Source: Rubrobacter indicoceani (GTDB taxonomy: Bacteria > Actinomycetota > Rubrobacteria > Rubrobacterales > Rubrobacteraceae). From it: a stretch of 64,000 nt of DNA. Location: assembly GCF_003568865.1 (NCBI RefSeq), contig NZ_CP031115.1:1364001-1428000 (forward strand), given 5' to 3'. Positions within the stretch are counted from its first letter, which is position 1. The number at the start of each line of letters is the position of its first letter. Both the position numbers and the translations under genes were made by a program. Below are positions 1 through 64,000 of this stretch, in pieces. Below the pieces are notes generated by a model, which saw only the letters and a program-made list of their open reading frames with translations, ran no database searches and was not told the DNA's origin.

Positions 1-13
1 GTCCGCTGACCGG

Positions 14-41
14 CTGAAAAACGCCGCTCCTGCGATAGACT
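14..41 (+). promoter_or_regulatory. Candidate promoter of the cysteine desulfurase gene
   Basis: A CTGAAA (14-19) and a TAGACT (36-41) are separated by 16 bases, a plausible sigma-A type -35/-10 pair. The TAGACT ends only 7 bases before the ATG at 49, so the predicted transcript would have almost no 5' leader. The pairing is inferred from pattern alone. Confidence 0.4.
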
Positions 42-48
42 CCGGCGC

Positions 49-1263
49 ATGGATTACGTTTACCTGGACAACGCTGCAACGACCCCGCTGGACGGTCGCG
101 TACTCGAGGCGATGCTGCCCTGGCTGCGTCGACCGGACGGGGGAGTTCGCGGTAATCCGTCGTCTTTGCACCGGGCCGGAGCGGTCGCTTCCGAGGCGAT
201 AGAAGCCGCAAGAGAATCGGTCGCGGCCATGATCGGGGCCGTCCCCGGTGAGATAGTCTTCACCTCTGGCGGCACCGAGGCCGATAACCTCGCCGTTTTC
301 GGGCTGGCCGGAGCCGCACCGCCGGAGAAGCGGCACGCCGTGATCTCGCAGATAGAACACGCCGCCGTGCGCGAAGCCGGACGTTATCTCGAGGAACGCG
401 GTTTCACGGTGACGTGGCTTGAAACGGACGGTTTCGGCCGGGTGGACGTTTCTCGACTGGAGGCCGAACTCAGGCCCGATACGGCCTTCGTCGGCGTGAT
501 GTGGGCAAACAACGAGGTCGGGACGGTTCAGCCCGTAGCGGAGATAGCCGAGCTATGCGCCGCCCGGGGCGTTCCGTTTCACACCGACGCCGTGCAGGCC
601 GCCGGGCGCGAGCGCATAGAGGTCGGATCCCTGCCGGGGGTCTCCACCCTCGCCCTCTCGGCGCACAAGCTCGGCGGACCGCAGGGGACGGGGGCGCTGT
701 ACGTGGGGACCGGGGTCGAGCTCACGTCGCGTACCTTCGGCGGCGGTCAGGAGCGGGGGCTTCGCAGCGGCACGGAAAACGTCGCCGGGATAGTCGGCTT
801 CGGGGCGGCCGCGAGGCTCGCCACCGGGGAGTTCACCCGGCGGGTACACACGGAGAGGGCGCTGCGCGACCGCATCATAGACGGCGCAACGCAGATACCG
901 GGCGTCCGGCTGAACGGCCACCCGTCGCGCCGGTTGTCGGGCAACGTCCACCTGACCGTGCCGGGTGCGGAGTCCGAGAGCCTTGTCCTGATGCTCGACG
1001 CGCTCGGCTTCGCCGTCGGCAAGGGCTCGGCCTGCTCGTCTTCGGGACACAAAGCCTCACCCGTCCTTGAAGCGATGGGACAGGGTGCGGACGAAGCGTT
1101 CTCCGCCCTGCGGGTCTCCGTCGGCTTCGAGAACACCGCCGAAGAGATAGACGCCTTCCTTGAAGCCCTCGGGGAGTGCGTATCCCGGTTAAGGGAGATG
1201 GCCCCGAGAACCCTGAAGGCAAACTCACCGGATATGGACTTACAGACAGAGAAGGGGGCCTGA
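49..1263 (+). CDS. Cysteine desulfurase (IscS/NifS family, YrvO-like)
   Basis: This 404-residue protein is a PLP-dependent cysteine desulfurase that takes sulfur from L-cysteine and holds it as a persulfide. The PLP lysine is K207 in the SAHKLGGPQG motif and the persulfide cysteine is C329 in the GSACSSSGHK loop, both intact. The length matches the family. The stop codon overlaps the ATG of the downstream mnmA fusion by one base, so the two are probably translationally coupled. In Bacillus the desulfurase YrvO sits beside mnmA and serves it specifically; the same job is inferred here. Whether it also feeds general Fe-S assembly cannot be told. Confidence 0.93.
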   Translation: MDYVYLDNAATTPLDGRVLEAMLPWLRRPDGGVRGNPSSLHRAGAVASEAIEAARESVAAMIGAVPGEIVFTSGGTEADNLAVFGLAGAAPPEKRHAVISQIEHAAVREAGRYLEERGFTVTWLETDGFGRVDVSRLEAELRPDTAFVGVMWANNEVGTVQPVAEIAELCAARGVPFHTDAVQAAGRERIEVGSLPGVSTLALSAHKLGGPQGTGALYVGTGVELTSRTFGGGQERGLRSGTENVAGIVGFGAAARLATGEFTRRVHTERALRDRIIDGATQIPGVRLNGHPSRRLSGNVHLTVPGAESESLVLMLDALGFAVGKGSACSSSGHKASPVLEAMGQGADEAFSALRVSVGFENTAEEIDAFLEALGECVSRLREMAPRTLKANSPDMDLQTEKGA

Positions 1264-2738
1264 TGGCCGATAGGTACACGCCGGAGGTTCTGGATCACCT
1301 CGTTCGGCCTCGCAACGTCGGGGAAGTCAGGCCGGACGATGGTTTCGGAGAGTCGGGCGATACGGCCTGCGGAGATGTCGCGCAGTTCACCATCCGCGTC
1401 GCAGAAGACCTGACCCTCAGGGAAGTCCGTTACCGGGTCTACGGCTGCGCGGCGTGCATCGCGTGCGGTTCCGCGCTCTCGGAGCTCGTCGAAGGCAAGA
1501 ACCTTATAAGCGCGGCTGCGATCACCAGAGAAGACATCATCACCGCGCTCGGCGGCTCGCTCCCGCCCGGAAAGGAACACGCCGTAACCCTTGTCCTCGA
1601 CGCGCTCCACAAGTCCTTCGAGGATCACTGGACCCGCGACCACAGGACCCTTCTCTCCGACGAGGGGTACGTCCGGGCCGGGAACAGAAACGGAAAAAAG
1701 ACCGTTGTCGCGGCGATGAGCGGCGGCGTCGATTCCGCTGTTACCGCGCTCCTGATGCGCGAGAAAGGCTACGACGTCGTGGCCTGCACCTTCCGGCTGC
1801 ACGACGCCGAACCGGGGAGCCGGTCGTGCTGCTCGCCGGACACGGTACTCTTCGCAAGGGACACCGCCCACCGGATGGGGCTGCCGCACTTCACCCTGAA
1901 CCTGAAAGAACTCTTCGGCAAGCGGGTAATGCGAGACTTTATAGCCTCGTATGCCGCCGGGAGCACCCCGAACCCGTGCGTCGCCTGCAACGCGCACGTC
2001 AAGTTCCACGCGGCGGCGTATCTGGCCGACAGGATCGGCTACGAAAAAGTCGCCACCGGACACTACGCAAGGGTCGGCGAGGGGCCCGCGCTCGCACGTC
2101 CCGAGGACGAAACCAAGGATCAGACCTACGTTCTGTGGCCGATGCCGAAGAAGCTGCTCGCTCGGACGGAGTTCCCGCTCGGGGATTACCGGAAGTCCGA
2201 GGTCCGGGAGATAGCGGCCTCACGAAACCTCGCCGTCGCAACGACGCCGGAGAGCCAGGATATCTGCTTTATCCCGACCGGAGACTACCGGGAGTTTATC
2301 GGTAGGAAGGTCGGGCCAGCGCCGGGTGAGATAGTGGACACGAAGGGCGCGGTTCTCGGTTCTCACGCGGGCATCTCGGGCTACACGGTCGGGCAGCGGC
2401 GGGGGCTTGGCGTCTCCGCCCCGACGCCGCTTTACGTGCGCGAGGTCGAGCCGGAGAGTCGGCGGGTCGTCGTCGGCGGAAAAGAAGACCTCCGGACGGA
2501 TGAGATCCTTGTCGGCGCGACCAACTGGTTTCTCGACCCCGGGGAGTCGGCGTTCGTGCAGATTCGGTACAACGGCTCGGCGGTCGCCTGTTCGGTCTCC
2601 GAGACGGAGCGCGTGGGGGTGTTTCGCGTCGTCTTCGACGAGCCGGTCTACGCGGTCGCCCCCGGACAGTCGTCGGTCTTCTACACCGACGACCTCGACC
2701 GGGTCGTGGGCGGCGGCGCGGTACTCAGGCGTGCCTGA
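1263..2738 (+). CDS. mnmA: IscU/NifU-like scaffold domain fused to tRNA 2-thiouridylase MnmA
   Basis: A 491-residue two-domain protein. Residues 1-125 resemble the IscU Fe-S scaffold: PRNVGEV, C36 in ACGDV, C62 in YGCAAC followed by SELVEGK, and an LPPGKEH segment. Residues 147-491 are MnmA, which makes 2-thiouridine at tRNA wobble position 34: PP-loop SGGVDS (153-158), catalytic C239 in NPCVAC, GHYAR, and the second catalytic C334 in SQDICFIP. The ATG at 1263 overlaps the desulfurase stop; an in-frame ATG at 1176 lies inside the desulfurase gene and is disfavoured. The third IscU cluster ligand (Cys106 in E. coli) is alanine here (A107), although the adjacent His is kept. Extra cysteines C65 and C68 lie near C62. 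The MnmA activity is secure; the role of the N-domain is unknown. Confidence 0.93.
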   Translation: MADRYTPEVLDHLVRPRNVGEVRPDDGFGESGDTACGDVAQFTIRVAEDLTLREVRYRVYGCAACIACGSALSELVEGKNLISAAAITREDIITALGGSLPPGKEHAVTLVLDALHKSFEDHWTRDHRTLLSDEGYVRAGNRNGKKTVVAAMSGGVDSAVTALLMREKGYDVVACTFRLHDAEPGSRSCCSPDTVLFARDTAHRMGLPHFTLNLKELFGKRVMRDFIASYAAGSTPNPCVACNAHVKFHAAAYLADRIGYEKVATGHYARVGEGPALARPEDETKDQTYVLWPMPKKLLARTEFPLGDYRKSEVREIAASRNLAVATTPESQDICFIPTGDYREFIGRKVGPAPGEIVDTKGAVLGSHAGISGYTVGQRRGLGVSAPTPLYVREVEPESRRVVVGGKEDLRTDEILVGATNWFLDPGESAFVQIRYNGSAVACSVSETERVGVFRVVFDEPVYAVAPGQSSVFYTDDLDRVVGGGAVLRRA

Positions 2739-2783
2739 CATCACGCGACCGGCGGAGTTTCGGAAGCCGCGCTGCGGGGCGAG

Positions 2784-2789
2784 TATAAT
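2784..2789 (+). promoter_or_regulatory. Consensus -10 element (TATAAT) before the DUF948 gene
   Basis: A perfect TATAAT lies in the 107-base gap after mnmA, 56 bases before the TTG start at 2846. No good -35 is seen at the usual distance. It suggests that the stress-type cassette at 2.8-4.7 kb has its own transcription start. Confidence 0.45.
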
Positions 2790-2845
2790 CGGCGGGACAG
2801 CCGGAAACTCGCGTTCCGGTCCACGATGCGGGAGGTAGTTGGAGC

Positions 2846-3271
2846 TTGGATCTTTTCGTCGAGTTGATGCGGGGAGTTCTCTTCGCGGGGATCGCCATCG
2901 CGTTTCTTCTGCTCGCCTGGGCGTTTTTCCGGCTCGCAAGGATTTTCTCCGCGACCGAGAGCAGCATAAAGGAAGTCTCGGAGCAGGTCGTCCCGCTTCT
3001 CGGCAAGACGCACACAACGGTGGACAACATAAACAGCCAGCTTTCGCAGCTTGATGAGGCGGTCGGCGACGTAGCCGGCATAACGGACGAGCTGGACCAG
3101 ACCACGACGGTGATAACGCGCGGGGTTCGCGGCGGCATCATTCGCGCTTCTTCGGCCACGGCGGGTCTGTCGCGGGGCATAAGCACCTTTCTCGGCGGCG
3201 AAGGAAACCCCCGAAAAAGGACCGAAGACGCACACGACGGGACGGACGACGGCAGGGGAGAGGCGAGGTAG
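2846..3271 (+). CDS. DUF948 membrane protein (YtxG-like)
   Basis: The 141-residue protein has one N-terminal membrane helix (about residues 8-28), then a heptad-rich helical region with spaced Ser/Thr/Gln (residues 38-90) typical of DUF948 proteins, then a charged tail. The TTG start has GGAGG at 2831-2835. DUF948 genes occur just upstream of alaS in other actinobacteria, and Bacillus YtxG is a general-stress protein; the biochemical function is not known. It abuts the next small membrane protein gene, whose start follows this stop immediately. Confidence 0.75.
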   Translation: MDLFVELMRGVLFAGIAIAFLLLAWAFFRLARIFSATESSIKEVSEQVVPLLGKTHTTVDNINSQLSQLDEAVGDVAGITDELDQTTTVITRGVRGGIIRASSATAGLSRGISTFLGGEGNPRKRTEDAHDGTDDGRGEAR

Positions 3272-3595
3272 TTGGAGGGCTGGAGCAAGATAGCCGCCGG
3301 GGTGGCACTCGGCATAGCGGGGACGGTCTACGCAACGAACCGGAAGGTCCGGGAGAAGCTGCCCGACGCGGCAAGAGACCTTCCCGACAGCGTAAGACGC
3401 CGCTTTGACCGGGCGGTGAACGCGGCGAGAGAAGCCTCCGAGAGCCGCCGGGAGGAGATACTCAAGGACCTCTCCCGACACTCGGCGGCGCATCCGCCCC
3501 GTCCGGCTCGGCCCGAACCTCCGGGGGCCGGGGGTCCGACGGACGAGGCGCGAAACACGGAGACTCACCAACCGAGAGGGGAGACCCACCAGTGA
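3272..3595 (+). CDS. Small YtxH-like / DUF6167-like protein
   Basis: A 107-residue protein that starts with a glycine/alanine-rich hydrophobic segment (about residues 5-22), followed by a basic amphipathic helical region and a proline-rich, charged tail. TTG start directly after the DUF948 stop at 3271. Position and architecture match the small protein found between the DUF948 gene and alaS in actinobacteria, and Bacillus YtxH. The function is unknown. The last four bases overlap the GTG of the next gene. Confidence 0.6.
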   Translation: MEGWSKIAAGVALGIAGTVYATNRKVREKLPDAARDLPDSVRRRFDRAVNAAREASESRREEILKDLSRHSAAHPPRPARPEPPGAGGPTDEARNTETHQPRGETHQ

Positions 3596-3879
3596 CCGAA
3601 AGTACCGTAGAACACGCTTATCTCAGCGTGCCGCCGGATCGCGATATGCGTTCTTGCATAGGGCTGGTCCTTGCCGGGATGGCCGCCCGGGCCAACATCG
3701 GGGTCGGAAACCTTGAAGACGCCATCGACCTTCTGGAGGGTTATCACTCGGGGGACGAGCCGACGGACTTCAGGTTCACGCTCGCCGACGAAGGCGTGGT
3801 CGCTCAGGTTTCGACCGGAGGCGACGAGGGTTCCTTTGACGAGGCCGAATGGCGCACGGTTATAGAGCTGGTTTCGTGA
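3592..3879 (+). CDS. Short RsbW/SpoIIAB-like protein lacking catalytic boxes
   Basis: A 95-residue protein beginning at GTG 3592. The start resembles the N-terminal part of anti-sigma kinases of the RsbW/SpoIIAB type: a beta strand, then a helix of the 'R..LG.MA..A' kind, then a GNLEDAIDLLEGYHS segment where RsbW has its N-box helix. The E-x-x-x-N signature of the N-box and the DxGxG ATP-binding box are not present, so kinase activity is unlikely. It overlaps the start of the sigma factor gene (GTGA), a typical arrangement of anti-sigma/sigma pairs. Anti-sigma function is inference; it could be an unrelated small protein. Confidence 0.5.
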   Translation: MTESTVEHAYLSVPPDRDMRSCIGLVLAGMAARANIGVGNLEDAIDLLEGYHSGDEPTDFRFTLADEGVVAQVSTGGDEGSFDEAEWRTVIELVS

Positions 3880-4658
3880 GCCGCACCTACCGCAGGCCCG
3901 ACAAGGCCCGCACCCGCCGCCTGCTGGTGCGGTATCACAAAAAGGGCGACCGACACGCCCGAGAACTCGTTATTCAGGAACAACTCCCGCTTGCGGAGTT
4001 TCTTGCCCGCAAGTTCGCCGGACGGGGCGAGCCCGTCGAAGACCTTGCGCAGGTCGCCTCGGTTGGTCTGATCAAGGCGGTAGACCGCTTCGACGTGGAC
4101 CGCCGCATCGAGTTCTCAACCTACGCTACGCCGAACATCCTCGGTGAGATCAAGCGCTACTTCCGAGACAAGGGCTGGACGGTGCGCGTCCCGCGCGGTC
4201 TGCAGGAACTCCGGCAGGCGGCGAAGGAGGCTATCCGCGTCGAATCACTCAAGAGCGGTCGTTCCCCGACGATGGCCGAGCTTGCCCGAAAGCTTGACTC
4301 CGACGTGGAGACCGTCGCCGAGGCCCTGACGCTCGGGCGGGCGTACAACACGGCGAGCCTCGACGCGCCGGTGAGTTCGGAGGACGAGGGCGGGGATACG
4401 ATCCTCGACCTCCAGGCCGACGACAACCAGCCGATAGAGGGCCTCGAAGACAAGATGCTCCTTCAGGAGGCGATGAAGAGCCTCAAGGGTCAGCAGCGCG
4501 AGATACTCAAGCTCCGCTTCAATGAGGGAAAGACCCAGACGGAGATAGCGGACAAGATAGGCGTCTCGCAGATGCATGTCTCGCGGCTGCTCCGCCGAGC
4601 CATCACCGACCTGCGCGAGCAACTCTCCGAGATAGAGCGCGGTCAGCAGGCCCGGTAA
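3876..4658 (+). CDS. RNA polymerase sigma factor, SigB/SigF/SigG type
   Basis: A 260-residue group 3 sigma-70 factor. Region 2 is clear (EDLAQVASVGLIKAVDRFD and STYATPNILGEIKRYFRD), region 3 follows (ARKLDSDVETVAEAL), and region 4 has the helix-turn-helix GKTQTEIADKIGVSQMHVSRLL. The GTG at 3876 overlaps the preceding stop and is preferred to an in-frame ATG at 3849 inside the upstream gene. The family directs stress or developmental regulons. The upstream RsbW-like gene suggests control by protein-protein binding. The sequence gives no target promoters. Confidence 0.9.
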   Translation: MSRTYRRPDKARTRRLLVRYHKKGDRHARELVIQEQLPLAEFLARKFAGRGEPVEDLAQVASVGLIKAVDRFDVDRRIEFSTYATPNILGEIKRYFRDKGWTVRVPRGLQELRQAAKEAIRVESLKSGRSPTMAELARKLDSDVETVAEALTLGRAYNTASLDAPVSSEDEGGDTILDLQADDNQPIEGLEDKMLLQEAMKSLKGQQREILKLRFNEGKTQTEIADKIGVSQMHVSRLLRRAITDLREQLSEIERGQQAR

Positions 4659-4703
4659 AACCCCTCCGGCGAGCCGACCGGTAGAAAACGCCCCACCAAA
4701 AAG

Positions 4704-4709
4704 TACAAT
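4704..4709 (+). promoter_or_regulatory. Candidate alaS -10 element (TACAAT)
   Basis: TACAAT ends 8 bases before the alaS ATG at 4718. If it is used, transcription would begin at or within one or two bases of the start codon and the mRNA would be leaderless. No ribosome-binding purine tract is seen between 4690 and 4717, which agrees with that reading. Confidence 0.45.
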
Positions 4710-4717
4710 ACCCCGGC

Positions 4718-7426
4718 ATGAGAACTGAAAGAGAAGCAGACGCACAGGACCAGACCAAACGGAGAGACGAGATCCAAAGCCAGGAAATACGCCGGAAGTT
4801 TCTAGACTTTTTCGAAAAGCGGGGCCACAGGGTGTATCCCGGCTCGTCCCTGATCCCCCACAACGACCCGACCGTTCTTCTTACGACCGCCGGGATGCAG
4901 CAGTTCATCACCTACTTCACCGGCGAGGACAGCCCGCCGTCCCCGACCGCCGTGAGCGTGCAGAAATGCTTTCGCACCCCGGACATCGAAGACGTCGGCG
5001 ACCAGTCGCACCTGACTTTCTTCGAGATGCTCGGCAACTTCTCTTTCGGTGATTACTTCAAGAAGGAGGCCATCGCGTGGGCGTGGGAGTTTCTTACGCA
5101 GACGCTCGGTATCCCGGAAGAGAAGCTCTGGGTGACGATCTTCTCGGGCGACGAGGATGCGCCGGAAGACCTTGAAGCGAAGCGGCTCTGGATGGATGTC
5201 GGGGTGCCGGAACACAAGATATTCGGCCTCCCGAAGAGTGAGAACTGGTGGGGGCCGCCGGGGGAGTCGGGGCCGTGCGGGCCGTGCTCCGAGGTCTACT
5301 ACGACTACGGCGAGGAGTTCTCAAACGGCGACCCGTCCGAAGACCCGAAGTTCGGGCCGGGCGGCGAGGCGGGCGACCCGCGCTTCCTTGAGATATGGAA
5401 CCTTGTCTTTAACCAGTACGAGCAGCGCCGGGACGGTACGCTCGTACCGCTCGCCAAAACCGGCATAGACACGGGGATGGGGCTGGAGCGGGTGACCGCC
5501 GCCGTGCAGAACGTGATGTACGTCTACGACACGGATGTCTACACGCCCGTCTTCACCAAAGCAAAAGAGTTCTCCGGCGTCGGTCTAGGGGATTCGGAGG
5601 GGACCGACCGTTCGCTCAGGATACTCGCCGACCACGCTCGCGGGATGGCGTTTCTTGTCGCAGACGGGGTAAGGCCGGGAAATCAGGGGCGAGAATACGT
5701 ACTCAGACGCATAATACGACGAGCGACCCGGGAGGCGTACGTCAGGCTCGGGATCAGCGCGGCTCAGGTCTCTTCTCTGGCGGGGGTCGTCGTGGATCGG
5801 ATGGGGGATTTCTACACCGAGCTTGTAGCGGCACGGTCCGACATCGAGCGGATCGTCGGCGAGGAGGCGGCGCGGTTTGTCGAGATCTACCACTCCGGCA
5901 CGGAGCTTCTTGATCGGGAGATCGCAAAGCTTGCGGAAGGGAAAAAGCTCTCCGGAGAGGTGGCGTTTCTTCTGCACGACACCTATGGTTTCCCGGTCGA
6001 GGTGACGCGCGACGTTCTCGAGGAGCGCGGCCTCGCTCTGGATGAGGCGGGATTTCAGGCGGCGATGGAGGGGCAGCGCGAGCGGGCGCGCTCTGCGGTC
6101 CAGGGTTACGACCGGGCGGTCGCGGCGTTTCGGGGGGCGGAGTTCACGAGCCGGTTCGTGGGCTACGAGCGGGAGCAAATAGAGACGCGGATAGTCGCTC
6201 TGGAAGAGGCCCCGGACGCGCCGGGGGAGTTCTATGTCGCGCTGGCCGAGAACCCGTTCTACGCGACGGGCGGCGGTCAGGTGGCGGATAAGGGCTGGAT
6301 CGCCTCGATGAGCCGCGACGGCGGACAGCTGGTCGTTCTCGATGCAGTACCGGCGGGCGATTATCAGGTGCTTCGGGCGCGGCTCGAGAACGGCGGGGGT
6401 TTCGCCGTCGGGGACGACGTTCTGGCGAGCGTGGATCGTGTAAGAAGGCAGCAGATAGAGGCGAACCATACCGCGACGCACATCCTGCACTGGGCTTTGA
6501 GGACGGTGCTCGGCAAGGAAGTCCACCAGGCCGGAAGCTACGTCGGGCCGGATAGGCTCCGCTTCGACTACCGGTATTCCGGTCGGGTAACGGAGGAGGA
6601 ACTGCAACAGGTTCAGGAGCAGTGTCTTCTGAAGATCACGGAAAACCAGCCCGTCCGGTACTTCACGACGACAATAGACGAGGCAAGGAACCTCGGGGCG
6701 ATGATGCTCTTCGGGGAGAAGTACGGCGACCTTGTCCGGGTCGTGGAGGTGAACGGCTTCTCGCGGGAGCTCTGCGCCGGGACGCACGTCCGGGCGAGCG
6801 CGGAGGTCGGGGCGTTCAAGATCCTCTCGAACCGCAAGCACGGGGCCGATCTCTACCGAATAGAAGTTCTTACCGGGCGCGAGGCTCTTGACTACCTGAC
6901 CCGCGCTGCGGAGAAGGCCGAGAGGCTTTCGGAGGTTCTGCGGGTCGAGCTGGACGATGTCGTCGGTGCGGTTCAGGGTCTACAGGGCGAGGTGAGGGAG
7001 TCCCGGGATTCGGCCAGGGAGCAGGCGCTCAGAAAAGGCATGGAGGACGTGGGCGCGCTTGTAGCCGGGGCCGAGTCGGTGGACGGGGTAAAGGTCGTAG
7101 CCGGGCGGGTCGTGGCGGGGGACGTGAAGGGTCTTCGGCAGGTCTCGGACGACGTGAAGAACCGGGTCGGCGGTCCGGCGGTTGTGGTGCTGGCGGCAGA
7201 CCTCGGCGGCAAGGCCGTTCTGATCGCCAACCTTCACGAGAGCCTGTCCGACAGGATCAGGGCCGGTGACCTTGTGAGGGAGCTGTCGTCCACCCTCGGC
7301 GGGGGTGGCGGCGGCGGCCCGACGATGGCTCAGGCCGGGGGTGGAGACCCCTCGGCTATAGAGCAGACGCTGGCGCGCGTCAGGGGGATCGTGGCCGGAC
7401 GGGTTTCAAGTGGTGCGGACGGCTAG
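4718..7426 (+). CDS. alaS: Alanyl-tRNA synthetase
   Basis: A 902-residue cytoplasmic class II synthetase that charges tRNA-Ala. The N-terminal catalytic core begins with FFEKRGH and SSLIPHNDPTVLLTTAGMQ. The editing domain has the zinc-binding HTATH and CAGTH motifs that hydrolyse mischarged Ser/Gly. The C-terminal C-Ala domain ends in a glycine-rich GGGGGGGPTMAQAGG segment. About 25 N-terminal residues precede the usual first motif and no alternative start has a better ribosome-binding site. The ruvX ATG follows the stop with no gap. Confidence 0.97.
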   Translation: MRTEREADAQDQTKRRDEIQSQEIRRKFLDFFEKRGHRVYPGSSLIPHNDPTVLLTTAGMQQFITYFTGEDSPPSPTAVSVQKCFRTPDIEDVGDQSHLTFFEMLGNFSFGDYFKKEAIAWAWEFLTQTLGIPEEKLWVTIFSGDEDAPEDLEAKRLWMDVGVPEHKIFGLPKSENWWGPPGESGPCGPCSEVYYDYGEEFSNGDPSEDPKFGPGGEAGDPRFLEIWNLVFNQYEQRRDGTLVPLAKTGIDTGMGLERVTAAVQNVMYVYDTDVYTPVFTKAKEFSGVGLGDSEGTDRSLRILADHARGMAFLVADGVRPGNQGREYVLRRIIRRATREAYVRLGISAAQVSSLAGVVVDRMGDFYTELVAARSDIERIVGEEAARFVEIYHSGTELLDREIAKLAEGKKLSGEVAFLLHDTYGFPVEVTRDVLEERGLALDEAGFQAAMEGQRERARSAVQGYDRAVAAFRGAEFTSRFVGYEREQIETRIVALEEAPDAPGEFYVALAENPFYATGGGQVADKGWIASMSRDGGQLVVLDAVPAGDYQVLRARLENGGGFAVGDDVLASVDRVRRQQIEANHTATHILHWALRTVLGKEVHQAGSYVGPDRLRFDYRYSGRVTEEELQQVQEQCLLKITENQPVRYFTTTIDEARNLGAMMLFGEKYGDLVRVVEVNGFSRELCAGTHVRASAEVGAFKILSNRKHGADLYRIEVLTGREALDYLTRAAEKAERLSEVLRVELDDVVGAVQGLQGEVRESRDSAREQALRKGMEDVGALVAGAESVDGVKVVAGRVVAGDVKGLRQVSDDVKNRVGGPAVVVLAADLGGKAVLIANLHESLSDRIRAGDLVRELSSTLGGGGGGGPTMAQAGGGDPSAIEQTLARVRGIVAGRVSSGADG

Positions 7427-7891
7427 ATGTTCTCGCAAGAGCGGGAAAAGAGGGCGGGGCGAGTCGCCGCGCTCGATGTCGGTGACGTGTGGACCGGGTT
7501 CGCCGTCTCGGACGAGACGCGGAGCATCGCCCGCCCGGTGGAGGTCGTCGGGAGTTCGGAGGTCGCCGCGTTTCTCGGGGCGATGGTCCGGGACGAGGGC
7601 GTTACGGAGGTCGTGGTCGGGATGCCGAAAACGCTCTCGGGCGAGGTCGGTTATCAGGCCCGGCGAGTTTCAGCTAAACTAGACGAGTTGAGAGATGCAT
7701 TTCCGGAGCTTGGTTTCGTGGAGTGGGACGAGCGGTTCACCACGAGCATCTCAAAGGAAATAGTCGGCAACAGAGACAGGCTTCCAAAAGGTAAGCGGCG
7801 TGGAGGGCGTCGCTCGGGGGCGGGGCGAGTGGATCACATCGCCGCGGCCCGGATGTTGCAGGAGTACCTGGAAGCGAGGGGGGAAGCTTGA
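7427..7891 (+). CDS. ruvX: RuvX/YqgF RNase H-fold nuclease
   Basis: A 154-residue member of the YqgF family, predicted Holliday-junction resolvase and 16S rRNA 5'-end processing nuclease. Visible motifs are the first Asp strand (ALDVGDVWTGFAVSDE), VVVGMPKTLSGEVG, WDERFTT, and the final acidic motif VDHIAAARMLQEYLE. The start immediately follows the alaS stop. The family order alaS-ruvX-mltG-aroE is conserved in actinobacteria. Confidence 0.92.
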   Translation: MFSQEREKRAGRVAALDVGDVWTGFAVSDETRSIARPVEVVGSSEVAAFLGAMVRDEGVTEVVVGMPKTLSGEVGYQARRVSAKLDELRDAFPELGFVEWDERFTTSISKEIVGNRDRLPKGKRRGGRRSGAGRVDHIAAARMLQEYLEARGEA

Positions 7892-9072
7892 AGCGCTACA
7901 ACAGGAAGAACACTCGCGACAGGCGGGATCTGGACGCTCACCTCGACAATCTCGGGACGACACGCTCCGGTCGTTCGGGGGGGCGTAAGCGGGGATCATC
8001 CGGCGTCAGGAACCCGAAGAACCCGCGAGCCCAGAGAAACTCCCGGCGCAGGCAGAGGTCGAACTTAGGCCCGGTGCTTCTCGGTCTTCTGGCCGTGGTG
8101 GCGGTGCTTGGGGTTGTGTACCTGATCGTCTCCTCCGCCTTCGGGGGCGAGGAGGCCGCCGGGCAGGGAGACAACGCTCAGATAGAGGTCGTGCAGGGCG
8201 ACACCCTCTCAAGTGTAGCGGACAAGTTGGAGGAGAACGAGGTCATAGGGAGTTCGTTTATGTTCACGCTTCAGGCGCGGATGAGCGGCGAGAGCGCGGA
8301 GATCAAACCCGGACGCTATACGTTCGCCCGCGGTGAGGACGGTGATTCCATTCGCACCAAGCTAACCGAGGGGGAAGCCGTCCCGACTTTTGCGTTTACG
8401 CTGCCGGAGGGTCTGACGCTGGAGCAGGCCGCGGACACGGTGGCCGAGAGCAACGGCGGAATAACGCGTCAGCAGTTTCTGGAGGCCGCCCGCAGCACCG
8501 AGTACGGTTACGCTTTTTTGGACGACCCGGCGATAAAGAACACCGAGGGCTTCCTGTTCCCGAAAAGCTACGAGTTCGAGGAGGGCACCACAGCGGATCA
8601 GGTCGTCAACCGGCTTCTGGAGCAGTACCTGCTCGAAACCGAAAACGTGGACTACGCCGGGGCCAGCGAGGACCTGAACCTGACGGAGTACGAGATACTC
8701 ACCGTTGCGTCGCTTATCGAGCGGGAGGCGGCCAACGACGAAGAGCGGGCGCGCATAGCATCCGTTATCTACAACCGGATACGGGCCGGGATGCCCCTTC
8801 AGATAGACGCGACCATTCAGTACGCCCGGGGCGAGCAGAAAGAGAACCTCTCCCTGCAGGACCTCGAGATAGATTCGCCGTACAACACCTACCAGAACCC
8901 CGGCCTCCCGCCCGGTCCTATAGCCTCGCCGAGCCTGAAATCCATCCAGGCCGCCGTTGCGCCGGAGGAGACGGATCTTGTTTACTACGTGATCACCCCC
9001 GACGGCAGCGAGCATTTCTTTACCAATAACTACGATGAGTTCCTGCAGGCCAAAGCCGAGGCCGGGCTGTAG
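7888..9072 (+). CDS. mltG: Endolytic murein transglycosylase MltG
   Basis: A 394-residue inner-membrane enzyme that cleaves nascent peptidoglycan strands. It has a long basic cytoplasmic N-terminus (about residues 1-55), one membrane helix (about 58-80), a LysM-like segment, and the YceG catalytic domain with the conserved Glu E278 in ASLIEREA and VIYNRI just after. The TTG start overlaps the ruvX stop (TTGA). The basic, low-complexity N-tail is longer than in E. coli MltG, which is usual in actinobacteria. Confidence 0.93.
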   Translation: MKRYNRKNTRDRRDLDAHLDNLGTTRSGRSGGRKRGSSGVRNPKNPRAQRNSRRRQRSNLGPVLLGLLAVVAVLGVVYLIVSSAFGGEEAAGQGDNAQIEVVQGDTLSSVADKLEENEVIGSSFMFTLQARMSGESAEIKPGRYTFARGEDGDSIRTKLTEGEAVPTFAFTLPEGLTLEQAADTVAESNGGITRQQFLEAARSTEYGYAFLDDPAIKNTEGFLFPKSYEFEEGTTADQVVNRLLEQYLLETENVDYAGASEDLNLTEYEILTVASLIEREAANDEERARIASVIYNRIRAGMPLQIDATIQYARGEQKENLSLQDLEIDSPYNTYQNPGLPPGPIASPSLKSIQAAVAPEETDLVYYVITPDGSEHFFTNNYDEFLQAKAEAGL

Positions 9073-9077
9073 CCGGG

Positions 9078-9959
9078 GTGGTAAGCTCGATATCCGTTTC
9101 GGGTGAGACAAAGCTTCTTGGAGTTGTCGGGTCTCCGGTCTCGCATAGCCTGAGCCCGGCGATGCACAACGCTTCTTTCGCCGCCACAGACCAGAACTAC
9201 CTTTACGTACCGCTCGACATCGCCCCGGAGCGGCTCTCCGAGGCGGTGAAGGGGATCTCCTACGCGGGTTTTCGGGGCTTTAACGTTACGATGCCGCACA
9301 AGGAGCGGATGGCAGAATTGATGGACGATCTCGATGTTGCGGCGGAGGTCTCCGGCGCGGTGAACACCGTCATCGTCTCGGAGCAGGGACGGCACCTCAC
9401 AGGCCTGAATACCGACGGCGGAGGTTTCGTCGAGGCGGCTTCGGAGGCTGGAATATCGCTCTCCGGCAGGTCGATCCTTGTGCTGGGAGCGGGCGGGGCG
9501 GCGGCTGCGGTCTGCGCCGCGCTCGTCGAGGCCGGATGCCTGGAGGTGAGGATCGCGAACCGCACCCCGGAGCGAGCCGGCAGGCTGGTAGCCCGGATCC
9601 TTGAACGTTTCCCCGAGGCCCGCATAGGTTTCCACCCTTACGAAAAGCTGGAGTCGGCGGTCGAAGGGGCGAACGTGATCGTCAACACGACCTACCTCGG
9701 GATGAAGGATGCGGACGAACTTCCTCTACCCGGGAGGTTGCTCGGCCCGGAGGTTGCGGTCTGCGATGCGGTGTATCGTCGGGACGCCCGCACCCGGCTT
9801 GTCCGGGCCGCTCTTGATGCCGGGTGCAGCGTGATGGAGGGTTCAAGGATGCTTCTCTATCAGGGGGTGCTCGCCCAGCGAACGTGGACGGGGGTCGAGC
9901 CGGACGTCGAGGCGATGAGCCGGGCGTTGCGGGAGGCGGGGAGACCCGAAGCCCGTTGA
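9078..9959 (+). CDS. aroE: Shikimate dehydrogenase
   Basis: A 293-residue NADP-dependent enzyme of aromatic amino acid synthesis (3-dehydroshikimate to shikimate). Shikimate-binding SPVSHSLSPAMHNA, the catalytic Lys in FRGFNVTMPHK, and the nucleotide-binding GAGGAAAAV and NRTPERA motifs are all present. GTG start at 9078, six bases after mltG. The stop overlaps the TTG of pilT. Confidence 0.95.
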   Translation: MVSSISVSGETKLLGVVGSPVSHSLSPAMHNASFAATDQNYLYVPLDIAPERLSEAVKGISYAGFRGFNVTMPHKERMAELMDDLDVAAEVSGAVNTVIVSEQGRHLTGLNTDGGGFVEAASEAGISLSGRSILVLGAGGAAAAVCAALVEAGCLEVRIANRTPERAGRLVARILERFPEARIGFHPYEKLESAVEGANVIVNTTYLGMKDADELPLPGRLLGPEVAVCDAVYRRDARTRLVRAALDAGCSVMEGSRMLLYQGVLAQRTWTGVEPDVEAMSRALREAGRPEAR

Positions 9960-11071
9960 AACCGGAGCCGCACCTCCCGGAGCTCTCCGAGATGCTCGGG
10001 GGAGCGGTTGCGCTCGAGGCGAGCGACCTGCACCTGACGGTGGGGGCTCCGCCGTCGGTGAGGGTCTCCGGGCGGGTCCGGCCCCTGCTTTCTGAGGGCG
10101 GCGCCCCCTGCCCGCCCGTCTCCCCCTCTCACGCAAGGGATGTGATCTACGGCATCCTCACCGACCGCCAGCGCAAGCGCCTGGAGGAGGACCTCGAGCT
10201 TGACTTCTCCTACACCGTCGCAAACCTCTCGCGTTTTCGGGTGAACGTGTACGTGCAGAGGGGCTCTCTCGGGGCGGCTTTTCGGATGATCCCGCACAGC
10301 ATCACCCCCCTAGAGGACCTCGGCCTGCCGAAGGTGGTCGCAGACCTTGCAGACCGCCCCCGGGGCCTTGTCCTTGTCACGGGCCCTACGGGGAGCGGCA
10401 AGTCAACGACCCTCGCTGCGATGATAGACCGCATAAACGAGGTGCGTGAAGAGCACATAATGAGCGTGGAGGACCCGATAGAGTTTCTTCACTTCCACAA
10501 GAAGTGCCTTGTAAACCAGCGCGAGGTGGGCCAGGATACCCGCTCCTTTGCAAACGCCCTGAAGCACGTCCTGAGGCAGGACCCGGACGTGATCCTTGTA
10601 GGCGAGATGCGAGACCTCGAGACCATACAGCTTGCCATCACCGCCGCCGAGACCGGGCACATGGTCTTTGCAACGCTTCACACCCAGGACGCCCCGCAGA
10701 CGGTAGACCGGGTGATAGACGTCTTTCCGCCCCACCAGCAGCAGCAGGTAAGGACGCAGCTCTCAAACGCTCTTGAGGGGGTAGTAACGCAGACGCTGGT
10801 GCAAAGAAGAGAGGAGAGAGGCGGCGGGCGGGTGGTAGCGGCGGAGGTGATGGTCGCAACAAGCGGGGTAAGGAACCTTATAAGGGAGGGGAAGAACCAC
10901 CAGATCTACTCCGCGATGCAGACCGGAGCCGGGGTGGGGATGGTGACGATGGACGCGAGCCTGGTGGACCTTGTGAGGCGGGGTGAGATCTCAAAGGAGA
11001 GCGCCCTGAAGAAGTCCTCGAACCCCGAAGAGGTGCACAGGATGCTCGGTGCCGGGCCCAGGAGGGGATGA
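9956..11071 (+). CDS. pilT: Type IV pilus retraction ATPase PilT
   Basis: A 371-residue secretion-type ATPase that powers pilus depolymerisation. It has an N-terminal PAS-like domain (LALEASDLHLTVG type), Walker A GPTGSGKST, the Asp box VEDPIEF, the Walker B region with VGEMRD, and the PilT signature HTQDAPQTVDRVIDVFPP. The TTG at 9956 overlaps the aroE stop and is chosen over an in-frame ATG at 9824 inside aroE. No PilB assembly ATPase or pilin gene lies in this window, so assembly genes must be elsewhere if the pilus is functional. Confidence 0.92.
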   Translation: MKPEPHLPELSEMLGGAVALEASDLHLTVGAPPSVRVSGRVRPLLSEGGAPCPPVSPSHARDVIYGILTDRQRKRLEEDLELDFSYTVANLSRFRVNVYVQRGSLGAAFRMIPHSITPLEDLGLPKVVADLADRPRGLVLVTGPTGSGKSTTLAAMIDRINEVREEHIMSVEDPIEFLHFHKKCLVNQREVGQDTRSFANALKHVLRQDPDVILVGEMRDLETIQLAITAAETGHMVFATLHTQDAPQTVDRVIDVFPPHQQQQVRTQLSNALEGVVTQTLVQRREERGGGRVVAAEVMVATSGVRNLIREGKNHQIYSAMQTGAGVGMVTMDASLVDLVRRGEISKESALKKSSNPEEVHRMLGAGPRRG

Positions 11072-11192
11072 CTCCGATTTCGGGAGCGGGTAAACTACCC
11101 GGTGGTGGGACGTACAAGGGTCGAAAGTAATACTTCCGGGTGATCCGCAGGCGACGGGTCGTGATCTACCCGTCGGACAAGGAGGCATAGAC
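11072..11192 (+). promoter_or_regulatory. Structured pilT-pilC intergenic leader, possible c-di-GMP-type riboswitch
   Basis: The 121-base gap folds into several hairpins. CGGGT/ACCCG (11087-11091 with 11097-11101) has an alternative partner in CTACC/GGTGG. A perfect 7-bp stem GACGGGT/ACCCGTC (11153-11159 with 11168-11174) ends seven bases before the GGAGG at 11181. The order GGGTAAAC, hairpin, GGGACG, then CCGGGTGATCCG recalls the GEMM-I (c-di-GMP) aptamer, but the usual ACGCAAAG is ACGTACAAG and no GNRA loop is seen. The structure is seen; the ligand is speculation. Confidence 0.35.
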
Positions 11193-12413
11193 ATGGAAAC
11201 CTATCGTTACCGGGCGCGGGGCCGGGACGGTGAAATACTGACGGACAGCATACAGGCCAGAGACCTCGATGCCGCGGCGGGCCGCTTGAAAGACAGAGGT
11301 CTGCTCGTCATACACGTCGAGCGGCAGAGCGGGGGGGAACGCCCGAGGTTCCGGGAGATCGAGTTCTTCGGAAGGGTTCGGACGGGTGACATCGTTGTCT
11401 TTACCCGTCAGCTGGCGACGATGGTAGAGGCCGGGATACCGCTGGTCCGGGCGCTGAGCGTGCTCGGAGACCAAAGCGAATCCCCGAAGTTCGGGGAGGT
11501 GATCTCATCCGTCCGGCGCGATGTAGAGGGTGGCTCTTCGTTCTCCGACGCCCTGCGAAAACGCGAGGATATCTTCGGGCGACTCTATGGGGAGATGGTG
11601 CGGGCGGGCGAGTACGGTGGTTCGCTCGACGGGGTTCTTCTGCGGATAGCTACGCAGCTGGAACGCGAGCAGACCCTCAGGCGACAGGTCCGCGCCGCCG
11701 TTACGTACCCGGTGTTCGTGCTGGTGGCGTCGGTCGTCGCGGCTATCTTCATGCTCACCTTTGTCGTGCCGGTCTTTGAGGGGATGTACGCGGACCTCGG
11801 CGGCGAACTCCCGCTCCCGACTCAGGTCGCGGTTTTCCTCTCGGATACGCTGATTGGCTTTGCGGGCCTCGTGCTTCTCGGGGCGTGCGTCGCCGGGGCC
11901 TTGTGGATTCGGCGGCGGCTGGCTTCGGAGGCCGGAAGGGCTCGCCTGCAGGCGCTGCTTCTCAGGATGCCCCTGGGCTTCGGGAAGCTCATGCGGAAGG
12001 TCGCGCTCGCAAGGGTCTCAAGGACGCTCGGATCTCTTGTGGCGGCCGGGGTTCCGGTGCTGGTGGCTATCGAGATCACGGCCTCGGCCTCGGGGAACGC
12101 CGTGGTCGAGGCCGCGCTCCTCAGGAGCCGGGAGGCGGTCGGACGGGGAGCTGAAATAAACGCCGCCCTCGCCGCTGAAGGGATCTTCCCCAACATGATG
12201 ACCCGCATGGTCGCGGTCGGAGAGACGACCGGAAACCTCGACGGAATGCTCTCCAAAGTCGCCGACTTCTACGAGGCCGAGGTGGAGAGCGCGGTTGCCT
12301 CTCTTACCTCGATGATAGAACCCGTCCTGATCCTCCTCGTCGGTGGCATAGTCGGCGCAACGATAGTCTCTATGTACCTGCCGATGTTCCGTGTCTTTGA
12401 GTTGATCAACTGA
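11193..12413 (+). CDS. pilC: Type IV pilus inner-membrane platform protein PilC (GspF family)
   Basis: A 406-residue GspF/PilC protein. It has two T2SSF repeats, each with a 'TRQLATMVEAGIPL'-type motif (near residue 70 and again as LGSLVAAGVPVLVA near residue 282), and membrane helices around residues 175-200, 220-240 and 370-395. It forms the platform on which PilB and PilT act. The ATG has GGAGG at 11181. The final membrane segment LILLVGGIVGATIVSMYLPMF is typical of the family. Confidence 0.93.
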   Translation: METYRYRARGRDGEILTDSIQARDLDAAAGRLKDRGLLVIHVERQSGGERPRFREIEFFGRVRTGDIVVFTRQLATMVEAGIPLVRALSVLGDQSESPKFGEVISSVRRDVEGGSSFSDALRKREDIFGRLYGEMVRAGEYGGSLDGVLLRIATQLEREQTLRRQVRAAVTYPVFVLVASVVAAIFMLTFVVPVFEGMYADLGGELPLPTQVAVFLSDTLIGFAGLVLLGACVAGALWIRRRLASEAGRARLQALLLRMPLGFGKLMRKVALARVSRTLGSLVAAGVPVLVAIEITASASGNAVVEAALLRSREAVGRGAEINAALAAEGIFPNMMTRMVAVGETTGNLDGMLSKVADFYEAEVESAVASLTSMIEPVLILLVGGIVGATIVSMYLPMFRVFELIN

Positions 12414-12529
12414 TGCAGCCGGAGATGTTCGGCGAAGCGCTGTCTGCGATGCGCATCGCCGTGTACGGAGGGGTTTCAGGACGGCAGGTCAGGAGATTTC
12501 GTCCGGCAGCGTTGTCGGGTCTTCGTTGA
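12413..12529 (+). pseudogene. 38-codon reading frame coupled to pilC, possible gene remnant
   Basis: An ATG overlaps the pilC stop (ATGA), the junction style used between real neighbours in this genome, and opens a 38-codon frame that begins MQPEMFGEALSAMRIAVY. It then runs antisense into the 3' end of the minus-strand gene at 12489. It may be the start of a former pilus-operon gene cut off when the minus-strand genes arrived, or chance. No family is recognised. Confidence 0.25.
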
Positions 12530-12779
12530 AGCCGCGCTTTTCGCCGGGCGTCGTGAGGAGTTCACAGATCCTTCCGTGGCACTCGGCTTCGGGGAGCGCG
12601 GTCTTTGTGGGGCTTCCCTCGACGGTGTAGAGGTCTTCCGCGTCGACGTAGCGGACCCTTACCTCCACCGTGCCGTCCGAAACGGTCGTGACCAACTCCA
12701 GCGTACCCGTTACCGCCCCGACCTCGGCGGTCATCACGCCGCCCCGGGTTGATTCGATCTTTGACCTGAGCTCGCCCAT
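12489..12779 (-). CDS. Hypothetical protein paired with the HNH nuclease
   Basis: A 96-residue protein on the minus strand. Its ATG overlaps the stop of the upstream nuclease gene, so the two are probably co-translated. It is acidic, predicted mostly beta-strand (LELVTTVSDGTVEVRVRYVDAEDL) and has two cysteines (in AECHGRICELL) near the C-terminus. There is no signal peptide or membrane segment. I do not recognise the family. An immunity or accessory role for the nuclease is possible but only because of the coupling. Confidence 0.6.
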   Translation of the reverse strand: MGELRSKIESTRGGVMTAEVGAVTGTLELVTTVSDGTVEVRVRYVDAEDLYTVEGSPTKTALPEAECHGRICELLTTPGEKRGFNEDPTTLPDEIS

Positions 12780-13552
12780 CAGGCCGCCCCGCAGGTTTCG
12801 AGCATCTCCTCCAGCGAGGCCTTCTCATCCGGGTTGACGCTGAGCTGGTATTCACTTTTCACCCGAGTCCACCGGATGGCGTAGTCACACCAGGCCGACC
12901 TGTCCGGGGGACGCCAGGCTTCCGGGCCGCGGTCGCCCTTGGATCGGTTCTCGCCCGCGTCGGAGGCCAGAAGGTTGTCCGGGGCGTTGGCGAAGCGTTC
13001 ACGTTTGGCCTCGTCCCAGCCTTTCGCACCGCTGCGCCAGGCGTTGGCCAGCGGAACGACATGGTCTATATCAACATCCGAGGAATCGGTGTTCGTTTCT
13101 CCGGCGTAGGGGTCTACCCAGGTTCCGGAGTCTATTGAACAGGACTCACCGACGGCGACGTTTTCTCCGTCCCGGATCAGGGCCGCGTCCCGCGTATCGC
13201 AGGATTCGCTCGGCACGTCCCAGCCGTTCTCCGCCCCGTCCGACCAGTGCGGAAAAGCCTCGCGCGAATAGCCCGACATCGAGCCGGGCCTCTCGACCGG
13301 GAGGTTCGCCAGAACCTCGCCCGCTTCGGAGACGGAACCGACCGTACCGACCGAGCTGGACCCGGACGGGCTCGTGGAGTCGCCGAGCAGCTCTTCAAGG
13401 GGAGATGCTCCGAAGTACAGCGCCAGCCCGACGATGAGCAGCCCGCCAATGGCCGTGGCCACCCGGGATGAAGAGCGTCCGGTCCGTCTTCTTCCCCTGC
13501 CCAATTCGCTCCCTTTCGCTCCTTTGGCCGAAGTCCTTCGCCAGCCTCGCAA
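12779..13552 (-). CDS. Membrane-anchored HNH endonuclease (DUF1524/GmrSD C-terminal type)
   Basis: A 257-residue protein with a basic N-terminus, one membrane helix (about residues 33-50), a Ser/Gly-rich linker and a DUF1524-type HNH nuclease domain. The domain shows the DIDHVVPLANAW core (catalytic His), RFANAPDNLLASDAGENRSKGDR, PEAWRPP and a C-terminal VKSEY...C segment, with four Cys likely forming disulfides. The orientation places the nuclease outside the membrane. TTG start at 13552. Secreted proteins of this family are common in actinobacteria and their substrate is usually DNA. It lies beside pilT-pilC but in the opposite direction. Confidence 0.8.
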   Translation of the reverse strand: MRGWRRTSAKGAKGSELGRGRRRTGRSSSRVATAIGGLLIVGLALYFGASPLEELLGDSTSPSGSSSVGTVGSVSEAGEVLANLPVERPGSMSGYSREAFPHWSDGAENGWDVPSESCDTRDAALIRDGENVAVGESCSIDSGTWVDPYAGETNTDSSDVDIDHVVPLANAWRSGAKGWDEAKRERFANAPDNLLASDAGENRSKGDRGPEAWRPPDRSAWCDYAIRWTRVKSEYQLSVNPDEKASLEEMLETCGAA

Positions 13553-13581
13553 CCTTAGCAGAGCCGGGGGGCCGGGGTAGG

Positions 13582-13587
13582 TACAAT
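13582..13587 (+). promoter_or_regulatory. Candidate rpe -10 element (TACAAT)
   Basis: TACAAT lies 45 bases upstream of the rpe TTG start, with a GGGAGAGGAG ribosome-binding tract between them. It falls in the 80-base gap between the divergent nuclease and rpe genes. A -35 is not obvious. Confidence 0.4.
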
Positions 13588-13632
13588 CTGCGCCTCTACA
13601 AAAGAGCCGGGCTACGGGAGAGGAGAACGCGG

Positions 13633-14334
13633 TTGGGTTTCTGGGGGGATCTCGGATCGGGGCCGAAAGAGAGGGTCGTCGGGGGTTCGTCGGTGCTTGC
13701 GGCGGATTTCGCGTACCTTGCGGAAGAGGTCAGAAAAACGCAGCTCGGCGGGGCGGAGTTTGTTCACTTCGACGTGATGGACAACCATCTCGTACCGAAC
13801 CTGACGATCGGTCCGGCGGTTGCGGCCTCGCTGGTCCGGGCGACCGACCTGCCGGTGGACGTTCACCTTCAGGTCTCGGACCCGGCGTCGCTTATCCGAC
13901 CCTTCGCCGAGGCGGGCGTGTCGAGCATCACCGTGCAGCCGGGGATAACAAGGCACCTGCACCGGGTGGTTTCGGAGATCCGCGAGCTCGGGTGCGAGGC
14001 CGGAGCCGTTCTCACCCCGGCGACCGGACCGGAGGAGATCGCCTGGATACTCCCGCACCTCGACTATGTGGTGGTGATGAGCGTGGAACTCGGCTTCGGG
14101 GGGCAGGGCTTTATCGAGGGGATGGTCGAAAAAGTCCGGCGGGTCGGGGAGGTGTGTAGTCTCCCGGTTGAGGTCGATGGCGGGATCACGGCCTCGACGG
14201 CGCCGCTCATGGTCGAGGCCGGGGCTCGGGCGCTGGTCGCCGGATCAGCGGTCTTCCGGGGAGATCCCACAGAGGAGATGCGGCGCATCATCGAGGCCGG
14301 ACGTTCGGCGGTCCGTCGGGCCTCCGGCGGGTGA
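13633..14334 (+). CDS. rpe: Ribulose-phosphate 3-epimerase
   Basis: A 233-residue TIM-barrel enzyme that interconverts ribulose-5-P and xylulose-5-P in the pentose phosphate pathway. Motifs are SVLAADFAYLAEEV, HFDVMDNHLVPNLTIGP (metal-binding His and catalytic Asp), VDVHLQV, and VEVDGGI near the end. The TTG at 13633 follows a GGGAGAGGAG tract; an in-frame ATG at 13468 would add 55 basic residues read through the divergent nuclease gene and is rejected. Ribulose-5-P is also the substrate for RibB in the operon that follows. Confidence 0.93.
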   Translation: MGFWGDLGSGPKERVVGGSSVLAADFAYLAEEVRKTQLGGAEFVHFDVMDNHLVPNLTIGPAVAASLVRATDLPVDVHLQVSDPASLIRPFAEAGVSSITVQPGITRHLHRVVSEIRELGCEAGAVLTPATGPEEIAWILPHLDYVVVMSVELGFGGQGFIEGMVEKVRRVGEVCSLPVEVDGGITASTAPLMVEAGARALVAGSAVFRGDPTEEMRRIIEAGRSAVRRASGG

Positions 14335-14412
14335 GAGCTTACGTTGTCGGCTTCTGTGGCGTATGGTAATTTCTCGGTGTTCTCTTGAAGTTAAGAGACA
14401 GAGGTAAATCAA

Positions 14413-14552
14413 CTTTCGGGGGCGGGTGGAATTCCCGCACCGGCGGTGATCCCGGAGGAGCGATTCCCCGGGTAGCCCGCGACCTCCCGCTGGAGCGGGG
14501 GCTGAGCCGGTGAGATTCCGGGGCCGACGGTTACAGTCCGGATGGTAGAAAG
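14413..14552 (+). ncRNA. FMN riboswitch (RFN element)
   Basis: The 140-base element has the conserved RFN blocks in order: the opening CTTTCGGGGGCGGGTGGAATTCCCGCACCGGCGGTG region, AGCCCGCGACC, GGTGAGATTCCGGGGCCGACGGTTACAGTCC, and the closing GAAAG that pairs with the opening CTTTC (14413-14417 with 14548-14552). It binds FMN and represses the riboflavin operon. The ribD ribosome-binding AAGGA overlaps the 3' arm of the closing stem, so control is probably translational; no U-tract terminator is seen before ribD. Confidence 0.95.
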
Positions 14553-14558
14553 GAAAAC

Positions 14559-15707
14559 TTGCAGCGAGATTCTTTTATGGGTCTCGCCCGCGAACTTGCC
14601 GAGCGCGGGCGTTACACGGCATCACCGAACCCGCTGGTCGGGGCGATTATCGTCCGGGACGGCGTGGTCGTGGGTGAGGGCTGGCATGTAAGGCCGGGCG
14701 AACTCCACGCTGAGGCGATGGCCCTGGATGATGCCGGAGCTGCAGCTCGTGGTGCGACCATCTACGTTACCCTCGAGCCCTGCAACCACCACCATTTCAG
14801 CCCCGGACCGCCGTGTTCGGAGGCCATCCTGGCGGCCGGTATCGCCCGCGTCGTGGTCGGACACGTTGACCCCAACCCCTGGATGAACGGCAGGAGCATC
14901 GGGATGCTGCGTAAGGCCGGTGTCTCGGTGGAGGTCGTGAACGACCCGGCGTTCGAGGTGCAAAACGAGCGGTTCTTCTGCCTGAAGCGCACGAACCGCC
15001 CGTTTGTACACCTGAAGCTCGCGGCGACGCTCGACGGGCGCATCGCGACCGCGACGGGCGACAGCAAGTGGGTTACGGGGCCGGATTCCCGGTCCGAGGT
15101 TCACCGGATGCGCGCCGAGGCCGGGGCGGTTCTTGTGGGTGCGGGGACCGCCCGTACGGACGACCCGATGCTGACGGCCCGCGACCTGCCCGAAGAGCCG
15201 CCGGTCGTCGGGCGCGTCGTTCTCGACCCGAAGGTTACGCTCCCGCCCGGGAGCGCCCTCGCCCGGAGCGCACAAGAACATCCTGTCTACCTGTTCGCAG
15301 ACAGGGGTTCTCTGGACGGGCGAGAGTCGGAGCTTGCGCGGGCCGGGGTGGAGGTTGTCGGGGTCGGTTCCCGCGATGGCGTGCTGGACCTTGAAGCCGT
15401 GCTCGACGAGCTTGGAGGTCGGGGCGTGAGCGGGGTGCTCGTGGAGGGCGGGGGTCGGACGGCGGCGTACTTCATGGAGGCCGGGCTCGTAAACAAGATG
15501 AGCGTCTTCTACGCGCCGAAGGTCGTCGGGGCGACGGGGCTTCCGATGGTCGGCGACCTCGGGGTTTCAAAGATGTCGAAGGCAAAGGACTTCCGGGTCT
15601 CGGAGGTGAGGCGGTTCGGGGAGGATGTGGCCGTCACGCTCTATCCGGGGGAGGCCCGCGTCGAGGCTCACGAAAGAGGGGAGGGTGATGTTCACCGGGT
15701 TGGTTGA
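14559..15707 (+). CDS. ribD: Bifunctional riboflavin deaminase/reductase RibD
   Basis: A 382-residue two-domain enzyme for steps 2 and 3 of riboflavin synthesis. The N-terminal cytidine-deaminase-like domain has the zinc ligands HAEAMAL and EPCNHHH...GPPC with ASPNPLVGAII. The C-terminal reductase domain starts near PFVHLKLAATLDGRIA and has WVTGPDSR and LVEGGG. The TTG start at 14559 lies just after the FMN riboswitch. The PCxxHH to PPC spacing is slightly longer than in E. coli, which should not matter. Confidence 0.95.
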   Translation: MQRDSFMGLARELAERGRYTASPNPLVGAIIVRDGVVVGEGWHVRPGELHAEAMALDDAGAAARGATIYVTLEPCNHHHFSPGPPCSEAILAAGIARVVVGHVDPNPWMNGRSIGMLRKAGVSVEVVNDPAFEVQNERFFCLKRTNRPFVHLKLAATLDGRIATATGDSKWVTGPDSRSEVHRMRAEAGAVLVGAGTARTDDPMLTARDLPEEPPVVGRVVLDPKVTLPPGSALARSAQEHPVYLFADRGSLDGRESELARAGVEVVGVGSRDGVLDLEAVLDELGGRGVSGVLVEGGGRTAAYFMEAGLVNKMSVFYAPKVVGATGLPMVGDLGVSKMSKAKDFRVSEVRRFGEDVAVTLYPGEARVEAHERGEGDVHRVG

Positions 15708-16302
15708 GGAGACGGGCCGCATCGTCGGTCTGGAGTCCGGCGGGATGCTCAGGATGGAGATAGAAGTCGGGTTTGTCGCCGAGGACGCCTCACCCGGCGA
15801 CTCCATCGCGGTAAACGGGGTCTGTCTGACGGTCGGGGAGGTGGGTTCCGGGAGGTTGACCTTCTTCGCCATGGACGAGACGATCAGACGCTCGGCTTTC
15901 GGCGGGGTCGCCGTCGGTCGTCGCGTCAACCTGGAGCGGGCTATGAGCGCGCGGGACCGTTTCGGCGGGCATATAGTCCAGGGGCACGTGGACGGCGTGG
16001 GAGAGGTCGCCTCTATCGTTCCGGAGGGGGACGCCGAACTCTGGACGTTTAAAGCGCCGGAATCGGTGCTGCGGTACACCGTCGAGAAGGGGAGCATCTG
16101 CGTTGACGGCATAAGCCTGACCGTCGTGAGCGTGGACGAGAAGCGGTTCACCGTCTCCATCCTGCCGCAGACTAGGGCGTCCACGGACCTCTCAGAGCTC
16201 TCCGTCGGGGAGAAAGTGAACCTTGAAGCGGACGTCATAGGCAAATACGTCGAGCGAATGGTTGGCCCGTGGGTCGAGCGTCGCACGGACAAGAAAACAT
16301 AA
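15688..16302 (+). CDS. ribE: Riboflavin synthase alpha subunit
   Basis: A 204-residue enzyme that dismutates two lumazines to riboflavin. It has two tandem barrel repeats beginning MFTGLVEETGRI and MSARDRFGGHIVQGHVDG, with SIAVNGVCLTV and its repeat SICVDGISLTVV. The ATG at 15688 has an AGAGGGGAGGG ribosome-binding tract and overlaps the ribD 3' end; the in-frame start at 15625 is inside ribD and lacks such a tract. Confidence 0.95.
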   Translation: MFTGLVEETGRIVGLESGGMLRMEIEVGFVAEDASPGDSIAVNGVCLTVGEVGSGRLTFFAMDETIRRSAFGGVAVGRRVNLERAMSARDRFGGHIVQGHVDGVGEVASIVPEGDAELWTFKAPESVLRYTVEKGSICVDGISLTVVSVDEKRFTVSILPQTRASTDLSELSVGEKVNLEADVIGKYVERMVGPWVERRTDKKT

Positions 16303-16339
16303 AAAACACAAAGCGTCAGAATCGAGAGGAGCATTCAGG

Positions 16340-17572
16340 ATGACTATCGAGAGCAAGCCGAGTACGTCGAGCCCGTTCAGCCCGATAGAGGAGGTGCTGG
16401 AGGACTACCGTCAGGGGAAGATGGTCATCGTGTGCGATGACGAAGACCGCGAGAACGAGGGCGATATAACCGTCGCGGCGGAGATGGTCACCGCGGAGCA
16501 GATCACCTTTATGGCCATACACGCCCGGGGTCTTATCTGCCTGCCGATGGCCGGAGAGCTTATAGACAAGCTCCAGATCCCGGACATGGCCCGCCACAAC
16601 ACCGAGCCGCTCGGGACGGCGTTCACCGCTTCGATAGAGGCGCGGCACGGGATCACGACGGGTATCTCCGCCGCCGACCGGGCGCACACCTGCCGGGTGG
16701 CCGTGTCAAAGGATACGGGGCCGGAAGACCTCGTCATGCCGGGGCATATGTTCCCGCTCCGGGCGAGGCCGGACGGGACGCTGGAGCGCGGCGGTCAGAC
16801 GGAGGGTGCGGTCGACCTCTCGCGCATCTGCGGCCTGCGTCCGGCGGGGGTGATATGCGAGATCATGAACGACGACGGGACGATGGCCCGCGTGCCGGAG
16901 CTTGCGGAGTTCTCCAGAAAACACGGTATCAAGATGGTGACCATCGAGCAGATAGCCGAGTACCGCAAGAACAACGGCGTGAACGTCAGACGCGCCGCCG
17001 AGGCGAAGCTCCCGACAGAGTTCGGGGACTTCCGGGTAAACGCCTACGAGAACGACGGAAACAAACTCACCGACCTCGCCGTGATCGTCGGTGAGCCGGA
17101 GAACAAAAAAGATGTTCTGGTGCGGCTTCACTCCGCGTGCCTGACGGGCGACGCGCTCCACTCGCTCCGGTGCGACTGCGGCGAGCAACTGGAGGCGGCG
17201 ATGAAGAACATCGCCGCCGAGGGCGAGGGCGTCATAATCTATCTCCAGCAGGAGGGACGCGGCATCGGCCTTCTGAACAAGATGAAGGCGTATCACCTCC
17301 AGGACGAGGGCCGCGACACGGTCGAGGCAAACGAAGAGCTGGGCCTTGCAGCGGACATGCGCGACTACGGCATCGGAGCGCGGATACTCGAGGACCTCGG
17401 CATCAAAAGCGTCCGGCTGATGACGAACAACCCGGAGAAGATAGAAGGCCTCAAGAACTTCGGGGTGAGCGTCTCCGAGCGGGTCCAGATCGAGGTCACC
17501 CCGAACGACTACAACGAGCGCTACCTGAAGACGAAGCGCGAGAAGATGAACCACGAACTCAGGGAGGTCTAG
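16340..17572 (+). CDS. ribBA: DHBP synthase / GTP cyclohydrolase II fusion RibBA
   Basis: A 410-residue bifunctional enzyme that supplies both precursors of riboflavin. The N-terminal DHBP synthase converts ribulose-5-P (motifs CDDEDRENEGD, RHGITTGISAADRA). The C-terminal GTP cyclohydrolase II has zinc cysteines in CLTGDALHSLRCDCGEQL and the catalytic QQEGRGIGL. ATG 16340 follows an AGGAG tract at 16327-16331; an upstream in-frame start at 16262 lies within ribE. Confidence 0.96.
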   Translation: MTIESKPSTSSPFSPIEEVLEDYRQGKMVIVCDDEDRENEGDITVAAEMVTAEQITFMAIHARGLICLPMAGELIDKLQIPDMARHNTEPLGTAFTASIEARHGITTGISAADRAHTCRVAVSKDTGPEDLVMPGHMFPLRARPDGTLERGGQTEGAVDLSRICGLRPAGVICEIMNDDGTMARVPELAEFSRKHGIKMVTIEQIAEYRKNNGVNVRRAAEAKLPTEFGDFRVNAYENDGNKLTDLAVIVGEPENKKDVLVRLHSACLTGDALHSLRCDCGEQLEAAMKNIAAEGEGVIIYLQQEGRGIGLLNKMKAYHLQDEGRDTVEANEELGLAADMRDYGIGARILEDLGIKSVRLMTNNPEKIEGLKNFGVSVSERVQIEVTPNDYNERYLKTKREKMNHELREV

Positions 17573-17573
17573 G

Positions 17574-18095
17574 ATGGACCGTGCATCGCGCGTGAAGCAT
17601 GTCGAGGGGGACCTGTCGGCGGTCGGGCTCCGCATCGGGGTCGTGGCTTCGCGCTTCAACGACTTTATAGTGAAACCGCTTCTGGAGGGGACCCTTGAGG
17701 CGGTCGAGCGACACGGCGGCGACCTCGGCGCGGTGCGCGTGGCCTGGGTCCCGGGGGCCCACGAACTGCCGGTCGCGGCGAGCCGCATGGCCCGCACCGG
17801 AGACTTCGACGCTCTTGTCTGCATCGGGACCGTTATACGCGGCTCGACGGCGCACTTCGACTACGTCGCCGGAGGTGCGGCGAGCGGCATCATAAGCGCG
17901 TCGCTGGATACGGATGTGCCGATCATCTTCGGCGTGATCACGACCGAGAACATCGAGCAGGCAATAGAACGGGCCGGCACCAAGCTCGGTAATAAGGGCT
18001 TCGAGGCCGGGGCCGCAGCAATAGAGATGGCGAACCTGATGGCCCGCATCGGAGACGGTGCAAAGGACAAGGGCGGGTCGCTCTCCGCCCGCTAG
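17574..18095 (+). CDS. ribH: 6,7-dimethyl-8-ribityllumazine synthase
   Basis: A 173-residue lumazine synthase, the penultimate step of riboflavin synthesis, normally an icosahedral or pentameric assembly. Motifs are VASRFNDFI, the PGAHELPVAA loop, CIGTVIRGSTAHFDYVAGGAASGI with the catalytic His, and VIFGVITTENIEQAIERAGTK. It starts one base after the ribBA stop and closes the rib operon; a strong terminator follows. Confidence 0.96.
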   Translation: MDRASRVKHVEGDLSAVGLRIGVVASRFNDFIVKPLLEGTLEAVERHGGDLGAVRVAWVPGAHELPVAASRMARTGDFDALVCIGTVIRGSTAHFDYVAGGAASGIISASLDTDVPIIFGVITTENIEQAIERAGTKLGNKGFEAGAAAIEMANLMARIGDGAKDKGGSLSAR

Positions 18096-18112
18096 AAGGT
18101 CCCCGCCCACGA

Positions 18113-18150
18113 AAAAGAGGGGGTCGGATAAAGCTCCGACCCCCTCTTTT
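18113..18150. terminator. Bidirectional intrinsic terminator between ribH and rpmB
   Basis: A perfect 16-bp inverted repeat, 18113-18128 with 18135-18150, core GAGGGGGTCGGA, has a 6-base loop. It ends in TTTT on the + strand and, by symmetry, on the - strand. It sits between convergent genes and can end both transcripts. It is the clearest terminator in the window. Confidence 0.9.
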
Positions 18151-18192
18151 GTTCCGTACTCCGGTTTCGGGCCGGGGTTCGGCCTCTTTTCG

Positions 18193-18411
18193 CTAGACCG
18201 CCTGCGAGACCGGGGTCTTTGCGGAGACCTTCTGGAGTTTAAACGCCTTCAGGCAGGACGTGCAGGCCCAGACGCGCTTCTGAGCCGCGCCTTCCTGGAT
18301 GCGGATCTTCTGCAGGTTCGGGTTCCAGCGACGACGGGTGGCCCTCAGCGAGTGGCTGCGAGCGTTTCCGAACGAAGGCTTCTTGCCGCATGAGTAACAG
18401 ATTTTCGCCAC
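18193..18411 (-). CDS. rpmB: 50S ribosomal protein L28
   Basis: A 72-residue ribosomal protein of the large subunit. The sequence keeps [20 protein letters not shown] and [12 protein letters not shown]. Two CxxC pairs (C5/C8 and C49/C52) make it the zinc-binding form. GTG start, minus strand. A TACAAT on the minus strand at 18500-18495 is a plausible promoter with about an 80-base leader. Confidence 0.95.
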
Positions 18412-18494
18412 GAGTCTTTCTCCTATGCTACGATACCGAACTGAAATTTAGCCCTTCCGCGTCAGGTTCAGACGCACACGGGCGACAGCGGAAG

Positions 18495-18500
18495 ATTGTA
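18495..18500 (-). promoter_or_regulatory. Candidate rpmB -10 element
   Basis: The minus strand reads TACAAT here, about 84 bases before the rpmB GTG. The remaining 220 bases between rpmB and the DAK2 gene must also hold the divergent promoter, but I see no convincing + strand element there. Confidence 0.4.
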
Positions 18501-18631
18501 TCAGACATCCAGAAGAACCGAAGGATCTGCCTCTTGGGGCCGGGTGCGACTCGCTTCGATTCGGGGGAGTTCGGAAGGAAACTGCAAATGCGCGACAGCC
18601 TCGCCGGTGGCGAGTGGGAGAGGGGATCTTA

Positions 18632-20257
18632 GTGACGATCAGGATGGCGTTCATCGTCGCGGCGGCGCACGCCGCCCTGAAGGCTCAGGCGGCGAGGATC
18701 AACGCCCTGAACGTCTATCCCGTCCCCGACGGCGATACGGGTACCAATATGCTTCTGACCCTTGAATCCATCCTGAAAGAGGCGAAGGCCCGCTCCTACG
18801 AGAACGTCGAGGCGGCGGTCAAGGCCGGGGCGCGGGCCGCGCTTATGGGGGCGCGGGGGAACTCCGGCGTTATCCTCTCGCAGATGATCCGGGGCGGCTG
18901 CGAGGTTCTCGCCCGCCGCTCGACGTTCACCGCCGAGGACTTCGCCGCCGCCCTCGAAGGGGCGCAGGAACGGGCTTACGCCTCGACCCGCCAGCCGGTG
19001 GAAGGCACGATGCTCACCGTTATAAAGGATGCCGCGACCGCCGCCCGTGAAGCCCTCGCCGTGAAGGGGCACGATCTGCAGTCCGTCGTGAAGGCCTCCG
19101 CGCTTGAAGCGCACGCCTCCGTGAAGCGCACGCCGCAGAAGCTCGCGGTCCTCAAGGAGGCCGGGGTCGTGGACGCCGGGGGCCTCGGGGTCGCGGTTAT
19201 CCTTGACGGCATCCACGCCGTTATCTCCGGGGAGAAAATAGAAACCTCCGAGGAGGAGGAACCTCTGGAGAAAAGCGTTGTCGGGCCGGATCTCGACGCC
19301 ATCCACGCCGGGGAAGAGGCGTGGGGATACTGCACGGAGTTTATCGTAACGGGGTTTACCGGCGATGCTCAGGCGTTTGAGGATCACGTAGAGGAAGTTG
19401 GTCAGAGCGTGCTGGTCATCTCGGACGACGACCTGGTGAAGGTGCACCTTCACACGCAGGACCCCGGTGCGATCATGAGCTACGCCGGGCGCTTCGGGCG
19501 GCTGACGGGGATCAAGGTAGACGACATGGAGGCTCAGGTCGGGTCGAGGCTGGATCGTCCCGGTTCGAAGGCCGCAGGCGAGATCCCGACCGGCACGGTC
19601 GCCGTCGTGGCGGCGAGCCGGGGTTCGGGAAACCGTCGGCTCTTCGAGGAGATGGGGGCGCTGGTCATCGAGGGCGGTCAGGGCGCAAATCCGAGCGCGC
19701 AGGACTTCGCCGAGGCGGTCGGGGAGGCCGTTCGCCGGAGCGGCGCGGAGGGCGTCGTGCTGCTCCCGAACAACAAGAACGTCATCGCGACCGCCGAGCA
19801 GGTCGCACAGCTCGTTGCGGTCGAGGTTTCGGTCGTGCCGACAAAGACGCTCGTGGCGGGCCTCTCGGTGATGGTCGCCTTCGACGCCTCCGAAACCGCC
19901 GGGGATGTAACAGAGGAGATGAACGAGGTCCTTGCGGAGCTTCAGACCGTCGAGGTCACGCGGGCGGTCCGGGATGCTACGGTGGACGGTCGGGAGGTCG
20001 CGAAAGGCTCGTTTATGGCGCTTCTGGACGGAAATCTGGCGTCGGTCGGCAAGAGCGTCGAAGCGGTGGCGGTGGAGGCCGCCGGGGTCATGATCTCCTC
20101 CGGAGCGGACCTTGTTACGCTGCTCTGCGGTGAGGAACTGGACAAAGGAGAACTGGAGGAGATAGTGGCGCGGATAGAGTCGCTCGACGGCGATGTAGAG
20201 GTGGAGATTCGGGACGGCGGGCAGCCGCTCTATCCGCTTCAGATGGCGGCCGAGTAA
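18632..20257 (+). CDS. fakA: DAK2-domain fatty acid kinase subunit A-like protein (YloV/FakA)
   Basis: A 541-residue protein. The N-terminal DAK2/DhaL-like domain has the Mg-ATP motif NVYPVPDGDTGTNM (about residues 20-33) and the GARGNSGVI loop. The middle and C-terminal domains are FakA-like. FakA phosphorylates fatty acids held by FakB, and the DegV/FakB gene follows directly. GTG 18632 sits after a GGGAGAGGGG tract; an in-frame GTG at 18614 overlaps that tract. The kinase role rests on family knowledge and the neighbour. Confidence 0.85.
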   Translation: MTIRMAFIVAAAHAALKAQAARINALNVYPVPDGDTGTNMLLTLESILKEAKARSYENVEAAVKAGARAALMGARGNSGVILSQMIRGGCEVLARRSTFTAEDFAAALEGAQERAYASTRQPVEGTMLTVIKDAATAAREALAVKGHDLQSVVKASALEAHASVKRTPQKLAVLKEAGVVDAGGLGVAVILDGIHAVISGEKIETSEEEEPLEKSVVGPDLDAIHAGEEAWGYCTEFIVTGFTGDAQAFEDHVEEVGQSVLVISDDDLVKVHLHTQDPGAIMSYAGRFGRLTGIKVDDMEAQVGSRLDRPGSKAAGEIPTGTVAVVAASRGSGNRRLFEEMGALVIEGGQGANPSAQDFAEAVGEAVRRSGAEGVVLLPNNKNVIATAEQVAQLVAVEVSVVPTKTLVAGLSVMVAFDASETAGDVTEEMNEVLAELQTVEVTRAVRDATVDGREVAKGSFMALLDGNLASVGKSVEAVAVEAAGVMISSGADLVTLLCGEELDKGELEEIVARIESLDGDVEVEIRDGGQPLYPLQMAAE

Positions 20258-20258
20258 C

Positions 20259-21074
20259 GTGTCCATCGCTATAGTCACCGACTCGACGACGACGCTCACC
20301 CCCGAGGAGCAGGCCAGGCCGGACATCCGGGTCGTGCCGCTGACGTTCCACTTCGGGGCGGAGGAGACCTACGTGGACAAGGTAGACCTCTCCAACGCGG
20401 AGTTTTACCAGCGGCTCAAGGAATCGAGCGATTTCCCGACAACCTCGCAGCCGCCGGTCGGGGCGTTCGTCGAGGCGTACAGGAGCCTCTCGGCCTACGA
20501 CAGCATCCTGGTCCTGACGATCTCCGGTGTTTTGAGCGGTACGGTGGAGTCGGCCCGGAGCGCGGCCCGGATGGTGGACGTTCCCGTGGAGGTGGTGGAC
20601 ACGAAGAGTGCGGAGTTCGGGGCGGCCCTGATCCTCCGCCGCGCCCTTGCGGTTATAGACGGCGGCGGCACGTTCGAGGAGGCGCGGCGGGCGGCGGAAC
20701 AGGCCGTCCGCAGGACCGACGTCTACTTCGCGGTCGGAACGCTCGAGTACCTTGCAAAGAGCGGTCGCATCGGACGGGCGCAGAAGCTTTTCGGCTCGGC
20801 GCTGGATATACGCCCGATCCTGACCCTCGTTGACGGCGAGGTCCACCCGCACAAGCGTGTCCGGGGCCGCAAGCGTCAGATGAGCGCGCTCGTGGAGAGG
20901 CTCTCGCCCTGTGTGGCGGAGGGCCGGGATTTCTACTTCGGCCACATAGACGCCGAAGCCGCCGCCCGCGAGCTGGCCGAGAGGCTCGGTGTTCAGAACG
21001 CGGAGTTCTCGGAGATCGGGGGCGTCGTGGGCTGCCACGTCGGTCCGGGAGCCTTCGGGGTCGCCTGTCTCTGA
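20259..21074 (+). CDS. DegV family fatty acid-binding protein (FakB-like)
   Basis: A 271-residue DegV protein. It starts IAIVTDSTTTLTPEE, has the fatty-acid-carboxylate-binding ILTISGVLSGT loop, and ends with a VGCHVGPGAFGVA motif typical of the family. These proteins bind a fatty acid and present it to FakA for phosphorylation; acyl phosphate is then used by PlsX/PlsY for phospholipid synthesis. The gene starts with GTG one base after the fakA-like stop, supporting a working pair. Confidence 0.88.
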   Translation: MSIAIVTDSTTTLTPEEQARPDIRVVPLTFHFGAEETYVDKVDLSNAEFYQRLKESSDFPTTSQPPVGAFVEAYRSLSAYDSILVLTISGVLSGTVESARSAARMVDVPVEVVDTKSAEFGAALILRRALAVIDGGGTFEEARRAAEQAVRRTDVYFAVGTLEYLAKSGRIGRAQKLFGSALDIRPILTLVDGEVHPHKRVRGRKRQMSALVERLSPCVAEGRDFYFGHIDAEAAARELAERLGVQNAEFSEIGGVVGCHVGPGAFGVACL

Positions 21075-21093
21075 AGCGCGGCTGAAACCGGAG

Positions 21094-23214
21094 GTGGCGG
21101 AGCTCCCACCCGGACGCACGACCTTCTCCGACCTCCGGCGGCGTCCGGCGCGGGAGCTACCCGGCGTCGGGCCGCGCATCGAGGCGGGCCTGCGGGAACT
21201 CGGCATCACCTCGCTCGCCGACCTTGTCTCGCACTACCCGTCCCGCCACGAAGACCTCTCCAACGTAAAGAAGATAAGCGACCTGCGCGTCGGGGAGCGC
21301 GCAACGGTCTTTGCCCGGGTAATCGATACAAAGGGCATCGGACGTCCGGTGCGCGGCAGGTCGCCGGGGTTCTCCGTAACGCTGTACGACGGGACGGGCT
21401 ACATGCCCGCGACGGTCTGGGGCCGGCAGTGGCTCCAGTCCCAGCTTCAGCCCGAGACCTGCGTCGTGGTCTCGGGCGAGGTGCAGCGGAAGTACGGGCT
21501 TCAGATCTCGGTTAAGGGCATCGAGGTCGTGGACAGCTACAACCCCGATGAGGGGACCGCCGGACCGCACGCCGGGTCGTTTGTCCCCGTCTACCCGACA
21601 AACCGGAACATCGCCGCCCGCCGGCTGCGCTCCCTTGTCCACCGCGCCCTCGACGAAACCGGGCACATCCTCGACCCGCTCCCCCTCGGCGTTATCGAAT
21701 CGCAAGACCTCGTGAACCTCGACGACGCAGTTCAGGAGATCCACTTCCCAAGCACAAAGGCCTCCCTGAAAGAAGCCCTGCGCCGACTGGTCTTTCACGA
21801 ATTATTTATAATACAAGCAGCTCTGGCGGCGCGTAAGGCTCGCACGGAGGCGACCGAGGTGGGCCGGTCGAACGCGGGTGACGGGCGACTGCTCAACCGC
21901 TTCGTGAAGGGGTTGTCGTTCGGGTTCACGGGGGCTCAGGAGCGGGCGATAGCGGAGGTTCTGCAGGACATGCGCCTGGAGCGTCCGATGCGGCGGCTTC
22001 TTCAGGGGGATGTCGGGAGCGGCAAGACGGCCGTTGCGGTTGCGGCCCTGCTCACGGCGGTCGAGTCGGGGGGGCAGGGTGCGATCATGGCCCCGACCGA
22101 GGTTCTGGCCGAGCAGCACTTCATCTCTTTCACAAAGGATCTGGAGGACTTACCCGTGAAGGTCGTTCTGCTGACGGGTTCTCAGGGGGCGAAGGAGCGG
22201 CGGAAGAACCTTGAGGCCGTTGCGTCGGGCGAGGCGCACGTCGTTATCGGGACGCACGCGCTGATACAGAAGGGCGTCGAGTTCAACGGTCTTTCGCTGG
22301 TGGTCGTTGACGAACAGCACCGTTTCGGGGTGGCGCAGCGCACGACGATAAAGGAGAAAGGCACGACGCCGGATACGCTTGTCATGACCGCGACCCCGAT
22401 ACCCCGTACGCTGTCTTTGACGCTTTACGGCGACCTCGAAGTCTCGGTTATAGACGAGTTGCCGCCGGGGCGTAAGCCCGTCGAGACAAACGTTATCTCC
22501 GTGGCGGAGCGGCTCGATGCGTACGAGGCCGTCGGCCGCGAGCTGGACGCTGGACGGCAGGCGTACGTTATATGTCCGCTTGTCGAGGAGTCCGAGGCGC
22601 TCGAAGATGTCAGAGCGGCGGAGGAACTGCACGAAGAGCTTACCTCTGAGGTCTATCCGGACCGCTCGGTCGGGCTTCTGCACGGTCGGATGAAAGCCGC
22701 GGAGAAGCGCGAGGTGATGGCCGACTTCAACGCCCGGCGCATAGACGTTCTTGTTGCGACGGTGGTGGTGGAGGTTGGGGTGAACGTGCCGAACGCGAGC
22801 GCGATCGTCATAGAAGGCGCGGAAAGGTTCGGACTCTCGCAGCTCCATCAGCTTCGCGGGCGCGTCTGCCGGGGGCTTTACACCCCGTACTGCTACCTCA
22901 TTGCCGCCCCGAAGACCGACGACTCCGAGAAGCGGCTTCAGGCGATGGTCGAGCATCAGGACGGCTTCCGGCTGTCTGAGGTGGACCTTGCGATCCGCGG
23001 TGAGGGCACGCTTTTCGGCGGGCGGCAGAGCGGCATCGCGGACCTGAAGGTCGCAAAGCTTCTGCGCGACCTCGACGTTCTTGTCGAGGCGCGGCGGGAG
23101 GCGTTCGCGCTCGTCGCAAACGACGGGAAGCTGTCGAAGCCGGAGAACAGGCCGCTCAGGCGGGAGATCCGGGAACTGCTCGGGGACGAGGTCGAGTGGC
23201 TGTTCCGGGACTAG
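21094..23214 (+). CDS. recG: ATP-dependent DNA helicase RecG
   Basis: About 706 residues. The N-terminal wedge/OB region has LPGVGPRIEAGLRELGI and LVSHYPSRHED. The superfamily 2 core has Walker A GDVGSGKTAVA, the DEQH box (VVVDEQHRFGV), TATPIPRTL, and the RecG C-terminal HQLRGRVCRG. It remodels stalled forks and Holliday junctions. The start is uncertain: GTG 21094 is 19 bases after the DegV stop but overlaps its best purine tract, and a CTG at 21082 is possible. Confidence 0.93.
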   Translation: MAELPPGRTTFSDLRRRPARELPGVGPRIEAGLRELGITSLADLVSHYPSRHEDLSNVKKISDLRVGERATVFARVIDTKGIGRPVRGRSPGFSVTLYDGTGYMPATVWGRQWLQSQLQPETCVVVSGEVQRKYGLQISVKGIEVVDSYNPDEGTAGPHAGSFVPVYPTNRNIAARRLRSLVHRALDETGHILDPLPLGVIESQDLVNLDDAVQEIHFPSTKASLKEALRRLVFHELFIIQAALAARKARTEATEVGRSNAGDGRLLNRFVKGLSFGFTGAQERAIAEVLQDMRLERPMRRLLQGDVGSGKTAVAVAALLTAVESGGQGAIMAPTEVLAEQHFISFTKDLEDLPVKVVLLTGSQGAKERRKNLEAVASGEAHVVIGTHALIQKGVEFNGLSLVVVDEQHRFGVAQRTTIKEKGTTPDTLVMTATPIPRTLSLTLYGDLEVSVIDELPPGRKPVETNVISVAERLDAYEAVGRELDAGRQAYVICPLVEESEALEDVRAAEELHEELTSEVYPDRSVGLLHGRMKAAEKREVMADFNARRIDVLVATVVVEVGVNVPNASAIVIEGAERFGLSQLHQLRGRVCRGLYTPYCYLIAAPKTDDSEKRLQAMVEHQDGFRLSEVDLAIRGEGTLFGGRQSGIADLKVAKLLRDLDVLVEARREAFALVANDGKLSKPENRPLRREIRELLGDEVEWLFRD

Positions 23215-23233
23215 GCTCGATAAAGGGGACTTC

Positions 23234-23797
23234 GTGCGGGTGATCTCGGGCAGCGCGCGCGGCGTCCGGCTTTCGGGCGTCCCGGAGAACGTCCGACCGA
23301 CCTCCGACCGGGTGCGCGAGAGCGTCTTCAACTCACTGGGCCAGTTCTTCAGGGGCGGGGCGGTTCTGGACCTCTACGCCGGGACGGGTGCTCTTGGAAT
23401 CGAAGCCCTCAGCCGGGGCTGTGAGCGGGCTGTTTTCGTGGAGAAGGACCACAAAAACGCGCGGGTTATCCGGAAAAACCTTGAAGCGGCGCGTCTTCTG
23501 GAGCGGGCCGAAATCGTTGTTGGGGAGACAAAGCGCGAAGCGTCGCGGCTCGTGGGCGACACTGGCAAGGAATTCAATTTGATCTTCTGCGACCCTCCCT
23601 ATAGAATCGCCCGCGTAGAGGTGGGGGGGATCATCAGGGTCATACCCGACCTGCTCGCTGCGGAAGGAACCCTCGTGCTTGAGGCCGACGAGAGCCTGGA
23701 AGACCTTGTCGGGGGGGCGGGGCTTCGGTGCAGGGTCCGGAAATACGGGGGGACGTTCATTACCAGAGCCTGGAAAGAGAGCGAGAACGAGGTTTGA
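23234..23797 (+). CDS. rsmD: 16S rRNA (guanine-966-N2) methyltransferase RsmD
   Basis: A 187-residue SAM-dependent methyltransferase. The GTG at 23234 follows AAGGGGAC. It begins VRVISGSARGVRL, has the SAM-binding DLYAGTGALGIEALSRG motif and the catalytic DPPY in LIFCDPPYRIA. An in-frame frame opens upstream at 23081 within recG and is not used. The stop overlaps coaD (TTGA). Confidence 0.93.
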   Translation: MRVISGSARGVRLSGVPENVRPTSDRVRESVFNSLGQFFRGGAVLDLYAGTGALGIEALSRGCERAVFVEKDHKNARVIRKNLEAARLLERAEIVVGETKREASRLVGDTGKEFNLIFCDPPYRIARVEVGGIIRVIPDLLAAEGTLVLEADESLEDLVGGAGLRCRVRKYGGTFITRAWKESENEV

Positions 23798-24297
23798 GTA
23801 CCGCGATATACCCCGGCAGCTTCGACCCGCCAACGCTCGGACACGTGGACGTAGCGGAGCGGGCGGCAGGCATCTTCGAGGGGGTCGTCATCTGCGTCGG
23901 GAGCAACGTCAGAAAAGATTCGGCGCGGCTTTCGGGGGAGGAACGGGCCGCTCTGGTCAGGGCCGCAGTCGGTCATATAGGCAACGTAGAGGTCGAAGTG
24001 ATGAGCGGGCTTCTGATAGACTTTGCCCGCGAGAGGGACATCCGGGTCGTCGTGAAAGGACTCCGGGATGTTCGGGACTTCGGAGCGGAGCAGGAACAGG
24101 CTCTGTTGAACCGGACGATGGCACCGGAGATTGAGACGGTCTTCGTCGTCTCCGACGTGCGCTACGGTTTTGTCTCGTCGAGTGCGGTGAGGGAGATCTC
24201 GCTCCACGGCGGCGAAGTGCGCGAGATGGTTCCGGGCGGCATACTTGAGGACGTGCAGCGGCTCTACGGTCGCGGCGAACGGTCGAAAAGGATATAA
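23794..24297 (+). CDS. coaD: Phosphopantetheine adenylyltransferase
   Basis: A 167-residue CoA synthesis enzyme that joins phosphopantetheine and ATP to dephospho-CoA. It has the nucleotidyltransferase motif YPGSFDPPTLGH, the VVKGLRDVRDF substrate loop and YGFVSSSAVREI (the ISSS/T-type motif). TTG start overlaps the rsmD stop. The rsmD-coaD pair is a conserved bacterial arrangement. Confidence 0.95.
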   Translation: MSTAIYPGSFDPPTLGHVDVAERAAGIFEGVVICVGSNVRKDSARLSGEERAALVRAAVGHIGNVEVEVMSGLLIDFARERDIRVVVKGLRDVRDFGAEQEQALLNRTMAPEIETVFVVSDVRYGFVSSSAVREISLHGGEVREMVPGGILEDVQRLYGRGERSKRI

Positions 24298-24336
24298 AGG
24301 TTATAGAGGCGAATGACAGGTAGAGGACTTTAGACT

Positions 24337-24801
24337 ATGGACGTACTGGTGTTGATAGACAGGTTGGAAGAGCTGGTCGAGGACGCCCGGAGCTTCCCAG
24401 GTTTCGGCAACACCGCCATGGTTGACCGGGATGCGGCCTTCGACGTCATCGACCAGATGCGCCAGACGATACCGGAGGAGCTCAAGCAGGCGCGCTGGAT
24501 CGTCAAGGAGCGTCAGGCGATGCTCGACGAGGCCAGAAGCGAGTCCGACCGGATAATCCGCATGGCTCAGGAGGAGTCCGAGAAGATCACCTCCGACGAG
24601 GAGGTCCTGAAGCGCGCCGAGAAGCGCAGCGCGGAGATCATGGAAGACTCAAGAAGGCGTGAGCGTGAGATCCGTCTCGGGGCCGAAGACTACGCCGATG
24701 AGGTTCTTGCAAACCTTGAAGACAACCTCGGCAAGCTCCTCGAAGCCGTGCAGCGCGGTCGGTCGAAGCTGCAGGGCGCCCCGGAGGACGAGCAGCAGTA
24801 A
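24337..24801 (+). CDS. SepIVA-like coiled-coil protein
   Basis: A 154-residue, highly helical and charged protein. It starts MDVLVLIDRLEELVEDARSFP, then has a long coiled coil (about residues 45-140), and an acidic end. Actinobacteria carry such a protein between coaD and the DUF177-rpmF genes; the mycobacterial member, SepIVA, is a DivIVA-type protein needed for septation and cell-wall synthesis. Assignment here rests on gene order and general architecture; direct similarity could not be tested. Confidence 0.6.
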   Translation: MDVLVLIDRLEELVEDARSFPGFGNTAMVDRDAAFDVIDQMRQTIPEELKQARWIVKERQAMLDEARSESDRIIRMAQEESEKITSDEEVLKRAEKRSAEIMEDSRRREREIRLGAEDYADEVLANLEDNLGKLLEAVQRGRSKLQGAPEDEQQ

Positions 24802-24847
24802 CGCGCTCCCGCGAGAACGCCTGTTCGGTAATCTCGGCGATTCGTAA

Positions 24848-24853
24848 TACAAT
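24848..24853 (+). promoter_or_regulatory. Candidate -10 element for DUF177-rpmF
   Basis: TACAAT ends 9 bases before the ATG at 24863 and a TTCGGT lies 18 bases upstream (24824-24829). With start so close, the transcript would be nearly leaderless. The gap from 24802 to 24862 holds nothing else. Confidence 0.4.
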
Positions 24854-24862
24854 AGCCCGGTT

Positions 24863-25321
24863 ATGAACGAAACCGTCTTTTTAAAGAGGCCCGACGCGGA
24901 GATCGGAGACCGGCAGGAGCACCGGGTCGAACTCGGACTTGAACCCTTCGACCTGCACGGTCGTCACCACGAGGTATCGTCCGCCGCCGTCGAGATAGCC
25001 GTGACCCGGCTGACCGACGGCATTCACCTCGACCTTGATTTCGATGTCTCGGTAAAGACGACGTGCGACCGGACGCTCGATGATGTAACGCTCGCTGTGG
25101 GCTTCACCGAGTCGGAGTTCATAGAGAAGCCGGACGACGACGAACTGGCGGTCGTTGACTGGACGTTCGACCCGAAGCTCTACGCCGAGCGGGCGATACC
25201 GAGCGAGGTCCCGATGCAGGTCTTCTCCGAGGGGAGCGAGCCGGTCGGCGTAGAGCCGGAAGAAAAGCAGATAGATGCCCGGTGGAAAGGTCTGGACGAC
25301 CTTTTCGCATCGGGGTTCTGA
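24863..25321 (+). CDS. DUF177/YceD family protein
   Basis: A 152-residue protein of the YceD/DUF177 family, almost always encoded just before rpmF and linked in other bacteria to 23S rRNA or L32 assembly. The central beta region carries the VKTTCDRTLDDV segment where the first conserved Cys lies; the second Cys motif usual near the C-terminus (CKGLC type) is absent, as in many actinobacterial members. It ends with DARWKGLDDLF. Confidence 0.82.
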   Translation: MNETVFLKRPDAEIGDRQEHRVELGLEPFDLHGRHHEVSSAAVEIAVTRLTDGIHLDLDFDVSVKTTCDRTLDDVTLAVGFTESEFIEKPDDDELAVVDWTFDPKLYAERAIPSEVPMQVFSEGSEPVGVEPEEKQIDARWKGLDDLFASGF

Positions 25322-25350
25322 GACGAAAAACCAACGCAGGAGGTAGAGAC

Positions 25351-25536
25351 ATGGCCGTACCGAAAAAGAAAACCTCGCAGGCTCGCCGGGACCAGCGCCG
25401 GGCACATCACGCCCTCAAGGGGCCGAACCTTATAGCCTGCCCGAACTGCGGCGCGCCGACGGTTTCGCACCGCGTCTGCCGCTCGTGCGGGTACTACCGG
25501 GGCCGTACCGCCGTGGCGGTCGAGATCAACCAGTAG
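25351..25536 (+). CDS. rpmF: 50S ribosomal protein L32
   Basis: A 61-residue ribosomal protein starting [22 protein letters not shown], with a zinc finger CPNCGAP...CRSCGYYRG, the zinc-binding form. ATG 25351 has an AGGAGG tract at 25338-25343; an in-frame start at 25282 lies in the DUF177 gene. Confidence 0.96.
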
Positions 25537-25568
25537 CATCCCGTCTCGGGCAGCGGGTTTCCCCGACC

Positions 25569-26576
25569 TTGCGTATAGCAATAGACGCCCTCGGCGGGGA
25601 TAATGCCCCCCGCGAGGTTGTCGCGGGAACCCTTGCCGCAGCGCGGGGAAACCCCGGCACCACCTTCAAGCTCGTCGGGCCGCGCTCCAGACTGGACAAG
25701 CACCTGACCCCGAACGAACTCCCGGCCAACGTAGAGTTGATGGAGTCCGGCGGGGTCGTCTCCATGTCCGAGGAACCCGCCGCCGCGCTCCGGTCGAAGC
25801 CGGATGCGAGCGTCGCGGTTTCGGCCGCGCTCGTAAAGCGCGGCGAGGCCGATGCGTTCTTCTCGGCGGGCAGTACGGGGGCGACGGTGGCGGCCGCCCT
25901 TCTCGGGATCGGGCGTCTTCGGGGATGTCGGCGTCCGGCCATCGCCACGGTGCTGCCGTTCACGCGGCCGGTGCTGCTGCTCGACGCGGGGGCCACGATA
26001 GCGTGCAGGCCGCAGGATCTCGTCAACTTCGCTATCCTTGGCGGCGTGTTCGCAGAGAGATACTTCAACCTGAAAGACGGGGCGCGGGTGGGTTTGATCA
26101 ACGTCGGAGAAGAACCGGGTAAGGGTACCGACCTCACCCGCGAAGCGCACGCGCTCCTTGGGAGCACGCCGAACTTGAACTTCCTCGGCAACGTCGAGGG
26201 GCGCGACATCGGCAACGGAACCGCCGACGTGCTCGTGACCGACGGCTTCACCGGGAACGTCGTCCTCAAGACCGCGGAAGGTACGGCGCGCGCCTCGCTC
26301 GGGATGGTCCGGGAGGCTATCACCTCGGGTGGAGTTTTCGCCAGGCTCGCCGGGGCGGTGCTGCGCCCGAGGCTGTCTTCGGTCCGGGACCAGGTGGACC
26401 CCGAAAACTACGGCGGTTCGTTTCTGCTCGGGGTGAACGGTTCGGTCGTTATAGGTCACGGTAACTCGACTGCCCGGGGCGTAGAGAACGTGCTCACGGG
26501 CATCGCCGGAGCGGGAAGCTCCCTCACGGAAAACCTCCAGGCCGCGCTTGCAAAGTCCACCGGGAGACCTTCGTGA
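25569..26576 (+). CDS. plsX: Phosphate acyltransferase PlsX
   Basis: A 335-residue enzyme that converts acyl-ACP to acyl-phosphate for phospholipid synthesis. It begins [18 protein letters not shown] and has [41 protein letters not shown] and the C-terminal [16 protein letters not shown] start at 25569; no good purine tract precedes it, so the start is less certain. It overlaps fabH by four bases and links to the FakA/FakB pair through acyl-phosphate. Confidence 0.93.
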
Positions 26577-27526
26577 GCGAGGGAAAGCGGGCTTTCGGAG
26601 AGATCATCGGCGTCGGACGCGCCCTCGGCGGTCGAACCGTAACGAACGCCGACCTCGAATCCGTCCTCGACACGACGGACGACTGGATCTCCTCCCGCAC
26701 CGGAATCCTCGAGCGTCGCATCGTCACGGAGAACGAGAACGTCGTTACCCTCTCCGTGGATGCCGCCAAAGCCGCCCTCAAGCACGCGGATATCCCCGCC
26801 GATTCAATAGACACGATCATCTGCGCGACCTCTACGAACCCGGAATCGATGCCGTCCGTTGCGTGTCTTGTCGGAGAGGCCATCGGGGCCGCCGGGTGCG
26901 GGGCGATGGACCTCGCCGCCGCCTGCGCCGGATACGCCTACGCCGCCTCGGTCGCCTCTTCGCTGCTTATGAGCGGCGTCTCAGAGCGGCTGCTCCTTAT
27001 CGGTGCTGATGCGATGTCCGAGATAGTCGACGAAAAAGACCGCTCGACCGCCATTATCTTCGCCGACGGAGCCGGGGCCGTAGTCCTTGACCGGGGCAGC
27101 GGGGAATCCGGGTTTCTGGATCACACCCTCGGCGCAAACGGCGGCCTGGCCGATATGGGCCGCGCCGGACACCCCGGTGATGGAAACCACCTCTACCAGA
27201 ACGGTCGCGGTATCTTTCGTTTCGCCGTCGAGATGTTCCCGAAGATGGTCGAGGAGATAACCTCCCGCAACAACGTCCCCCTCGATGAAGTCCAGTTTAT
27301 TATCCCGCATCAGGCAAATAACCGCATAATACAGGCGGCGGGACGAAAGCTGGACGTACCGGCGGGGCGGATAGTGGTGAACCTGGACAGGTTCGGCAAC
27401 ACGTCGGCGGCGAGCATCCCGCTTTCGTACCCGGACATATTCGAGCGGTTCGAGCGGGGGAAGTACATCGTAACGGTGGGATTCGGGTTCGGGCTGACGT
27501 GGGCCGCGAACCTGTACAGGATCTAG
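26573..27526 (+). CDS. fabH: 3-oxoacyl-ACP synthase III
   Basis: A 317-residue condensing enzyme that starts fatty acid synthesis from acyl-CoA and malonyl-ACP. The catalytic Cys is C118 in [11 protein letters not shown]; the His and Asn are in [12 protein letters not shown] and [10 protein letters not shown]. The GTG at 26573 overlaps the plsX stop (GTGA). Substrate preference (acetyl- or branched acyl-CoA) cannot be told. Confidence 0.95.
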
Positions 27527-27547
27527 GTTGACTGGTTCGGGAGGGTG

Positions 27548-28375
27548 ATGGGGGATTCTATTTACCGGCGGGCGTTTGTGTTCCCCGGTCAGGGAGTGGT
27601 CGGCGGCGAGGTCGCCGGAGAAGTCCGCAAAGCCGTGGAAAAGGCAACGGGCGGCAAAGAGACGCCGTACCAGCTCTCGGTGTTCGCGAGCTCGATGACG
27701 CTTTTTTACGCGCTCGTCGGGGCCGGGTACTCGCCGGATGTGGTCGCAGGACACTCGCTCGGGGAGTACGCGGCGGTCTGTGCCGCGGGCGTTGTATCGC
27801 TCGACGATGCGGTGCGGCTCGTGTCGGAGCGCGACCGCCTGATGAACGAGGCCGGAGCCGGGAGGCCGGGCGGGATGGTGGCCTTGATCGGGGCGGACGC
27901 TGCGGCGGTAGAGGAGGCCGTCTCCGGTGTCTCCGGCACGGTCGTCGCAGCGAACTTCAACACCCCGCGCCAGCTGGTCTTGAGCGGAGAGAAGGCCGCG
28001 CTCGACAAGGTAACGGAAGGGTTGAAGGGTCGGAAGGTTCCGCTGGAGGTCGCCGGGGCGTTCCACTCGCCGCTCATGGAGTCGGCGGCGGAGAGGATGG
28101 AGAAGCTGCTCGACGCAACCGGGTTCTCCGAGCCGGACTTCCCGGTTGTCGGGGCGACGGACGGGACGTTGCTCACCGGTGCGGCGTCCGTGAAAGATGC
28201 GCTCAAGCGGCAGATGCTCGCTCCGGTGCGGTGGGTTGATGTGATCGGGCGTTTCGATGCGCTCGGGGTCCGGGAAATAGTCGAGTGCGGCGAGGGTGGT
28301 ACGCTCGTCAGGATGCTCCGGGACTTCAAGGGGCTCGACTTCGACGGCAGAAAGGCTACGGAGGTGCTCGCGTGA
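27548..28375 (+). CDS. fabD: Malonyl-CoA:ACP transacylase, compact N-terminal region
   Basis: A 275-residue FabD that loads malonate onto ACP. FVFPGQG, the catalytic Ser in GHSLGE and the His in GAFHSPLM are present. Between FPGQG and GHSLGE there are only about 55 residues instead of about 80, so part of the N-terminal helical region is missing, and the usual EVGPG near the C-terminus reads ECGEGG. The ATG at 27548 follows GGGAGGG; a GTG at 27545 is directly upstream. Function is still likely. Confidence 0.88.
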
Positions 28376-28863
28376 GGGATGGAACCGGTGAAGTTGCGGG
28401 TATGAAGCTGCCGCTGATGGCGAACGAGATACAGGACCTTATCCCGCACCGATATCCGTTTCTCCTGGTGGACCGGGTAATAGATCTCGAGGTCGGAAAG
28501 CGAGCCGTCGGGATCAAAAACGTAACCCAGAACGAGCCGTTCTTTCAGGGGCATTTCCCGGGGCATCCGGTTATGCCGGGCGTACTTATCGTCGAGGCGA
28601 TGGCTCAGGTCGGGGCGGTCGGGGTGATGGCCGACGAGGCTTTCAGGAGCAAGCTCGCGCTCTTTGCCGGGATAGACGGGGTCAGGTTCCGTCGACAGGT
28701 CGTACCGGGGGACGTGCTTCGGATGGAGGTCGAGATCGGCCGCCTCAGAGGACGCATCGGTCGCGGGAGCGCGGTCGCGTTCGTGGACGGAGAGAAGGCG
28801 TGCGAGGCGGAGCTTACGTTCGCCTTTGTAGACAGAGAAGACGCGGACGGGGGCAGGGTGTGA
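28372..28863 (+). CDS. fabZ: 3-hydroxyacyl-ACP dehydratase FabZ
   Basis: A 163-residue hotdog-fold dehydratase. It has [13 protein letters not shown] with the catalytic His, [20 protein letters not shown] with the catalytic Glu, and FFQGHFPG. The GTG at 28372 overlaps the fabD stop; an ATG at 28402 would remove 10 non-conserved residues and is the alternative. It overlaps fabG by four bases. Confidence 0.95.
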
Positions 28864-29606
28864 TCGAAGCCGGAAGGGTGGCCGTCGTTACCGGAGGCAG
28901 CCGGGGGATAGGACGGGCGATAGCGGTCGAGCTGGCAAAACAGGGCGCGGACGTGGCCGTTACCTACCGCTCAAACGATGAGGAGGCCGGAAAAACAAAG
29001 GCGCTCGTCGAGGGGGTCGGGAAGACCTGCCGGGTCTACAGGGGCGATTCCGCAAAGGGCGAAGACGTGGATGACATCTTCAAGAGAATAGCCTCTGACT
29101 TCGGGCGGCTGGACATTCTTGTGAACAACGCCGGGATCACCCGCGACAACCTCATGATGCGGATGAAAGAGGCCGAGTTCGACGATGTAGTCTCGACGAA
29201 CCTCAAGGGGACGTACCTCTGCACAAAGGCCGCGACCCGGCAGATGATGCGCGCAAGGTGGGGGCGGGTCGTAAACGTATCATCGGTCGTCGGGCTCACG
29301 GGGAACGCGGGACAGGCGAACTACGCGGCATCCAAGGCCGGGATCATCGGCCTCACCAAAAGCGTTGCGCGGGAGTACGCCGCTCGCGGCATCACGGCCA
29401 ACGCGGTCGCTCCGGGGTACGTCGCCACGGAGCTTACGGGCATTCTCTCCGATGAGATCAAGGCCGCCATCAAGGCCCAGACCCCGGTCGGACGCTTCGC
29501 CGAAGCGGAGGAGGTCGCCTCGGCAGTCGCGTTTCTCTGCGGTGAGGAAGCGGCATATATCACCGGACAGACCCTTGCCGTGGACGGTGGAATGTCGATG
29601 CAGTAG
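28860..29606 (+). CDS. fabG: 3-oxoacyl-ACP reductase FabG
   Basis: A 248-residue short-chain dehydrogenase. It has the NADP-binding [20 protein letters not shown], the catalytic Ser in VNVSSVVG, and [14 protein letters not shown] with Tyr and Lys. The GTG at 28860 overlaps the fabZ stop; an in-frame ATG at 28800 lies within fabZ. It is followed by a 109-base gap before acpP. Confidence 0.95.
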
Positions 29607-29634
29607 GCCGCAGAAGCCGGGTTACGAATTGCGC

Positions 29635-29640
29635 TACACT
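29635..29640 (+). promoter_or_regulatory. Possible acpP -10 element
   Basis: TACACT lies in the 109-base gap between fabG and acpP, 75 bases before the acpP ATG. ACP is needed in greater amount than the enzymes, so a separate promoter is reasonable. No clear -35 is seen. Confidence 0.3.
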
Positions 29641-29715
29641 ACGCGCTGTGTCAGCATGGATTAATCGGAAAGTAACAAGCCGCACGCGGCATCGTAAATA
29701 GAAAAAGGAGCTTGC

Positions 29716-29958
29716 ATGGATCGCGAAGAGGTTTTGCAGAAGATTCAGGAGATAGCGGCTGACAGGCTCGGGGTGGAGGAAGCGGAGGTAACGCCCGAAG
29801 CGTCGTTCCGGGAAGACCTCGAGGCGGACTCCCTTGACCTCGTTGAGCTCATCATGGAGCTTGAGGAGCAGTTCGGGATGGAGATACCGGACGAGGACGC
29901 CGAGAAGATCACGACCGTCGAAGAAGCCGTTGACTACGTAGTGGAACACCAGTCCTAG
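29716..29958 (+). CDS. acpP: Acyl carrier protein
   Basis: An 80-residue carrier protein for fatty acid synthesis. The phosphopantetheine Ser is S39 in [10 protein letters not shown], followed by [17 protein letters not shown]. The charge is strongly acidic as usual. ATG at 29716 has AAAAAGGAG at 29702-29710. The stop overlaps fabF by one base. Confidence 0.97.
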
Positions 29959-31214
29959 TGAGCGACGCTTCAGGCACCGGCGGCAGAGGCCGCGTCCTTA
30001 TAACCGGGGCCGGGGCGGTTACGCCGCTCGGTACGGGGGTCGAGAAGTTCTGGAGTGCGGCCCTTGCCGGAGAGAGCGGGGCGGCAGAGATAACGCGCTT
30101 CGACCCGGAACCCTACCCGTCGCGCATCGCCGCCGAATGTACGGACTTCGACCCGACGGACTTTATCTCCAAAAAGGACGCCCGCCGGATGGACCGCTAC
30201 GGTCAGTACGGGGTTGCAGCGGGCAAACAGGCCGCCGAATCGGCCGGGATCATGGACCTTATCCGCGAGAAACCGGAGCGCGTCGGGATAGTTCTCGGGA
30301 GCGGCATTGGCGGTATCTCAACCTGGGAGCGAGAGTACCAGACGCTCAACGAGCGCGGCCCCGGCAGGGTCAGCCCGTTTCTTATAACGATGATGGTCCC
30401 GAACATGGCCGCCGGGCAGCTTGCGATCATGCTCGGCGCGACCGGCCCGACGCAGTGTCCGGTTCTCGCCTGTGCGACGGGCGGCGAGGCTATAGCGGAG
30501 GGTCTTGAGATGATCCGCCGCGGCGACGCCGACGTGGTTATAGCCGGGGCTTCCGAGGCCCCTATAACCCCGCTCTCGATGGCCGGGTTCTGCGCCATAC
30601 GCGCGGTCAGCCGCCGCAACGACGACCCACAGGCCGCGAGCCGCCCGTTTGACGCGGGCCGCGACGGTTTCGTGATAAGCGAGGGGGCGGGGGCGGTTAT
30701 CCTTGAAAGCGAGGAACACGCCGCGCGTCGCGGCGCGGAGCCGATAGCCGCCGTCTCGGGATACGCCCGCACGACGGACGCCTACCACATCACCTCACCG
30801 GACGAGGAGGGCAAGGGCGTGGAACGGGCCATCCGCCTCGCGCTTGACGACGCGGGGCTTTCGGCGGAGGACATCGGGTATGTAAACGCCCATGCGACCT
30901 CGACGGGGGCCGGGGACGGGCCGGAGACACACGCCATCAGCCGCACCGTACCGCACGCCCTTGTCAGCGGCACGAAGTCCATGACCGGGCATTCGTTCGG
31001 AGCGGTCGGGGCGCTGGAGGGCATCCTCTGCTCACTCGCCGTGAACGAGAAGGTCGTGCCGCCGAGCATCAACCTCGATGAGCTCGCGCCGGACTGTGCG
31101 CCCCTGAAGTACGTAAAGGACAAGGCGCAGAAGGTTCCTGACCTGAAGGCCGTGCTGTCGAACTCGATGGGCTTCGGGGGACACAACGTCGTGGTGGCGT
31201 TCGAGGCTGTATAG
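29958..31214 (+). CDS. fabF: 3-oxoacyl-ACP synthase II
   Basis: A 418-residue elongating condensing enzyme. The catalytic Cys is C172 in LACATGGEA; the two His are in NAHATSTGAGDG and MTGHSFGAVGALEG. GTG at 29958 overlaps the acpP stop. FabI/FabK enoyl reductase is not in the window. Confidence 0.96.
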   Translation: MSDASGTGGRGRVLITGAGAVTPLGTGVEKFWSAALAGESGAAEITRFDPEPYPSRIAAECTDFDPTDFISKKDARRMDRYGQYGVAAGKQAAESAGIMDLIREKPERVGIVLGSGIGGISTWEREYQTLNERGPGRVSPFLITMMVPNMAAGQLAIMLGATGPTQCPVLACATGGEAIAEGLEMIRRGDADVVIAGASEAPITPLSMAGFCAIRAVSRRNDDPQAASRPFDAGRDGFVISEGAGAVILESEEHAARRGAEPIAAVSGYARTTDAYHITSPDEEGKGVERAIRLALDDAGLSAEDIGYVNAHATSTGAGDGPETHAISRTVPHALVSGTKSMTGHSFGAVGALEGILCSLAVNEKVVPPSINLDELAPDCAPLKYVKDKAQKVPDLKAVLSNSMGFGGHNVVVAFEAV

Positions 31215-31215
31215 T
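31210..31215 (+). promoter_or_regulatory. Candidate rnc -10 element
   Basis: TATAGT spans the fabF stop and ends 10 bases before the rnc ATG at 31226. No -35 or purine tract is seen between them, so it may drive a nearly leaderless rnc transcript. Confidence 0.35.
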
Positions 31216-31225
31216 AGTAGCGATT

Positions 31226-31885
31226 ATGACGATCAAAGACCTTATCGAGACCCTCCCGGAGCCGCTCCGGCAGCGCGCCCTGACGCACCCGAGCGTCGCC
31301 GACCCGTACGATTCGAACGGACGGCTGGAGTTTCTGGGCGACGCTATTCTGAACACGCGGGTGGCCGAGCTTGTCTTTCACGGCTACCCGGAGCTTCTGG
31401 AGGGCGACCTGACGCGCATCCGGGCGCACCTCGTGCGCAAGACGTTTCTTGCAAGCGTCGGGCGGCGCGAGGGGATAGAGGCCATGGTCTCAAGCTCCGT
31501 TATCAACGATTCGGTCGTGGCCGATACGGTCGAGGCCATAATCGGCGCGGCCTACCTGATAGACCGAGAGCTCGTGGTGGAGACCATAGACCGCCTCTTT
31601 GATCCCGGGGAGATAGACACCGACGAGCTGCGCGACTGGAAGACCCTTCTTCAGGAGACGCTTCAGGCCGACGGCCTGCGCCCGAGCTACCGGGTCATCT
31701 CAAAGCAGGGCCCGGCCCACGCCCCGAGCTTCGTCTCCGGCGTAACCATAGACGGCTCGGAGGTCGCGTCGGGCAGGGGACAGTCCATCAAGGAGAGTGA
31801 GCAGTCCGCCGCCCGCTCCGCCCTTGAAATACTCGGCGTCCGACCGATGGATACGTCCGGGGTCGAGGCCCCGGTCGGGGCCTAG
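31226..31885 (+). CDS. rnc: Ribonuclease III
   Basis: A 219-residue double-strand-specific endonuclease for rRNA and mRNA processing. The catalytic motif is RLEFLGDAILNTRV, with DTVEAIIGAAYL carrying the second acidic site. A C-terminal double-strand RNA-binding domain (about residues 140-205) is present. It follows fabF and precedes smc, a common order. Confidence 0.95.
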   Translation: MTIKDLIETLPEPLRQRALTHPSVADPYDSNGRLEFLGDAILNTRVAELVFHGYPELLEGDLTRIRAHLVRKTFLASVGRREGIEAMVSSSVINDSVVADTVEAIIGAAYLIDRELVVETIDRLFDPGEIDTDELRDWKTLLQETLQADGLRPSYRVISKQGPAHAPSFVSGVTIDGSEVASGRGQSIKESEQSAARSALEILGVRPMDTSGVEAPVGA

Positions 31886-31934
31886 CTCCCGCCCTTCCGG
31901 TTGAACGTCTTTTTGCAGGGCTTTCTACCTTTAC

Positions 31935-31963
31935 GTGTCCTTGTCGTTCAAGTCGCGTAGAAT
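31935..31963 (+). promoter_or_regulatory. Candidate smc promoter
   Basis: GTGTCC (31935-31940) and TAGAAT (31958-31963) are 17 bases apart, the same style as the rpsP promoter (GTGTCA-N17-TAGACT). TAGAAT ends 10 bases before the preferred smc GTG at 31974. Confidence 0.4.
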
Positions 31964-31973
31964 CTCCGGCAGC

Positions 31974-34900
31974 GTGTTATCTGCGGTTTACATAAAAGGA
32001 TTCAAGACGTTTGCGCGTCCGGTGAGGATGCCGCTTTCTGGCGGGGTCACGGCGGTCGTGGGGCCGAACGGGAGCGGGAAGAGCAACATCACGGACGCGG
32101 TTCTGTTCGCGCTCGGGGAGCAGAGCCCGGGGCTTCTGCGGGCGGGGACCATGGGCGACCTTATCTTCTCCGGCTCGGAGTCCCTGCAGAAAACCAACGT
32201 TGCGGAGGTTACGCTCGTTCTGGACAACTCGCGCAAGAACATCTCGCTGCCGTACGAGGAGGTTTCGGTAACGCGGCGCATCTCGCGGGAGGGTGGAACG
32301 GAGTACAGGATCAACGGTTCGAGGGCGCGGCTCTCGGACGTTCGTTCGGTGGCGGGCGAGGCTGGACTTGGCCGGCACAGCATCCTCAGGCAGGGTGCGG
32401 TTGATGCGATCGTATCGGGCGGGGCCGAGGCCTGCAGGCTGGCCGTCGAGGAGGCGGCGGGGCTCGGGGTCTACCGGCGGCGCAGGCTCACCTCGGGGCG
32501 CCGGCTGGAGCGGGCGAACGAGCAGCTTGAGCAGAGCCGGAGCATCGAGGCCGAGCTTGCCGGGCAGCTTGCAAGGATCGAGAAAGAAGCCGCTGCGGCG
32601 CGGGAGTACCGGGAGATCGAATCAAGGTACCGCAGGTTCTCTCTGGCGCACCTGTACCGGACTGCGAGCCGGGGCACCTCGGGCGTCGAGGAGAGGTTGC
32701 GGTCGGCGGGCAAGAGGCTCGAGAAGCTCGGAGCCGGTATCTCGGAGGCCGAACGGGCGGAGGGGACGGCGGACGCAGAGCTTCGCGGTGCGGAGCGGGA
32801 GATGCTCCGCATAGAGAAAGTCGCAGAGGGGCTGGAAGACGCGGCGGAGGGCATCCGGAGGGTTTCTCTTGTGGCGGGTCGCAACGCGCTTCGTTCGGAG
32901 TCGAGGTCCGGGGATGAAGACCAGCGACAGAGGGCGGTGTCGCGCCTGAGGGACGAGGGTGAGCGCGTCCGCCGGGAGTTGAAGTCGCTCCGCGTCCGGT
33001 ACGAGGAATCGTCCGCGGATCACACAGAACGCGAGGCCGAGCGCGTCGGAAAGGCGCAGGCCGCCCGCGAGGCCCGCGAGAGGGTGGAGAAGGCCGAGAA
33101 GCGACACGCAGCCACTTTAAGAGAGCTTGACCGCACCTCGGCCCGGCTGGCGGCGATGAACTCGGTTTTCGTGCCGGGGGTCATGTCCCGAAGCGACGCC
33201 GAGGCTCTTAGGGTGGTCGGCGAAAAGCTTGGAGGTGCGGGGCCGCCCGGCTGGGACGGGGCGGAGGAGCTGTCCGGGGTCGTTGCCGCGCTCTTCGACC
33301 GGGTTTCGGGGCTCGGAAAGCAGGCGGATCAGAGGCGCGGGGCGCTGCGGGCCGCGCTCGGACGGCTCTCGGGGCGGGAGAAGAGCCTGCGGGCATCCTT
33401 GCGCTCGGTGGCGGAGGGACCGAGGCTCTACGAAATCGTGCGGTCGAAGCCGGGCTACGAGTCGGCGGTCGAAGCGGCGTTCGCCGAATACGGCGGTGGG
33501 ATGCTCGCGGCGGACATAGAGCAGGGCGTGAAGATGCTCTCGGATTCGGAGCGGGTCGCCGTAAGGCTGGACGCAAGCGAGGTCGGAGAGGATCACCCCT
33601 TCGACGGCAAGCCGCTTCTTGAGTGCGTCGAGATCACGGACCCGAGGTACTCCGGAGCCGTCGAGCGGCTGCTCGGTGGTACGTACCTGATCGAAACCGC
33701 CGACGCCGCGAGCCTCGATAACGGACACGTGGCCGTTACAAGGTCCGGCCTGCGCCTGACCCGCACGAGCGTCAGCCTCGCCCGCGCCGGACGCTACACC
33801 GTCGAGGCCCGGCTCGCCGCGACCCGACGGCTTCTCGAAGACTTCGAGCACGGGCCGGTCGCCGCTCTGGACAAGCGGGAGGCGGAGTTGAAAGATACCG
33901 GCGACCGCGTCCGGGAGGTGCAGAGCCTCACCGATAAGGTCCGGTCCTGTTTGCACCGCGCAAACCGGGCGAAGGACGCGCTGGGACGCGAAGCCCTGCG
34001 GAGGCTGGAGGCGCAGAAGCGAACAGAGGAGAGCGCCGGCGAGCGGGAGACCGCCACCGCAAGGCTCCGGACGGAGCTCCTCCGGCGCGAAGAGGAGTTG
34101 GACGAGGCGGCGGGCGAGCTTGACGGCGCGAGGCGAGCGAGGTCGGTGGCGGCGTCGGAGCGGGACGTGGCCCGGGTCCGGGCGGAAGACGCGGCGCGGT
34201 TGCAGCGTCGGGTCCGGCGGGCCGTCTCCGAGGGGGCCAGGCGGATAGACCGAATCTCTTCAAGCCTCGCTCGGGTAGAGCGAACCGAACCGGCCCGGAT
34301 AGAAGACCCCGGCGAGGTAGCCGTCCGGGTCGTGGCCGCCGTCGAGCGGCTGACGACGGGTATCTCCGAGCGACGCCAGCGGGTGCGGGCCCTGCGGGCG
34401 GAGAAAAGCGGGGAATACCGCAGGATCTCCGCGAGCCGCAACGAGCTCGGAAGACAGACCGCCGAGCTGCGGGCCGAGGCTCGTTCGGAGCGGGAGCGGA
34501 TCTCCGGCCTTGAAAACGCGCTCGAAAGGGCGAAGAAGTCCGTCGCCGAGGCCGAGATGGAGGTCCGCGAGGAATGGGCCGCCACGCTGGAGGACGCCAG
34601 GTGCGAGGCCGAATCCTTGGACCTGTCGCCGGAGAAGCTGGAGGCCGAAAGGAACCGTCTCGCCCGCCGTCTGAAACGCTTCGGGGACGTGAACCTGCTC
34701 GCGCTTTCGCAGGAAGAGGAGATCCGGGAGCGGCACGACACCATCCGCGACCAGCGCACCGACGCCGAAGAGGCCGCCGGCGACATCGAGCGCATCATCA
34801 ACGAGGTGGACCGGGAGATAGAGAACCGCTTCTCTGCCACCTTCGAGCGTGTCCGAGCCACCTTCTCGGAGATGGTGCCGCGCATGCTCTCCGGCGGTGG

Positions 34901-35270
34901 CGGCAGCCTCGAACTGACCGAAGAAGGCATCGAGGTCGGGGTCAGGCTGGGACGGAAGGGCTGGCGTTCGCTCAAGGTGCTCTCGGGCGGGGAACGCTCG
35001 CTTCTCGCGCTCTCGTTTCTCTTCAGCATCCTTCTCAGCCGGACGGACGGGGCGGGGACGTTCTGCATCCTGGACGAGGCCGAGGCCGCGCTCGACGATG
35101 TAAACCTGGCGCGGTTCGTAGCTGTGGTAGACTCCCAGCGCGAGAGCGGACAGTTTATTCTCGTGACGCACCAGAAGCGCACGATGGCCGCCGCCGACGT
35201 TCTTTACGGGGTCGTTCAGGACGCCTCCGGGGCCACCTCCGTAGTATCCAAACGCATTCAGGGAGACTGA
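31974..35270 (+). CDS. smc: Chromosome segregation ATPase SMC
   Basis: A 1098-residue condensin. The N-terminal ATPase half has VYIKGFKTFARPV and Walker A GPNGSGKSN. Long coiled coils surround a hinge (about residues 475-620, around YEIVRSKPGYESAVEAAFAEYG). The C-terminal half has the ABC signature LSGGERSLLALSFLF and FCILDEAEAALDD. It is shorter than the usual 1150-1190 residues because the coiled-coil arms are shorter. An in-frame GTG at 31935 would add 13 residues and coincides with the putative -35, so 31974 is preferred. Confidence 0.95.
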   Translation: MLSAVYIKGFKTFARPVRMPLSGGVTAVVGPNGSGKSNITDAVLFALGEQSPGLLRAGTMGDLIFSGSESLQKTNVAEVTLVLDNSRKNISLPYEEVSVTRRISREGGTEYRINGSRARLSDVRSVAGEAGLGRHSILRQGAVDAIVSGGAEACRLAVEEAAGLGVYRRRRLTSGRRLERANEQLEQSRSIEAELAGQLARIEKEAAAAREYREIESRYRRFSLAHLYRTASRGTSGVEERLRSAGKRLEKLGAGISEAERAEGTADAELRGAEREMLRIEKVAEGLEDAAEGIRRVSLVAGRNALRSESRSGDEDQRQRAVSRLRDEGERVRRELKSLRVRYEESSADHTEREAERVGKAQAAREARERVEKAEKRHAATLRELDRTSARLAAMNSVFVPGVMSRSDAEALRVVGEKLGGAGPPGWDGAEELSGVVAALFDRVSGLGKQADQRRGALRAALGRLSGREKSLRASLRSVAEGPRLYEIVRSKPGYESAVEAAFAEYGGGMLAADIEQGVKMLSDSERVAVRLDASEVGEDHPFDGKPLLECVEITDPRYSGAVERLLGGTYLIETADAASLDNGHVAVTRSGLRLTRTSVSLARAGRYTVEARLAATRRLLEDFEHGPVAALDKREAELKDTGDRVREVQSLTDKVRSCLHRANRAKDALGREALRRLEAQKRTEESAGERETATARLRTELLRREEELDEAAGELDGARRARSVAASERDVARVRAEDAARLQRRVRRAVSEGARRIDRISSSLARVERTEPARIEDPGEVAVRVVAAVERLTTGISERRQRVRALRAEKSGEYRRISASRNELGRQTAELRAEARSERERISGLENALERAKKSVAEAEMEVREEWAATLEDARCEAESLDLSPEKLEAERNRLARRLKRFGDVNLLALSQEEEIRERHDTIRDQRTDAEEAAGDIERIINEVDREIENRFSATFERVRATFSEMVPRMLSGGGGSLELTEEGIEVGVRLGRKGWRSLKVLSGGERSLLALSFLFSILLSRTDGAGTFCILDEAEAALDDVNLARFVAVVDSQRESGQFILVTHQKRTMAAADVLYGVVQDASGATSVVSKRIQGD

Positions 35271-35279
35271 ACTCAGGCT

Positions 35280-36572
35280 ATGGGACGCTCATGGCGAAAC
35301 TTCTTCAGGAGAAAAAAGAACTCGCCGGAAGAGCAGCCCGAAACAGCTGTAAAGCCGGAAGAAACTACCGCCGTGGAGCTATCCGGAGCGGAGAAAGGCA
35401 GCGAGGGCCCGAACGCCTCCTTCGCCACCGAAACCACCGAAGAAGAACGCTCGGACGGACCGGGGGTTGTGAGGCTTCGCGGCATCGAGCGCGAAGAAGA
35501 ACCACAAAAGACACCGGAGCCCGTCGAGGAGACCGTACCGCAGCCGGATCCGGATCCGGAGCAGGCCGAGACCCCCGAAGCCTCAAAGGCTTTCGATGAA
35601 AAAGAAATCGGGGACGAGCCACAGAGTGCGGGGAGGCTGGTAGAGGAGCAGGAAAACTCCGGCGGGGGCTGGTTCAATCGACTGAGGTCGGGGCTTTCGC
35701 GGAGCCGGGAGTCGGTCGTCGGGCAGCTCAACGCCGCCGTAGCGGAGTTCCGGGACGCCGACGACGAGGAGTTCTGGGAGCGGGTCGAGGAGGTTTTGAT
35801 CGCCTCGGACGTAGGTGTGCCGACGACGGCGAAGCTCGTTGCGCAGCTGGAGCAGGAAGCCCTGCAGCGAAACATCACGAGCGGCAAGGAGCTTCGGGAG
35901 CTTCTGATAGAGAAAGCAACCGCGATGCTCGAAGGCCCGGTAGAGCTGGATATCTCGCACAGCCCGACGGTGCTCCTGATGGTCGGGGTGAACGGGACGG
36001 GCAAGACAACGACCATCGGCAAGCTGGCGCGCTTTTTGCCCGTAGACAACGTTATGTTCGCGGCGGGGGATACCTTCCGGGCTGCCGCGATAGAACAGCT
36101 TCAGACCTGGGGCGAGCGGACGGGAACCCCGGTCATAGCGCGGCAGCGGGGCGCGGATTCGGCGGCTGTTGCGCACGAAGCCGTCGAAGAGGCGAAAAGG
36201 GCCGGGACGGACGTACTGCTCATAGACACGGCGGGAAGGCTTCACACCAAATCGAACCTGATGGCGGAACTCGACAAGGTCAAGCGCGTAATAGGGAGGC
36301 AGTTGCCGGACGCGCCGCACGAGGTTCTGCTCTCAATTGACGCCACGACGGGGCAGAACGGGCTGCGGCAGGCAAAGATGTTCAACGAGACGGCGGGTGT
36401 AACCGGGGTGGTTCTGACCAAACTCGACGGGACGGCAAAAGGTGGAATTGCGCTGGCGATAGCGAACGAGGTCGGGGTGCCGATCAAGCTCATCTCCGTA
36501 GGTGAGAAGGTCGAGGACCTGCACCCGTTCGACGCCAGACAGTTCGCGGAAGCATTGTTTGGAGACTTATAG
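35280..36572 (+). CDS. ftsY: Signal recognition particle receptor FtsY
   Basis: A 430-residue SRP receptor GTPase. Residues 1-130 form an acidic, Pro/Glu-rich A domain. The N domain follows (EEVLIASDVGVPTTAKLV), then the G domain with GVNGTGKTTTIGKLA, FAAGDTFRAAAIEQL, DTAGRLH and TKLDGTAKGG. It brings ribosome-nascent chain complexes to the membrane. Immediately followed by its partner ffh, one base after the stop. Confidence 0.96.
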   Translation: MGRSWRNFFRRKKNSPEEQPETAVKPEETTAVELSGAEKGSEGPNASFATETTEEERSDGPGVVRLRGIEREEEPQKTPEPVEETVPQPDPDPEQAETPEASKAFDEKEIGDEPQSAGRLVEEQENSGGGWFNRLRSGLSRSRESVVGQLNAAVAEFRDADDEEFWERVEEVLIASDVGVPTTAKLVAQLEQEALQRNITSGKELRELLIEKATAMLEGPVELDISHSPTVLLMVGVNGTGKTTTIGKLARFLPVDNVMFAAGDTFRAAAIEQLQTWGERTGTPVIARQRGADSAAVAHEAVEEAKRAGTDVLLIDTAGRLHTKSNLMAELDKVKRVIGRQLPDAPHEVLLSIDATTGQNGLRQAKMFNETAGVTGVVLTKLDGTAKGGIALAIANEVGVPIKLISVGEKVEDLHPFDARQFAEALFGDL

Positions 36573-37934
36573 ATGGCTATGTTCGAGACGCTCGGCGAGA
36601 GGCTCAACAACGCGCTCGACGGGGTGCGGAGCAGCGGGAACCTAACCGAGGATCAGGTAAAGAAAGTAACGAAGGAAATCCGCCTCGCGCTTCTTGAGGC
36701 GGACGTGAACTTCAGGGTCGTCAAGGAGTTCGTGACGAACGTGCGCGAGCGGGCGACGGGGGCGGAGGTGTCGAAGGCTCTGTCGCCGGGGCAGCAGGTC
36801 GTTAAGATAGTGAACGAGGAGCTTGCGAACCTCATGGGCGGGACGGCGCACAAGCTGTCGTACTCAAAGAGCGGCCCGACGGTCGTGATGCTTGCGGGGC
36901 TGAACGGACACGGCAAGACGACCGCCGCCGGGAAGCTCGCGCTCTTCACCCGCAAGCAGGGCAAGAACCCGTATATGGTAGCCTGCGACACCTACCGTCC
37001 GGCGGCCATCGAGCAGCTCCGGCAGATCGGCAAGGAGATCTCCGTCCCGGTCTACGACGAAGGCATTGACGAGAAGCCGGAGGCTATCGCCGAGCGTGGC
37101 ATCAAGGCCGCGAAAGACGCGGGCTACGACTTCATTATCGTGGACACGGCGGGTCGGCAGGTTGTGGACATGGAGATGATGGAGGAGATAAAAAGGGTTC
37201 GGAGTTCTTCGAAGCCGCACTCCGTGATGCTCGTACTCGACGTGGTTACGGGGCAGAACGCGGTGGACGTTGCGGAAGCGTTTCGCCAGTACGCCGACTA
37301 CGACGGCATCATCCTGACCAAGCTCGACGGTGATGCGCGAGGCGGCGCGGCGCTGTCGGTCGTCAAGGTAACGGAGCGGCCGATACGGTTTGCCTCCGAG
37401 GGCGAGAAGATGAGCGAGTTCGACTACTTCTACCCGGACCGGATGGCGGGACGAATCCTCGGCATGGGCGACGTATTGACGCTCATCGAAAAGGCCGAAG
37501 AGCAGATGGACCGGGATGCCGCCGAGGCTCAGGGTAAGAAGCTCATGAGCGGGCAGTTCACGTTCGAGGACTTTCTGCAGCAGATGCAGATGATAAAGAA
37601 AATGGGGCCGCTCTCGGGGCTTATAGGCATGATACCCGGCCTCGGAAATCAGCTCAAGGACGTCGAGATAGACGACCGGATGATGGGTCGCGTAGAGGCC
37701 ATAATCACCTCCATGACGAAAAAGGAGCGCACGAACCCCAAGCTTCTGCAGAACCCGTCGCGGGCGAAGCGCATCGCACGCGGCTCCGGCTCTACGCAGC
37801 AGGACGTGCAGAAGCTCGTCAAACAGTTCTCCGAGATGCAGAAGATGATGAAGAAGATGGGCGGCAAGGGCGGCATGCCGAAGGGAATGCCAAAAGGAAT
37901 GCCCAAGATGCCGAAGGTTCCGTTCAAAAGGTAG
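36573..37934 (+). CDS. ffh: Signal recognition particle protein Ffh
   Basis: A 453-residue SRP54 GTPase. The N domain is followed by the G domain with GLNGHGKTTAAGKLA, CDTYRPAAIEQL, DTAGRQ and TKLDGDARGG. The C-terminal methionine-rich M domain binds 4.5S RNA and signal sequences (QQMQMIKKMGPLSGLIGMIPGLG) and ends in a Met/Gly/Lys/Pro repeat tail. It abuts ftsY, forming a targeting cassette with smc. Confidence 0.97.
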   Translation: MAMFETLGERLNNALDGVRSSGNLTEDQVKKVTKEIRLALLEADVNFRVVKEFVTNVRERATGAEVSKALSPGQQVVKIVNEELANLMGGTAHKLSYSKSGPTVVMLAGLNGHGKTTAAGKLALFTRKQGKNPYMVACDTYRPAAIEQLRQIGKEISVPVYDEGIDEKPEAIAERGIKAAKDAGYDFIIVDTAGRQVVDMEMMEEIKRVRSSSKPHSVMLVLDVVTGQNAVDVAEAFRQYADYDGIILTKLDGDARGGAALSVVKVTERPIRFASEGEKMSEFDYFYPDRMAGRILGMGDVLTLIEKAEEQMDRDAAEAQGKKLMSGQFTFEDFLQQMQMIKKMGPLSGLIGMIPGLGNQLKDVEIDDRMMGRVEAIITSMTKKERTNPKLLQNPSRAKRIARGSGSTQQDVQKLVKQFSEMQKMMKKMGGKGGMPKGMPKGMPKMPKVPFKR

Positions 37935-37942
37935 GCGGGTTG

Positions 37943-37971
37943 GTGTCAAAAGCTCTGTCAGGCGGTAGACT
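37943..37971 (+). promoter_or_regulatory. Candidate rpsP promoter
   Basis: GTGTCA (37943-37948) and TAGACT (37966-37971) with 17-base spacing lie in the 99-base gap after ffh. Start of transcription near 37978 would leave a leader of about 55 bases before the rpsP ATG, with AGAAGGAGAAG as ribosome-binding site. Confidence 0.55.
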
Positions 37972-38033
37972 GTTTCGCTGACAAATAAGAAATTACCATT
38001 CGGTACCGAAGTAATCGCAGAGAAGGAGAAGAG

Positions 38034-38276
38034 ATGGCAGTAAAGATCAGGCTCGCAAGGCACGGCTCGAAGGCAAACCCGTTCTACCGCATCGTGGTGG
38101 CGGACGCCCGCAGCCCGCGCGACGGTCGGTTTATCGACCGCATCGGCACGTACGATCCGCGTCAGCAGCCCTCGGACATCAAGGTGGACGTGGAGAAGGC
38201 GAAGGAGTGGCTCGGCAAGGGCGCGCAGCCGACCGACCAGACCCGCAAGCTTCTCAAGATCTCCGGCGCGCTCTAG
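38034..38276 (+). CDS. rpsP: 30S ribosomal protein S16
   Basis: An 80-residue small-subunit protein. It starts [26 protein letters not shown], with [10 protein letters not shown], typical of the family. First gene of the conserved rpsP-khpA-rimM-trmD-rplS cluster, with its own promoter. Confidence 0.97.
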
Positions 38277-38291
38277 GTTATTTCGGCCCCG

Positions 38292-38534
38292 ATGGAACAG
38301 CTAGAGAACCTTGTCCGACTGCTGATACGATCGCTCGTCGACGAACCCGACGCTGTCGAGGTTACGGGCCGTGAGGACGGCTCGCGGGTGGACATCGAGG
38401 TGCGCGTCGCCGACGGCGATATGGGCCGCATCATCGGCAAGCAGGGGCGCACCGTGAAGGCGATCCGCACCGTTACCAAAGCGGCCTCCGTCCGGCTCGG
38501 CAAGCGCGTCAACGTCGAGGTCGTGGACAGCTAG
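38292..38534 (+). CDS. khpA: KH-domain RNA-binding protein KhpA
   Basis: An 80-residue single-KH protein (YlqC) with the RNA-binding GxxG loop in MGRIIGKQGRTVKAIRTV. It usually lies between rpsP and rimM in Gram-positive bacteria and works with KhpB in control of division and small RNAs; KhpB is not in the window. Confidence 0.9.
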   Translation: MEQLENLVRLLIRSLVDEPDAVEVTGREDGSRVDIEVRVADGDMGRIIGKQGRTVKAIRTVTKAASVRLGKRVNVEVVDS

Positions 38535-38541
38535 CCCCGCG

Positions 38542-39048
38542 TTGACCGAGAGACTTTCCGACCCGGTGGTCGTCGGGGTGATCTCCGCCCCGCACGGCGT
38601 TCGCGGAACCCTCCGCGTGAAGCCCGCCGGCGATGGTCGGCACCTGAGGGAGGGCCTCGCCCCCGTCCTGAACGGCTCGCGGCACAGGATAATCACCTCC
38701 CGCCCGACGCCAAAGGGCTTTCTCCTGGACTTCGACGAGTTCAACGACCGCAGCGAGGTCGAGGCTCTGCGAGGCAAAGAACTCACCCTCGACCGCTCCG
38801 AACTCGACGCGCCGGACAAGGACGAGGTCTACGTTGCGGACCTTGTCGGGCTCGAAGTGTTCGACGGCTCGGGCGAGAAGCTCGGCACCGTCGCGGAGAC
38901 CTTCCCGACCGCCGCACACGAGATCCTTGCGGTCCGGAAAAGCAACGCGCCGGACCTCTACCTCCCGTTCACCGTGGAGCACGTCCCGGAACTCGACCTT
39001 GAAGCCGGACGCATCACCGCAAACCCGCCCGACCCCGACGACGAGTAG
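38542..39048 (+). CDS. rimM: 16S rRNA processing protein RimM
   Basis: A 168-residue ribosome maturation factor. The N-terminal domain has VVGVISAPHGVRGTLRVKP; the C-terminal PRC-barrel has VYVADLVGLEVF and VPFTVEHVP-like ending LPFTVEHVPELDLEAGRI. TTG start at 38542 after the khpA stop. It binds S19 in 30S assembly. Confidence 0.94.
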   Translation: MTERLSDPVVVGVISAPHGVRGTLRVKPAGDGRHLREGLAPVLNGSRHRIITSRPTPKGFLLDFDEFNDRSEVEALRGKELTLDRSELDAPDKDEVYVADLVGLEVFDGSGEKLGTVAETFPTAAHEILAVRKSNAPDLYLPFTVEHVPELDLEAGRITANPPDPDDE

Positions 39049-39057
39049 GCACACCCG

Positions 39058-39723
39058 GTGAAGAGCATTGATGTTTTCTGCGTTTTCCCGGCGGCCGTCG
39101 ACGCGATGATGGGCGTCGGGGTGGTCGGAAAGGCCATCGAGACCGGGCTCGTCGACTACCGGAGCTTCTCCTTTCGGGATTACGTGGACGCCGGAAAGCG
39201 CATCGACGACTCACCGTACGGCGGCGGGGCCGGAATGGTCATCCGCCCCGACGTGGTGGCGCGGGCTTTCCGGGAGGTTTATGGCGTTCCGGCCCGGCAG
39301 GTCCGCGAAGGCCGGCGGGTCGTGATCACGGAACCGGGCGGGCGACTTCTGACGCAGGGCTACGCCGAGGAGGCCGCCGCCGGACGCGACATCACCATAG
39401 TCTGCGGTCGGTACGGCGGGATAGACGGTCGGGTGCGGGAGCACCTGTGCAGCGAGGCGGTTTCGCTCGGGGAGTTTGTGCTTTCCGGGGGTGAGATCGC
39501 GGCTATAGCCCTGGCGGACGCGGCCGTCCGGCAACTGGACGGCGTCCTCGGCAACTCGGAGAGCCTTGTCGGGGAGTCGTTCTCCGGTGCGGGAGCGATA
39601 GGGCCGCCCGTCTACACCCGCCCGGCGGAGTGGGATGGAGAGGGGGTACCGGGCGTGTTATTATCCGGCGATCATGCAAAGGTAGACGAGTGGCGGTTGC
39701 GCCACTCGCGCCGGAGCGACTGA
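39058..39723 (+). CDS. trmD: tRNA (guanine-37-N1) methyltransferase TrmD
   Basis: A 221-residue SPOUT methyltransferase. It has the knot region motifs [27 protein letters not shown], and [18 protein letters not shown]. It ends near [10 protein letters not shown], shorter than the usual 240-250 residues, lacking the last C-terminal helices; the SAM and tRNA sites are present. GTG start. A TATTAT at 39659-39664 near its 3' end could act as a separate promoter for rplS. Confidence 0.94.
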
Positions 39724-39809
39724 GACGAAGAGCGGAGATCAGGGCGACCCTGCGGTTGTCCGACAGCCGTGTTTCGAAGACGAGAAACCCCCCACGAGAG
39801 GAGAACCAC

Positions 39810-40136
39810 ATGATAACGAGTGAGACTTTGCAGAAGCGCGACGTGAACTTCAAGCCCGGCGACACGGTGCGCGTTCAGGTACGCGTTACGGAGGGCAACC
39901 GGGAGCGTCTGCAGGCGTTCGAGGGGTTGTGTATCGCTCGAAAAGGCGGCGGCATCAGCGAGACGTTTATGGTCAGGAAGAACTCGTTCGGCGTGAGCGT
40001 CGAGAGGATCTTCCCGCTCCACTCGCCGAAGATAGCGGAGATAGAGGTCATCTCCCGGGGCGCGGTGCGCCGGGCAAAGCTCTACTATATCCGCGACAAG
40101 GTCGGTAAAGCCGCCCGCGTCAAGCGCGCCAGGTAA
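39810..40136 (+). CDS. rplS: 50S ribosomal protein L19
   Basis: A 108-residue large-subunit protein with the signature [33 protein letters not shown] and [17 protein letters not shown] 39810 follows an AGAGGAGAACC tract. A longer in-frame frame from 39630 overlaps trmD and has no family match. The 86 bases between trmD and rplS hold only leader sequence. Confidence 0.97.
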
Positions 40137-40149
40137 GACCCCGCCCGGT

Positions 40150-40752
40150 TTGCCGGAGGCGCACGAACTCTACGCCTTCGATGCGGCTTGGATTGCCGAA
40201 CGGGGCTCCGGCGGGCCGCTTGCCGGGGCGGACGAAGCCGGACGCGGGGCGTTCGCCGGGCCGATCTTCGCTGCGGCGGTGGTTCTCGGTGCCGGTGAGA
40301 TAGAAGGAATAAAGGATTCGAAGCTCCTGAGCGCAGACGCTCGGGGGCTTCTTTTTTCGGGGGTGATCGGGGCTGCAGAGGCCGTTTCGTTGGTCTCCTA
40401 TCCGGCGTGGTGGATAGACGCGCACGGGCTCGGTCGGGCAAACCGGGAGGCCCTTACCCGCGCGCTCGAGCTCGTCTCCGACCGGGCTGGGTGTCTGCTT
40501 GCGGACGGAAAGCTGCGCATCGGCGGCGCGGAGTCGCTGCCGAGGGCGGATGGCTCGAGCGCGGCGGTTGCGGCGGCGAGCATAGTGGCCAAGGTTATGC
40601 GGGACCACGCGATGACTTGTCTTGCGTCGGTGTACCCGGCCTACGGTTTCGAGCGGCACAAGGGTTACGGAACGGCTCAGCATCGGGCCGCGCTTATGGA
40701 GGTCGGGCCTTGCCGGGTGCATCGTCTGAGTTACCGGGGCGTCGGGGCTTGA
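40150..40752 (+). CDS. rnhB: Ribonuclease HII
   Basis: A 200-residue enzyme that removes ribonucleotides from DNA. The catalytic DEAGRGAFAGP motif, the Asp in IKDSKLL, and the later acidic site in LLADGKLRI are present; the ending SIVAKVMRD and YPAYGFERHKGYGTAQH is typical. TTG start at 40150. No signal peptidase gene lies between rplS and rnhB, as is found in some relatives. Confidence 0.94.
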   Translation: MPEAHELYAFDAAWIAERGSGGPLAGADEAGRGAFAGPIFAAAVVLGAGEIEGIKDSKLLSADARGLLFSGVIGAAEAVSLVSYPAWWIDAHGLGRANREALTRALELVSDRAGCLLADGKLRIGGAESLPRADGSSAAVAAASIVAKVMRDHAMTCLASVYPAYGFERHKGYGTAQHRAALMEVGPCRVHRLSYRGVGA

Positions 40753-41096
40753 ACAACCGCAGGACGGGCGACCGGGGCGAGGCGCTGGCGCTGCGTTACC
40801 TTGAAAGGCTCGGCTACAAGCTTGTCGGGCGCAACTACCGGACGCGCTACGGGGAGATAGACCTTATCGTGCGGGATGGTCGGACGCTCGTGTTCGTGGA
40901 GGTCAAGTTTCGCCGGGGTGTGGGCTACGGCGACCCGCTGGAGGCCGTGACGCCCCGAAAGCAGAGGGTTATTCGCGCCGTCGCGGAGGTCTATCTCTCG
41001 GAACTAGAGGCCGAGCCGGAAGACCTGCGCTTCGACGTCATCGGCATCACCGCCGGAGAACGGCGATCAGTCAGGCACGTCCGCGACGCGTTCTGA
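40749..41096 (+). CDS. UPF0102/YraN family nuclease-like protein
   Basis: A 115-residue protein with a restriction-endonuclease-like fold; it has the catalytic-type residues in YGEIDLIVRDGRTLVFVEVKFR (E-D-ExK). The TTG at 40749 overlaps the rnhB stop (TTGA). It is common beside rnhB. The in-frame longer frame from 40407 lies inside rnhB and is not used. Function is unknown. Confidence 0.85.
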   Translation: MNNRRTGDRGEALALRYLERLGYKLVGRNYRTRYGEIDLIVRDGRTLVFVEVKFRRGVGYGDPLEAVTPRKQRVIRAVAEVYLSELEAEPEDLRFDVIGITAGERRSVRHVRDAF

Positions 41097-41192
41097 AGTC
41101 TTCGGGGGCCGTCGTCGGGGAGGTTGCCCCGGTAGGCGGTGCATGCTTCGACCGCGAAGCGGGTCGGATTAGCGCGAAGTGTGGGATACGGC

Positions 41193-41198
41193 TATACT
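41193..41198 (+). promoter_or_regulatory. Candidate comM -10 element
   Basis: TATACT lies in the 183-base gap after the YraN gene. It would begin a transcript near 41206, about 75 bases before the preferred comM GTG. No clear -35 is seen. The rest of the gap shows nothing else I can support. Confidence 0.45.
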
Positions 41199-41279
41199 GA
41201 TCTTCTACCTGAACCGGTAGTCGAAGCAGAGCAAGAATCGTCGGCGATAAAGGTTTCCAAAAAAGGCATTAGGTTAGCT

Positions 41280-42800
41280 GTGTCGGTCTGTCGGGCGCGA
41301 AGTCTGGCCCTCAAGGGCATTGATGCTGAACCGGTAGAGGTCGAGGTGGACGTAAGTTCGGGGCTGCCCGGCTTCTCGATAGTCGGTCTGCCCGACGCTG
41401 CGGTTCAGGAGGCGCGCGAGCGGGTCAGGGTGGCCGTCACCAACAGCGGGTTCAAGTTCCCGACGAAGAAGGTGGTCGTAAACCTCGCCCCGGCCAACCT
41501 CCGCAAAGCGGGGGCGGCTTTTGATCTCCCCATAGCCCTCGGAATACTGGCCGCGTCCGGGGTGATACCACCGGAAAAGCTGGCGGGGTTTGCGGTCTGC
41601 GGGGAGCTTTCGCTAGACGGGGGACTGCGCCCGGTGCGCGGCGCGCTCTCCATGGCGGAGGGCGCGCGCTCGGCGGGTATGGGGGCGATGCTTATGCCCG
41701 AGCGAAACGCCGCCGAAGCGGCGTCCGGCGGAACCCCGGTCTACGGGATCGAGTCCCTTACCCGGGCGGTCGAGTTTCTTCGCGGTGAGATAGAAGTAGA
41801 GGTAACGGAGTCGGAGCCGTACGATTGCGGACCGGAGAAGGACGAGCCGTGCGGAACGCCGGATTTCTCGGACGTCGCGGGGCAGGCCTACGCCAAGCGT
41901 GCCCTGGAGGTCGCGGCGGCGGGGGGACACAACGTGCTTCTGAGCGGCCCGCCGGGTTCTGGGAAGACGATGCTCGCGAGCCGGCTCCCGGGGATACTGC
42001 CGCCCCTGACGCTCCCGGAGAGCATCGAGGTAACAAAGGTCTACAGCGCCGCGGGGCTGTCGCCGGGCGAGGGGCTTATCCGGCGTCGGCCGTTTCGGGC
42101 GCCGCACCACACCATCTCGACAAGCGGGCTTTCGGGGGGCGGGAGCAACCCGCGGCCCGGGGAAGTGTCGCTCGCGCACAACGGCGTGCTGTTTCTCGAC
42201 GAGTTCCCGGAGTTCGGCCGGGGAACGCTAGAAGTGCTCAGGCAGCCGCTGGAAGACGGGGTCGTGCGGATAGCTCGCGTTGCAGCAACGACAAGCTACC
42301 CGGCGAGGGTGATGCTTGTATGCTCGATGAACCCCTGTCCGTGCGGTTACGCCGGAGATGCAAAGAAGCGCTGCCGCTGCACCGCGGGGCAGATAGAACG
42401 CTACCAGGCAAGGGTCTCCGGCCCGCTTCTTGACCGGCTGGACCTTTTCGTGGATGTGCCGCGCCCCAGGCGGGAGGAGCTTCGCGGCGACTCGCCCGGG
42501 GAGTCTTCGGCCGGGATCAGGGGCCGGGTTCTCGGGGCAAGACAACTTCAGCAGAAGCGTCAGGGTGGGCCGAACTCCGCGCTGTTCGGGCGGGACCTCA
42601 GGCGGGAATGCCGCCTCGGGGATGAGGCTGAGGCGCTGCTTGCCGGGGCGATAGACCGCATGAACCTCTCGGGTCGCTCGCACGATCGGGTGCTGCGGGT
42701 CGCCCGCACGGTCGCCGACCTCGCCGGGTCGGAGGGAATTTCGGTCGAGCACCTGGCCGAGTCGCTCAGCTACAGGAGATCCCACCTTGTCGCGGTCTAG
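41280..42800 (+). CDS. comM: ComM/YifB family AAA+ protein (Mg chelatase-like)
   Basis: A 506-residue AAA+ helicase that in other bacteria helps branch migration during natural transformation. The N-terminal domain is SSGLPGFSIVGLPDAAVQEARERVR, NLAPANLRKAGAAFDLPIA. Walker A is GPPGSGKT, and the zinc-binding segment is NPCPCGY...CRCT followed by ARVSGPLLDRLDLFVDV. GTG 41280 gives the family-like N-terminus; an in-frame ATG at 41139 precedes the probable promoter and is disfavoured. DprA follows. Confidence 0.93.
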   Translation: MSVCRARSLALKGIDAEPVEVEVDVSSGLPGFSIVGLPDAAVQEARERVRVAVTNSGFKFPTKKVVVNLAPANLRKAGAAFDLPIALGILAASGVIPPEKLAGFAVCGELSLDGGLRPVRGALSMAEGARSAGMGAMLMPERNAAEAASGGTPVYGIESLTRAVEFLRGEIEVEVTESEPYDCGPEKDEPCGTPDFSDVAGQAYAKRALEVAAAGGHNVLLSGPPGSGKTMLASRLPGILPPLTLPESIEVTKVYSAAGLSPGEGLIRRRPFRAPHHTISTSGLSGGGSNPRPGEVSLAHNGVLFLDEFPEFGRGTLEVLRQPLEDGVVRIARVAATTSYPARVMLVCSMNPCPCGYAGDAKKRCRCTAGQIERYQARVSGPLLDRLDLFVDVPRPRREELRGDSPGESSAGIRGRVLGARQLQQKRQGGPNSALFGRDLRRECRLGDEAEALLAGAIDRMNLSGRSHDRVLRVARTVADLAGSEGISVEHLAESLSYRRSHLVAV

Positions 42801-43920
42801 GGACATCTCCGGCGAGCGCGAGGCGTGCCTGTTCTTCTCTCTTGTGCAGGCGCAGGTCGGTCGCAGCCTGAGCAACCGGCTGGGCGGCAGGAGCCTCGTG
42901 GAGGCCGCGAGCCTCTCCGTCCCCGAACTGTCCGCCCTTGCAAACCTCTCCGAGAAAGCGGCGGCGACGCTCGGGCGGATCTCATCCGGGTTCGATGCCG
43001 GGGCGATGCTCGAGGAGTTGAACAGAAACGGCGTGCGGGCCGTAACCCTCGCCGACGGGGAATATCCGGAGCGGCTGAGAGGGGCCTCTGACCCGCCGCC
43101 GGCCCTGTTTGTTCGCGGGGAGTTTCCACCGGGGCGGGAGGGCATTGGAGCCGCTGCGGTCGTGGCCGTCGTCGGCTCGCGCAAGGCTTCGGTCGGGGCG
43201 CACTCCGTGGCCCGCTCGCTCGGGCGTTTGCTGGCGGAGCGGGGGGTTTCGGTGGTCAGCGGGCTTGCGCTCGGGATAGATGCGGCGGCTCACCGGGGTG
43301 CGCTGGACGCGGGCGGCGAGACGGTCGGGGTGCTGGGCTGCGGAATAGACGTGGTGTACCCGAAAAGAAACGGCCGGCTCTTTGAGGAAATCGTCTCCGA
43401 GGGGGGAGCGGTGGTCTCGGAGTACTATCTCGGCGAGGCACCACTCGCGTGGCGGTTCCCGGCGAGAAACAGGATAATCGCTGCGCTCTCGGATGCAACG
43501 GTCGTGGTCGAGGCCGCCGAGCGCAGCGGGTCCCTGATCACGGCCCGCCACGCGCTCGATGAGGGCCGCGAGGTCTGGGCCGTGCCCGGCCCGGTGGGGA
43601 TGGACGAGTGCCGGGGTTCCAACAAGCTGCTCTCCGACGGTGCCGCGGTTCTCTGGGACGTGAGGGAGTTTGCTTCAAGCTTCGGGGAGGCACCGGCCCC
43701 CGTCGAGAAAGAGGAGCCGGCTGTGCCGGAGGGCCTGCCGGACCGGGAGGCGAAGGCTCTCGGAGCGGTGGACTTTGCGCCGAGCGCGGTGGACACCGTC
43801 GCGCTCAGAAGCGGGATGCAGGTGCGCGACCTTCTTCCCGTGCTGACCATGCTCGAACTCAAAGGATACGTCTCCCGGGACGCGACCGGGGCGTTCGCCA
43901 GAAAAGCGCGGGGCTCTTGA
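42787..43920 (+). CDS. dprA: DNA processing protein DprA
   Basis: A 377-residue protein that loads RecA on incoming single-stranded DNA. The Rossmann-like core has VAVVGSRKASVGAHSVA, VVSGLALGIDAAAH, GVLGCGIDVVYPKRN and FPARNRIIAALSD. A C-terminal winged-helix region (about residues 310-370) is present. TTG start overlaps the comM stop by 14 bases. With comM and pilT-pilC it supports a possible uptake pathway. Confidence 0.94.
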   Translation: MSRSRDISGEREACLFFSLVQAQVGRSLSNRLGGRSLVEAASLSVPELSALANLSEKAAATLGRISSGFDAGAMLEELNRNGVRAVTLADGEYPERLRGASDPPPALFVRGEFPPGREGIGAAAVVAVVGSRKASVGAHSVARSLGRLLAERGVSVVSGLALGIDAAAHRGALDAGGETVGVLGCGIDVVYPKRNGRLFEEIVSEGGAVVSEYYLGEAPLAWRFPARNRIIAALSDATVVVEAAERSGSLITARHALDEGREVWAVPGPVGMDECRGSNKLLSDGAAVLWDVREFASSFGEAPAPVEKEEPAVPEGLPDREAKALGAVDFAPSAVDTVALRSGMQVRDLLPVLTMLELKGYVSRDATGAFARKARGS

Positions 43921-44750
43921 GAGCCTCCATGAGCCGTCTCTGGAGCTCCTACGCCGAGGCGCGGCGGGAGCTCTGGATGCTGCTCGCCGCCGACGGAGCC
44001 TCCGACACCTCGGAGGTCGAGGTCGTCGAGAAGCGCGTCCGGCAACTCAAGGACCGACTCGTCGTCAACTACTCGCCGCTCGTCAAGTACGCCGCCGGGC
44101 GGGTAACGGCCCGCTCCACGGGAAGCCTGGATCAGGAAGAAATACTTTCGTGGGGCATCGTCGGGTTGCTCGACGCGGTGGAGACCTTCGACGCCGGAAA
44201 GGGCGCGAAGTTCGAGACGTACGCCATCTCGAAGGTGAAGTGGGCGATCCTGGACGAGATGCGTCGCCTCGACCCGCTCCCGAGGCGCGAACGGCAGCGG
44301 GTCCGGGAGTCACAGAGAGCCCGTGAGTCCCTGGAGCAGGAACTCAGGCGCGCCCCGACGGAGGTCGAGGTTGCGGAGAAGATGGGGGTAGAGACCGGGG
44401 ATCACCAGCGGTTCCTAAGCCGCTACCGGCAGTCGCAGACGCTCTCCCTGGAGTCCGGGATAGAGTCCGGGACGGACGGGGGTTTCGAGCTTCATCAGGT
44501 TATCGCCGACCATCTCTCCGAGACCCCGGACGAGGCCGCCGAAGCCGACGAAATGCGCCGCAACCTGACCGAAGCGATACGAAACCTCGCCGAGCGTGAG
44601 CGTATCGTAACGACCTTCTACTTCTACGAGGGGCTGACCCTGCGTGAGATCGGCAAAGCCCTCAACCTCACGGAAGGCCGCATAAGCCAGATACTCCGGC
44701 AGGCGCTGAACAAGCTCCGCGCCGCGCTGACCGGGACGCCCGCGTCCTAG
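43917..44750 (+). CDS. whiG: WhiG/FliA-type RNA polymerase sigma factor
   Basis: A 277-residue group 3 sigma factor. Region 2 has LVVNYSPLVKYAAGRV, EEILSWGIVGLLDAVETFD and FETYAISKVKWAILDEMRRLDPLPR, a segment characteristic of WhiG/FliA. Region 3 is RRAPTEVEVAEKMGV and region 4 is GLTLREIGKALNLTEGRISQIL. TTG 43917 overlaps the dprA stop; an ATG at 43929 is possible. The dprA-whiG-rpsB order matches Streptomyces, where WhiG controls sporulation. Its role here is unknown. Confidence 0.9.
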   Translation: MRASMSRLWSSYAEARRELWMLLAADGASDTSEVEVVEKRVRQLKDRLVVNYSPLVKYAAGRVTARSTGSLDQEEILSWGIVGLLDAVETFDAGKGAKFETYAISKVKWAILDEMRRLDPLPRRERQRVRESQRARESLEQELRRAPTEVEVAEKMGVETGDHQRFLSRYRQSQTLSLESGIESGTDGGFELHQVIADHLSETPDEAAEADEMRRNLTEAIRNLAERERIVTTFYFYEGLTLREIGKALNLTEGRISQILRQALNKLRAALTGTPAS

Positions 44751-44937
44751 AGCCTCTTTGCCGGCTCTCCGTAAATAGAACGATTGATACCCCTGTGTTA
44801 CCATCTGCGAGGTTTTGATCACGCACGCTCGCCGGGGGCTTGAGAGACAGTCCAGGTGGTGGTTCGAGAGCTTTTCAGGTACTCGAATTGCGAGGCGCGA
44901 GCGGAGGAATAGTAACCACCTGAAGAAGGAGAAGAAG

Positions 44938-46011
44938 GTGCAGGATACAGCTGAAAAAGTAGGGATAAGGCAACTGCTCGAGGCGGGGGTCCACTTCGGT
45001 CACCAGGCCAAGCGGTGGAACCCGAAGATGAAGAAGTACATCTTCGCCGAGCGCACCGGGGTTCACATCATAGACCTCGACCAGACGCTCGATCTGCTCG
45101 ACCGCTCGATAAACTTCGTGCGGAACATCGCGCAGGCAAACCGGGAAGTCCTTTTCGTCGGGACGAAAAAGCAGGCTCAGATCACGCTCGCCGAGGAGGC
45201 TCTGCGCTGCGGGATGCCCTACGTTGCGGAGCGGTACATCGGCGGGATGCTCACGAACTTCCAAACCATCAAGCCGCGCATCGAGTATTTCAAGGACCTT
45301 TCGGACCGCATAGACGCGACCGCCGAGGACGATCAGAGCGGCAAGGAATGGTTCGCCCTGAATCGCGAGTACCAGAAGCTGCGCAGGAACTTCGCCGGGC
45401 TTACCGAGATGGAGCGTCTCCCCGGAGCTGTCTTCGTCGTTGACCCGAAGCGCGAGGAACTGCTTATAAAAGAGGCCAACCGCCTGAAGATACCGGTCGT
45501 CGCGCTCACCGACACGAACTGCGACCCGGAGGTCGTGGACTACGTTATCCCGGGCAACGACGATGCGATACGCGCCATCAGCCTTATAAGCCGACTGATC
45601 TCGGACGCGGTCCTTGAAGGCCGGGGCGAGGACGCGATAGTCCCCGCTTCGGAGCGTCCGCTGCCGCCGATCGCCGAGGAGGCGGAGATAACCTCCGCGG
45701 CAGCGCCGGAGCTTTCCCAGACAAACGGCGAGTCTCAGAACGGTAACGGCGCAGGCGCGGGGGCAACCGCCGAAGCAGCCGCCGAGACCACCGCTGCGAC
45801 AGGCGAGGAGCCGCAGGCGACCGGATCAGAGAACGGCGTCACCGACGGCGAGTCGGATGACACGGAGAAAGACACCGAAGACGCGCCGATGCAGCCGGAC
45901 CCGGCGGAGGCCGTCGAAGAGGAGAGCGAAGGCAAGACCGGAGAGGTTGTAAGCTCCGAGGAAGCCTCCGGACAGAGCGAAGAAGCCGATGAAGAAAAAG
46001 AGGGGAACTAG
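44938..46011 (+). CDS. rpsB: 30S ribosomal protein S2 with long acidic C-terminal tail
   Basis: A 357-residue S2. Core motifs are LLEAGVHFGHQAKRWNPKM, FVGTKKQAQ, YIGGMLTNF and PGNDDAIRAI. Bacterial S2 is about 230-260 residues; here about 125 further residues form an acidic Ala/Glu/Ser/Gly tail from about residue 232. GTG 44938 follows AAGAAGGAGAAG; a longer in-frame frame from 44815 has no family match. The 187-base gap before it holds the leader and probably a promoter that I could not fix. Confidence 0.95.
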   Translation: MQDTAEKVGIRQLLEAGVHFGHQAKRWNPKMKKYIFAERTGVHIIDLDQTLDLLDRSINFVRNIAQANREVLFVGTKKQAQITLAEEALRCGMPYVAERYIGGMLTNFQTIKPRIEYFKDLSDRIDATAEDDQSGKEWFALNREYQKLRRNFAGLTEMERLPGAVFVVDPKREELLIKEANRLKIPVVALTDTNCDPEVVDYVIPGNDDAIRAISLISRLISDAVLEGRGEDAIVPASERPLPPIAEEAEITSAAAPELSQTNGESQNGNGAGAGATAEAAAETTAATGEEPQATGSENGVTDGESDDTEKDTEDAPMQPDPAEAVEEESEGKTGEVVSSEEASGQSEEADEEKEGN

Positions 46012-46015
46012 GCAG

Positions 46016-46603
46016 TTGGCAAGCCAGATAGAGAAGATCAAGCAGCTCCGCGAGGAGACGGCTGCGGCGATGATGGACGTGAAGCGCGCCCTTGACGAGT
46101 CCGGGGGCGACCTTGAAGGGGCCCGGCGCGTTCTGCGCGAGCGCGGTCAGGCCATCGCGGCGAAGAAGAGCGGTCGCGAGGCCACCGAGGGCGTCATCGA
46201 GGTCTACAAGCACTTCAATGGCCGCGTCGGGGTGCTTGTGGAGATAAACTGTGAGACCGACTTCGTAGCCCGCACCGACGACTTCCAGCGGTTCACGAAG
46301 AACGTCGCGCTGCACATCGCCTCGATGAAGCCGCTGTGCGTCTCCGAAGACGATATCCCGGCGGACGCGCTCAACGAGGAGCGGGAGATAGCGGAAAAGC
46401 AGGCCGCAGAGATGAACAAGCCCGAGAACATAACAAAGCAGATAGTCGAGGGCCGGATGCGCAAGTGGACGGGCGAGCAGGCGCTTCTGACGCAGGGCTT
46501 TGCAAAAGACCCGGACATAACCGTCGGGCAGCTCCTTCAGGACACCATTCAGAAGGTCGGCGAGAACGTCGTTATCCGGCGGTTTGTCCGCTACGAGCTT
46601 TAG
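46016..46603 (+). CDS. tsf: Elongation factor Ts, short form
   Basis: A 195-residue nucleotide exchange factor for EF-Tu. The N-terminal motif LREETAAAMMDVKRALDESGGD and the core VLVEINCETDFVARTDDF are intact. It is similar in length to the Thermus protein, lacking the second core subdomain and coiled coil of the 283-residue E. coli form. TTG 46016 lies five bases after rpsB; an in-frame ATG at 45989 lies in the rpsB 3' end. Confidence 0.94.
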   Translation: MASQIEKIKQLREETAAAMMDVKRALDESGGDLEGARRVLRERGQAIAAKKSGREATEGVIEVYKHFNGRVGVLVEINCETDFVARTDDFQRFTKNVALHIASMKPLCVSEDDIPADALNEEREIAEKQAAEMNKPENITKQIVEGRMRKWTGEQALLTQGFAKDPDITVGQLLQDTIQKVGENVVIRRFVRYEL

Positions 46604-46610
46604 CCCGGCT

Positions 46611-47423
46611 TTGTCCGATCATCTGAAACGCGAGGGGGAAGCTCCGGCCGAACCCGCTTCCGAGAGCGGCTCCGACGTCTCCGAACTCGGGGCCGTCAGG
46701 CGGGTCGTGCTGAAGCTTTCGGGTGAGTCCATGGCCGGCGAACGGGACTACGGCATAGACCCCGAGAGCCTCCGGGCCATCGTGAACCAGGTTCAGGAGG
46801 CCGTCCGGGCCGGGGCCGAACTAGCGATAGTCATCGGCGGCGGAAACATCTTCCGGGGTTCGCAGGTCGCCGAGGAACTCGGCATCGAGAGCGCGACCGC
46901 CGACTACATGTCCATGCTCGGGACGGTTATAAACGCCCTCGCTCTTCAGGCCGCGCTCGAGGAACAGGGCGTTCCGACGCGGGTTCAGTCCGCAATGGAG
47001 ATCCAGGAGGTCGCAGAGCCTTACATCCGCCGCCGGGCGATGCGCCACCTTGAGAAAGGCCGCGTCGTTATCTTTGCGGCCGGAACGGGGAACCCGTTCT
47101 TCACGACCGACACCGGCTCGGCGCTTCGGGCTCTGGAGATCGGGGCGGATGCCCTGCTCATGGCAAAGAACCGCGTAGACGGCGTCTACGACCGCGACCC
47201 GAGAAGGCACCCGGACGCAAAGATCGTGCCGAGGCTCAACTACATGGACCTGCTCTCCGACGACATCTCGGTGATGGACGATACGGCGGCCACGCTTTGC
47301 AGCGGTCAGAACCTCCCTATAATCGTCTTCGATATACTTCGGGAGGGGAACGTCCGCCGGATACTCGCGGGCGAGAAGATCGGCTCGCTCGTCTGGAGGA
47401 GCGCGTCGTCCGATGAGGCTTGA
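46611..47423 (+). CDS. pyrH: Uridylate kinase
   Basis: A 270-residue UMP kinase for pyrimidine nucleotide synthesis. It has VVLKLSGESMAG, IVIGGGNIFRG, VFAAGTGNPFFTTDTGSALRA, and KNRVDGVYDRDP. TTG 46611 is in the gap after tsf; about 30 extra N-terminal residues precede the usual start, so the true start could be internal, but no better codon is seen. An in-frame TTG at 46584 overlaps tsf. Confidence 0.94.
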   Translation: MSDHLKREGEAPAEPASESGSDVSELGAVRRVVLKLSGESMAGERDYGIDPESLRAIVNQVQEAVRAGAELAIVIGGGNIFRGSQVAEELGIESATADYMSMLGTVINALALQAALEEQGVPTRVQSAMEIQEVAEPYIRRRAMRHLEKGRVVIFAAGTGNPFFTTDTGSALRALEIGADALLMAKNRVDGVYDRDPRRHPDAKIVPRLNYMDLLSDDISVMDDTAATLCSGQNLPIIVFDILREGNVRRILAGEKIGSLVWRSASSDEA

Positions 47424-47447
47424 CAACGCTCTACAGGAGGCTCCGAG

Positions 47448-48008
47448 ATGTCCGATAATATTGATCTGAGCAGCGCGGAAGAACGGATGCAGAAGGCGGT
47501 CGAGGCGGCCAGACAGCAGTTCGGCACCGTCCGCACCGGGCGGGCGAACCCGGCCCTGCTCGACCGCATCGAGGTCGAAGCGTACGGTTCGAAAATGCCG
47601 ATAAAGAGCATCGCCAACATCGGTGCGCCGGAGCCGCGTCTTCTGACCGTGACGCCGTTCGACCCGAACTCGATGAAGGATATCGAGCGGGCCATCCGCG
47701 ACTCGGACATCGGCCTGAACCCGCAGAACGACGGGAAGATCCTCCGGCTTCCGATCCCGGACCTGACCGAAGACCGCCGGCGTGAGCTGATCAGGGTCGT
47801 GCGTCAGATGGCCGAGGACGGGAAGGTTTCGGTCAGGAACATCCGCCGCTCGGAGATGAACGACGTGCACGAGTTCCGCCGGGAAGGCGACATCTCCGAG
47901 GACGAGGAGCGCCGCGCCGAGGGCGAGTTGAACACGCTCACCAACAAGTACGTCAAGCAGATAGACGCCGCCCTGGAAGGCAAAGAAGCCGAGCTTCTGG
48001 AGGTCTGA
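47448..48008 (+). CDS. frr: Ribosome recycling factor
   Basis: A 186-residue factor that splits post-termination ribosomes with EF-G. It has the first-helix motif MQKAVEAARQQFGTVRTGRANPALLD, FDPNSMKDIERAI, LPIPDLTEDRRRELIRVVR, and VRNIRR. ATG 47448 follows AGGAGG. It is part of the rpsB-tsf-pyrH-frr order conserved in bacteria. Confidence 0.97.
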   Translation: MSDNIDLSSAEERMQKAVEAARQQFGTVRTGRANPALLDRIEVEAYGSKMPIKSIANIGAPEPRLLTVTPFDPNSMKDIERAIRDSDIGLNPQNDGKILRLPIPDLTEDRRRELIRVVRQMAEDGKVSVRNIRRSEMNDVHEFRREGDISEDEERRAEGELNTLTNKYVKQIDAALEGKEAELLEV

Positions 48009-48046
48009 TCCTGGAACCAGTCCGGGACAACTTCCCCGAAAAACCT

Positions 48047-48820
48047 TTGCAGGGCGGCCTCGCCAGAGCCTTGAAGCGAGGTCGCGGCAAGACCACCGAA
48101 CCGATCCCGCTCCCGAACAGGCAGAACTCCGACGGGCGTAACCCGCGTCACGTCGGGATGATCATGGACGGCAACGGTCGCTGGGCGGAGCGTCGTCTGC
48201 TGCCCCGGGCCGCCGGACACCGCGCCGGGGTGAAGGTGCTGGAACCCGTCCTTGAAGCCGCCGGGGAGGCCGGGGTCGAGAGCCTGACCCTCTACGCGTT
48301 CTCTACCGAGAACTGGACGAGGCCGCAGGGCGAGGTGGACACCCTCATGCGCCTCTTTCTTGAAACGGCCACCGAGCGCGTCCCGGAGCTTGGCGAGCGC
48401 GGGGTCAGGATACGCTTCGTCGGGCGGCGGGGGCTGCTGCCGGACGACGTGCTGGGGTCCATGCAGAGGGCCGAGGAGTTGACCTCCGGCGGCGACCGCC
48501 TCGACGTATACATCGCCCTGAACTACGGTGGCCGGTCGGAGATAGTGGACGCCACGCGACGGATGATCTCCGACGGGTTAGACCCCGACGACGTTACCGA
48601 GGAGGCTTTCGGGAGATACCTCTACGCCCCGGAAGTTCCGGAGCTGGACCTGCTGATAAGGACGAGCGGTGAGATGAGGATATCGAACTTCATGCTCTGG
48701 CAGATAGCCTACGCCGAACTCTACATAACCGAGACGCTCTGGCCGGACTTCTCGAAAGAGGAGTTCAACCGGGCGGTCGAGTCGTTCGCGACCCGTTCGC
48801 GGCGGCGGGGCGGGGTCTGA
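48047..48820 (+). CDS. uppS: Undecaprenyl (polyprenyl) diphosphate synthase
   Basis: A 257-residue cis-prenyltransferase that makes the lipid carrier for cell-wall sugars. It has HVGMIMDGNGRWAE, AFSTENW, LNYGGRSEIVDA, and RTSGEMRISNFMLWQIAYAE. TTG start at 48047, 38 bases after frr. About 30 basic N-terminal residues precede the usual start. Product length cannot be read from the sequence. Confidence 0.94.
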   Translation: MQGGLARALKRGRGKTTEPIPLPNRQNSDGRNPRHVGMIMDGNGRWAERRLLPRAAGHRAGVKVLEPVLEAAGEAGVESLTLYAFSTENWTRPQGEVDTLMRLFLETATERVPELGERGVRIRFVGRRGLLPDDVLGSMQRAEELTSGGDRLDVYIALNYGGRSEIVDATRRMISDGLDPDDVTEEAFGRYLYAPEVPELDLLIRTSGEMRISNFMLWQIAYAELYITETLWPDFSKEEFNRAVESFATRSRRRGGV

Positions 48821-48839
48821 AGCTGACGGAAGCCCCGCA

Positions 48840-49607
48840 TTGAGGCTCCGCACCCTCACCGCGATTGCCCTCGCCCCGATCATTATCTTCGGGATAGTTA
48901 TCGGCGACTGGGCCGTTCTGGCCCTTGCCCTGGTCGTGATCGGCATCGCCGCCTACGAGCTCTCCCGCGCCCTGGAACCGCTGCCGTTCAACGCTGCGCT
49001 TGTCGCCGGGGTTACGCCCGTGCTGCTTTCCATCCCCTTCGGCACGGTCGGCATCCTTGCCGGAAGCATCCTGAGCCTGCCCTGGGCTCTCGTGTGGCTT
49101 GCCGGGCGCTCCGACGTTCGGACGCTCCGGGCCATCCTCGCCATCCTGCTGATGAGCGTCTGGGTCGGGGTGCCGATGGCTCACCTCGGGCTTATCTCTG
49201 ACCTTGCGAACGGTCGGCTCCTTATCGTTATAGCGATAGTCGGGCCGTGGATCTCGGACGCCGGGGCTTATATCTTCGGCCGACTTTTCGGCAGGCATCT
49301 TCTTTTTCCGACCCTCAGCCCGAAGAAGACCGTCGAGGGAGGGGTCGGCGGCCTTGTTCTGACAACCGCCATCGTCGGTTGGTTTTCGCTTGAGGTTCTC
49401 GGCTTCGACCCGGTCAAGTCGATCATCCTCGGGCTGATGGTCTCGGTGGCGAGCCAGGCGGGCGACCTCTTTGAGTCCACGCTCAAGCGCATCCTCGACA
49501 TAAAGGACCTCGGGAAGATCCTCCCCGGACACGGCGGGATGCTCGACCGGATAGACAGCCTGCTCTTCACCGCTCCGGCGGTATACTACATTTCGTTGCT
49601 CTTATGA
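48840..49607 (+). CDS. cdsA: Phosphatidate cytidylyltransferase
   Basis: A 255-residue integral membrane enzyme that makes CDP-diacylglycerol for phospholipids. It has about seven hydrophobic helices and the CdsA signature near the C-terminus, SVASQAGDLFESTLKRILDIKDLGKILPGHGGMLDRIDSLL. Also DAGAYIFGRLFGRH and LSPKKTVEG. TTG start at 48840; the stop overlaps the dxr ATG (ATGA). Confidence 0.95.
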   Translation: MRLRTLTAIALAPIIIFGIVIGDWAVLALALVVIGIAAYELSRALEPLPFNAALVAGVTPVLLSIPFGTVGILAGSILSLPWALVWLAGRSDVRTLRAILAILLMSVWVGVPMAHLGLISDLANGRLLIVIAIVGPWISDAGAYIFGRLFGRHLLFPTLSPKKTVEGGVGGLVLTTAIVGWFSLEVLGFDPVKSIILGLMVSVASQAGDLFESTLKRILDIKDLGKILPGHGGMLDRIDSLLFTAPAVYYISLLL

Positions 49608-50779
49608 CAGACCACTCCACCAACACCAGAGAGGCGCAAGGGGTGCGCCGTGTTACCGTCCTCGGCTCGACCGGGAGCATCGGCACGCAGGCCCTCGACG
49701 TTATCCGCGCCAACCCGGACCGCTTTGAGGTCGTGGGTATCTCCGCCTCCCAGAACGCGGAGCTGCTCTCCGAACAGGCCCGGGAGTTCGCCCCGAAGTA
49801 CGTCGCTCTGGAAAACGGTGACAAGTCCGTGCTCGACGCTGGGGACGCCGAGGTCCTGACGGGAGACGGTTCTTCGGCGAAGCTTGCCGAGGTGGAGACG
49901 GACGTTGTCCTGAACGGGGTCGTCGGCTTCGCCGGGCTCGCCGCGACGGTCGCGACGCTCAGAAGCGGCAACAAGCTTGCGCTCGCGAACAAGGAGTCCA
50001 TAGTAGCTGGCGGGGAGTGGGTGATGAAGCTCTCCGAAGGCAACGACATCATCCCGGTGGACTCGGAGCATTCCGCGATCTTCCAGACCCTAGAAGGCCG
50101 CGACGTAAAGCATGTAAAGGGTATTCTGCTGACGGCCTCCGGCGGGCCGTTCTTTGCGACCCCGAAGGCCGAGCTCGCGTCCGCCGGACCGAAGGACGCG
50201 CTCAGGCACCCGACGTGGAGCATGGGCGTAAAGAACACCCTCGACTCCGCGACGATGATGAACAAGGGGCTTGAGGTTATGGAAGCCCACCACCTCTTCG
50301 GCGTGTCCTACGACGATATAAAGGTCGTTGTACACCGGCAGTCGGTGGTTCACGGTGGGGTTACTCTCGACGACGGGGTCGCAATCCTGCACGCCTCGCC
50401 GCCGGACATGCGGCTGCCCATAGCCTACGGGATGCTCTACCCCGAGAGGCTCGAGTCCCCCGTCGGAGACACCGATTTCGCGGGTACTTCATGGACGTTC
50501 GACGAGCCGAGAAACGATGTCTTCCGGTGCCTGCCGCTCGCTTACGAGGCCGGACGGCTCGGAGGGGCGTATCCGGTCGCGCTCAACGCGGCAAACGAAG
50601 TTGCCGTAGAAGCCTTTATCGAGGAGCGGATAAAGTTCCTCGACATTGCGGATTTGATCGAGGAAACGCTGGAGGAATCTTATGACGATGCGGGCCGGAT
50701 GACGAGCATGGAAGCCATCGTCACCGTTGACGAGCGGGCCAGGAAAGCCGCGAAAAAGATACTGGAGGCCCGAGCATGA
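49604..50779 (+). CDS. dxr: 1-deoxy-D-xylulose 5-phosphate reductoisomerase
   Basis: A 391-residue NADPH enzyme, the second step of the MEP isoprenoid pathway. It has VTVLGSTGSIGTQALDVI, LANKESIVAGG, DSEHSAIFQ, LTASGGPF, and HPTWSMGVKNTLDSATMMNKGLEVMEAHHLF. It sits between cdsA and the site-2 protease, an arrangement common in bacteria. Its last four bases overlap the protease gene. Confidence 0.96.
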   Translation: MTDHSTNTREAQGVRRVTVLGSTGSIGTQALDVIRANPDRFEVVGISASQNAELLSEQAREFAPKYVALENGDKSVLDAGDAEVLTGDGSSAKLAEVETDVVLNGVVGFAGLAATVATLRSGNKLALANKESIVAGGEWVMKLSEGNDIIPVDSEHSAIFQTLEGRDVKHVKGILLTASGGPFFATPKAELASAGPKDALRHPTWSMGVKNTLDSATMMNKGLEVMEAHHLFGVSYDDIKVVVHRQSVVHGGVTLDDGVAILHASPPDMRLPIAYGMLYPERLESPVGDTDFAGTSWTFDEPRNDVFRCLPLAYEAGRLGGAYPVALNAANEVAVEAFIEERIKFLDIADLIEETLEESYDDAGRMTSMEAIVTVDERARKAAKKILEARA

Positions 50780-51822
50780 CCATAGTCATCTCGATACTCG
50801 GCCTGATCCTCCTTATCGTTATCCACGAGCTCGGACACATGCTAACCGCCAAGGCGGTCGGGGTGCGCGTGCCGGAGTTCGGGGTCGGTTTCGGGCCGCC
50901 GATCTTCCGCAGAAAGTTCGGCAAAACCATCTACTCGTTTCGGATAATACTTCTCGGCGGGTTTGCGAAGATGGCCGGGATGGGCGACGGTGAGACGGGG
51001 CCGGGGACTTACTACGACAAATCGGCCTGGCGACGGGCGGCGATCATCTTCGCCGGGCCGCTGGCGAACTTCGTGGCTGCTGTTGCGATCCTCGCGGGGG
51101 TCTTTATGTTCAGCGGGGTTATCACGGGCGCGACGAACGAGGTTCGCGAGGTCGTGCCGGGTTCGATGGCTGCGGGCGTCGGTGTGGAGGCCGGGGACAG
51201 GATCGTCTCGGTGGACGGGCGGCCCGTTGCGGACTGGGAGGACTTCACCTCGGTCGTATCTGAGAAGAGGCCGGGAGAGGCGGCGAGCCTCGTGGTGGCT
51301 ACGGGGGACGAGGAACGAACGCTAGACGGGACGCTTCAGGCAAGCCCGGACGACCCGGAACGCGCCCTTGTCGGGGTCAGCCCCGAGCCCGTACGCGAAA
51401 CCTACGGGCTCTTTGAGTCGGTCGGGATGGCGTTTTCGCAGATCGGCCAGATCATGGTCGCGCTGGTCGGGTTCATCGGGCAGCTCATAACCGGTCAGGA
51501 GAGCTTCTACGACAACGTAACGGGGCCGGTCGGGATAGTCAGCGTGAGCAGCGAGTCGGTCACGCAGGGGATATACCCGGTGCTTCTGGCGTTTATCAGC
51601 TTGAACCTCGCGGTCTTCAACCTGCTGCCGCTCTTGCCGCTTGACGGGGGGCACCTGCTCTTCATCGCCCTGGAGAAAGTCTTCCGCAGACCCATAAGCG
51701 AGGCGACCATGAACAAGGTCGCGCTCTTCGGGATAATGCTCGTGTTGACGCTGTTTCTGTTCGCAACGTACGCGGACCTGAGTAAACTCTTCACCGGGCA
51801 ACCGTTTATCCCGGATCAGTGA
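50776..51822 (+). CDS. rseP: RseP-type site-2 metalloprotease
   Basis: A 348-residue intramembrane zinc protease. The first helix carries HELGH in VIHELGHMLTAKAVG, then FGVGFGP; a PDZ domain lies at about residues 125-210 (PGSMAAGVGVEAGDRIVSVDGRPV), and the last helices contain FNLLPLLPLDGGHLLF, with the zinc-binding Asp. It is expected to cleave anti-sigma or other membrane proteins. The ATG overlaps the dxr stop. Confidence 0.92.
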   Translation: MTIVISILGLILLIVIHELGHMLTAKAVGVRVPEFGVGFGPPIFRRKFGKTIYSFRIILLGGFAKMAGMGDGETGPGTYYDKSAWRRAAIIFAGPLANFVAAVAILAGVFMFSGVITGATNEVREVVPGSMAAGVGVEAGDRIVSVDGRPVADWEDFTSVVSEKRPGEAASLVVATGDEERTLDGTLQASPDDPERALVGVSPEPVRETYGLFESVGMAFSQIGQIMVALVGFIGQLITGQESFYDNVTGPVGIVSVSSESVTQGIYPVLLAFISLNLAVFNLLPLLPLDGGHLLFIALEKVFRRPISEATMNKVALFGIMLVLTLFLFATYADLSKLFTGQPFIPDQ

Positions 51823-51870
51823 CAAAGGTCAGCCCCCGACGTTAAACAGATGTTAACCCTGCAAAGTGGG

Positions 51871-51920
51871 GAAAACGTGTGAAAACGTTCCGGAAGCGGG
51901 GTAGAAGAACACGGTAGAAT
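51871..51920 (+). promoter_or_regulatory. ispG upstream region with a tandem repeat and a -10 element
   Basis: The 129-base gap before ispG has two GAAAACGT copies (51871-51878 and 51881-51888) exactly 10 bases apart, and a TAGAAT at 51915-51920. Transcription near 51927 would give a short leader with GGGAGACGAG before the ATG at 51952. The repeats could bind a regulator; this is not established. Confidence 0.35.
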
Positions 51921-51951
51921 CCAGACAGGCAACTTTGGGAGACGAGAGCGA

Positions 51952-53025
51952 ATGACAGAGGCAGCGGTGCAGGAGCGTCCGGTTACGAGTCGTCAGATCA
52001 CGGTCGGCGGCGTGCCGATCGGGGGCGGGGCCGAGGTTGCGGTTCAGTCCATGACGAACACGATGACCTACGATGTCGAGGCCACGGTGCAGCAGGTCTA
52101 CGACCTTAACGCCGCCGGGGCCGACCTCGTGCGCGTCTCGGTCAACGGCTCGAAGGCTCTGGAGGGTTTCAAGCAGGTTGTTTACCGGACGCCCGTGCCG
52201 CTTATCGCGGACATCCACTTCGACTACCGGATGGCGCTCGGCGCGTCGGACGCGGGGGCGGCGTGCGTCCGCATCAACCCCGGCAACATCGGCAACGACG
52301 ACCGTTTCAGGAAGGTTATCGAAAAGTGCCAGGAGAACGGCACGGCCATGAGGATCGGGGTCAATTCCGGCTCGGTCGAGAAGCGTTACTGGGATTTGCC
52401 GAAGGAAGAGGCCCTTGTCGCGAGCGCGCTTCAGAAGGTCGAGATCGCCGAGAGCATGGACTTCTACAACTTCAAGGTCAGCCTGAAGGCAAGCCACGTC
52501 CCGGAGATGGTCGAGGCGAACCGGAAGTTCCGCGAGCACTCCGACGCGCCGATCCACCTCGGCGTGACCGAGGCCGGGACCAAGCTGAACGGCGCTATAA
52601 AGACCGCGGCGGGCTTCGGACAGCTTCTTCCGTACGGGATCGGGGACACCATCCGCGTATCGCTCGCCGAGAACCCGGTCGAGGAGATACCGGTCGCGTA
52701 CTCGATACTCTCGGCGCTCAACCTTCGCCACCGCGGGCCGAACGTCATCGCCTGCCCGTCGTGCGCCCGGACGCTCGGCTTCGACGTTATAAGCATGGCG
52801 AGCAAGGTCGAGGATGCGCTCGTCGGCTACGAGGACCACTTCACCGTCGCGGTGATGGGCTGCATCGTCAACGGCCCCGGCGAGGCGCGCGACGCCGACT
52901 ACGGGGTCGCGGGCGGCAAGGACAGCGGGGTTATCTTCGCCAAGGGCGAGCCGCTGCGCCAGGTCGAGCGCGACGATATCTTCGAGGCGCTCTTCGAGGA
53001 GATATCGAAGGACGGCCGGAAGTAG
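51952..53025 (+). CDS. ispG: HMBPP synthase IspG
   Basis: A 357-residue [4Fe-4S] enzyme of the MEP pathway (MEcPP to HMBPP). It has VQSMTNTMTYDVEATV, DIHFDYRMAL, RINPGNIGND and RIGVNSGSV. The three cluster cysteines lie in CPSCART and VAVMGCIVNGPGEARDADYG. ATG 51952. It ends the dxr-rseP-ispG block. Confidence 0.96.
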   Translation: MTEAAVQERPVTSRQITVGGVPIGGGAEVAVQSMTNTMTYDVEATVQQVYDLNAAGADLVRVSVNGSKALEGFKQVVYRTPVPLIADIHFDYRMALGASDAGAACVRINPGNIGNDDRFRKVIEKCQENGTAMRIGVNSGSVEKRYWDLPKEEALVASALQKVEIAESMDFYNFKVSLKASHVPEMVEANRKFREHSDAPIHLGVTEAGTKLNGAIKTAAGFGQLLPYGIGDTIRVSLAENPVEEIPVAYSILSALNLRHRGPNVIACPSCARTLGFDVISMASKVEDALVGYEDHFTVAVMGCIVNGPGEARDADYGVAGGKDSGVIFAKGEPLRQVERDDIFEALFEEISKDGRK

Positions 53026-53425
53026 CAAGTCCTGGGCCCCCGTACGGCGGCGGGTGTCTGTGCGGGGCGGTCCGTTACTCGGTCTCGGGAAGCCCGGAGG
53101 CCGTCTCGGTCTGTCACTGCAACTCCTGTCGCAGGGCCGTCGGCGCGACGCCCGTAACGTGGGTTATCTTCTGGTCTGAACACTTCGAGATGCAGGGGCG
53201 CCCCCCGTCTCCTACCCGTCCTCGGCGAACGCGACGCGGACGTTCTGCGGTCGGTGCGGGACTTCGCTTACCTTCAGGGGGGATAACTCGCCCGAGTCCG
53301 TAGACATAACCCTTGCCAGCTTCGACGAACCCACCCGGTTTGTTCCCGAGCGGTACATCTGGCTGGAAGACCGGGTCACCGCGCCGGAACCGGGGCTTGC
53401 CAGGTACGGGCAGGATCCTCTCTGA
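53026..53425 (+). pseudogene. GFA/CENP-V family zinc protein, frameshifted and without a start codon
   Basis: Two frames together give a GFA-family (glutathione-dependent formaldehyde-activating-like) protein. The first frame, from about 53046, reads GGGCLCGAVRYSVSG...CHCNSCRRAVGA. The second, from about 53213, reads SYPSSANATRTFCGRCG and continues to TGA at 53423-53425. The switch falls at or just after the CCCCCC run near 53200. One added base would restore a normal family sequence. No ATG, GTG or TTG opens the first frame after ispG. It looks like a recent remnant; a sequencing error in the C-run is possible for the frameshift but does not supply a start. Confidence 0.75.
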
Positions 53426-53451
53426 GCCCGGTTTCGGGGTTCGCGAACACC

Positions 53452-53479
53452 TTGTAACCGGGGTACTCTGGGATATAAT
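53452..53479 (+). promoter_or_regulatory. Promoter of the rimP-nusA-infB operon
   Basis: TTGTAA (53452-53457) and a perfect TATAAT (53474-53479) are 16 bases apart, the best promoter match in the window. Transcription should begin near 53486, just before the hairpin at 53497. Confidence 0.75.
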
Positions 53480-53496
53480 TCACTACGTTGTATGGG

Positions 53497-53528
53497 AGCA
53501 AGGGGTCCTCGGACTCGTTGCTTTTTTT
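53497..53528 (+). terminator. Intrinsic terminator / attenuator in the rimP-nusA leader
   Basis: AGCAA (53497-53501) pairs with TTGCT (53518-53522), with a further inner stem through GGTCC/GGACT, and the hairpin is followed by seven T (53522-53528). It lies about 11 bases after the predicted transcription start and about 33 bases before rimP, so it interrupts the operon leader. In Bacillus the same operon is autoregulated by NusA-stimulated termination in its leader; the same is inferred here. It could also end readthrough from ispG. Confidence 0.75.
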
Positions 53529-53560
53529 ATCGTCTTTTGTAACTGTTTTATACGGAGAAG

Positions 53561-54025
53561 GTGGTTGAAACGGCGAGTTTGGAGCGGTTGTCCAGGGTGG
53601 TCGAAGAGGCCCTGCCGGAGGGGGCCGAGCTTGTAGAGGCTCGGTTCTCGGGTGGGCCTCTTTTGACGCTGCTCATAGACAACCTGCGCGGCAGCGTGGA
53701 CCACGAGTTCACGGTGCGGATCTCGCGGGCCATCTCTCCGGCGCTTGAAGGTGAAGGCTACGACGGGATGGTCGAGGTGTCCTCACCGGGCATCGAGCGC
53801 CCCCTGACGAAGCCGTCCCACTTCGAGCGTTTCACGGGGCATGAGGCGAGGGTTCGAACCTCGGAGGCGGTAGACGGGACCGACGGACGAAGAAAGTTCG
53901 CCGGGGTTATCGCCGGGGCGGGGAAGTCGGACTTCACGCTCAAGCTAGAGGACGATGGTTCGGAGATCGCAATAGACTACGCGAACGTAACACGGGCCAT
54001 CCTCAAGGAGGATCTCGACAAATGA
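53561..54025 (+). CDS. rimP: Ribosome maturation factor RimP
   Basis: A 154-residue 30S assembly factor. It has VEARFSGGPLLTLLID, the family motif VEVSSPGIERPLTKPSHFERFTGHEARV, and a C-terminal SH3-like domain ending with VTRAILKEDLD. GTG 53561 follows GGAGAAG. It opens the nusA operon as in most bacteria; the stop overlaps nusA by four bases. Confidence 0.94.
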   Translation: MVETASLERLSRVVEEALPEGAELVEARFSGGPLLTLLIDNLRGSVDHEFTVRISRAISPALEGEGYDGMVEVSSPGIERPLTKPSHFERFTGHEARVRTSEAVDGTDGRRKFAGVIAGAGKSDFTLKLEDDGSEIAIDYANVTRAILKEDLDK

Positions 54026-55140
54026 ATACCGCACTACTTTCCGCGCTGCACGACATAGAAACCGACAAGGGGATTCCGTTCCCCACGATAGTGGAAGTTC
54101 TTGAAGCCTCCCTGCTCTCGGCCTACGAGGAGCGCGAGGGCGCCGAAGAGGGGGCCGAGGTCGTCTTTGACCGGGAGACCGGTGATCTGCGGGTCGTCAG
54201 GGACGGTGAGGACATAACCCCGACGGACTTCACCCGCGTCGCGGCGAACGCGATGCGCAGCAACTTCATCGGGCGTCTGAACGAGGTCCACAACGATCGG
54301 CTCCTCGAAGAGTACGGCGACCGGATGGGCGAGGTCATAACCGGGATAGTCCAGCAGGCTCACCGCAGGATGACGATAGTGGATCTCGGGCAGGTCGAGG
54401 CCCTGCTCCCGGCCAGCGAGCAGGCGCCCGGTGAACGCTACGAAAACGGACAGCGGCTCAAGGTATATCTGCTGGAGATAAGGGAACCGGGCAGGAGCGG
54501 CCCCGCGCTCACCGTCAGCCGCCGCAACGAGGGTCTGCTGCGCGGTCTGTTCACGCTGGAAGTACCGGAGATCTACGACAACCTCGTGGAGATCAAGGCC
54601 GTAGCCCGCGAGGCGGGGCTTCGCTCGAAGGTCGCGGTCTGGTCGAACGAGATGGGCATAGACCCGGTCGGGGCGTGCGTTGGGCCGAGGGGCAGCCGGG
54701 TCCGCGCGGTCGTTTCGGAGCTTCGCAACGAGAAGATAGACATCATCCAGTGGGACCCCGACCCGGCCCGGTTTATCGCCAAAGCGCTTTCTCCGGCTCG
54801 CGTCCGGGAAGTGTATCTGGATGAGGACGAGCAGCAGGCCGAGGTTATAGTGCCGGACGATCAGCTCTCCCTGGCTATCGGGCGCGAGGGGCAGAACGCG
54901 CGGCTCGCGGTCAAGTTGACGGACTGGAAGATAGACATAAAGCCCGAGAGTCAGGCGATGGATCTGGAAGAAGACGGCGAGGAGTGGGAGCCGGACGAGG
55001 ACTCGGCGATGCACCGCTGTCGCGCCGTTTTGTCGAACGGCAGGCGCTGCGCGAACATGGCGCTTGCCGGGTCGCTTTTCTGTGGCATCCCGTCGCATCA
55101 GGATCAGGCCAAAGACTTCGAGGAGATGGTCGAGGGCTAG
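54022..55140 (+). CDS. nusA: Transcription factor NusA with C-terminal Cys3His extension
   Basis: A 372-residue elongation and termination factor. It has the N-terminal RNA polymerase-binding domain (about residues 1-110), an S1 domain (DRMGEVITGIVQQA, about 110-175), and two KH domains (VGACVGPRGSRVRAVVSEL and LSLAIGREGQNARLA, about 210-310). After a short acidic linker there is an extra motif with C333, C343, C354 and H359 (C-x9-C-x10-C-x4-H), like a small zinc knuckle. The ATG overlaps the rimP stop. The usual YlxR gene between nusA and infB is absent. Confidence 0.95.
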   Translation: MNTALLSALHDIETDKGIPFPTIVEVLEASLLSAYEEREGAEEGAEVVFDRETGDLRVVRDGEDITPTDFTRVAANAMRSNFIGRLNEVHNDRLLEEYGDRMGEVITGIVQQAHRRMTIVDLGQVEALLPASEQAPGERYENGQRLKVYLLEIREPGRSGPALTVSRRNEGLLRGLFTLEVPEIYDNLVEIKAVAREAGLRSKVAVWSNEMGIDPVGACVGPRGSRVRAVVSELRNEKIDIIQWDPDPARFIAKALSPARVREVYLDEDEQQAEVIVPDDQLSLAIGREGQNARLAVKLTDWKIDIKPESQAMDLEEDGEEWEPDEDSAMHRCRAVLSNGRRCANMALAGSLFCGIPSHQDQAKDFEEMVEG

Positions 55141-55203
55141 CCGGTTTCGCGAAGGAAGACTTGGTGAGGCGGCAGAATCGGCGGGACCGACAGGAGGATA
55201 CAG

Positions 55204-57348
55204 ATGAGCAGGCGTGTGTACGAGATCGCAAAGGAACAGAACCTCGATAATAAAGAGGTGATCAAGAAACTGAACGACGCCGGGCTGGAGGTCAAGCACC
55301 ACTCGGCTTCCATAGGAGACTCGGACTACGACAAGGTCTTCGGCAAGAACGCAAACGGCGCGGCGTCCTCGCCGCAGCCGACCGCAACGTCCGGGAACGG
55401 GGCGCAGGAACCGGCAAAGACGGAAAGCACGGAGAATAAGAGCCGGGGCGGGAGCAAGAAGCGTCGGCGGGTCGTTATAGACGCCAGCGCAAGAAACAAC
55501 AACCGCGACGCCGGACGTGAGAACCGGGGTGGTAAGCAGGCTCAGAGCGGCAACGGAAACGGTGCCCCGAAGGCCGCCCCGAAGGTTGAAGAAACCGCAC
55601 CCAAAGAGCCGGAGACTATCAAGGTGGAGCCGGGCGCGACGGTCGCGGACGTGGCGGAGGCCGTCGGGGTCCCGTCGGCGCGGATAGTGAAGATCCTCTT
55701 TGACATGGGTGAGATGCGGACCCAGACCCAGACGCTCTCGACGGAGGAGATAGAACTCGTCGCCGAGGAACTCGAGGTCAGGGTCGAGGTCGTGTCGGAG
55801 GATGTGGTCGCGGAGGAACCCGTCTACGACGATGCCGAGGCCGACCTTGTCGAGAAGGCCCCGGTCGTTACGGTTATGGGGCACGTGGACCACGGCAAGA
55901 CAAGCCTTCTGGACCGCATCCGCCGGGAGAACGTGCAGTCCGGTGAGGCGGGCGGCATCACGCAGCACATCGGCGCGTACCAGGTGACGAACGACGACGG
56001 CAGAAAAGTAACGTTTATAGATACGCCGGGCCACGAGGCGTTCACCGAGATGCGCGCTCGCGGCGCAAAGGTAACGGATGTGGTCGTGCTGGTCGTGGCC
56101 GCCGACGACGGAATCATGCCCCAGACCGACGAGGCCATCGAGCACTCAAAGGCCGCCGGGGTTCCGCTGGTGGTCGCGGTGAACAAGATAGACGTCCCGA
56201 ACGCGAACGTCGACAAGACGCTCGGAGAGCTCTCCGAGCGCGGCCTTATCCCAGAGGCTTACGGCGGTGAAACGGTCACGGTTCAGGTCTCGGCAAAGAC
56301 GGGCGAGGGGATAGACGAGCTGGTCGAGAACATCCTGATCGTCGCCGAGCTCGAAGACCTGAAGGCGAACCCGTCGGCGGGGGCGAGCGGCTACGTTATC
56401 GAGGGCGAGCGCGACCCCGGTCGCGGTCCGGTGGCGACGCTGCTCCTTAACCGGGGGACGCTCCACAAGGGCGACATCGTTCTTGCGGGGACGGCCTACG
56501 GTCGGGTGCGGGCGATGCTCGATTATCGGGGCAAACGCATACAGGACGCGGGCCCCGCTACGCCGGTCGAGATCCTCGGCCTCTCCGGCGTCCCCGAGGC
56601 CGGTACGCACTTCGAGGTCGTAAAGCACGAGCGACAGGCTCGCGGAAAGGCCCAGCAGGCCGAAGAGGCGATGCGGCGTCAGGAACTCGCCGAGGGCGGA
56701 CGAAGGCTCACGCTCGATCAGCTTCTCGGACAGGAGGGTTCCTCGGACCTCAACCTTGTGGTCAAGGCCGACGTTGCGGGCTCGGTCGAGGCCCTCAAGG
56801 AGTCCCTCGCCAAGCTCACGAACGACGAGGTGCGCGTGAACATCGTGCGCAGCGGCGTCGGGGCCATAACCGACTCGGATGCGATGCTTGCGAGCGCATC
56901 GGGCGGTATCCTGCTCGGCTTCAACGTTCGCCCGACAAACACGGCCAAGCAGGTCGCCGAGCGCGAGGGCGTCGAGATCCGCACCTACGACGTTATCTAC
57001 AAGGCGCTCGAAGAGATAGAGGATGCGATGCGCGGGATGCTCGCCCCGGAGGAACGCGAGCAGGAGACCGGAACCGCCGAGATCCGGGAGGTCTTCCGCG
57101 TTCCGAACATCGGGGCGATCGGCGGCTGCTACGTTACAAACGGCGAGATATCGCGCAACGACCGGGTCAGGGTCGTACGCGACGGCACCGTCGTCTACGA
57201 GGGGAACGTCGCCTCGATGCGCCGCTTCAAGGACGATGTCCGCTCCGTGCGCGAGGGCTTTGAGTGCGGCGTCGGGGTCGAGAACTTCAACGACGTTAAA
57301 GAAGGCGACGTTCTTGAGTTCTTCCGCATCGTCGAGATCCCGAGGTAG
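55204..57348 (+). CDS. infB: Translation initiation factor IF-2
   Basis: A 714-residue GTPase that places initiator tRNA on the 30S subunit. The N-terminal IF2_N motif ([20 protein letters not shown]) is followed by a disordered, Lys/Asn/Gly-rich linker (about residues 50-140). The G domain has GHVDHGKT (226-233), DTPGHEAF and NKIDV. The C-terminal beta-barrel domains follow. ATG 55204 is preceded by GGAGG at 55194-55198. Confidence 0.97.
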
Positions 57349-57363
57349 CGGAGGCTCCACGAC

Positions 57364-57645
57364 TTGTTCTGCAACGTGAGGCTCGAAGTGGAGTTGCCGT
57401 ACTCTTCGAGCCTCAAGGACAAGCGGCAGACGGTGCGCTCCATCAAGGACCGGCTCCGCAGGCGGAACGTCTCGATCGTCGAATCCGACCGGCAGGACTC
57501 CTGGCAGCGAGCCGTGATGGAGCTGACCTTCGCCGCCATCTCCGCCGGGGCCGCCGAGGAGAAACGAAACGAAGTCCGGGCGATGCTGCTCGGGTACCCG
57601 GAGATGGTTATCTCCACCTGGCAGGAAGACTTCTCGAATCTGTGA
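57364..57645 (+). CDS. DUF503/YlxP family protein
   Basis: A 93-residue protein of the YlxP/DUF503 family, encoded between infB and rbfA in many Gram-positive bacteria. It has the LPYSSSLKDKRQTVRSIKDRLRRRNVSIVE motif and the VMELTFAAISAGAAEE segment. TTG start at 57364. The molecular function is not established; gene order suggests ribosome maturation. Confidence 0.88.
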   Translation: MFCNVRLEVELPYSSSLKDKRQTVRSIKDRLRRRNVSIVESDRQDSWQRAVMELTFAAISAGAAEEKRNEVRAMLLGYPEMVISTWQEDFSNL

Positions 57646-57674
57646 TCCAGAAAGACAAACCGGCAGGTGAGCGC

Positions 57675-58037
57675 ATGAGCGAGAGAACAAGAAAGATAGA
57701 ATCCCAGTTGAAGGAGATAGTCGGCGTCGAGGTCTCCGAACTCTCCGACCCGCGCGTGCACGGCCTCGTTACCGTTACCGCCGTTCGCGTCAGCCCCGAC
57801 CTCGCCCACGCAACGGTACTCTACAGCGTCATAGACGACTCCCCCGAGGCCGAAGAGGACGCGAAGGTCGGCCTGCAGTCCGCCGCCGGACGCATTCAGG
57901 CCACCGTCGGCGCACAGACCCGCATGCGCCGCACGCCCCGGCTGCGCTTCGAGCCGGACCCGATGGTAGAACGCACCCGGAGCATCGAAAACGCACTCAG
58001 AGAGGTAAGAGATGAAAACAGACAGCGCGATAACTAA
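57675..58037 (+). CDS. rbfA: Ribosome-binding factor A
   Basis: A 120-residue KH-fold 30S maturation factor. It begins MSERTRKIESQLKEIVGVEV and has DPRVHGLVTVTAVRVSPDLAHATVLYSV, TRMRRTPRLRFEPDPMVERTRSIENAL. ATG 57675 follows AGGTGAGCGC; a GTG at 57642 overlapping the YlxP stop is the alternative. The 3' end overlaps nrnA by 26 bases. Confidence 0.93.
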   Translation: MSERTRKIESQLKEIVGVEVSELSDPRVHGLVTVTAVRVSPDLAHATVLYSVIDDSPEAEEDAKVGLQSAAGRIQATVGAQTRMRRTPRLRFEPDPMVERTRSIENALREVRDENRQRDN

Positions 58038-59013
58038 AGATAATACAAAAAACCTCTCTGAGGTCGCGGGGGCATTGAAGGGTCTTGAAAGGGCTGCCGT
58101 AACGACGCACGTCGGGGCGGACGGGGACGCCATCGGGTCCTCGGCGGCGATGCTCCGGCTTCTGGAGAAGCTCGGCGTCGAGGCTGTTTTCTGTCACTCG
58201 GAGGCGGTGCCGAACTACCTGCGGTGGCTTATACCGGAGGCTGTGGCCGAGATCCCTTCGGGCTACGAGCTTATCGCGCTCGACACCTCGCGGGCGGACC
58301 GGACGGGGGTTCGGATACCGGAGTCGGGGGCGGCGATCAACATAGATCACCACGCTGACAACCCCGAGTACGCAAAGACGAACTACGTGGACGGCGAGGC
58401 CGCAGCGACGGCCGAGATCGTAGCGAGGCTCTACGTCGAGCTCGGCGTCGAACTCGACAAAGAGGCCGCAGAAGCCGTGTATACCGGAATAAACACCGAC
58501 ACGGGCGGCTTCCGGTTCAGGAACATAAGCCCCGAGACGCACGAGCTTGCCGCTGAACTGCTGCGCGCCGGGGTCGTTCCGGCGGAGGTTGACGACCGCA
58601 TAAACCGCACCGGGACGCTGGAGCAGTTGAGGGTCGTCGGGACGACCCTTGCAAACGCCGAGCGGTACGGAGAAGTTCTTATAGCGACGGTGGACAACAA
58701 AGACTACGAAAAGACGGGCGGCTCGGAGCTTGACTCCAAAGAGGCGATAGACGCGCTCCGCACGGTCGCGGGCGTGGACGTGGTCGCGCACCTGCGGCAG
58801 GTTCCGAAGGGGACGAAGGGTTCGCTCCGTTCGGAGCTGTTTGACGTGCAGGAAGTCGCGCAGGGTTTCGGGGGTGGCGGCCACAGGCTCGCGGCGGGCT
58901 TTACCCGCGAGGGGCTGACCCCGGAGGAGGCCAAGCAGGAGCTTCTCGAGGCGCTGCGAGGCAGGGTGGACCTCGGAGATTCCCCCAACGGAGCCGAAAA
59001 GGAAGGGAAGTAG
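58012..59013 (+). CDS. nrnA: DHH-family oligoribonuclease / pAp phosphatase NrnA
   Basis: A 333-residue bifunctional phosphoesterase that degrades nano-RNA and dephosphorylates pAp. DHH motifs are THVGADGDAIGSSAAM, LIALDTSRADR, INIDHHADN and TGINTDTGGFRF; the DHHA1 domain ends in GFGGGGHRLAAGF. The ATG at 58012 lies inside the rbfA 3' end. The rbfA-nrnA-truB order is conserved in Gram-positive bacteria. Confidence 0.93.
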   Translation: MKTDSAITKDNTKNLSEVAGALKGLERAAVTTHVGADGDAIGSSAAMLRLLEKLGVEAVFCHSEAVPNYLRWLIPEAVAEIPSGYELIALDTSRADRTGVRIPESGAAINIDHHADNPEYAKTNYVDGEAAATAEIVARLYVELGVELDKEAAEAVYTGINTDTGGFRFRNISPETHELAAELLRAGVVPAEVDDRINRTGTLEQLRVVGTTLANAERYGEVLIATVDNKDYEKTGGSELDSKEAIDALRTVAGVDVVAHLRQVPKGTKGSLRSELFDVQEVAQGFGGGGHRLAAGFTREGLTPEEAKQELLEALRGRVDLGDSPNGAEKEGK

Positions 59014-59017
59014 CGCC

Positions 59018-59905
59018 ATAGTCCAGAAGCCGACAAACAGCCTGACTTCCGGCGTTCTACTCCTCGACAAGCCCACGGGCATGACCAGCGCGTGGGCGGT
59101 TTCGCTGGTCAAGCGGGCCCTGCCGGGAAAGACCAGGGTCGGACATACCGGGACGCTCGACCCGCTCGCATCGGGGCTGCTGGTCTTGATGATCGGGGGC
59201 GCGACCCGGCTTTCGCGCTACGTAGGAGACATGGAGAAGTCCTACACCGCGACCGCGCAGTTCGGGGCGGTCTCTGACTCGCTCGACGCTGATGGTCAGA
59301 TCGAAGACCTGGAGGGAGAACTCCCGGCGCGGGACGATATAGAGGCCGCGCTCTCGGATTTCATCGGTCGGATAGAGCAGACCCCGCCGATGGCCTCGGC
59401 GGTGAAGGTCGCCGGAAAGCGGCTCTATGCCCTGCACCGCGAAGGAAAGACCGTGGAGCGCGAGGCCCGCACCGTGGAGGTCGAGGAGTTCACCCTGAAC
59501 AACTACGACCCGGAATCCGGCGAGGCGGAGTTCTTTGTGCGCTGCGGCGGCGGGACGTACGTGCGGTCGCTCGTGGCGGACGCTGCAGAGGCGGTTGGTT
59601 CCGGCGCGTACCTGACCGCGCTCCGGCGCGAGGCCGTCGGACGTTTCTCCATCTCAGATGCCATAAAGCCGGACGCCCCGGGTCGCATTGAGGAGCACCT
59701 GCTGCCGCCGGAGGTCGCGCTCGGCGGAATATCCCGGTTCGAGGTCGAGGCCGGGGCGGCAAAGCTTATCGGGAACGGGAGACCGCTCGATTCGTTCGGG
59801 GAGGTCGGGAAGGTCGCGCTTTTCTACGAGGAGGCTCTGATCGCGGTCTACGCCGACGACGGGCGAACCGCAAAGCCGGAGGTCGTGCTTTGGTCAGCGG
59901 GGTAG
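59018..59905 (+). CDS. truB: tRNA pseudouridine-55 synthase TruB with a non-standard start
   Basis: About 295 residues if it begins at 59018. It needs the conserved LTSGVLLLDKPTGMTS segment (from 59042) and the catalytic VGHTGTLDPLASGLL. The first ATG/GTG/TTG in frame is 59081, inside that motif, and none lies upstream before a stop. An ATA at 59018 has an ideal AGGAAGGGAAG tract at 58999-59010; CTG 59042 is the other candidate. The rest (catalytic Asp region, GGGTYVRSLVAD) is normal. A base error in the ATA is possible. Confidence 0.9.
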   Translation: MVQKPTNSLTSGVLLLDKPTGMTSAWAVSLVKRALPGKTRVGHTGTLDPLASGLLVLMIGGATRLSRYVGDMEKSYTATAQFGAVSDSLDADGQIEDLEGELPARDDIEAALSDFIGRIEQTPPMASAVKVAGKRLYALHREGKTVEREARTVEVEEFTLNNYDPESGEAEFFVRCGGGTYVRSLVADAAEAVGSGAYLTALRREAVGRFSISDAIKPDAPGRIEEHLLPPEVALGGISRFEVEAGAAKLIGNGRPLDSFGEVGKVALFYEEALIAVYADDGRTAKPEVVLWSAG

Positions 59906-60801
59906 AGCGGCGGGGGAGAGCGGTCGCGCTCGGGAATTTCGACGGGGTCCATCTCGGCCACCGGGTCGTTCTCGACCGGGCGATAGAAGAAGGCCGCAAG
60001 CGCAACCTCGAAGTCATCGCCGCCACCTTCGACCCGCACCCGAGGGCGGTCTTGAAGCCCGAGAGCGCGCCGAAGCTCCTCTCGGACCTCAAGACGCGGA
60101 AGCGGCTCCTTGTAGAAGCCGGGATGGACGGTGTCGCGGTCGTTCCGTTTGACCGGGATCTCTCGACCGAATCACCGGAAGAGTTTGTCGAATCGGTCCT
60201 GATCAGGACGCTCGGGGCGGAGGTGGTCGTTGTCGGGAAGAACTTCCGGTTCGGATATAGAGCTTCGGGCGGCCTCGCCGACCTGCAGAGGATAATGGCC
60301 TCTCACGGTGGTGAGGCGTTCGGGGCCGGGGTCCGGCAGGCGGGGGCGGAGGTTATAAGCTCGACGCGGATCCGGGCGATGCTCGATGCGGGTGACGTGG
60401 CCGGAGCCGCGACGCTGCTCGGGCGTCCGCACGAGGTAACCGGAATCGTTATACCCGGGGACCGGCGCGGCAGGACCATCGGGTTTCCGACGGCGAACGT
60501 GCTGCCGCCGCAGGACGTGATCGTCCCGGAGCGCGGGGTGTATGCGTGTCTTGTCCGGCTCAGGGGAGAACTGTATCCCTCGTGCGTGAACGTTGGCTTT
60601 GCGCCGACGTTCGGAGAGCGGGAGAGCCGCATCGAGGCCCATCTGCTGGACTTCGAGGGGGACATCTATGGTGAGAGGATCGGGGTCGGCTTTGTTTCGC
60701 GGATTCGCGGGGAAAAGAAGTTCTCCGGGGTCGAGGAGCTGGTCGAACAGATCGGACGCGACTCGGAGCGGGCGCGGTCGCTTCTGGCCGGACATGGCTG
60801 A
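59890..60801 (+). CDS. ribF: Bifunctional riboflavin kinase / FAD synthetase
   Basis: A 303-residue enzyme that makes FMN then FAD from riboflavin. The N-terminal nucleotidyltransferase has ALGNFDGVHLGH, FGYRASG and ISSTRIRAML; the C-terminal kinase domain has GDRRGRTIGFPTANV and the PERGVYA segment. TTG start at 59890 overlaps truB by 16 bases. Its product FMN is the ligand of the riboswitch at 14413. Confidence 0.95.
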   Translation: MVSGVERRGRAVALGNFDGVHLGHRVVLDRAIEEGRKRNLEVIAATFDPHPRAVLKPESAPKLLSDLKTRKRLLVEAGMDGVAVVPFDRDLSTESPEEFVESVLIRTLGAEVVVVGKNFRFGYRASGGLADLQRIMASHGGEAFGAGVRQAGAEVISSTRIRAMLDAGDVAGAATLLGRPHEVTGIVIPGDRRGRTIGFPTANVLPPQDVIVPERGVYACLVRLRGELYPSCVNVGFAPTFGERESRIEAHLLDFEGDIYGERIGVGFVSRIRGEKKFSGVEELVEQIGRDSERARSLLAGHG

Positions 60802-60887
60802 TGCGTGTGGTAGCATAACGGATCGAGACTCTATAAAGAGATAACCGGGATAACAATGGAAACAGCAAGAAGAGGAGAAGGAAGAAG

Positions 60888-61154
60888 TTGTCGGTAGCGG
60901 TAGATAAAACAGAGATAATCAGCGAGCACCAGGCTCACGACGCAGACACGGGTTCGACCGAGGTACAGGTCGCGATACTATCGAAGAGAATCGCGCACCT
61001 CACCGATCACCTGCGTACGCACAAGCACGACTTCCATTCTCGCCGAGGGCTTCTGAAGCTCGTGGGCAAGAGGCGTCGTCTTCTCAAGTACCTTCAGAAA
61101 AAGGACGTGGAACGTTACCGCGGCCTCATCGCCAAGCTCGGTCTGCGCCGCTAG
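60888..61154 (+). CDS. rpsO: 30S ribosomal protein S15
   Basis: An 88-residue protein that binds 16S rRNA early in assembly. It has [52 protein letters not shown] start at 60888 after AGAGGAGAAGGAAG. The 86-base gap upstream holds a possible TAGCAT at 60811-60816 and the ribosome-binding site. It precedes pnp as in most bacteria. Confidence 0.97.
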
Positions 61155-61203
61155 TTCCCGGCGTCCCCGACCGAAGCTAATCAGAGCAAGAGGAGAACAA
61201 AAT

Positions 61204-63261
61204 ATGCGACTAGAGATCCCGGTCGGCGAGCGTTCCATAACGCTCGAAACCGGCAAGCTCGCGAAGCAGGCCGGCGGTTCCGTCATGGTCAGCTTCGGCG
61301 ACACGACCCTGCTCTCGGTAGCGACGCGATCGAACAGCCCGCGCCCCGGGGTGGACTTTCTTCCATTGAGCGTCGATATCGAGGAGCGGATGTCGGCCGC
61401 CGGGAAGATCCCCGGTGGCTTTATCAAGCGTGAGGGACGGCCTTCGGAACGGGCCATTCTCACGGCTCGCCTGACGGACAGGCCGCTCAGGCCGCTGTTC
61501 CCGAAGGGTTACCGGAACGACATCCAGGTTGTCGGGACGGTTTTCGTTGCAGATCAGGCGAACCCCTACGATGTGGTGAGCATGGTAGGTTCGTCGGCCG
61601 CGCTTGCGCTGTCGGACATACCGCTCGCCGAGCCTATCGGAGCGGTGCGCGTCGGGCGCGGTCCGGACGGCGGGTTTATCCTGAACCCGACCTACGAGCA
61701 GATAGAAGAGAGCGACCTCGACCTCGTCGTCGCCGGAACCAGAGACGCCATCACGATGGTCGAGGCCGGAGCGAACGAGGTCACGGAAGACGTGATGGTG
61801 GACGCGCTGCTCGCGGCGCACGAGGCCATTCGAGTTCAGGCCGAGGCCATCGCCGGATGGGCTGCGGAGCTTGGCAAAGCCAAGGAAGAGGTTGCGGCGG
61901 TAGAGGAGAACCCGTTGCTCTCCGACCTCCGCGCCGACCACTACGACGCGGTCAAGGACGGCCTCATCAACGAGAGCCGGACGGACCGGCACGAGGTCAT
62001 CAACGACATCCGGAACGCCGCGCTCGAGGGTAAAGAGGACGAGGCGGAGATAAGGAACATCAAGGACGCCTTCCGCACCATCGAGAAGGAAGCCTTCCGC
62101 GACCTTTACGTAAACGACAAAAAGCGCACCGACCTGCGGGACTTTACCCAGGTACGCCCGATCGAGGCCGAGGCCGGTATCCTTCCGAGGGTCCACGGTT
62201 CGGGGCTGTTCACGCGTGGCGAGACGCAGGTTCTCTCGTCGCTCGCGCTCGCCGACCTCGGTCTGTCGCAGCGGCTCGACACGATGGAGCCGCAGACGCT
62301 CAAGCGTTACATGCACCACTACAACTTCCCGCCGTACTCGACGGGCGAGACGGGCCGACTGGGCTCCCCGCGTCGTCGGGAGATAGGACACGGCGCGCTT
62401 GCGGAACGCGCGCTTATGCCGGTATTGCCGAACGAGGAGAACTTTCCGTACGCGCTCCGCATCATCTCCGACGTGCTGGAATCAAACGGATCAAGCTCGA
62501 TGGCGAGCGTGTGCGGTTCGACGCTTTCCCTGATGGACGGCGGGGTGCCTATAAAGGCTCCGGTCGCCGGCGTTGCGATGGGACTTGTCAAGGAGGGCGA
62601 TGACTACGTTATCCTGACGGACATCCAGGGGCTTGAGGATCACATGGGCGACATGGACTTCAAGGTCGCCGGGACCCGGGACGGCATCACCGCGCTCCAG
62701 ATGGACATGAAGATCACGGGCGTAAGCGCCGAGCTGCTCAAAGAGGCGCTCGGACAGGCGCAGGACGCGCGGCTCGAGATCCTCGATATCATGCGCGAGG
62801 CGATAGCAGAGCCGCGCAGCGAGACCTCGGACTTCGCGCCGCGAGTAGAGGCGACAAAGGTCCCGACCGACAAGATCGGCATGATCATCGGGCCGGGCGG
62901 CAAGACCATAAACGGGATGCAGGATCAGTTCGGCGTGAACATCTCCATCGAGGACGACGGGACGGTCTACGTCTCGGGCGTTGACGGCGTTGGCGTGAAG
63001 AACGCCCTCGGCATGATCGCCAACATGACCAAAGACGTCGAGGCCGGGGAGATCTACACCGGCAAGGTCGTGAAGACAACGAACTTCGGGGCCTTTGTGG
63101 AGCTTCTGCCGGGCAAGGACGGTCTGATCCACATATCGAGGCTCGCGCCGGGTCGCGTGGAGAACGTCGAGGACGTGGTTACTCAGGGCGACATGGTCAA
63201 GGTCCGGGTGCTTGAGATAGACAAGCAGAAGCGCATCTCCTTAGAGAAGCTGGAGGACTAG
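61204..63261 (+). CDS. pnp: Polyribonucleotide nucleotidyltransferase
   Basis: A 685-residue 3'-5' phosphorolytic exoribonuclease. Two RNase PH core domains have GDTTLLSVATRS, RPLRPLFPKGYRND and the second-domain GSGLFTRGETQVLS, SPRRREIGHGALAERAL. A KH domain (IGMIIGPGGKTING) and S1 domain (GKVVKTTNFGAFVELLPGKDGLIHIS) follow; the protein ends directly after S1, slightly short of the usual length. ATG 61204 follows AGAGGAG. Confidence 0.97.
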   Translation: MRLEIPVGERSITLETGKLAKQAGGSVMVSFGDTTLLSVATRSNSPRPGVDFLPLSVDIEERMSAAGKIPGGFIKREGRPSERAILTARLTDRPLRPLFPKGYRNDIQVVGTVFVADQANPYDVVSMVGSSAALALSDIPLAEPIGAVRVGRGPDGGFILNPTYEQIEESDLDLVVAGTRDAITMVEAGANEVTEDVMVDALLAAHEAIRVQAEAIAGWAAELGKAKEEVAAVEENPLLSDLRADHYDAVKDGLINESRTDRHEVINDIRNAALEGKEDEAEIRNIKDAFRTIEKEAFRDLYVNDKKRTDLRDFTQVRPIEAEAGILPRVHGSGLFTRGETQVLSSLALADLGLSQRLDTMEPQTLKRYMHHYNFPPYSTGETGRLGSPRRREIGHGALAERALMPVLPNEENFPYALRIISDVLESNGSSSMASVCGSTLSLMDGGVPIKAPVAGVAMGLVKEGDDYVILTDIQGLEDHMGDMDFKVAGTRDGITALQMDMKITGVSAELLKEALGQAQDARLEILDIMREAIAEPRSETSDFAPRVEATKVPTDKIGMIIGPGGKTINGMQDQFGVNISIEDDGTVYVSGVDGVGVKNALGMIANMTKDVEAGEIYTGKVVKTTNFGAFVELLPGKDGLIHISRLAPGRVENVEDVVTQGDMVKVRVLEIDKQKRISLEKLED

Positions 63262-64000
63262 ATGACCGACCCGAACGTCAGGCAGAGCAAGCTGAAGAGC
63301 GGCCTCCGGGTTTTCTCGGAGCCCCTTGACGAGGCGACGAGCATCTCGCTCGGGGTCTGGATCCGGGCCGGTTCGCGCGACGAGCGGCCCGAGGTCGCCG
63401 GCATAAGCCACCTGATGGAGCACATGCTCTTCAAGGGGACGCCGGAGATGAACGCGCTGCAGGTCGCCGAAGCCTTTGAGTCTATCGGGGCGCAGGAGAA
63501 CGCGGCGACGGGCGAGGAGTACACCGTGCTGTACGCCCGCTTCCTGCCGGAGAACCTTGAGCGGGCGCTTGAGATCATGGCGGACATGGTCCAGAACCCG
63601 ACCATGGCCGACCTCGAGCGCGAGCGCGAGGTGATAGTCGAGGAGATCCGGATGTACGAGGACCGCCCCGACCAGATGGCCGACGAGCATCTCTCGTCGC
63701 TGATCTTCCACAACGACTCGCTCGGGCGACCCATAATAGGCTCCGCCGAGACGGTGCGCGGCGTCGACCACGACACGCTCACGGGCTTTCACGAGGCGAC
63801 GTACAACACCGCGAACGTCTTTGTTATCGGGGCCGGGAAGCTTGACTCGGACGAGTTCGAGAGGATGGTCTCCGAGAAGTTCGCCGAAGTACCTGCGGGC
63901 GAGCCGTTTGTGCGGGAGGCGAGGCCGGAGGTCCCGTCGGAGCGCTTTTTCTACAGGGAGAAGGAGAGCGAGCAGTACCACGTCTCCATCGGTTCGCTCG
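63262..64000 (+). CDS. M16 family zinc peptidase, cut by the window end
   Basis: The visible 246 codons start MTDPNVRQSKLKSGLRVF and run past the window. The inverse zinc motif HLMEH (HxxEH) in AGISHLMEHMLFKGTPEM is present, as is the downstream GAQENAATGEEYTVLYARF region and the acidic EVIVEEIRMYEDRPDQ that supplies the third zinc ligand. This family (PqqL/YmxG type) often follows pnp. The ATG comes directly after the pnp stop. Full domain content cannot be seen. Confidence 0.92.
   Translation, partial: MTDPNVRQSKLKSGLRVFSEPLDEATSISLGVWIRAGSRDERPEVAGISHLMEHMLFKGTPEMNALQVAEAFESIGAQENAATGEEYTVLYARFLPENLERALEIMADMVQNPTMADLEREREVIVEEIRMYEDRPDQMADEHLSSLIFHNDSLGRPIIGSAETVRGVDHDTLTGFHEATYNTANVFVIGAGKLDSDEFERMVSEKFAEVPAGEPFVREARPEVPSERFFYREKESEQYHVSIGSL

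What the first reader, a model, noticed from the sequence alone, without database searches (positions are those of the whole stretch)
53452..53560. Promoter-proximal terminator in the rimP-nusA-infB leader, a probable NusA feedback attenuator
A near-consensus promoter (TTGTAA-N16-TATAAT) is followed, after about 11 transcribed bases, by a hairpin and seven T. Every transcript from it must pass this terminator before rimP. In Bacillus the orthologous operon is autoregulated by NusA-dependent termination in its leader. The same logic appears here in a distant phylum.
Basis: partly seen in the sequence, partly recalled or inferred. Interest (0 to 1): 0.6.

Follow-up and report, generated by a model that had tools for sequence, protein, structure and literature searches.

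The report
Diverged rimP-nusA leader attenuator in Rubrobacteraceae
Right after the promoter of an operon for ribosome and transcription factors lies a conserved RNA stop signal that probably lets the operon limit its own expression; this kind of switch is already known across bacteria, but one family (Rubrobacteraceae) carries its own strongly conserved, diverged version.

Summary
A promoter (TTGTAA-N16-TATAAT, 53452-53479) is followed, after about 11 transcribed bases, by a terminator hairpin (53497-53522, -17.9 kcal/mol) and seven T, ending 33 nt before rimP. It is not chance: all 38 assembled Rubrobacteraceae rimP leaders carry the same hairpin; 24 of these were found through RimP, not through the motif. 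It occurs once per genome, and in 84,980 species it was found at rimP only in this family.

The kind of element is known: the rimP-leader of Naville & Gautheret 2010, for which NusA feedback was already suspected. I find leader terminators, mostly GAGTGGG...CCCACTC, in 34 of 44 other actinobacterial families, and a model of that form finds 28 of 29 Clostridia rimP leaders. It does not recognise the Rubrobacteraceae hairpin, which has an invariant AGCAA/UUGCU outer stem, an invariant G.G mismatch, an unusually short promoter distance, and a promoter spacer conserved far above its surroundings.

Attenuation is well supported. NusA as the sensed factor is likely by analogy (Bacillus, E. coli, Streptococcus) but untested here. 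The conserved spacer is unexplained. Verdict: new variant of a known kind, moderate interest.

The parts
53452..53457 (+). -35 hexamer TTGTAA (TTGTAAC invariant in 36 of 36 family leaders that hold the promoter)
53458..53473 (+). 16-nt promoter spacer, CCGGGGTACTCTGGGA here; family consensus CCTACATACTCTG plus 3 variable bases; conserved well above the sequence upstream of the -35, unexplained
   Evidence: 1.38 against 0.27 bits per column; found only at rimP
53474..53479 (+). -10 hexamer TATAAT
53486..53496 (+). Predicted transcribed bases before the hairpin (start at about 53486-53487, inferred); contains the conserved G(C/T)TGT segment
53497..53522 (+). Terminator hairpin: outer stem AGCAA/TTGCT, G53502.G53517 mismatch, inner stem GGGTC/GACTC, loop CTCG
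53522..53528 (+). U-tract, seven T; predicted 3' end of the short RNA
53561..54025 (+). rimP, first gene of the operon (GTG start as listed)
54022..55140 (+). nusA, product is the proposed feedback factor
55204..57348 (+). infB (IF2)
57642..58037 (+). rbfA

Best explanation
This is a leader attenuator of the rimP-nusA-infB-rbfA operon, in a form special to Rubrobacteraceae. RNA polymerase starts at about 53486, transcribes some 11 nt, then makes the hairpin and U-tract. A share of the polymerases stop there and release an RNA of about 40-45 nt; the rest read through into rimP. The most likely control is feedback: when NusA is plentiful it binds the early elongation complex, helps the imperfect hairpin (G.G mismatch, A-U base) to form and raises termination; when NusA is short, readthrough rises. 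Shown by sequence: promoter, hairpin, spacing, position and conservation. Inferred: that termination happens, that it is partial, and that NusA sets it.
For: Hairpin present in 38 of 38 assembled leaders of the family; 24 of them were found through RimP, so the motif was not used to select them. One copy per genome, none for the reversed control pattern. In the scan of 84,980 species all hits but three lie in this family, and those three are not at rimP. Selection acts on pairing: an inner pair varies as UA, UG and CG, and in G043 GGG changed to GAG stands against CUC, making an A-U pair. Core length varies by single bases, so the hairpin is not coding. The same arrangement in diverged sequence is found in 49 of 68 other actinobacterial rimP leaders against 1-3 of 68 in controls. 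NusA: Bacillus autoregulation by leader termination (PMC12288461); Streptococcus leader ending 31 nt after its start, NusA feedback proposed (PMC4448216); E. coli evidence cited there and in PMC2965389.
Against: No transcript data. The hairpin is fairly strong with an unbroken U6-7, so it might terminate without NusA; NusA-dependent terminators in Bacillus tend to have suboptimal hairpins or interrupted U-tracts (PMC8060035). The strict sequence conservation of the outer stem is more than NusA-aided termination is known to need.
Confidence: 0.6

Rival explanations
1. Attenuator set by another factor: a sequence-specific RNA-binding protein (RimP, IF2, a ribosomal protein or a dedicated regulator) reads the invariant outer stem and G.G mismatch, or stabilises a small 5' antiterminator hairpin, and NusA plays only its general part.
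For: The outer stem and the G.G mismatch are invariant although pairing alone would allow change. The first transcribed bases G(C/T)TGT are conserved and pair with AGCAA somewhat better than shuffled versions (-3.4 against -2.3 kcal/mol; better than the shuffled mean in 31 of 35).
Against: The 5' pairing is short and far weaker than the terminator stem; the related sequences are not independent. No known binder. The common rimP-leader also conserves primary sequence, and NusA is the leading candidate there.
Confidence: 0.2
2. Fixed partial terminator: the hairpin simply lowers the output of a strong promoter by a constant fraction, without feedback.
For: The arrangement alone does not prove regulation; hairpin and U-tract are strong.
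Against: A weaker promoter would do the same; invariant stem sequence and conservation of the arrangement in two phyla suggest a signal. Feedback is reported for the same operon in Bacillus and E. coli.
Confidence: 0.12
3. Boundary terminator: the hairpin ends transcripts coming from the genes upstream and has no role for rimP.
For: In some relatives the upstream gene ends next to the promoter (for example L012, L018 and L024), and the hairpin would stop readthrough.
Against: It stands after the promoter, at 13-17 nt from the -10 in all, with no room for a promoter after it. Upstream sequence and upstream genes differ between relatives while the hairpin does not.
Confidence: 0.05
4. The short terminated RNA is itself the functional product, a small regulatory RNA of about 40 nt.
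For: Conserved promoter, start and end.
Against: Always directly before rimP, never elsewhere; most of it is terminator stem, leaving about 11 nt plus a small, variable loop.
Confidence: 0.03

Closest known systems
rimP-leader (Naville & Gautheret 2010, PMC2965389)
   Same: Intrinsic terminator between promoter and rimP of the rimP-nusA-infB operon, no evident antiterminator, NusA suspected; GGG core on the 5' arm against C(C/U)C on the 3' arm; within the reported 4-130 nt of the gene
   Different: Flanks of the core differ (AGCAAG-GGG...C(C/U)C-GUUGCU instead of GAGU-GGG...CCC-ACUC), with a G.G mismatch where others have U-A; not matched by a model of the common form; closer to the promoter than in most other Actinomycetota
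Bacillus subtilis nusA leader attenuator (stated in PMC12288461, whose source is Mondal et al. 2016, not held here)
   Same: NusA-stimulated intrinsic termination in the leader controls nusA expression, the mechanism proposed here
   Different: The B. subtilis rimP leader is about 180 nt (PMC2965389) against about 75 nt here; NusA dependence not tested here; its sequence was not compared
Streptococcus agalactiae gbs0413-gbs0418 leader (PMC4448216)
   Same: Same operon; termination 31 nt after the start, seen by RNA-seq as short and long transcripts from one start; NusA feedback proposed
   Different: Different phylum; its sequence was not compared here
E. coli metY-rimP-nusA-infB leader with terminators t1 and t2 before rimP (PMC6511841)
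   Same: Terminators before rimP and NusA feedback on its own operon
   Different: Several promoters, a tRNA gene and RNase III sites lie in that operon's leader region

Membership tests
rimP-leader (Naville & Gautheret 2010) | Terminator hairpin with U-tract in the 5' leader of rimP-nusA-infB | tested here: met
rimP-leader (Naville & Gautheret 2010) | Conserved GGGc...gCCC in the stem | tested here: inconclusive
   A GGG...C(C/U)C core is at the right place (window GGGTC...GACTC), but the profile R2 built from 46 other actinobacterial leaders gives no significant match (window leader 9.3 bits, E 5.2), while the same profile finds 28 of 29 Clostridia leaders
rimP-leader (Naville & Gautheret 2010) | No clear antiterminator structure | tested here: met
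   The terminator remains in the minimum-energy folds; only weak 5' pairing
rimP-leader (Naville & Gautheret 2010) | Terminator 4-130 nt from the gene start | tested here: met
   U-tract ends about 33 nt before the GTG
Rfam families (release 15) | Covariance-model match at the leader | tested here: not met
   No match at the hairpin at E up to 10 in the window leader, none at E up to 1 in 20 family loci
NusA-autoregulated attenuator (B. subtilis type) | Termination rises with NusA and falls on NusA depletion | not testable with these tools
   needs in vitro transcription or a depletion strain
NusA-autoregulated attenuator (B. subtilis type) | nusA lies downstream in the same operon | tested here: met
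   rimP and nusA overlap by 4 bp; Pfam hits for both

The most novel reading that the evidence does not exclude
Rubrobacteraceae have replaced the widespread rimP-leader hairpin by a recognition element of their own: the invariant outer stem with its G.G mismatch is bound by a dedicated protein, and the conserved promoter spacer (CCTACATACTCTG) is a DNA site for the same or a second regulator, so that initiation and early termination of the operon are controlled together within about 75 bp.
Probability: 0.15. Interest if true: 0.6.

Novelty: new variant of a known kind. Interest (0 to 1): 0.37.

Why it matters
The rimP-leader was described as the most ubiquitous transcription attenuator, yet what reads it has been tested in few organisms. 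A family that keeps the arrangement but has changed the hairpin sequence gives a natural comparison: parts common to both forms (promoter-near position, GGG/CYC core, U-tract) are candidates for what the sensor needs, and parts that differ are not. The invariant G.G mismatch and the conserved promoter spacer are concrete, testable features. Neither form was found by Rfam in the actinobacterial loci scanned, so routine annotation misses both.

Tried and rejected
Promoter-spacer regulon: the spacer motif occurs only at rimP; two further 2-mismatch hits lie inside apparent coding sequence. Leader peptide: hairpin length varies by single bases and ATG or GTG before it is present in only 15 of 37. 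Rfam membership: none. Common rimP-leader model R2 on Rubrobacteraceae: no significant match at the leader. A first model, R1, was built with a misplaced structure and discarded. The pair count counted the G.G position as a pair on purpose or by misplacement (it is not paired in any row) and left out the first G-C/U pair of the inner stem; the covariation it reports concerns the other inner pairs and is modest (one pair with changes on both sides). NusA zinc-finger tail as the partner of the diverged hairpin: not specific, because the tail also occurs in many families with the common hairpin. Hits of the motif in a Eubacteriales, a Verrucomicrobia and a Formivibrio genome: not at rimP, taken as chance.

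Full report
What is there. The promoter TTGTAA-N16-TATAAT stands at 53452-53479. From a start at about 53486-53487 (inferred from the -10), about 11 nt are transcribed before the hairpin AGCAA-G-GGGTC-CTCG-GACTC-G-TTGCT (53497-53522) and seven T (53522-53528). The RNA folds at -17.9 kcal/mol, z -3.9. rimP begins with GTG at 53561, followed by nusA, infB and rbfA, confirmed by Pfam. Upstream are ispG (to 53025) and a frameshifted GFA-family remnant. In the whole window there are only about three hairpin-plus-U-tract sites of this quality.

Conservation in the family. The window belongs to Rubrobacteraceae: the motif scan of 84,980 species returned mostly records named Rubrobacter, Rubrobacteraceae or unnamed actinobacteria that coincide with members of the window's family. 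RimP was used to find relatives, and all 24 family loci show the same promoter and hairpin. A pattern for the hairpin occurs exactly once in 37 of 39 family genomes and never for the reversed control, each time before rimP. For two loci the RimP signature was not seen in the stretch translated; one, L022, is a RimP hit, and the other, L059, has the same N-terminal codons as its relatives. Of the two misses, G043 has a compensated variant, GGAGCCC...GGGCTC, that keeps pairing and the mismatch; G017 is 60% complete and no RimP was found in it. That makes 38 of 38 assembled leaders.

Anatomy. The -35 TTGTAAC is found in all 36 leaders long enough to hold it, the spacer is always 16 nt, and 13-17 nt separate the -10 from the hairpin. 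Hairpin energies run from -15 to -25 kcal/mol with T6 or T7. The outer stem AGCAA/UUGCU is invariant, next to it a G.G mismatch is present in every member, and the inner stem varies with pairing kept. In one member a Watson-Crick pair in place of the mismatch would add about 3 kcal/mol, so the mismatch weakens the terminator and yet is kept. Because the pattern fixes the outer stem and mismatch, the unbiased evidence for their invariance is the RimP-based set and the variant G043. Between the U-tract and the Thr-Ala codons near the RimP N-terminus there are mostly 22-27 nt, too little for another promoter. So rimP transcripts have to pass the hairpin.

Wider comparison. In 68 rimP loci from 44 other actinobacterial families, 49 (34 families) have a terminator-like hairpin within about 200 nt upstream, against 1 on the reverse strand, 1 in the stretch further upstream and 1-3 in random sequences of the same composition. 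46 of the 49 have GGG...CCC and 38 have GTGGG...CCCAC. A structure count on 46 aligned hairpins gives 98.4% paired cells and covariation above all 500 shuffles; these sequences were picked by a GTGGG/CCCAC-like pattern, so invariance of that core is partly by selection. A model from them (R2) finds the hairpin upstream of rimP in 28 of 29 Clostridia loci at E below 0.1. This is the rimP-leader described by Naville & Gautheret in 2010 as the most ubiquitous transcription attenuator. The same model gives no significant match at the Rubrobacteraceae leaders (9.3 bits, E 5.2 in the window). The family therefore shares position, type and the GGG/C(C/U)C core, but not the flanking sequence.

Mechanism. 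Attenuation follows from the anatomy. NusA is the best candidate because NusA-stimulated leader termination is reported for Bacillus nusA (PMC12288461), proposed for Streptococcus agalactiae where the transcript ends 31 nt after its start (PMC4448216), and repression of the operon by NusA was shown in E. coli (cited in PMC2965389 and PMC4448216). None of this was tested for Rubrobacteraceae. The invariant outer stem and mismatch leave room for a sequence-specific binder. A short 5' pairing with AGCAA is slightly better than shuffled sequence but weak, and the leaders are related, so this is a hint only.

Unexplained. The promoter spacer is conserved at 1.38 bits per column against 0.27 just upstream of the -35 and its motif is found only at rimP. 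Ordinary promoters do not need this. A regulator binding there would be the simplest idea, without evidence so far. The bases A-N-CG after the U-tract are also conserved.

Confidence. Leader attenuator: about 0.85. Diverged variant of the rimP-leader rather than an unrelated element: about 0.8. The full explanation with NusA as the factor: about 0.6.

Noticed in passing
window 54022-55140 (nusA), C-terminal end: NusA ends in a zinc-finger-like tail (HRCRAVLSNGRRCANMALAGSLFCGIPSHQ) after an acidic linker, near-invariant in 24 of 24 Rubrobacteraceae. Alignments also cover the tail in many other actinobacterial families and stop before it in others. Pfam gives only a borderline zf-TRM13_CCCH match.
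   Followed up: partly
window about 53043-53424: Remnant of a GFA-family gene (PF04828) between ispG and the promoter, split by a frameshift: both halves match the family in different frames. A decayed gene or a sequencing error.
   Followed up: partly
L002 1366-1393: In the closest relative a second GC-rich hairpin with a T-rich tail sits directly upstream of the rimP promoter, so that the -35 overlaps its tail.
   Followed up: no
L075-L103, L136-L175: The common GAGTGGG...CCCACTC rimP-leader of Actinomycetota often has a TATAAT-like box some 20-37 nt before the hairpin; Rfam has no model that finds it in the 17 loci scanned.
   Followed up: partly
window 18115-18148 and 40320-40351: The two other clear intrinsic terminators of the window; the first works on both strands by its sequence.
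   Followed up: no
other actinobacterial families (f10, f13, f19, f25, f30, f31, f41, f42, f54, f65): Ten families showed no leader terminator at rimP by the criterion, though f13 and f41 carry a GTGGG...CCCAC hairpin with a poor U-tract. How these regulate the operon was not looked at.
   Followed up: no
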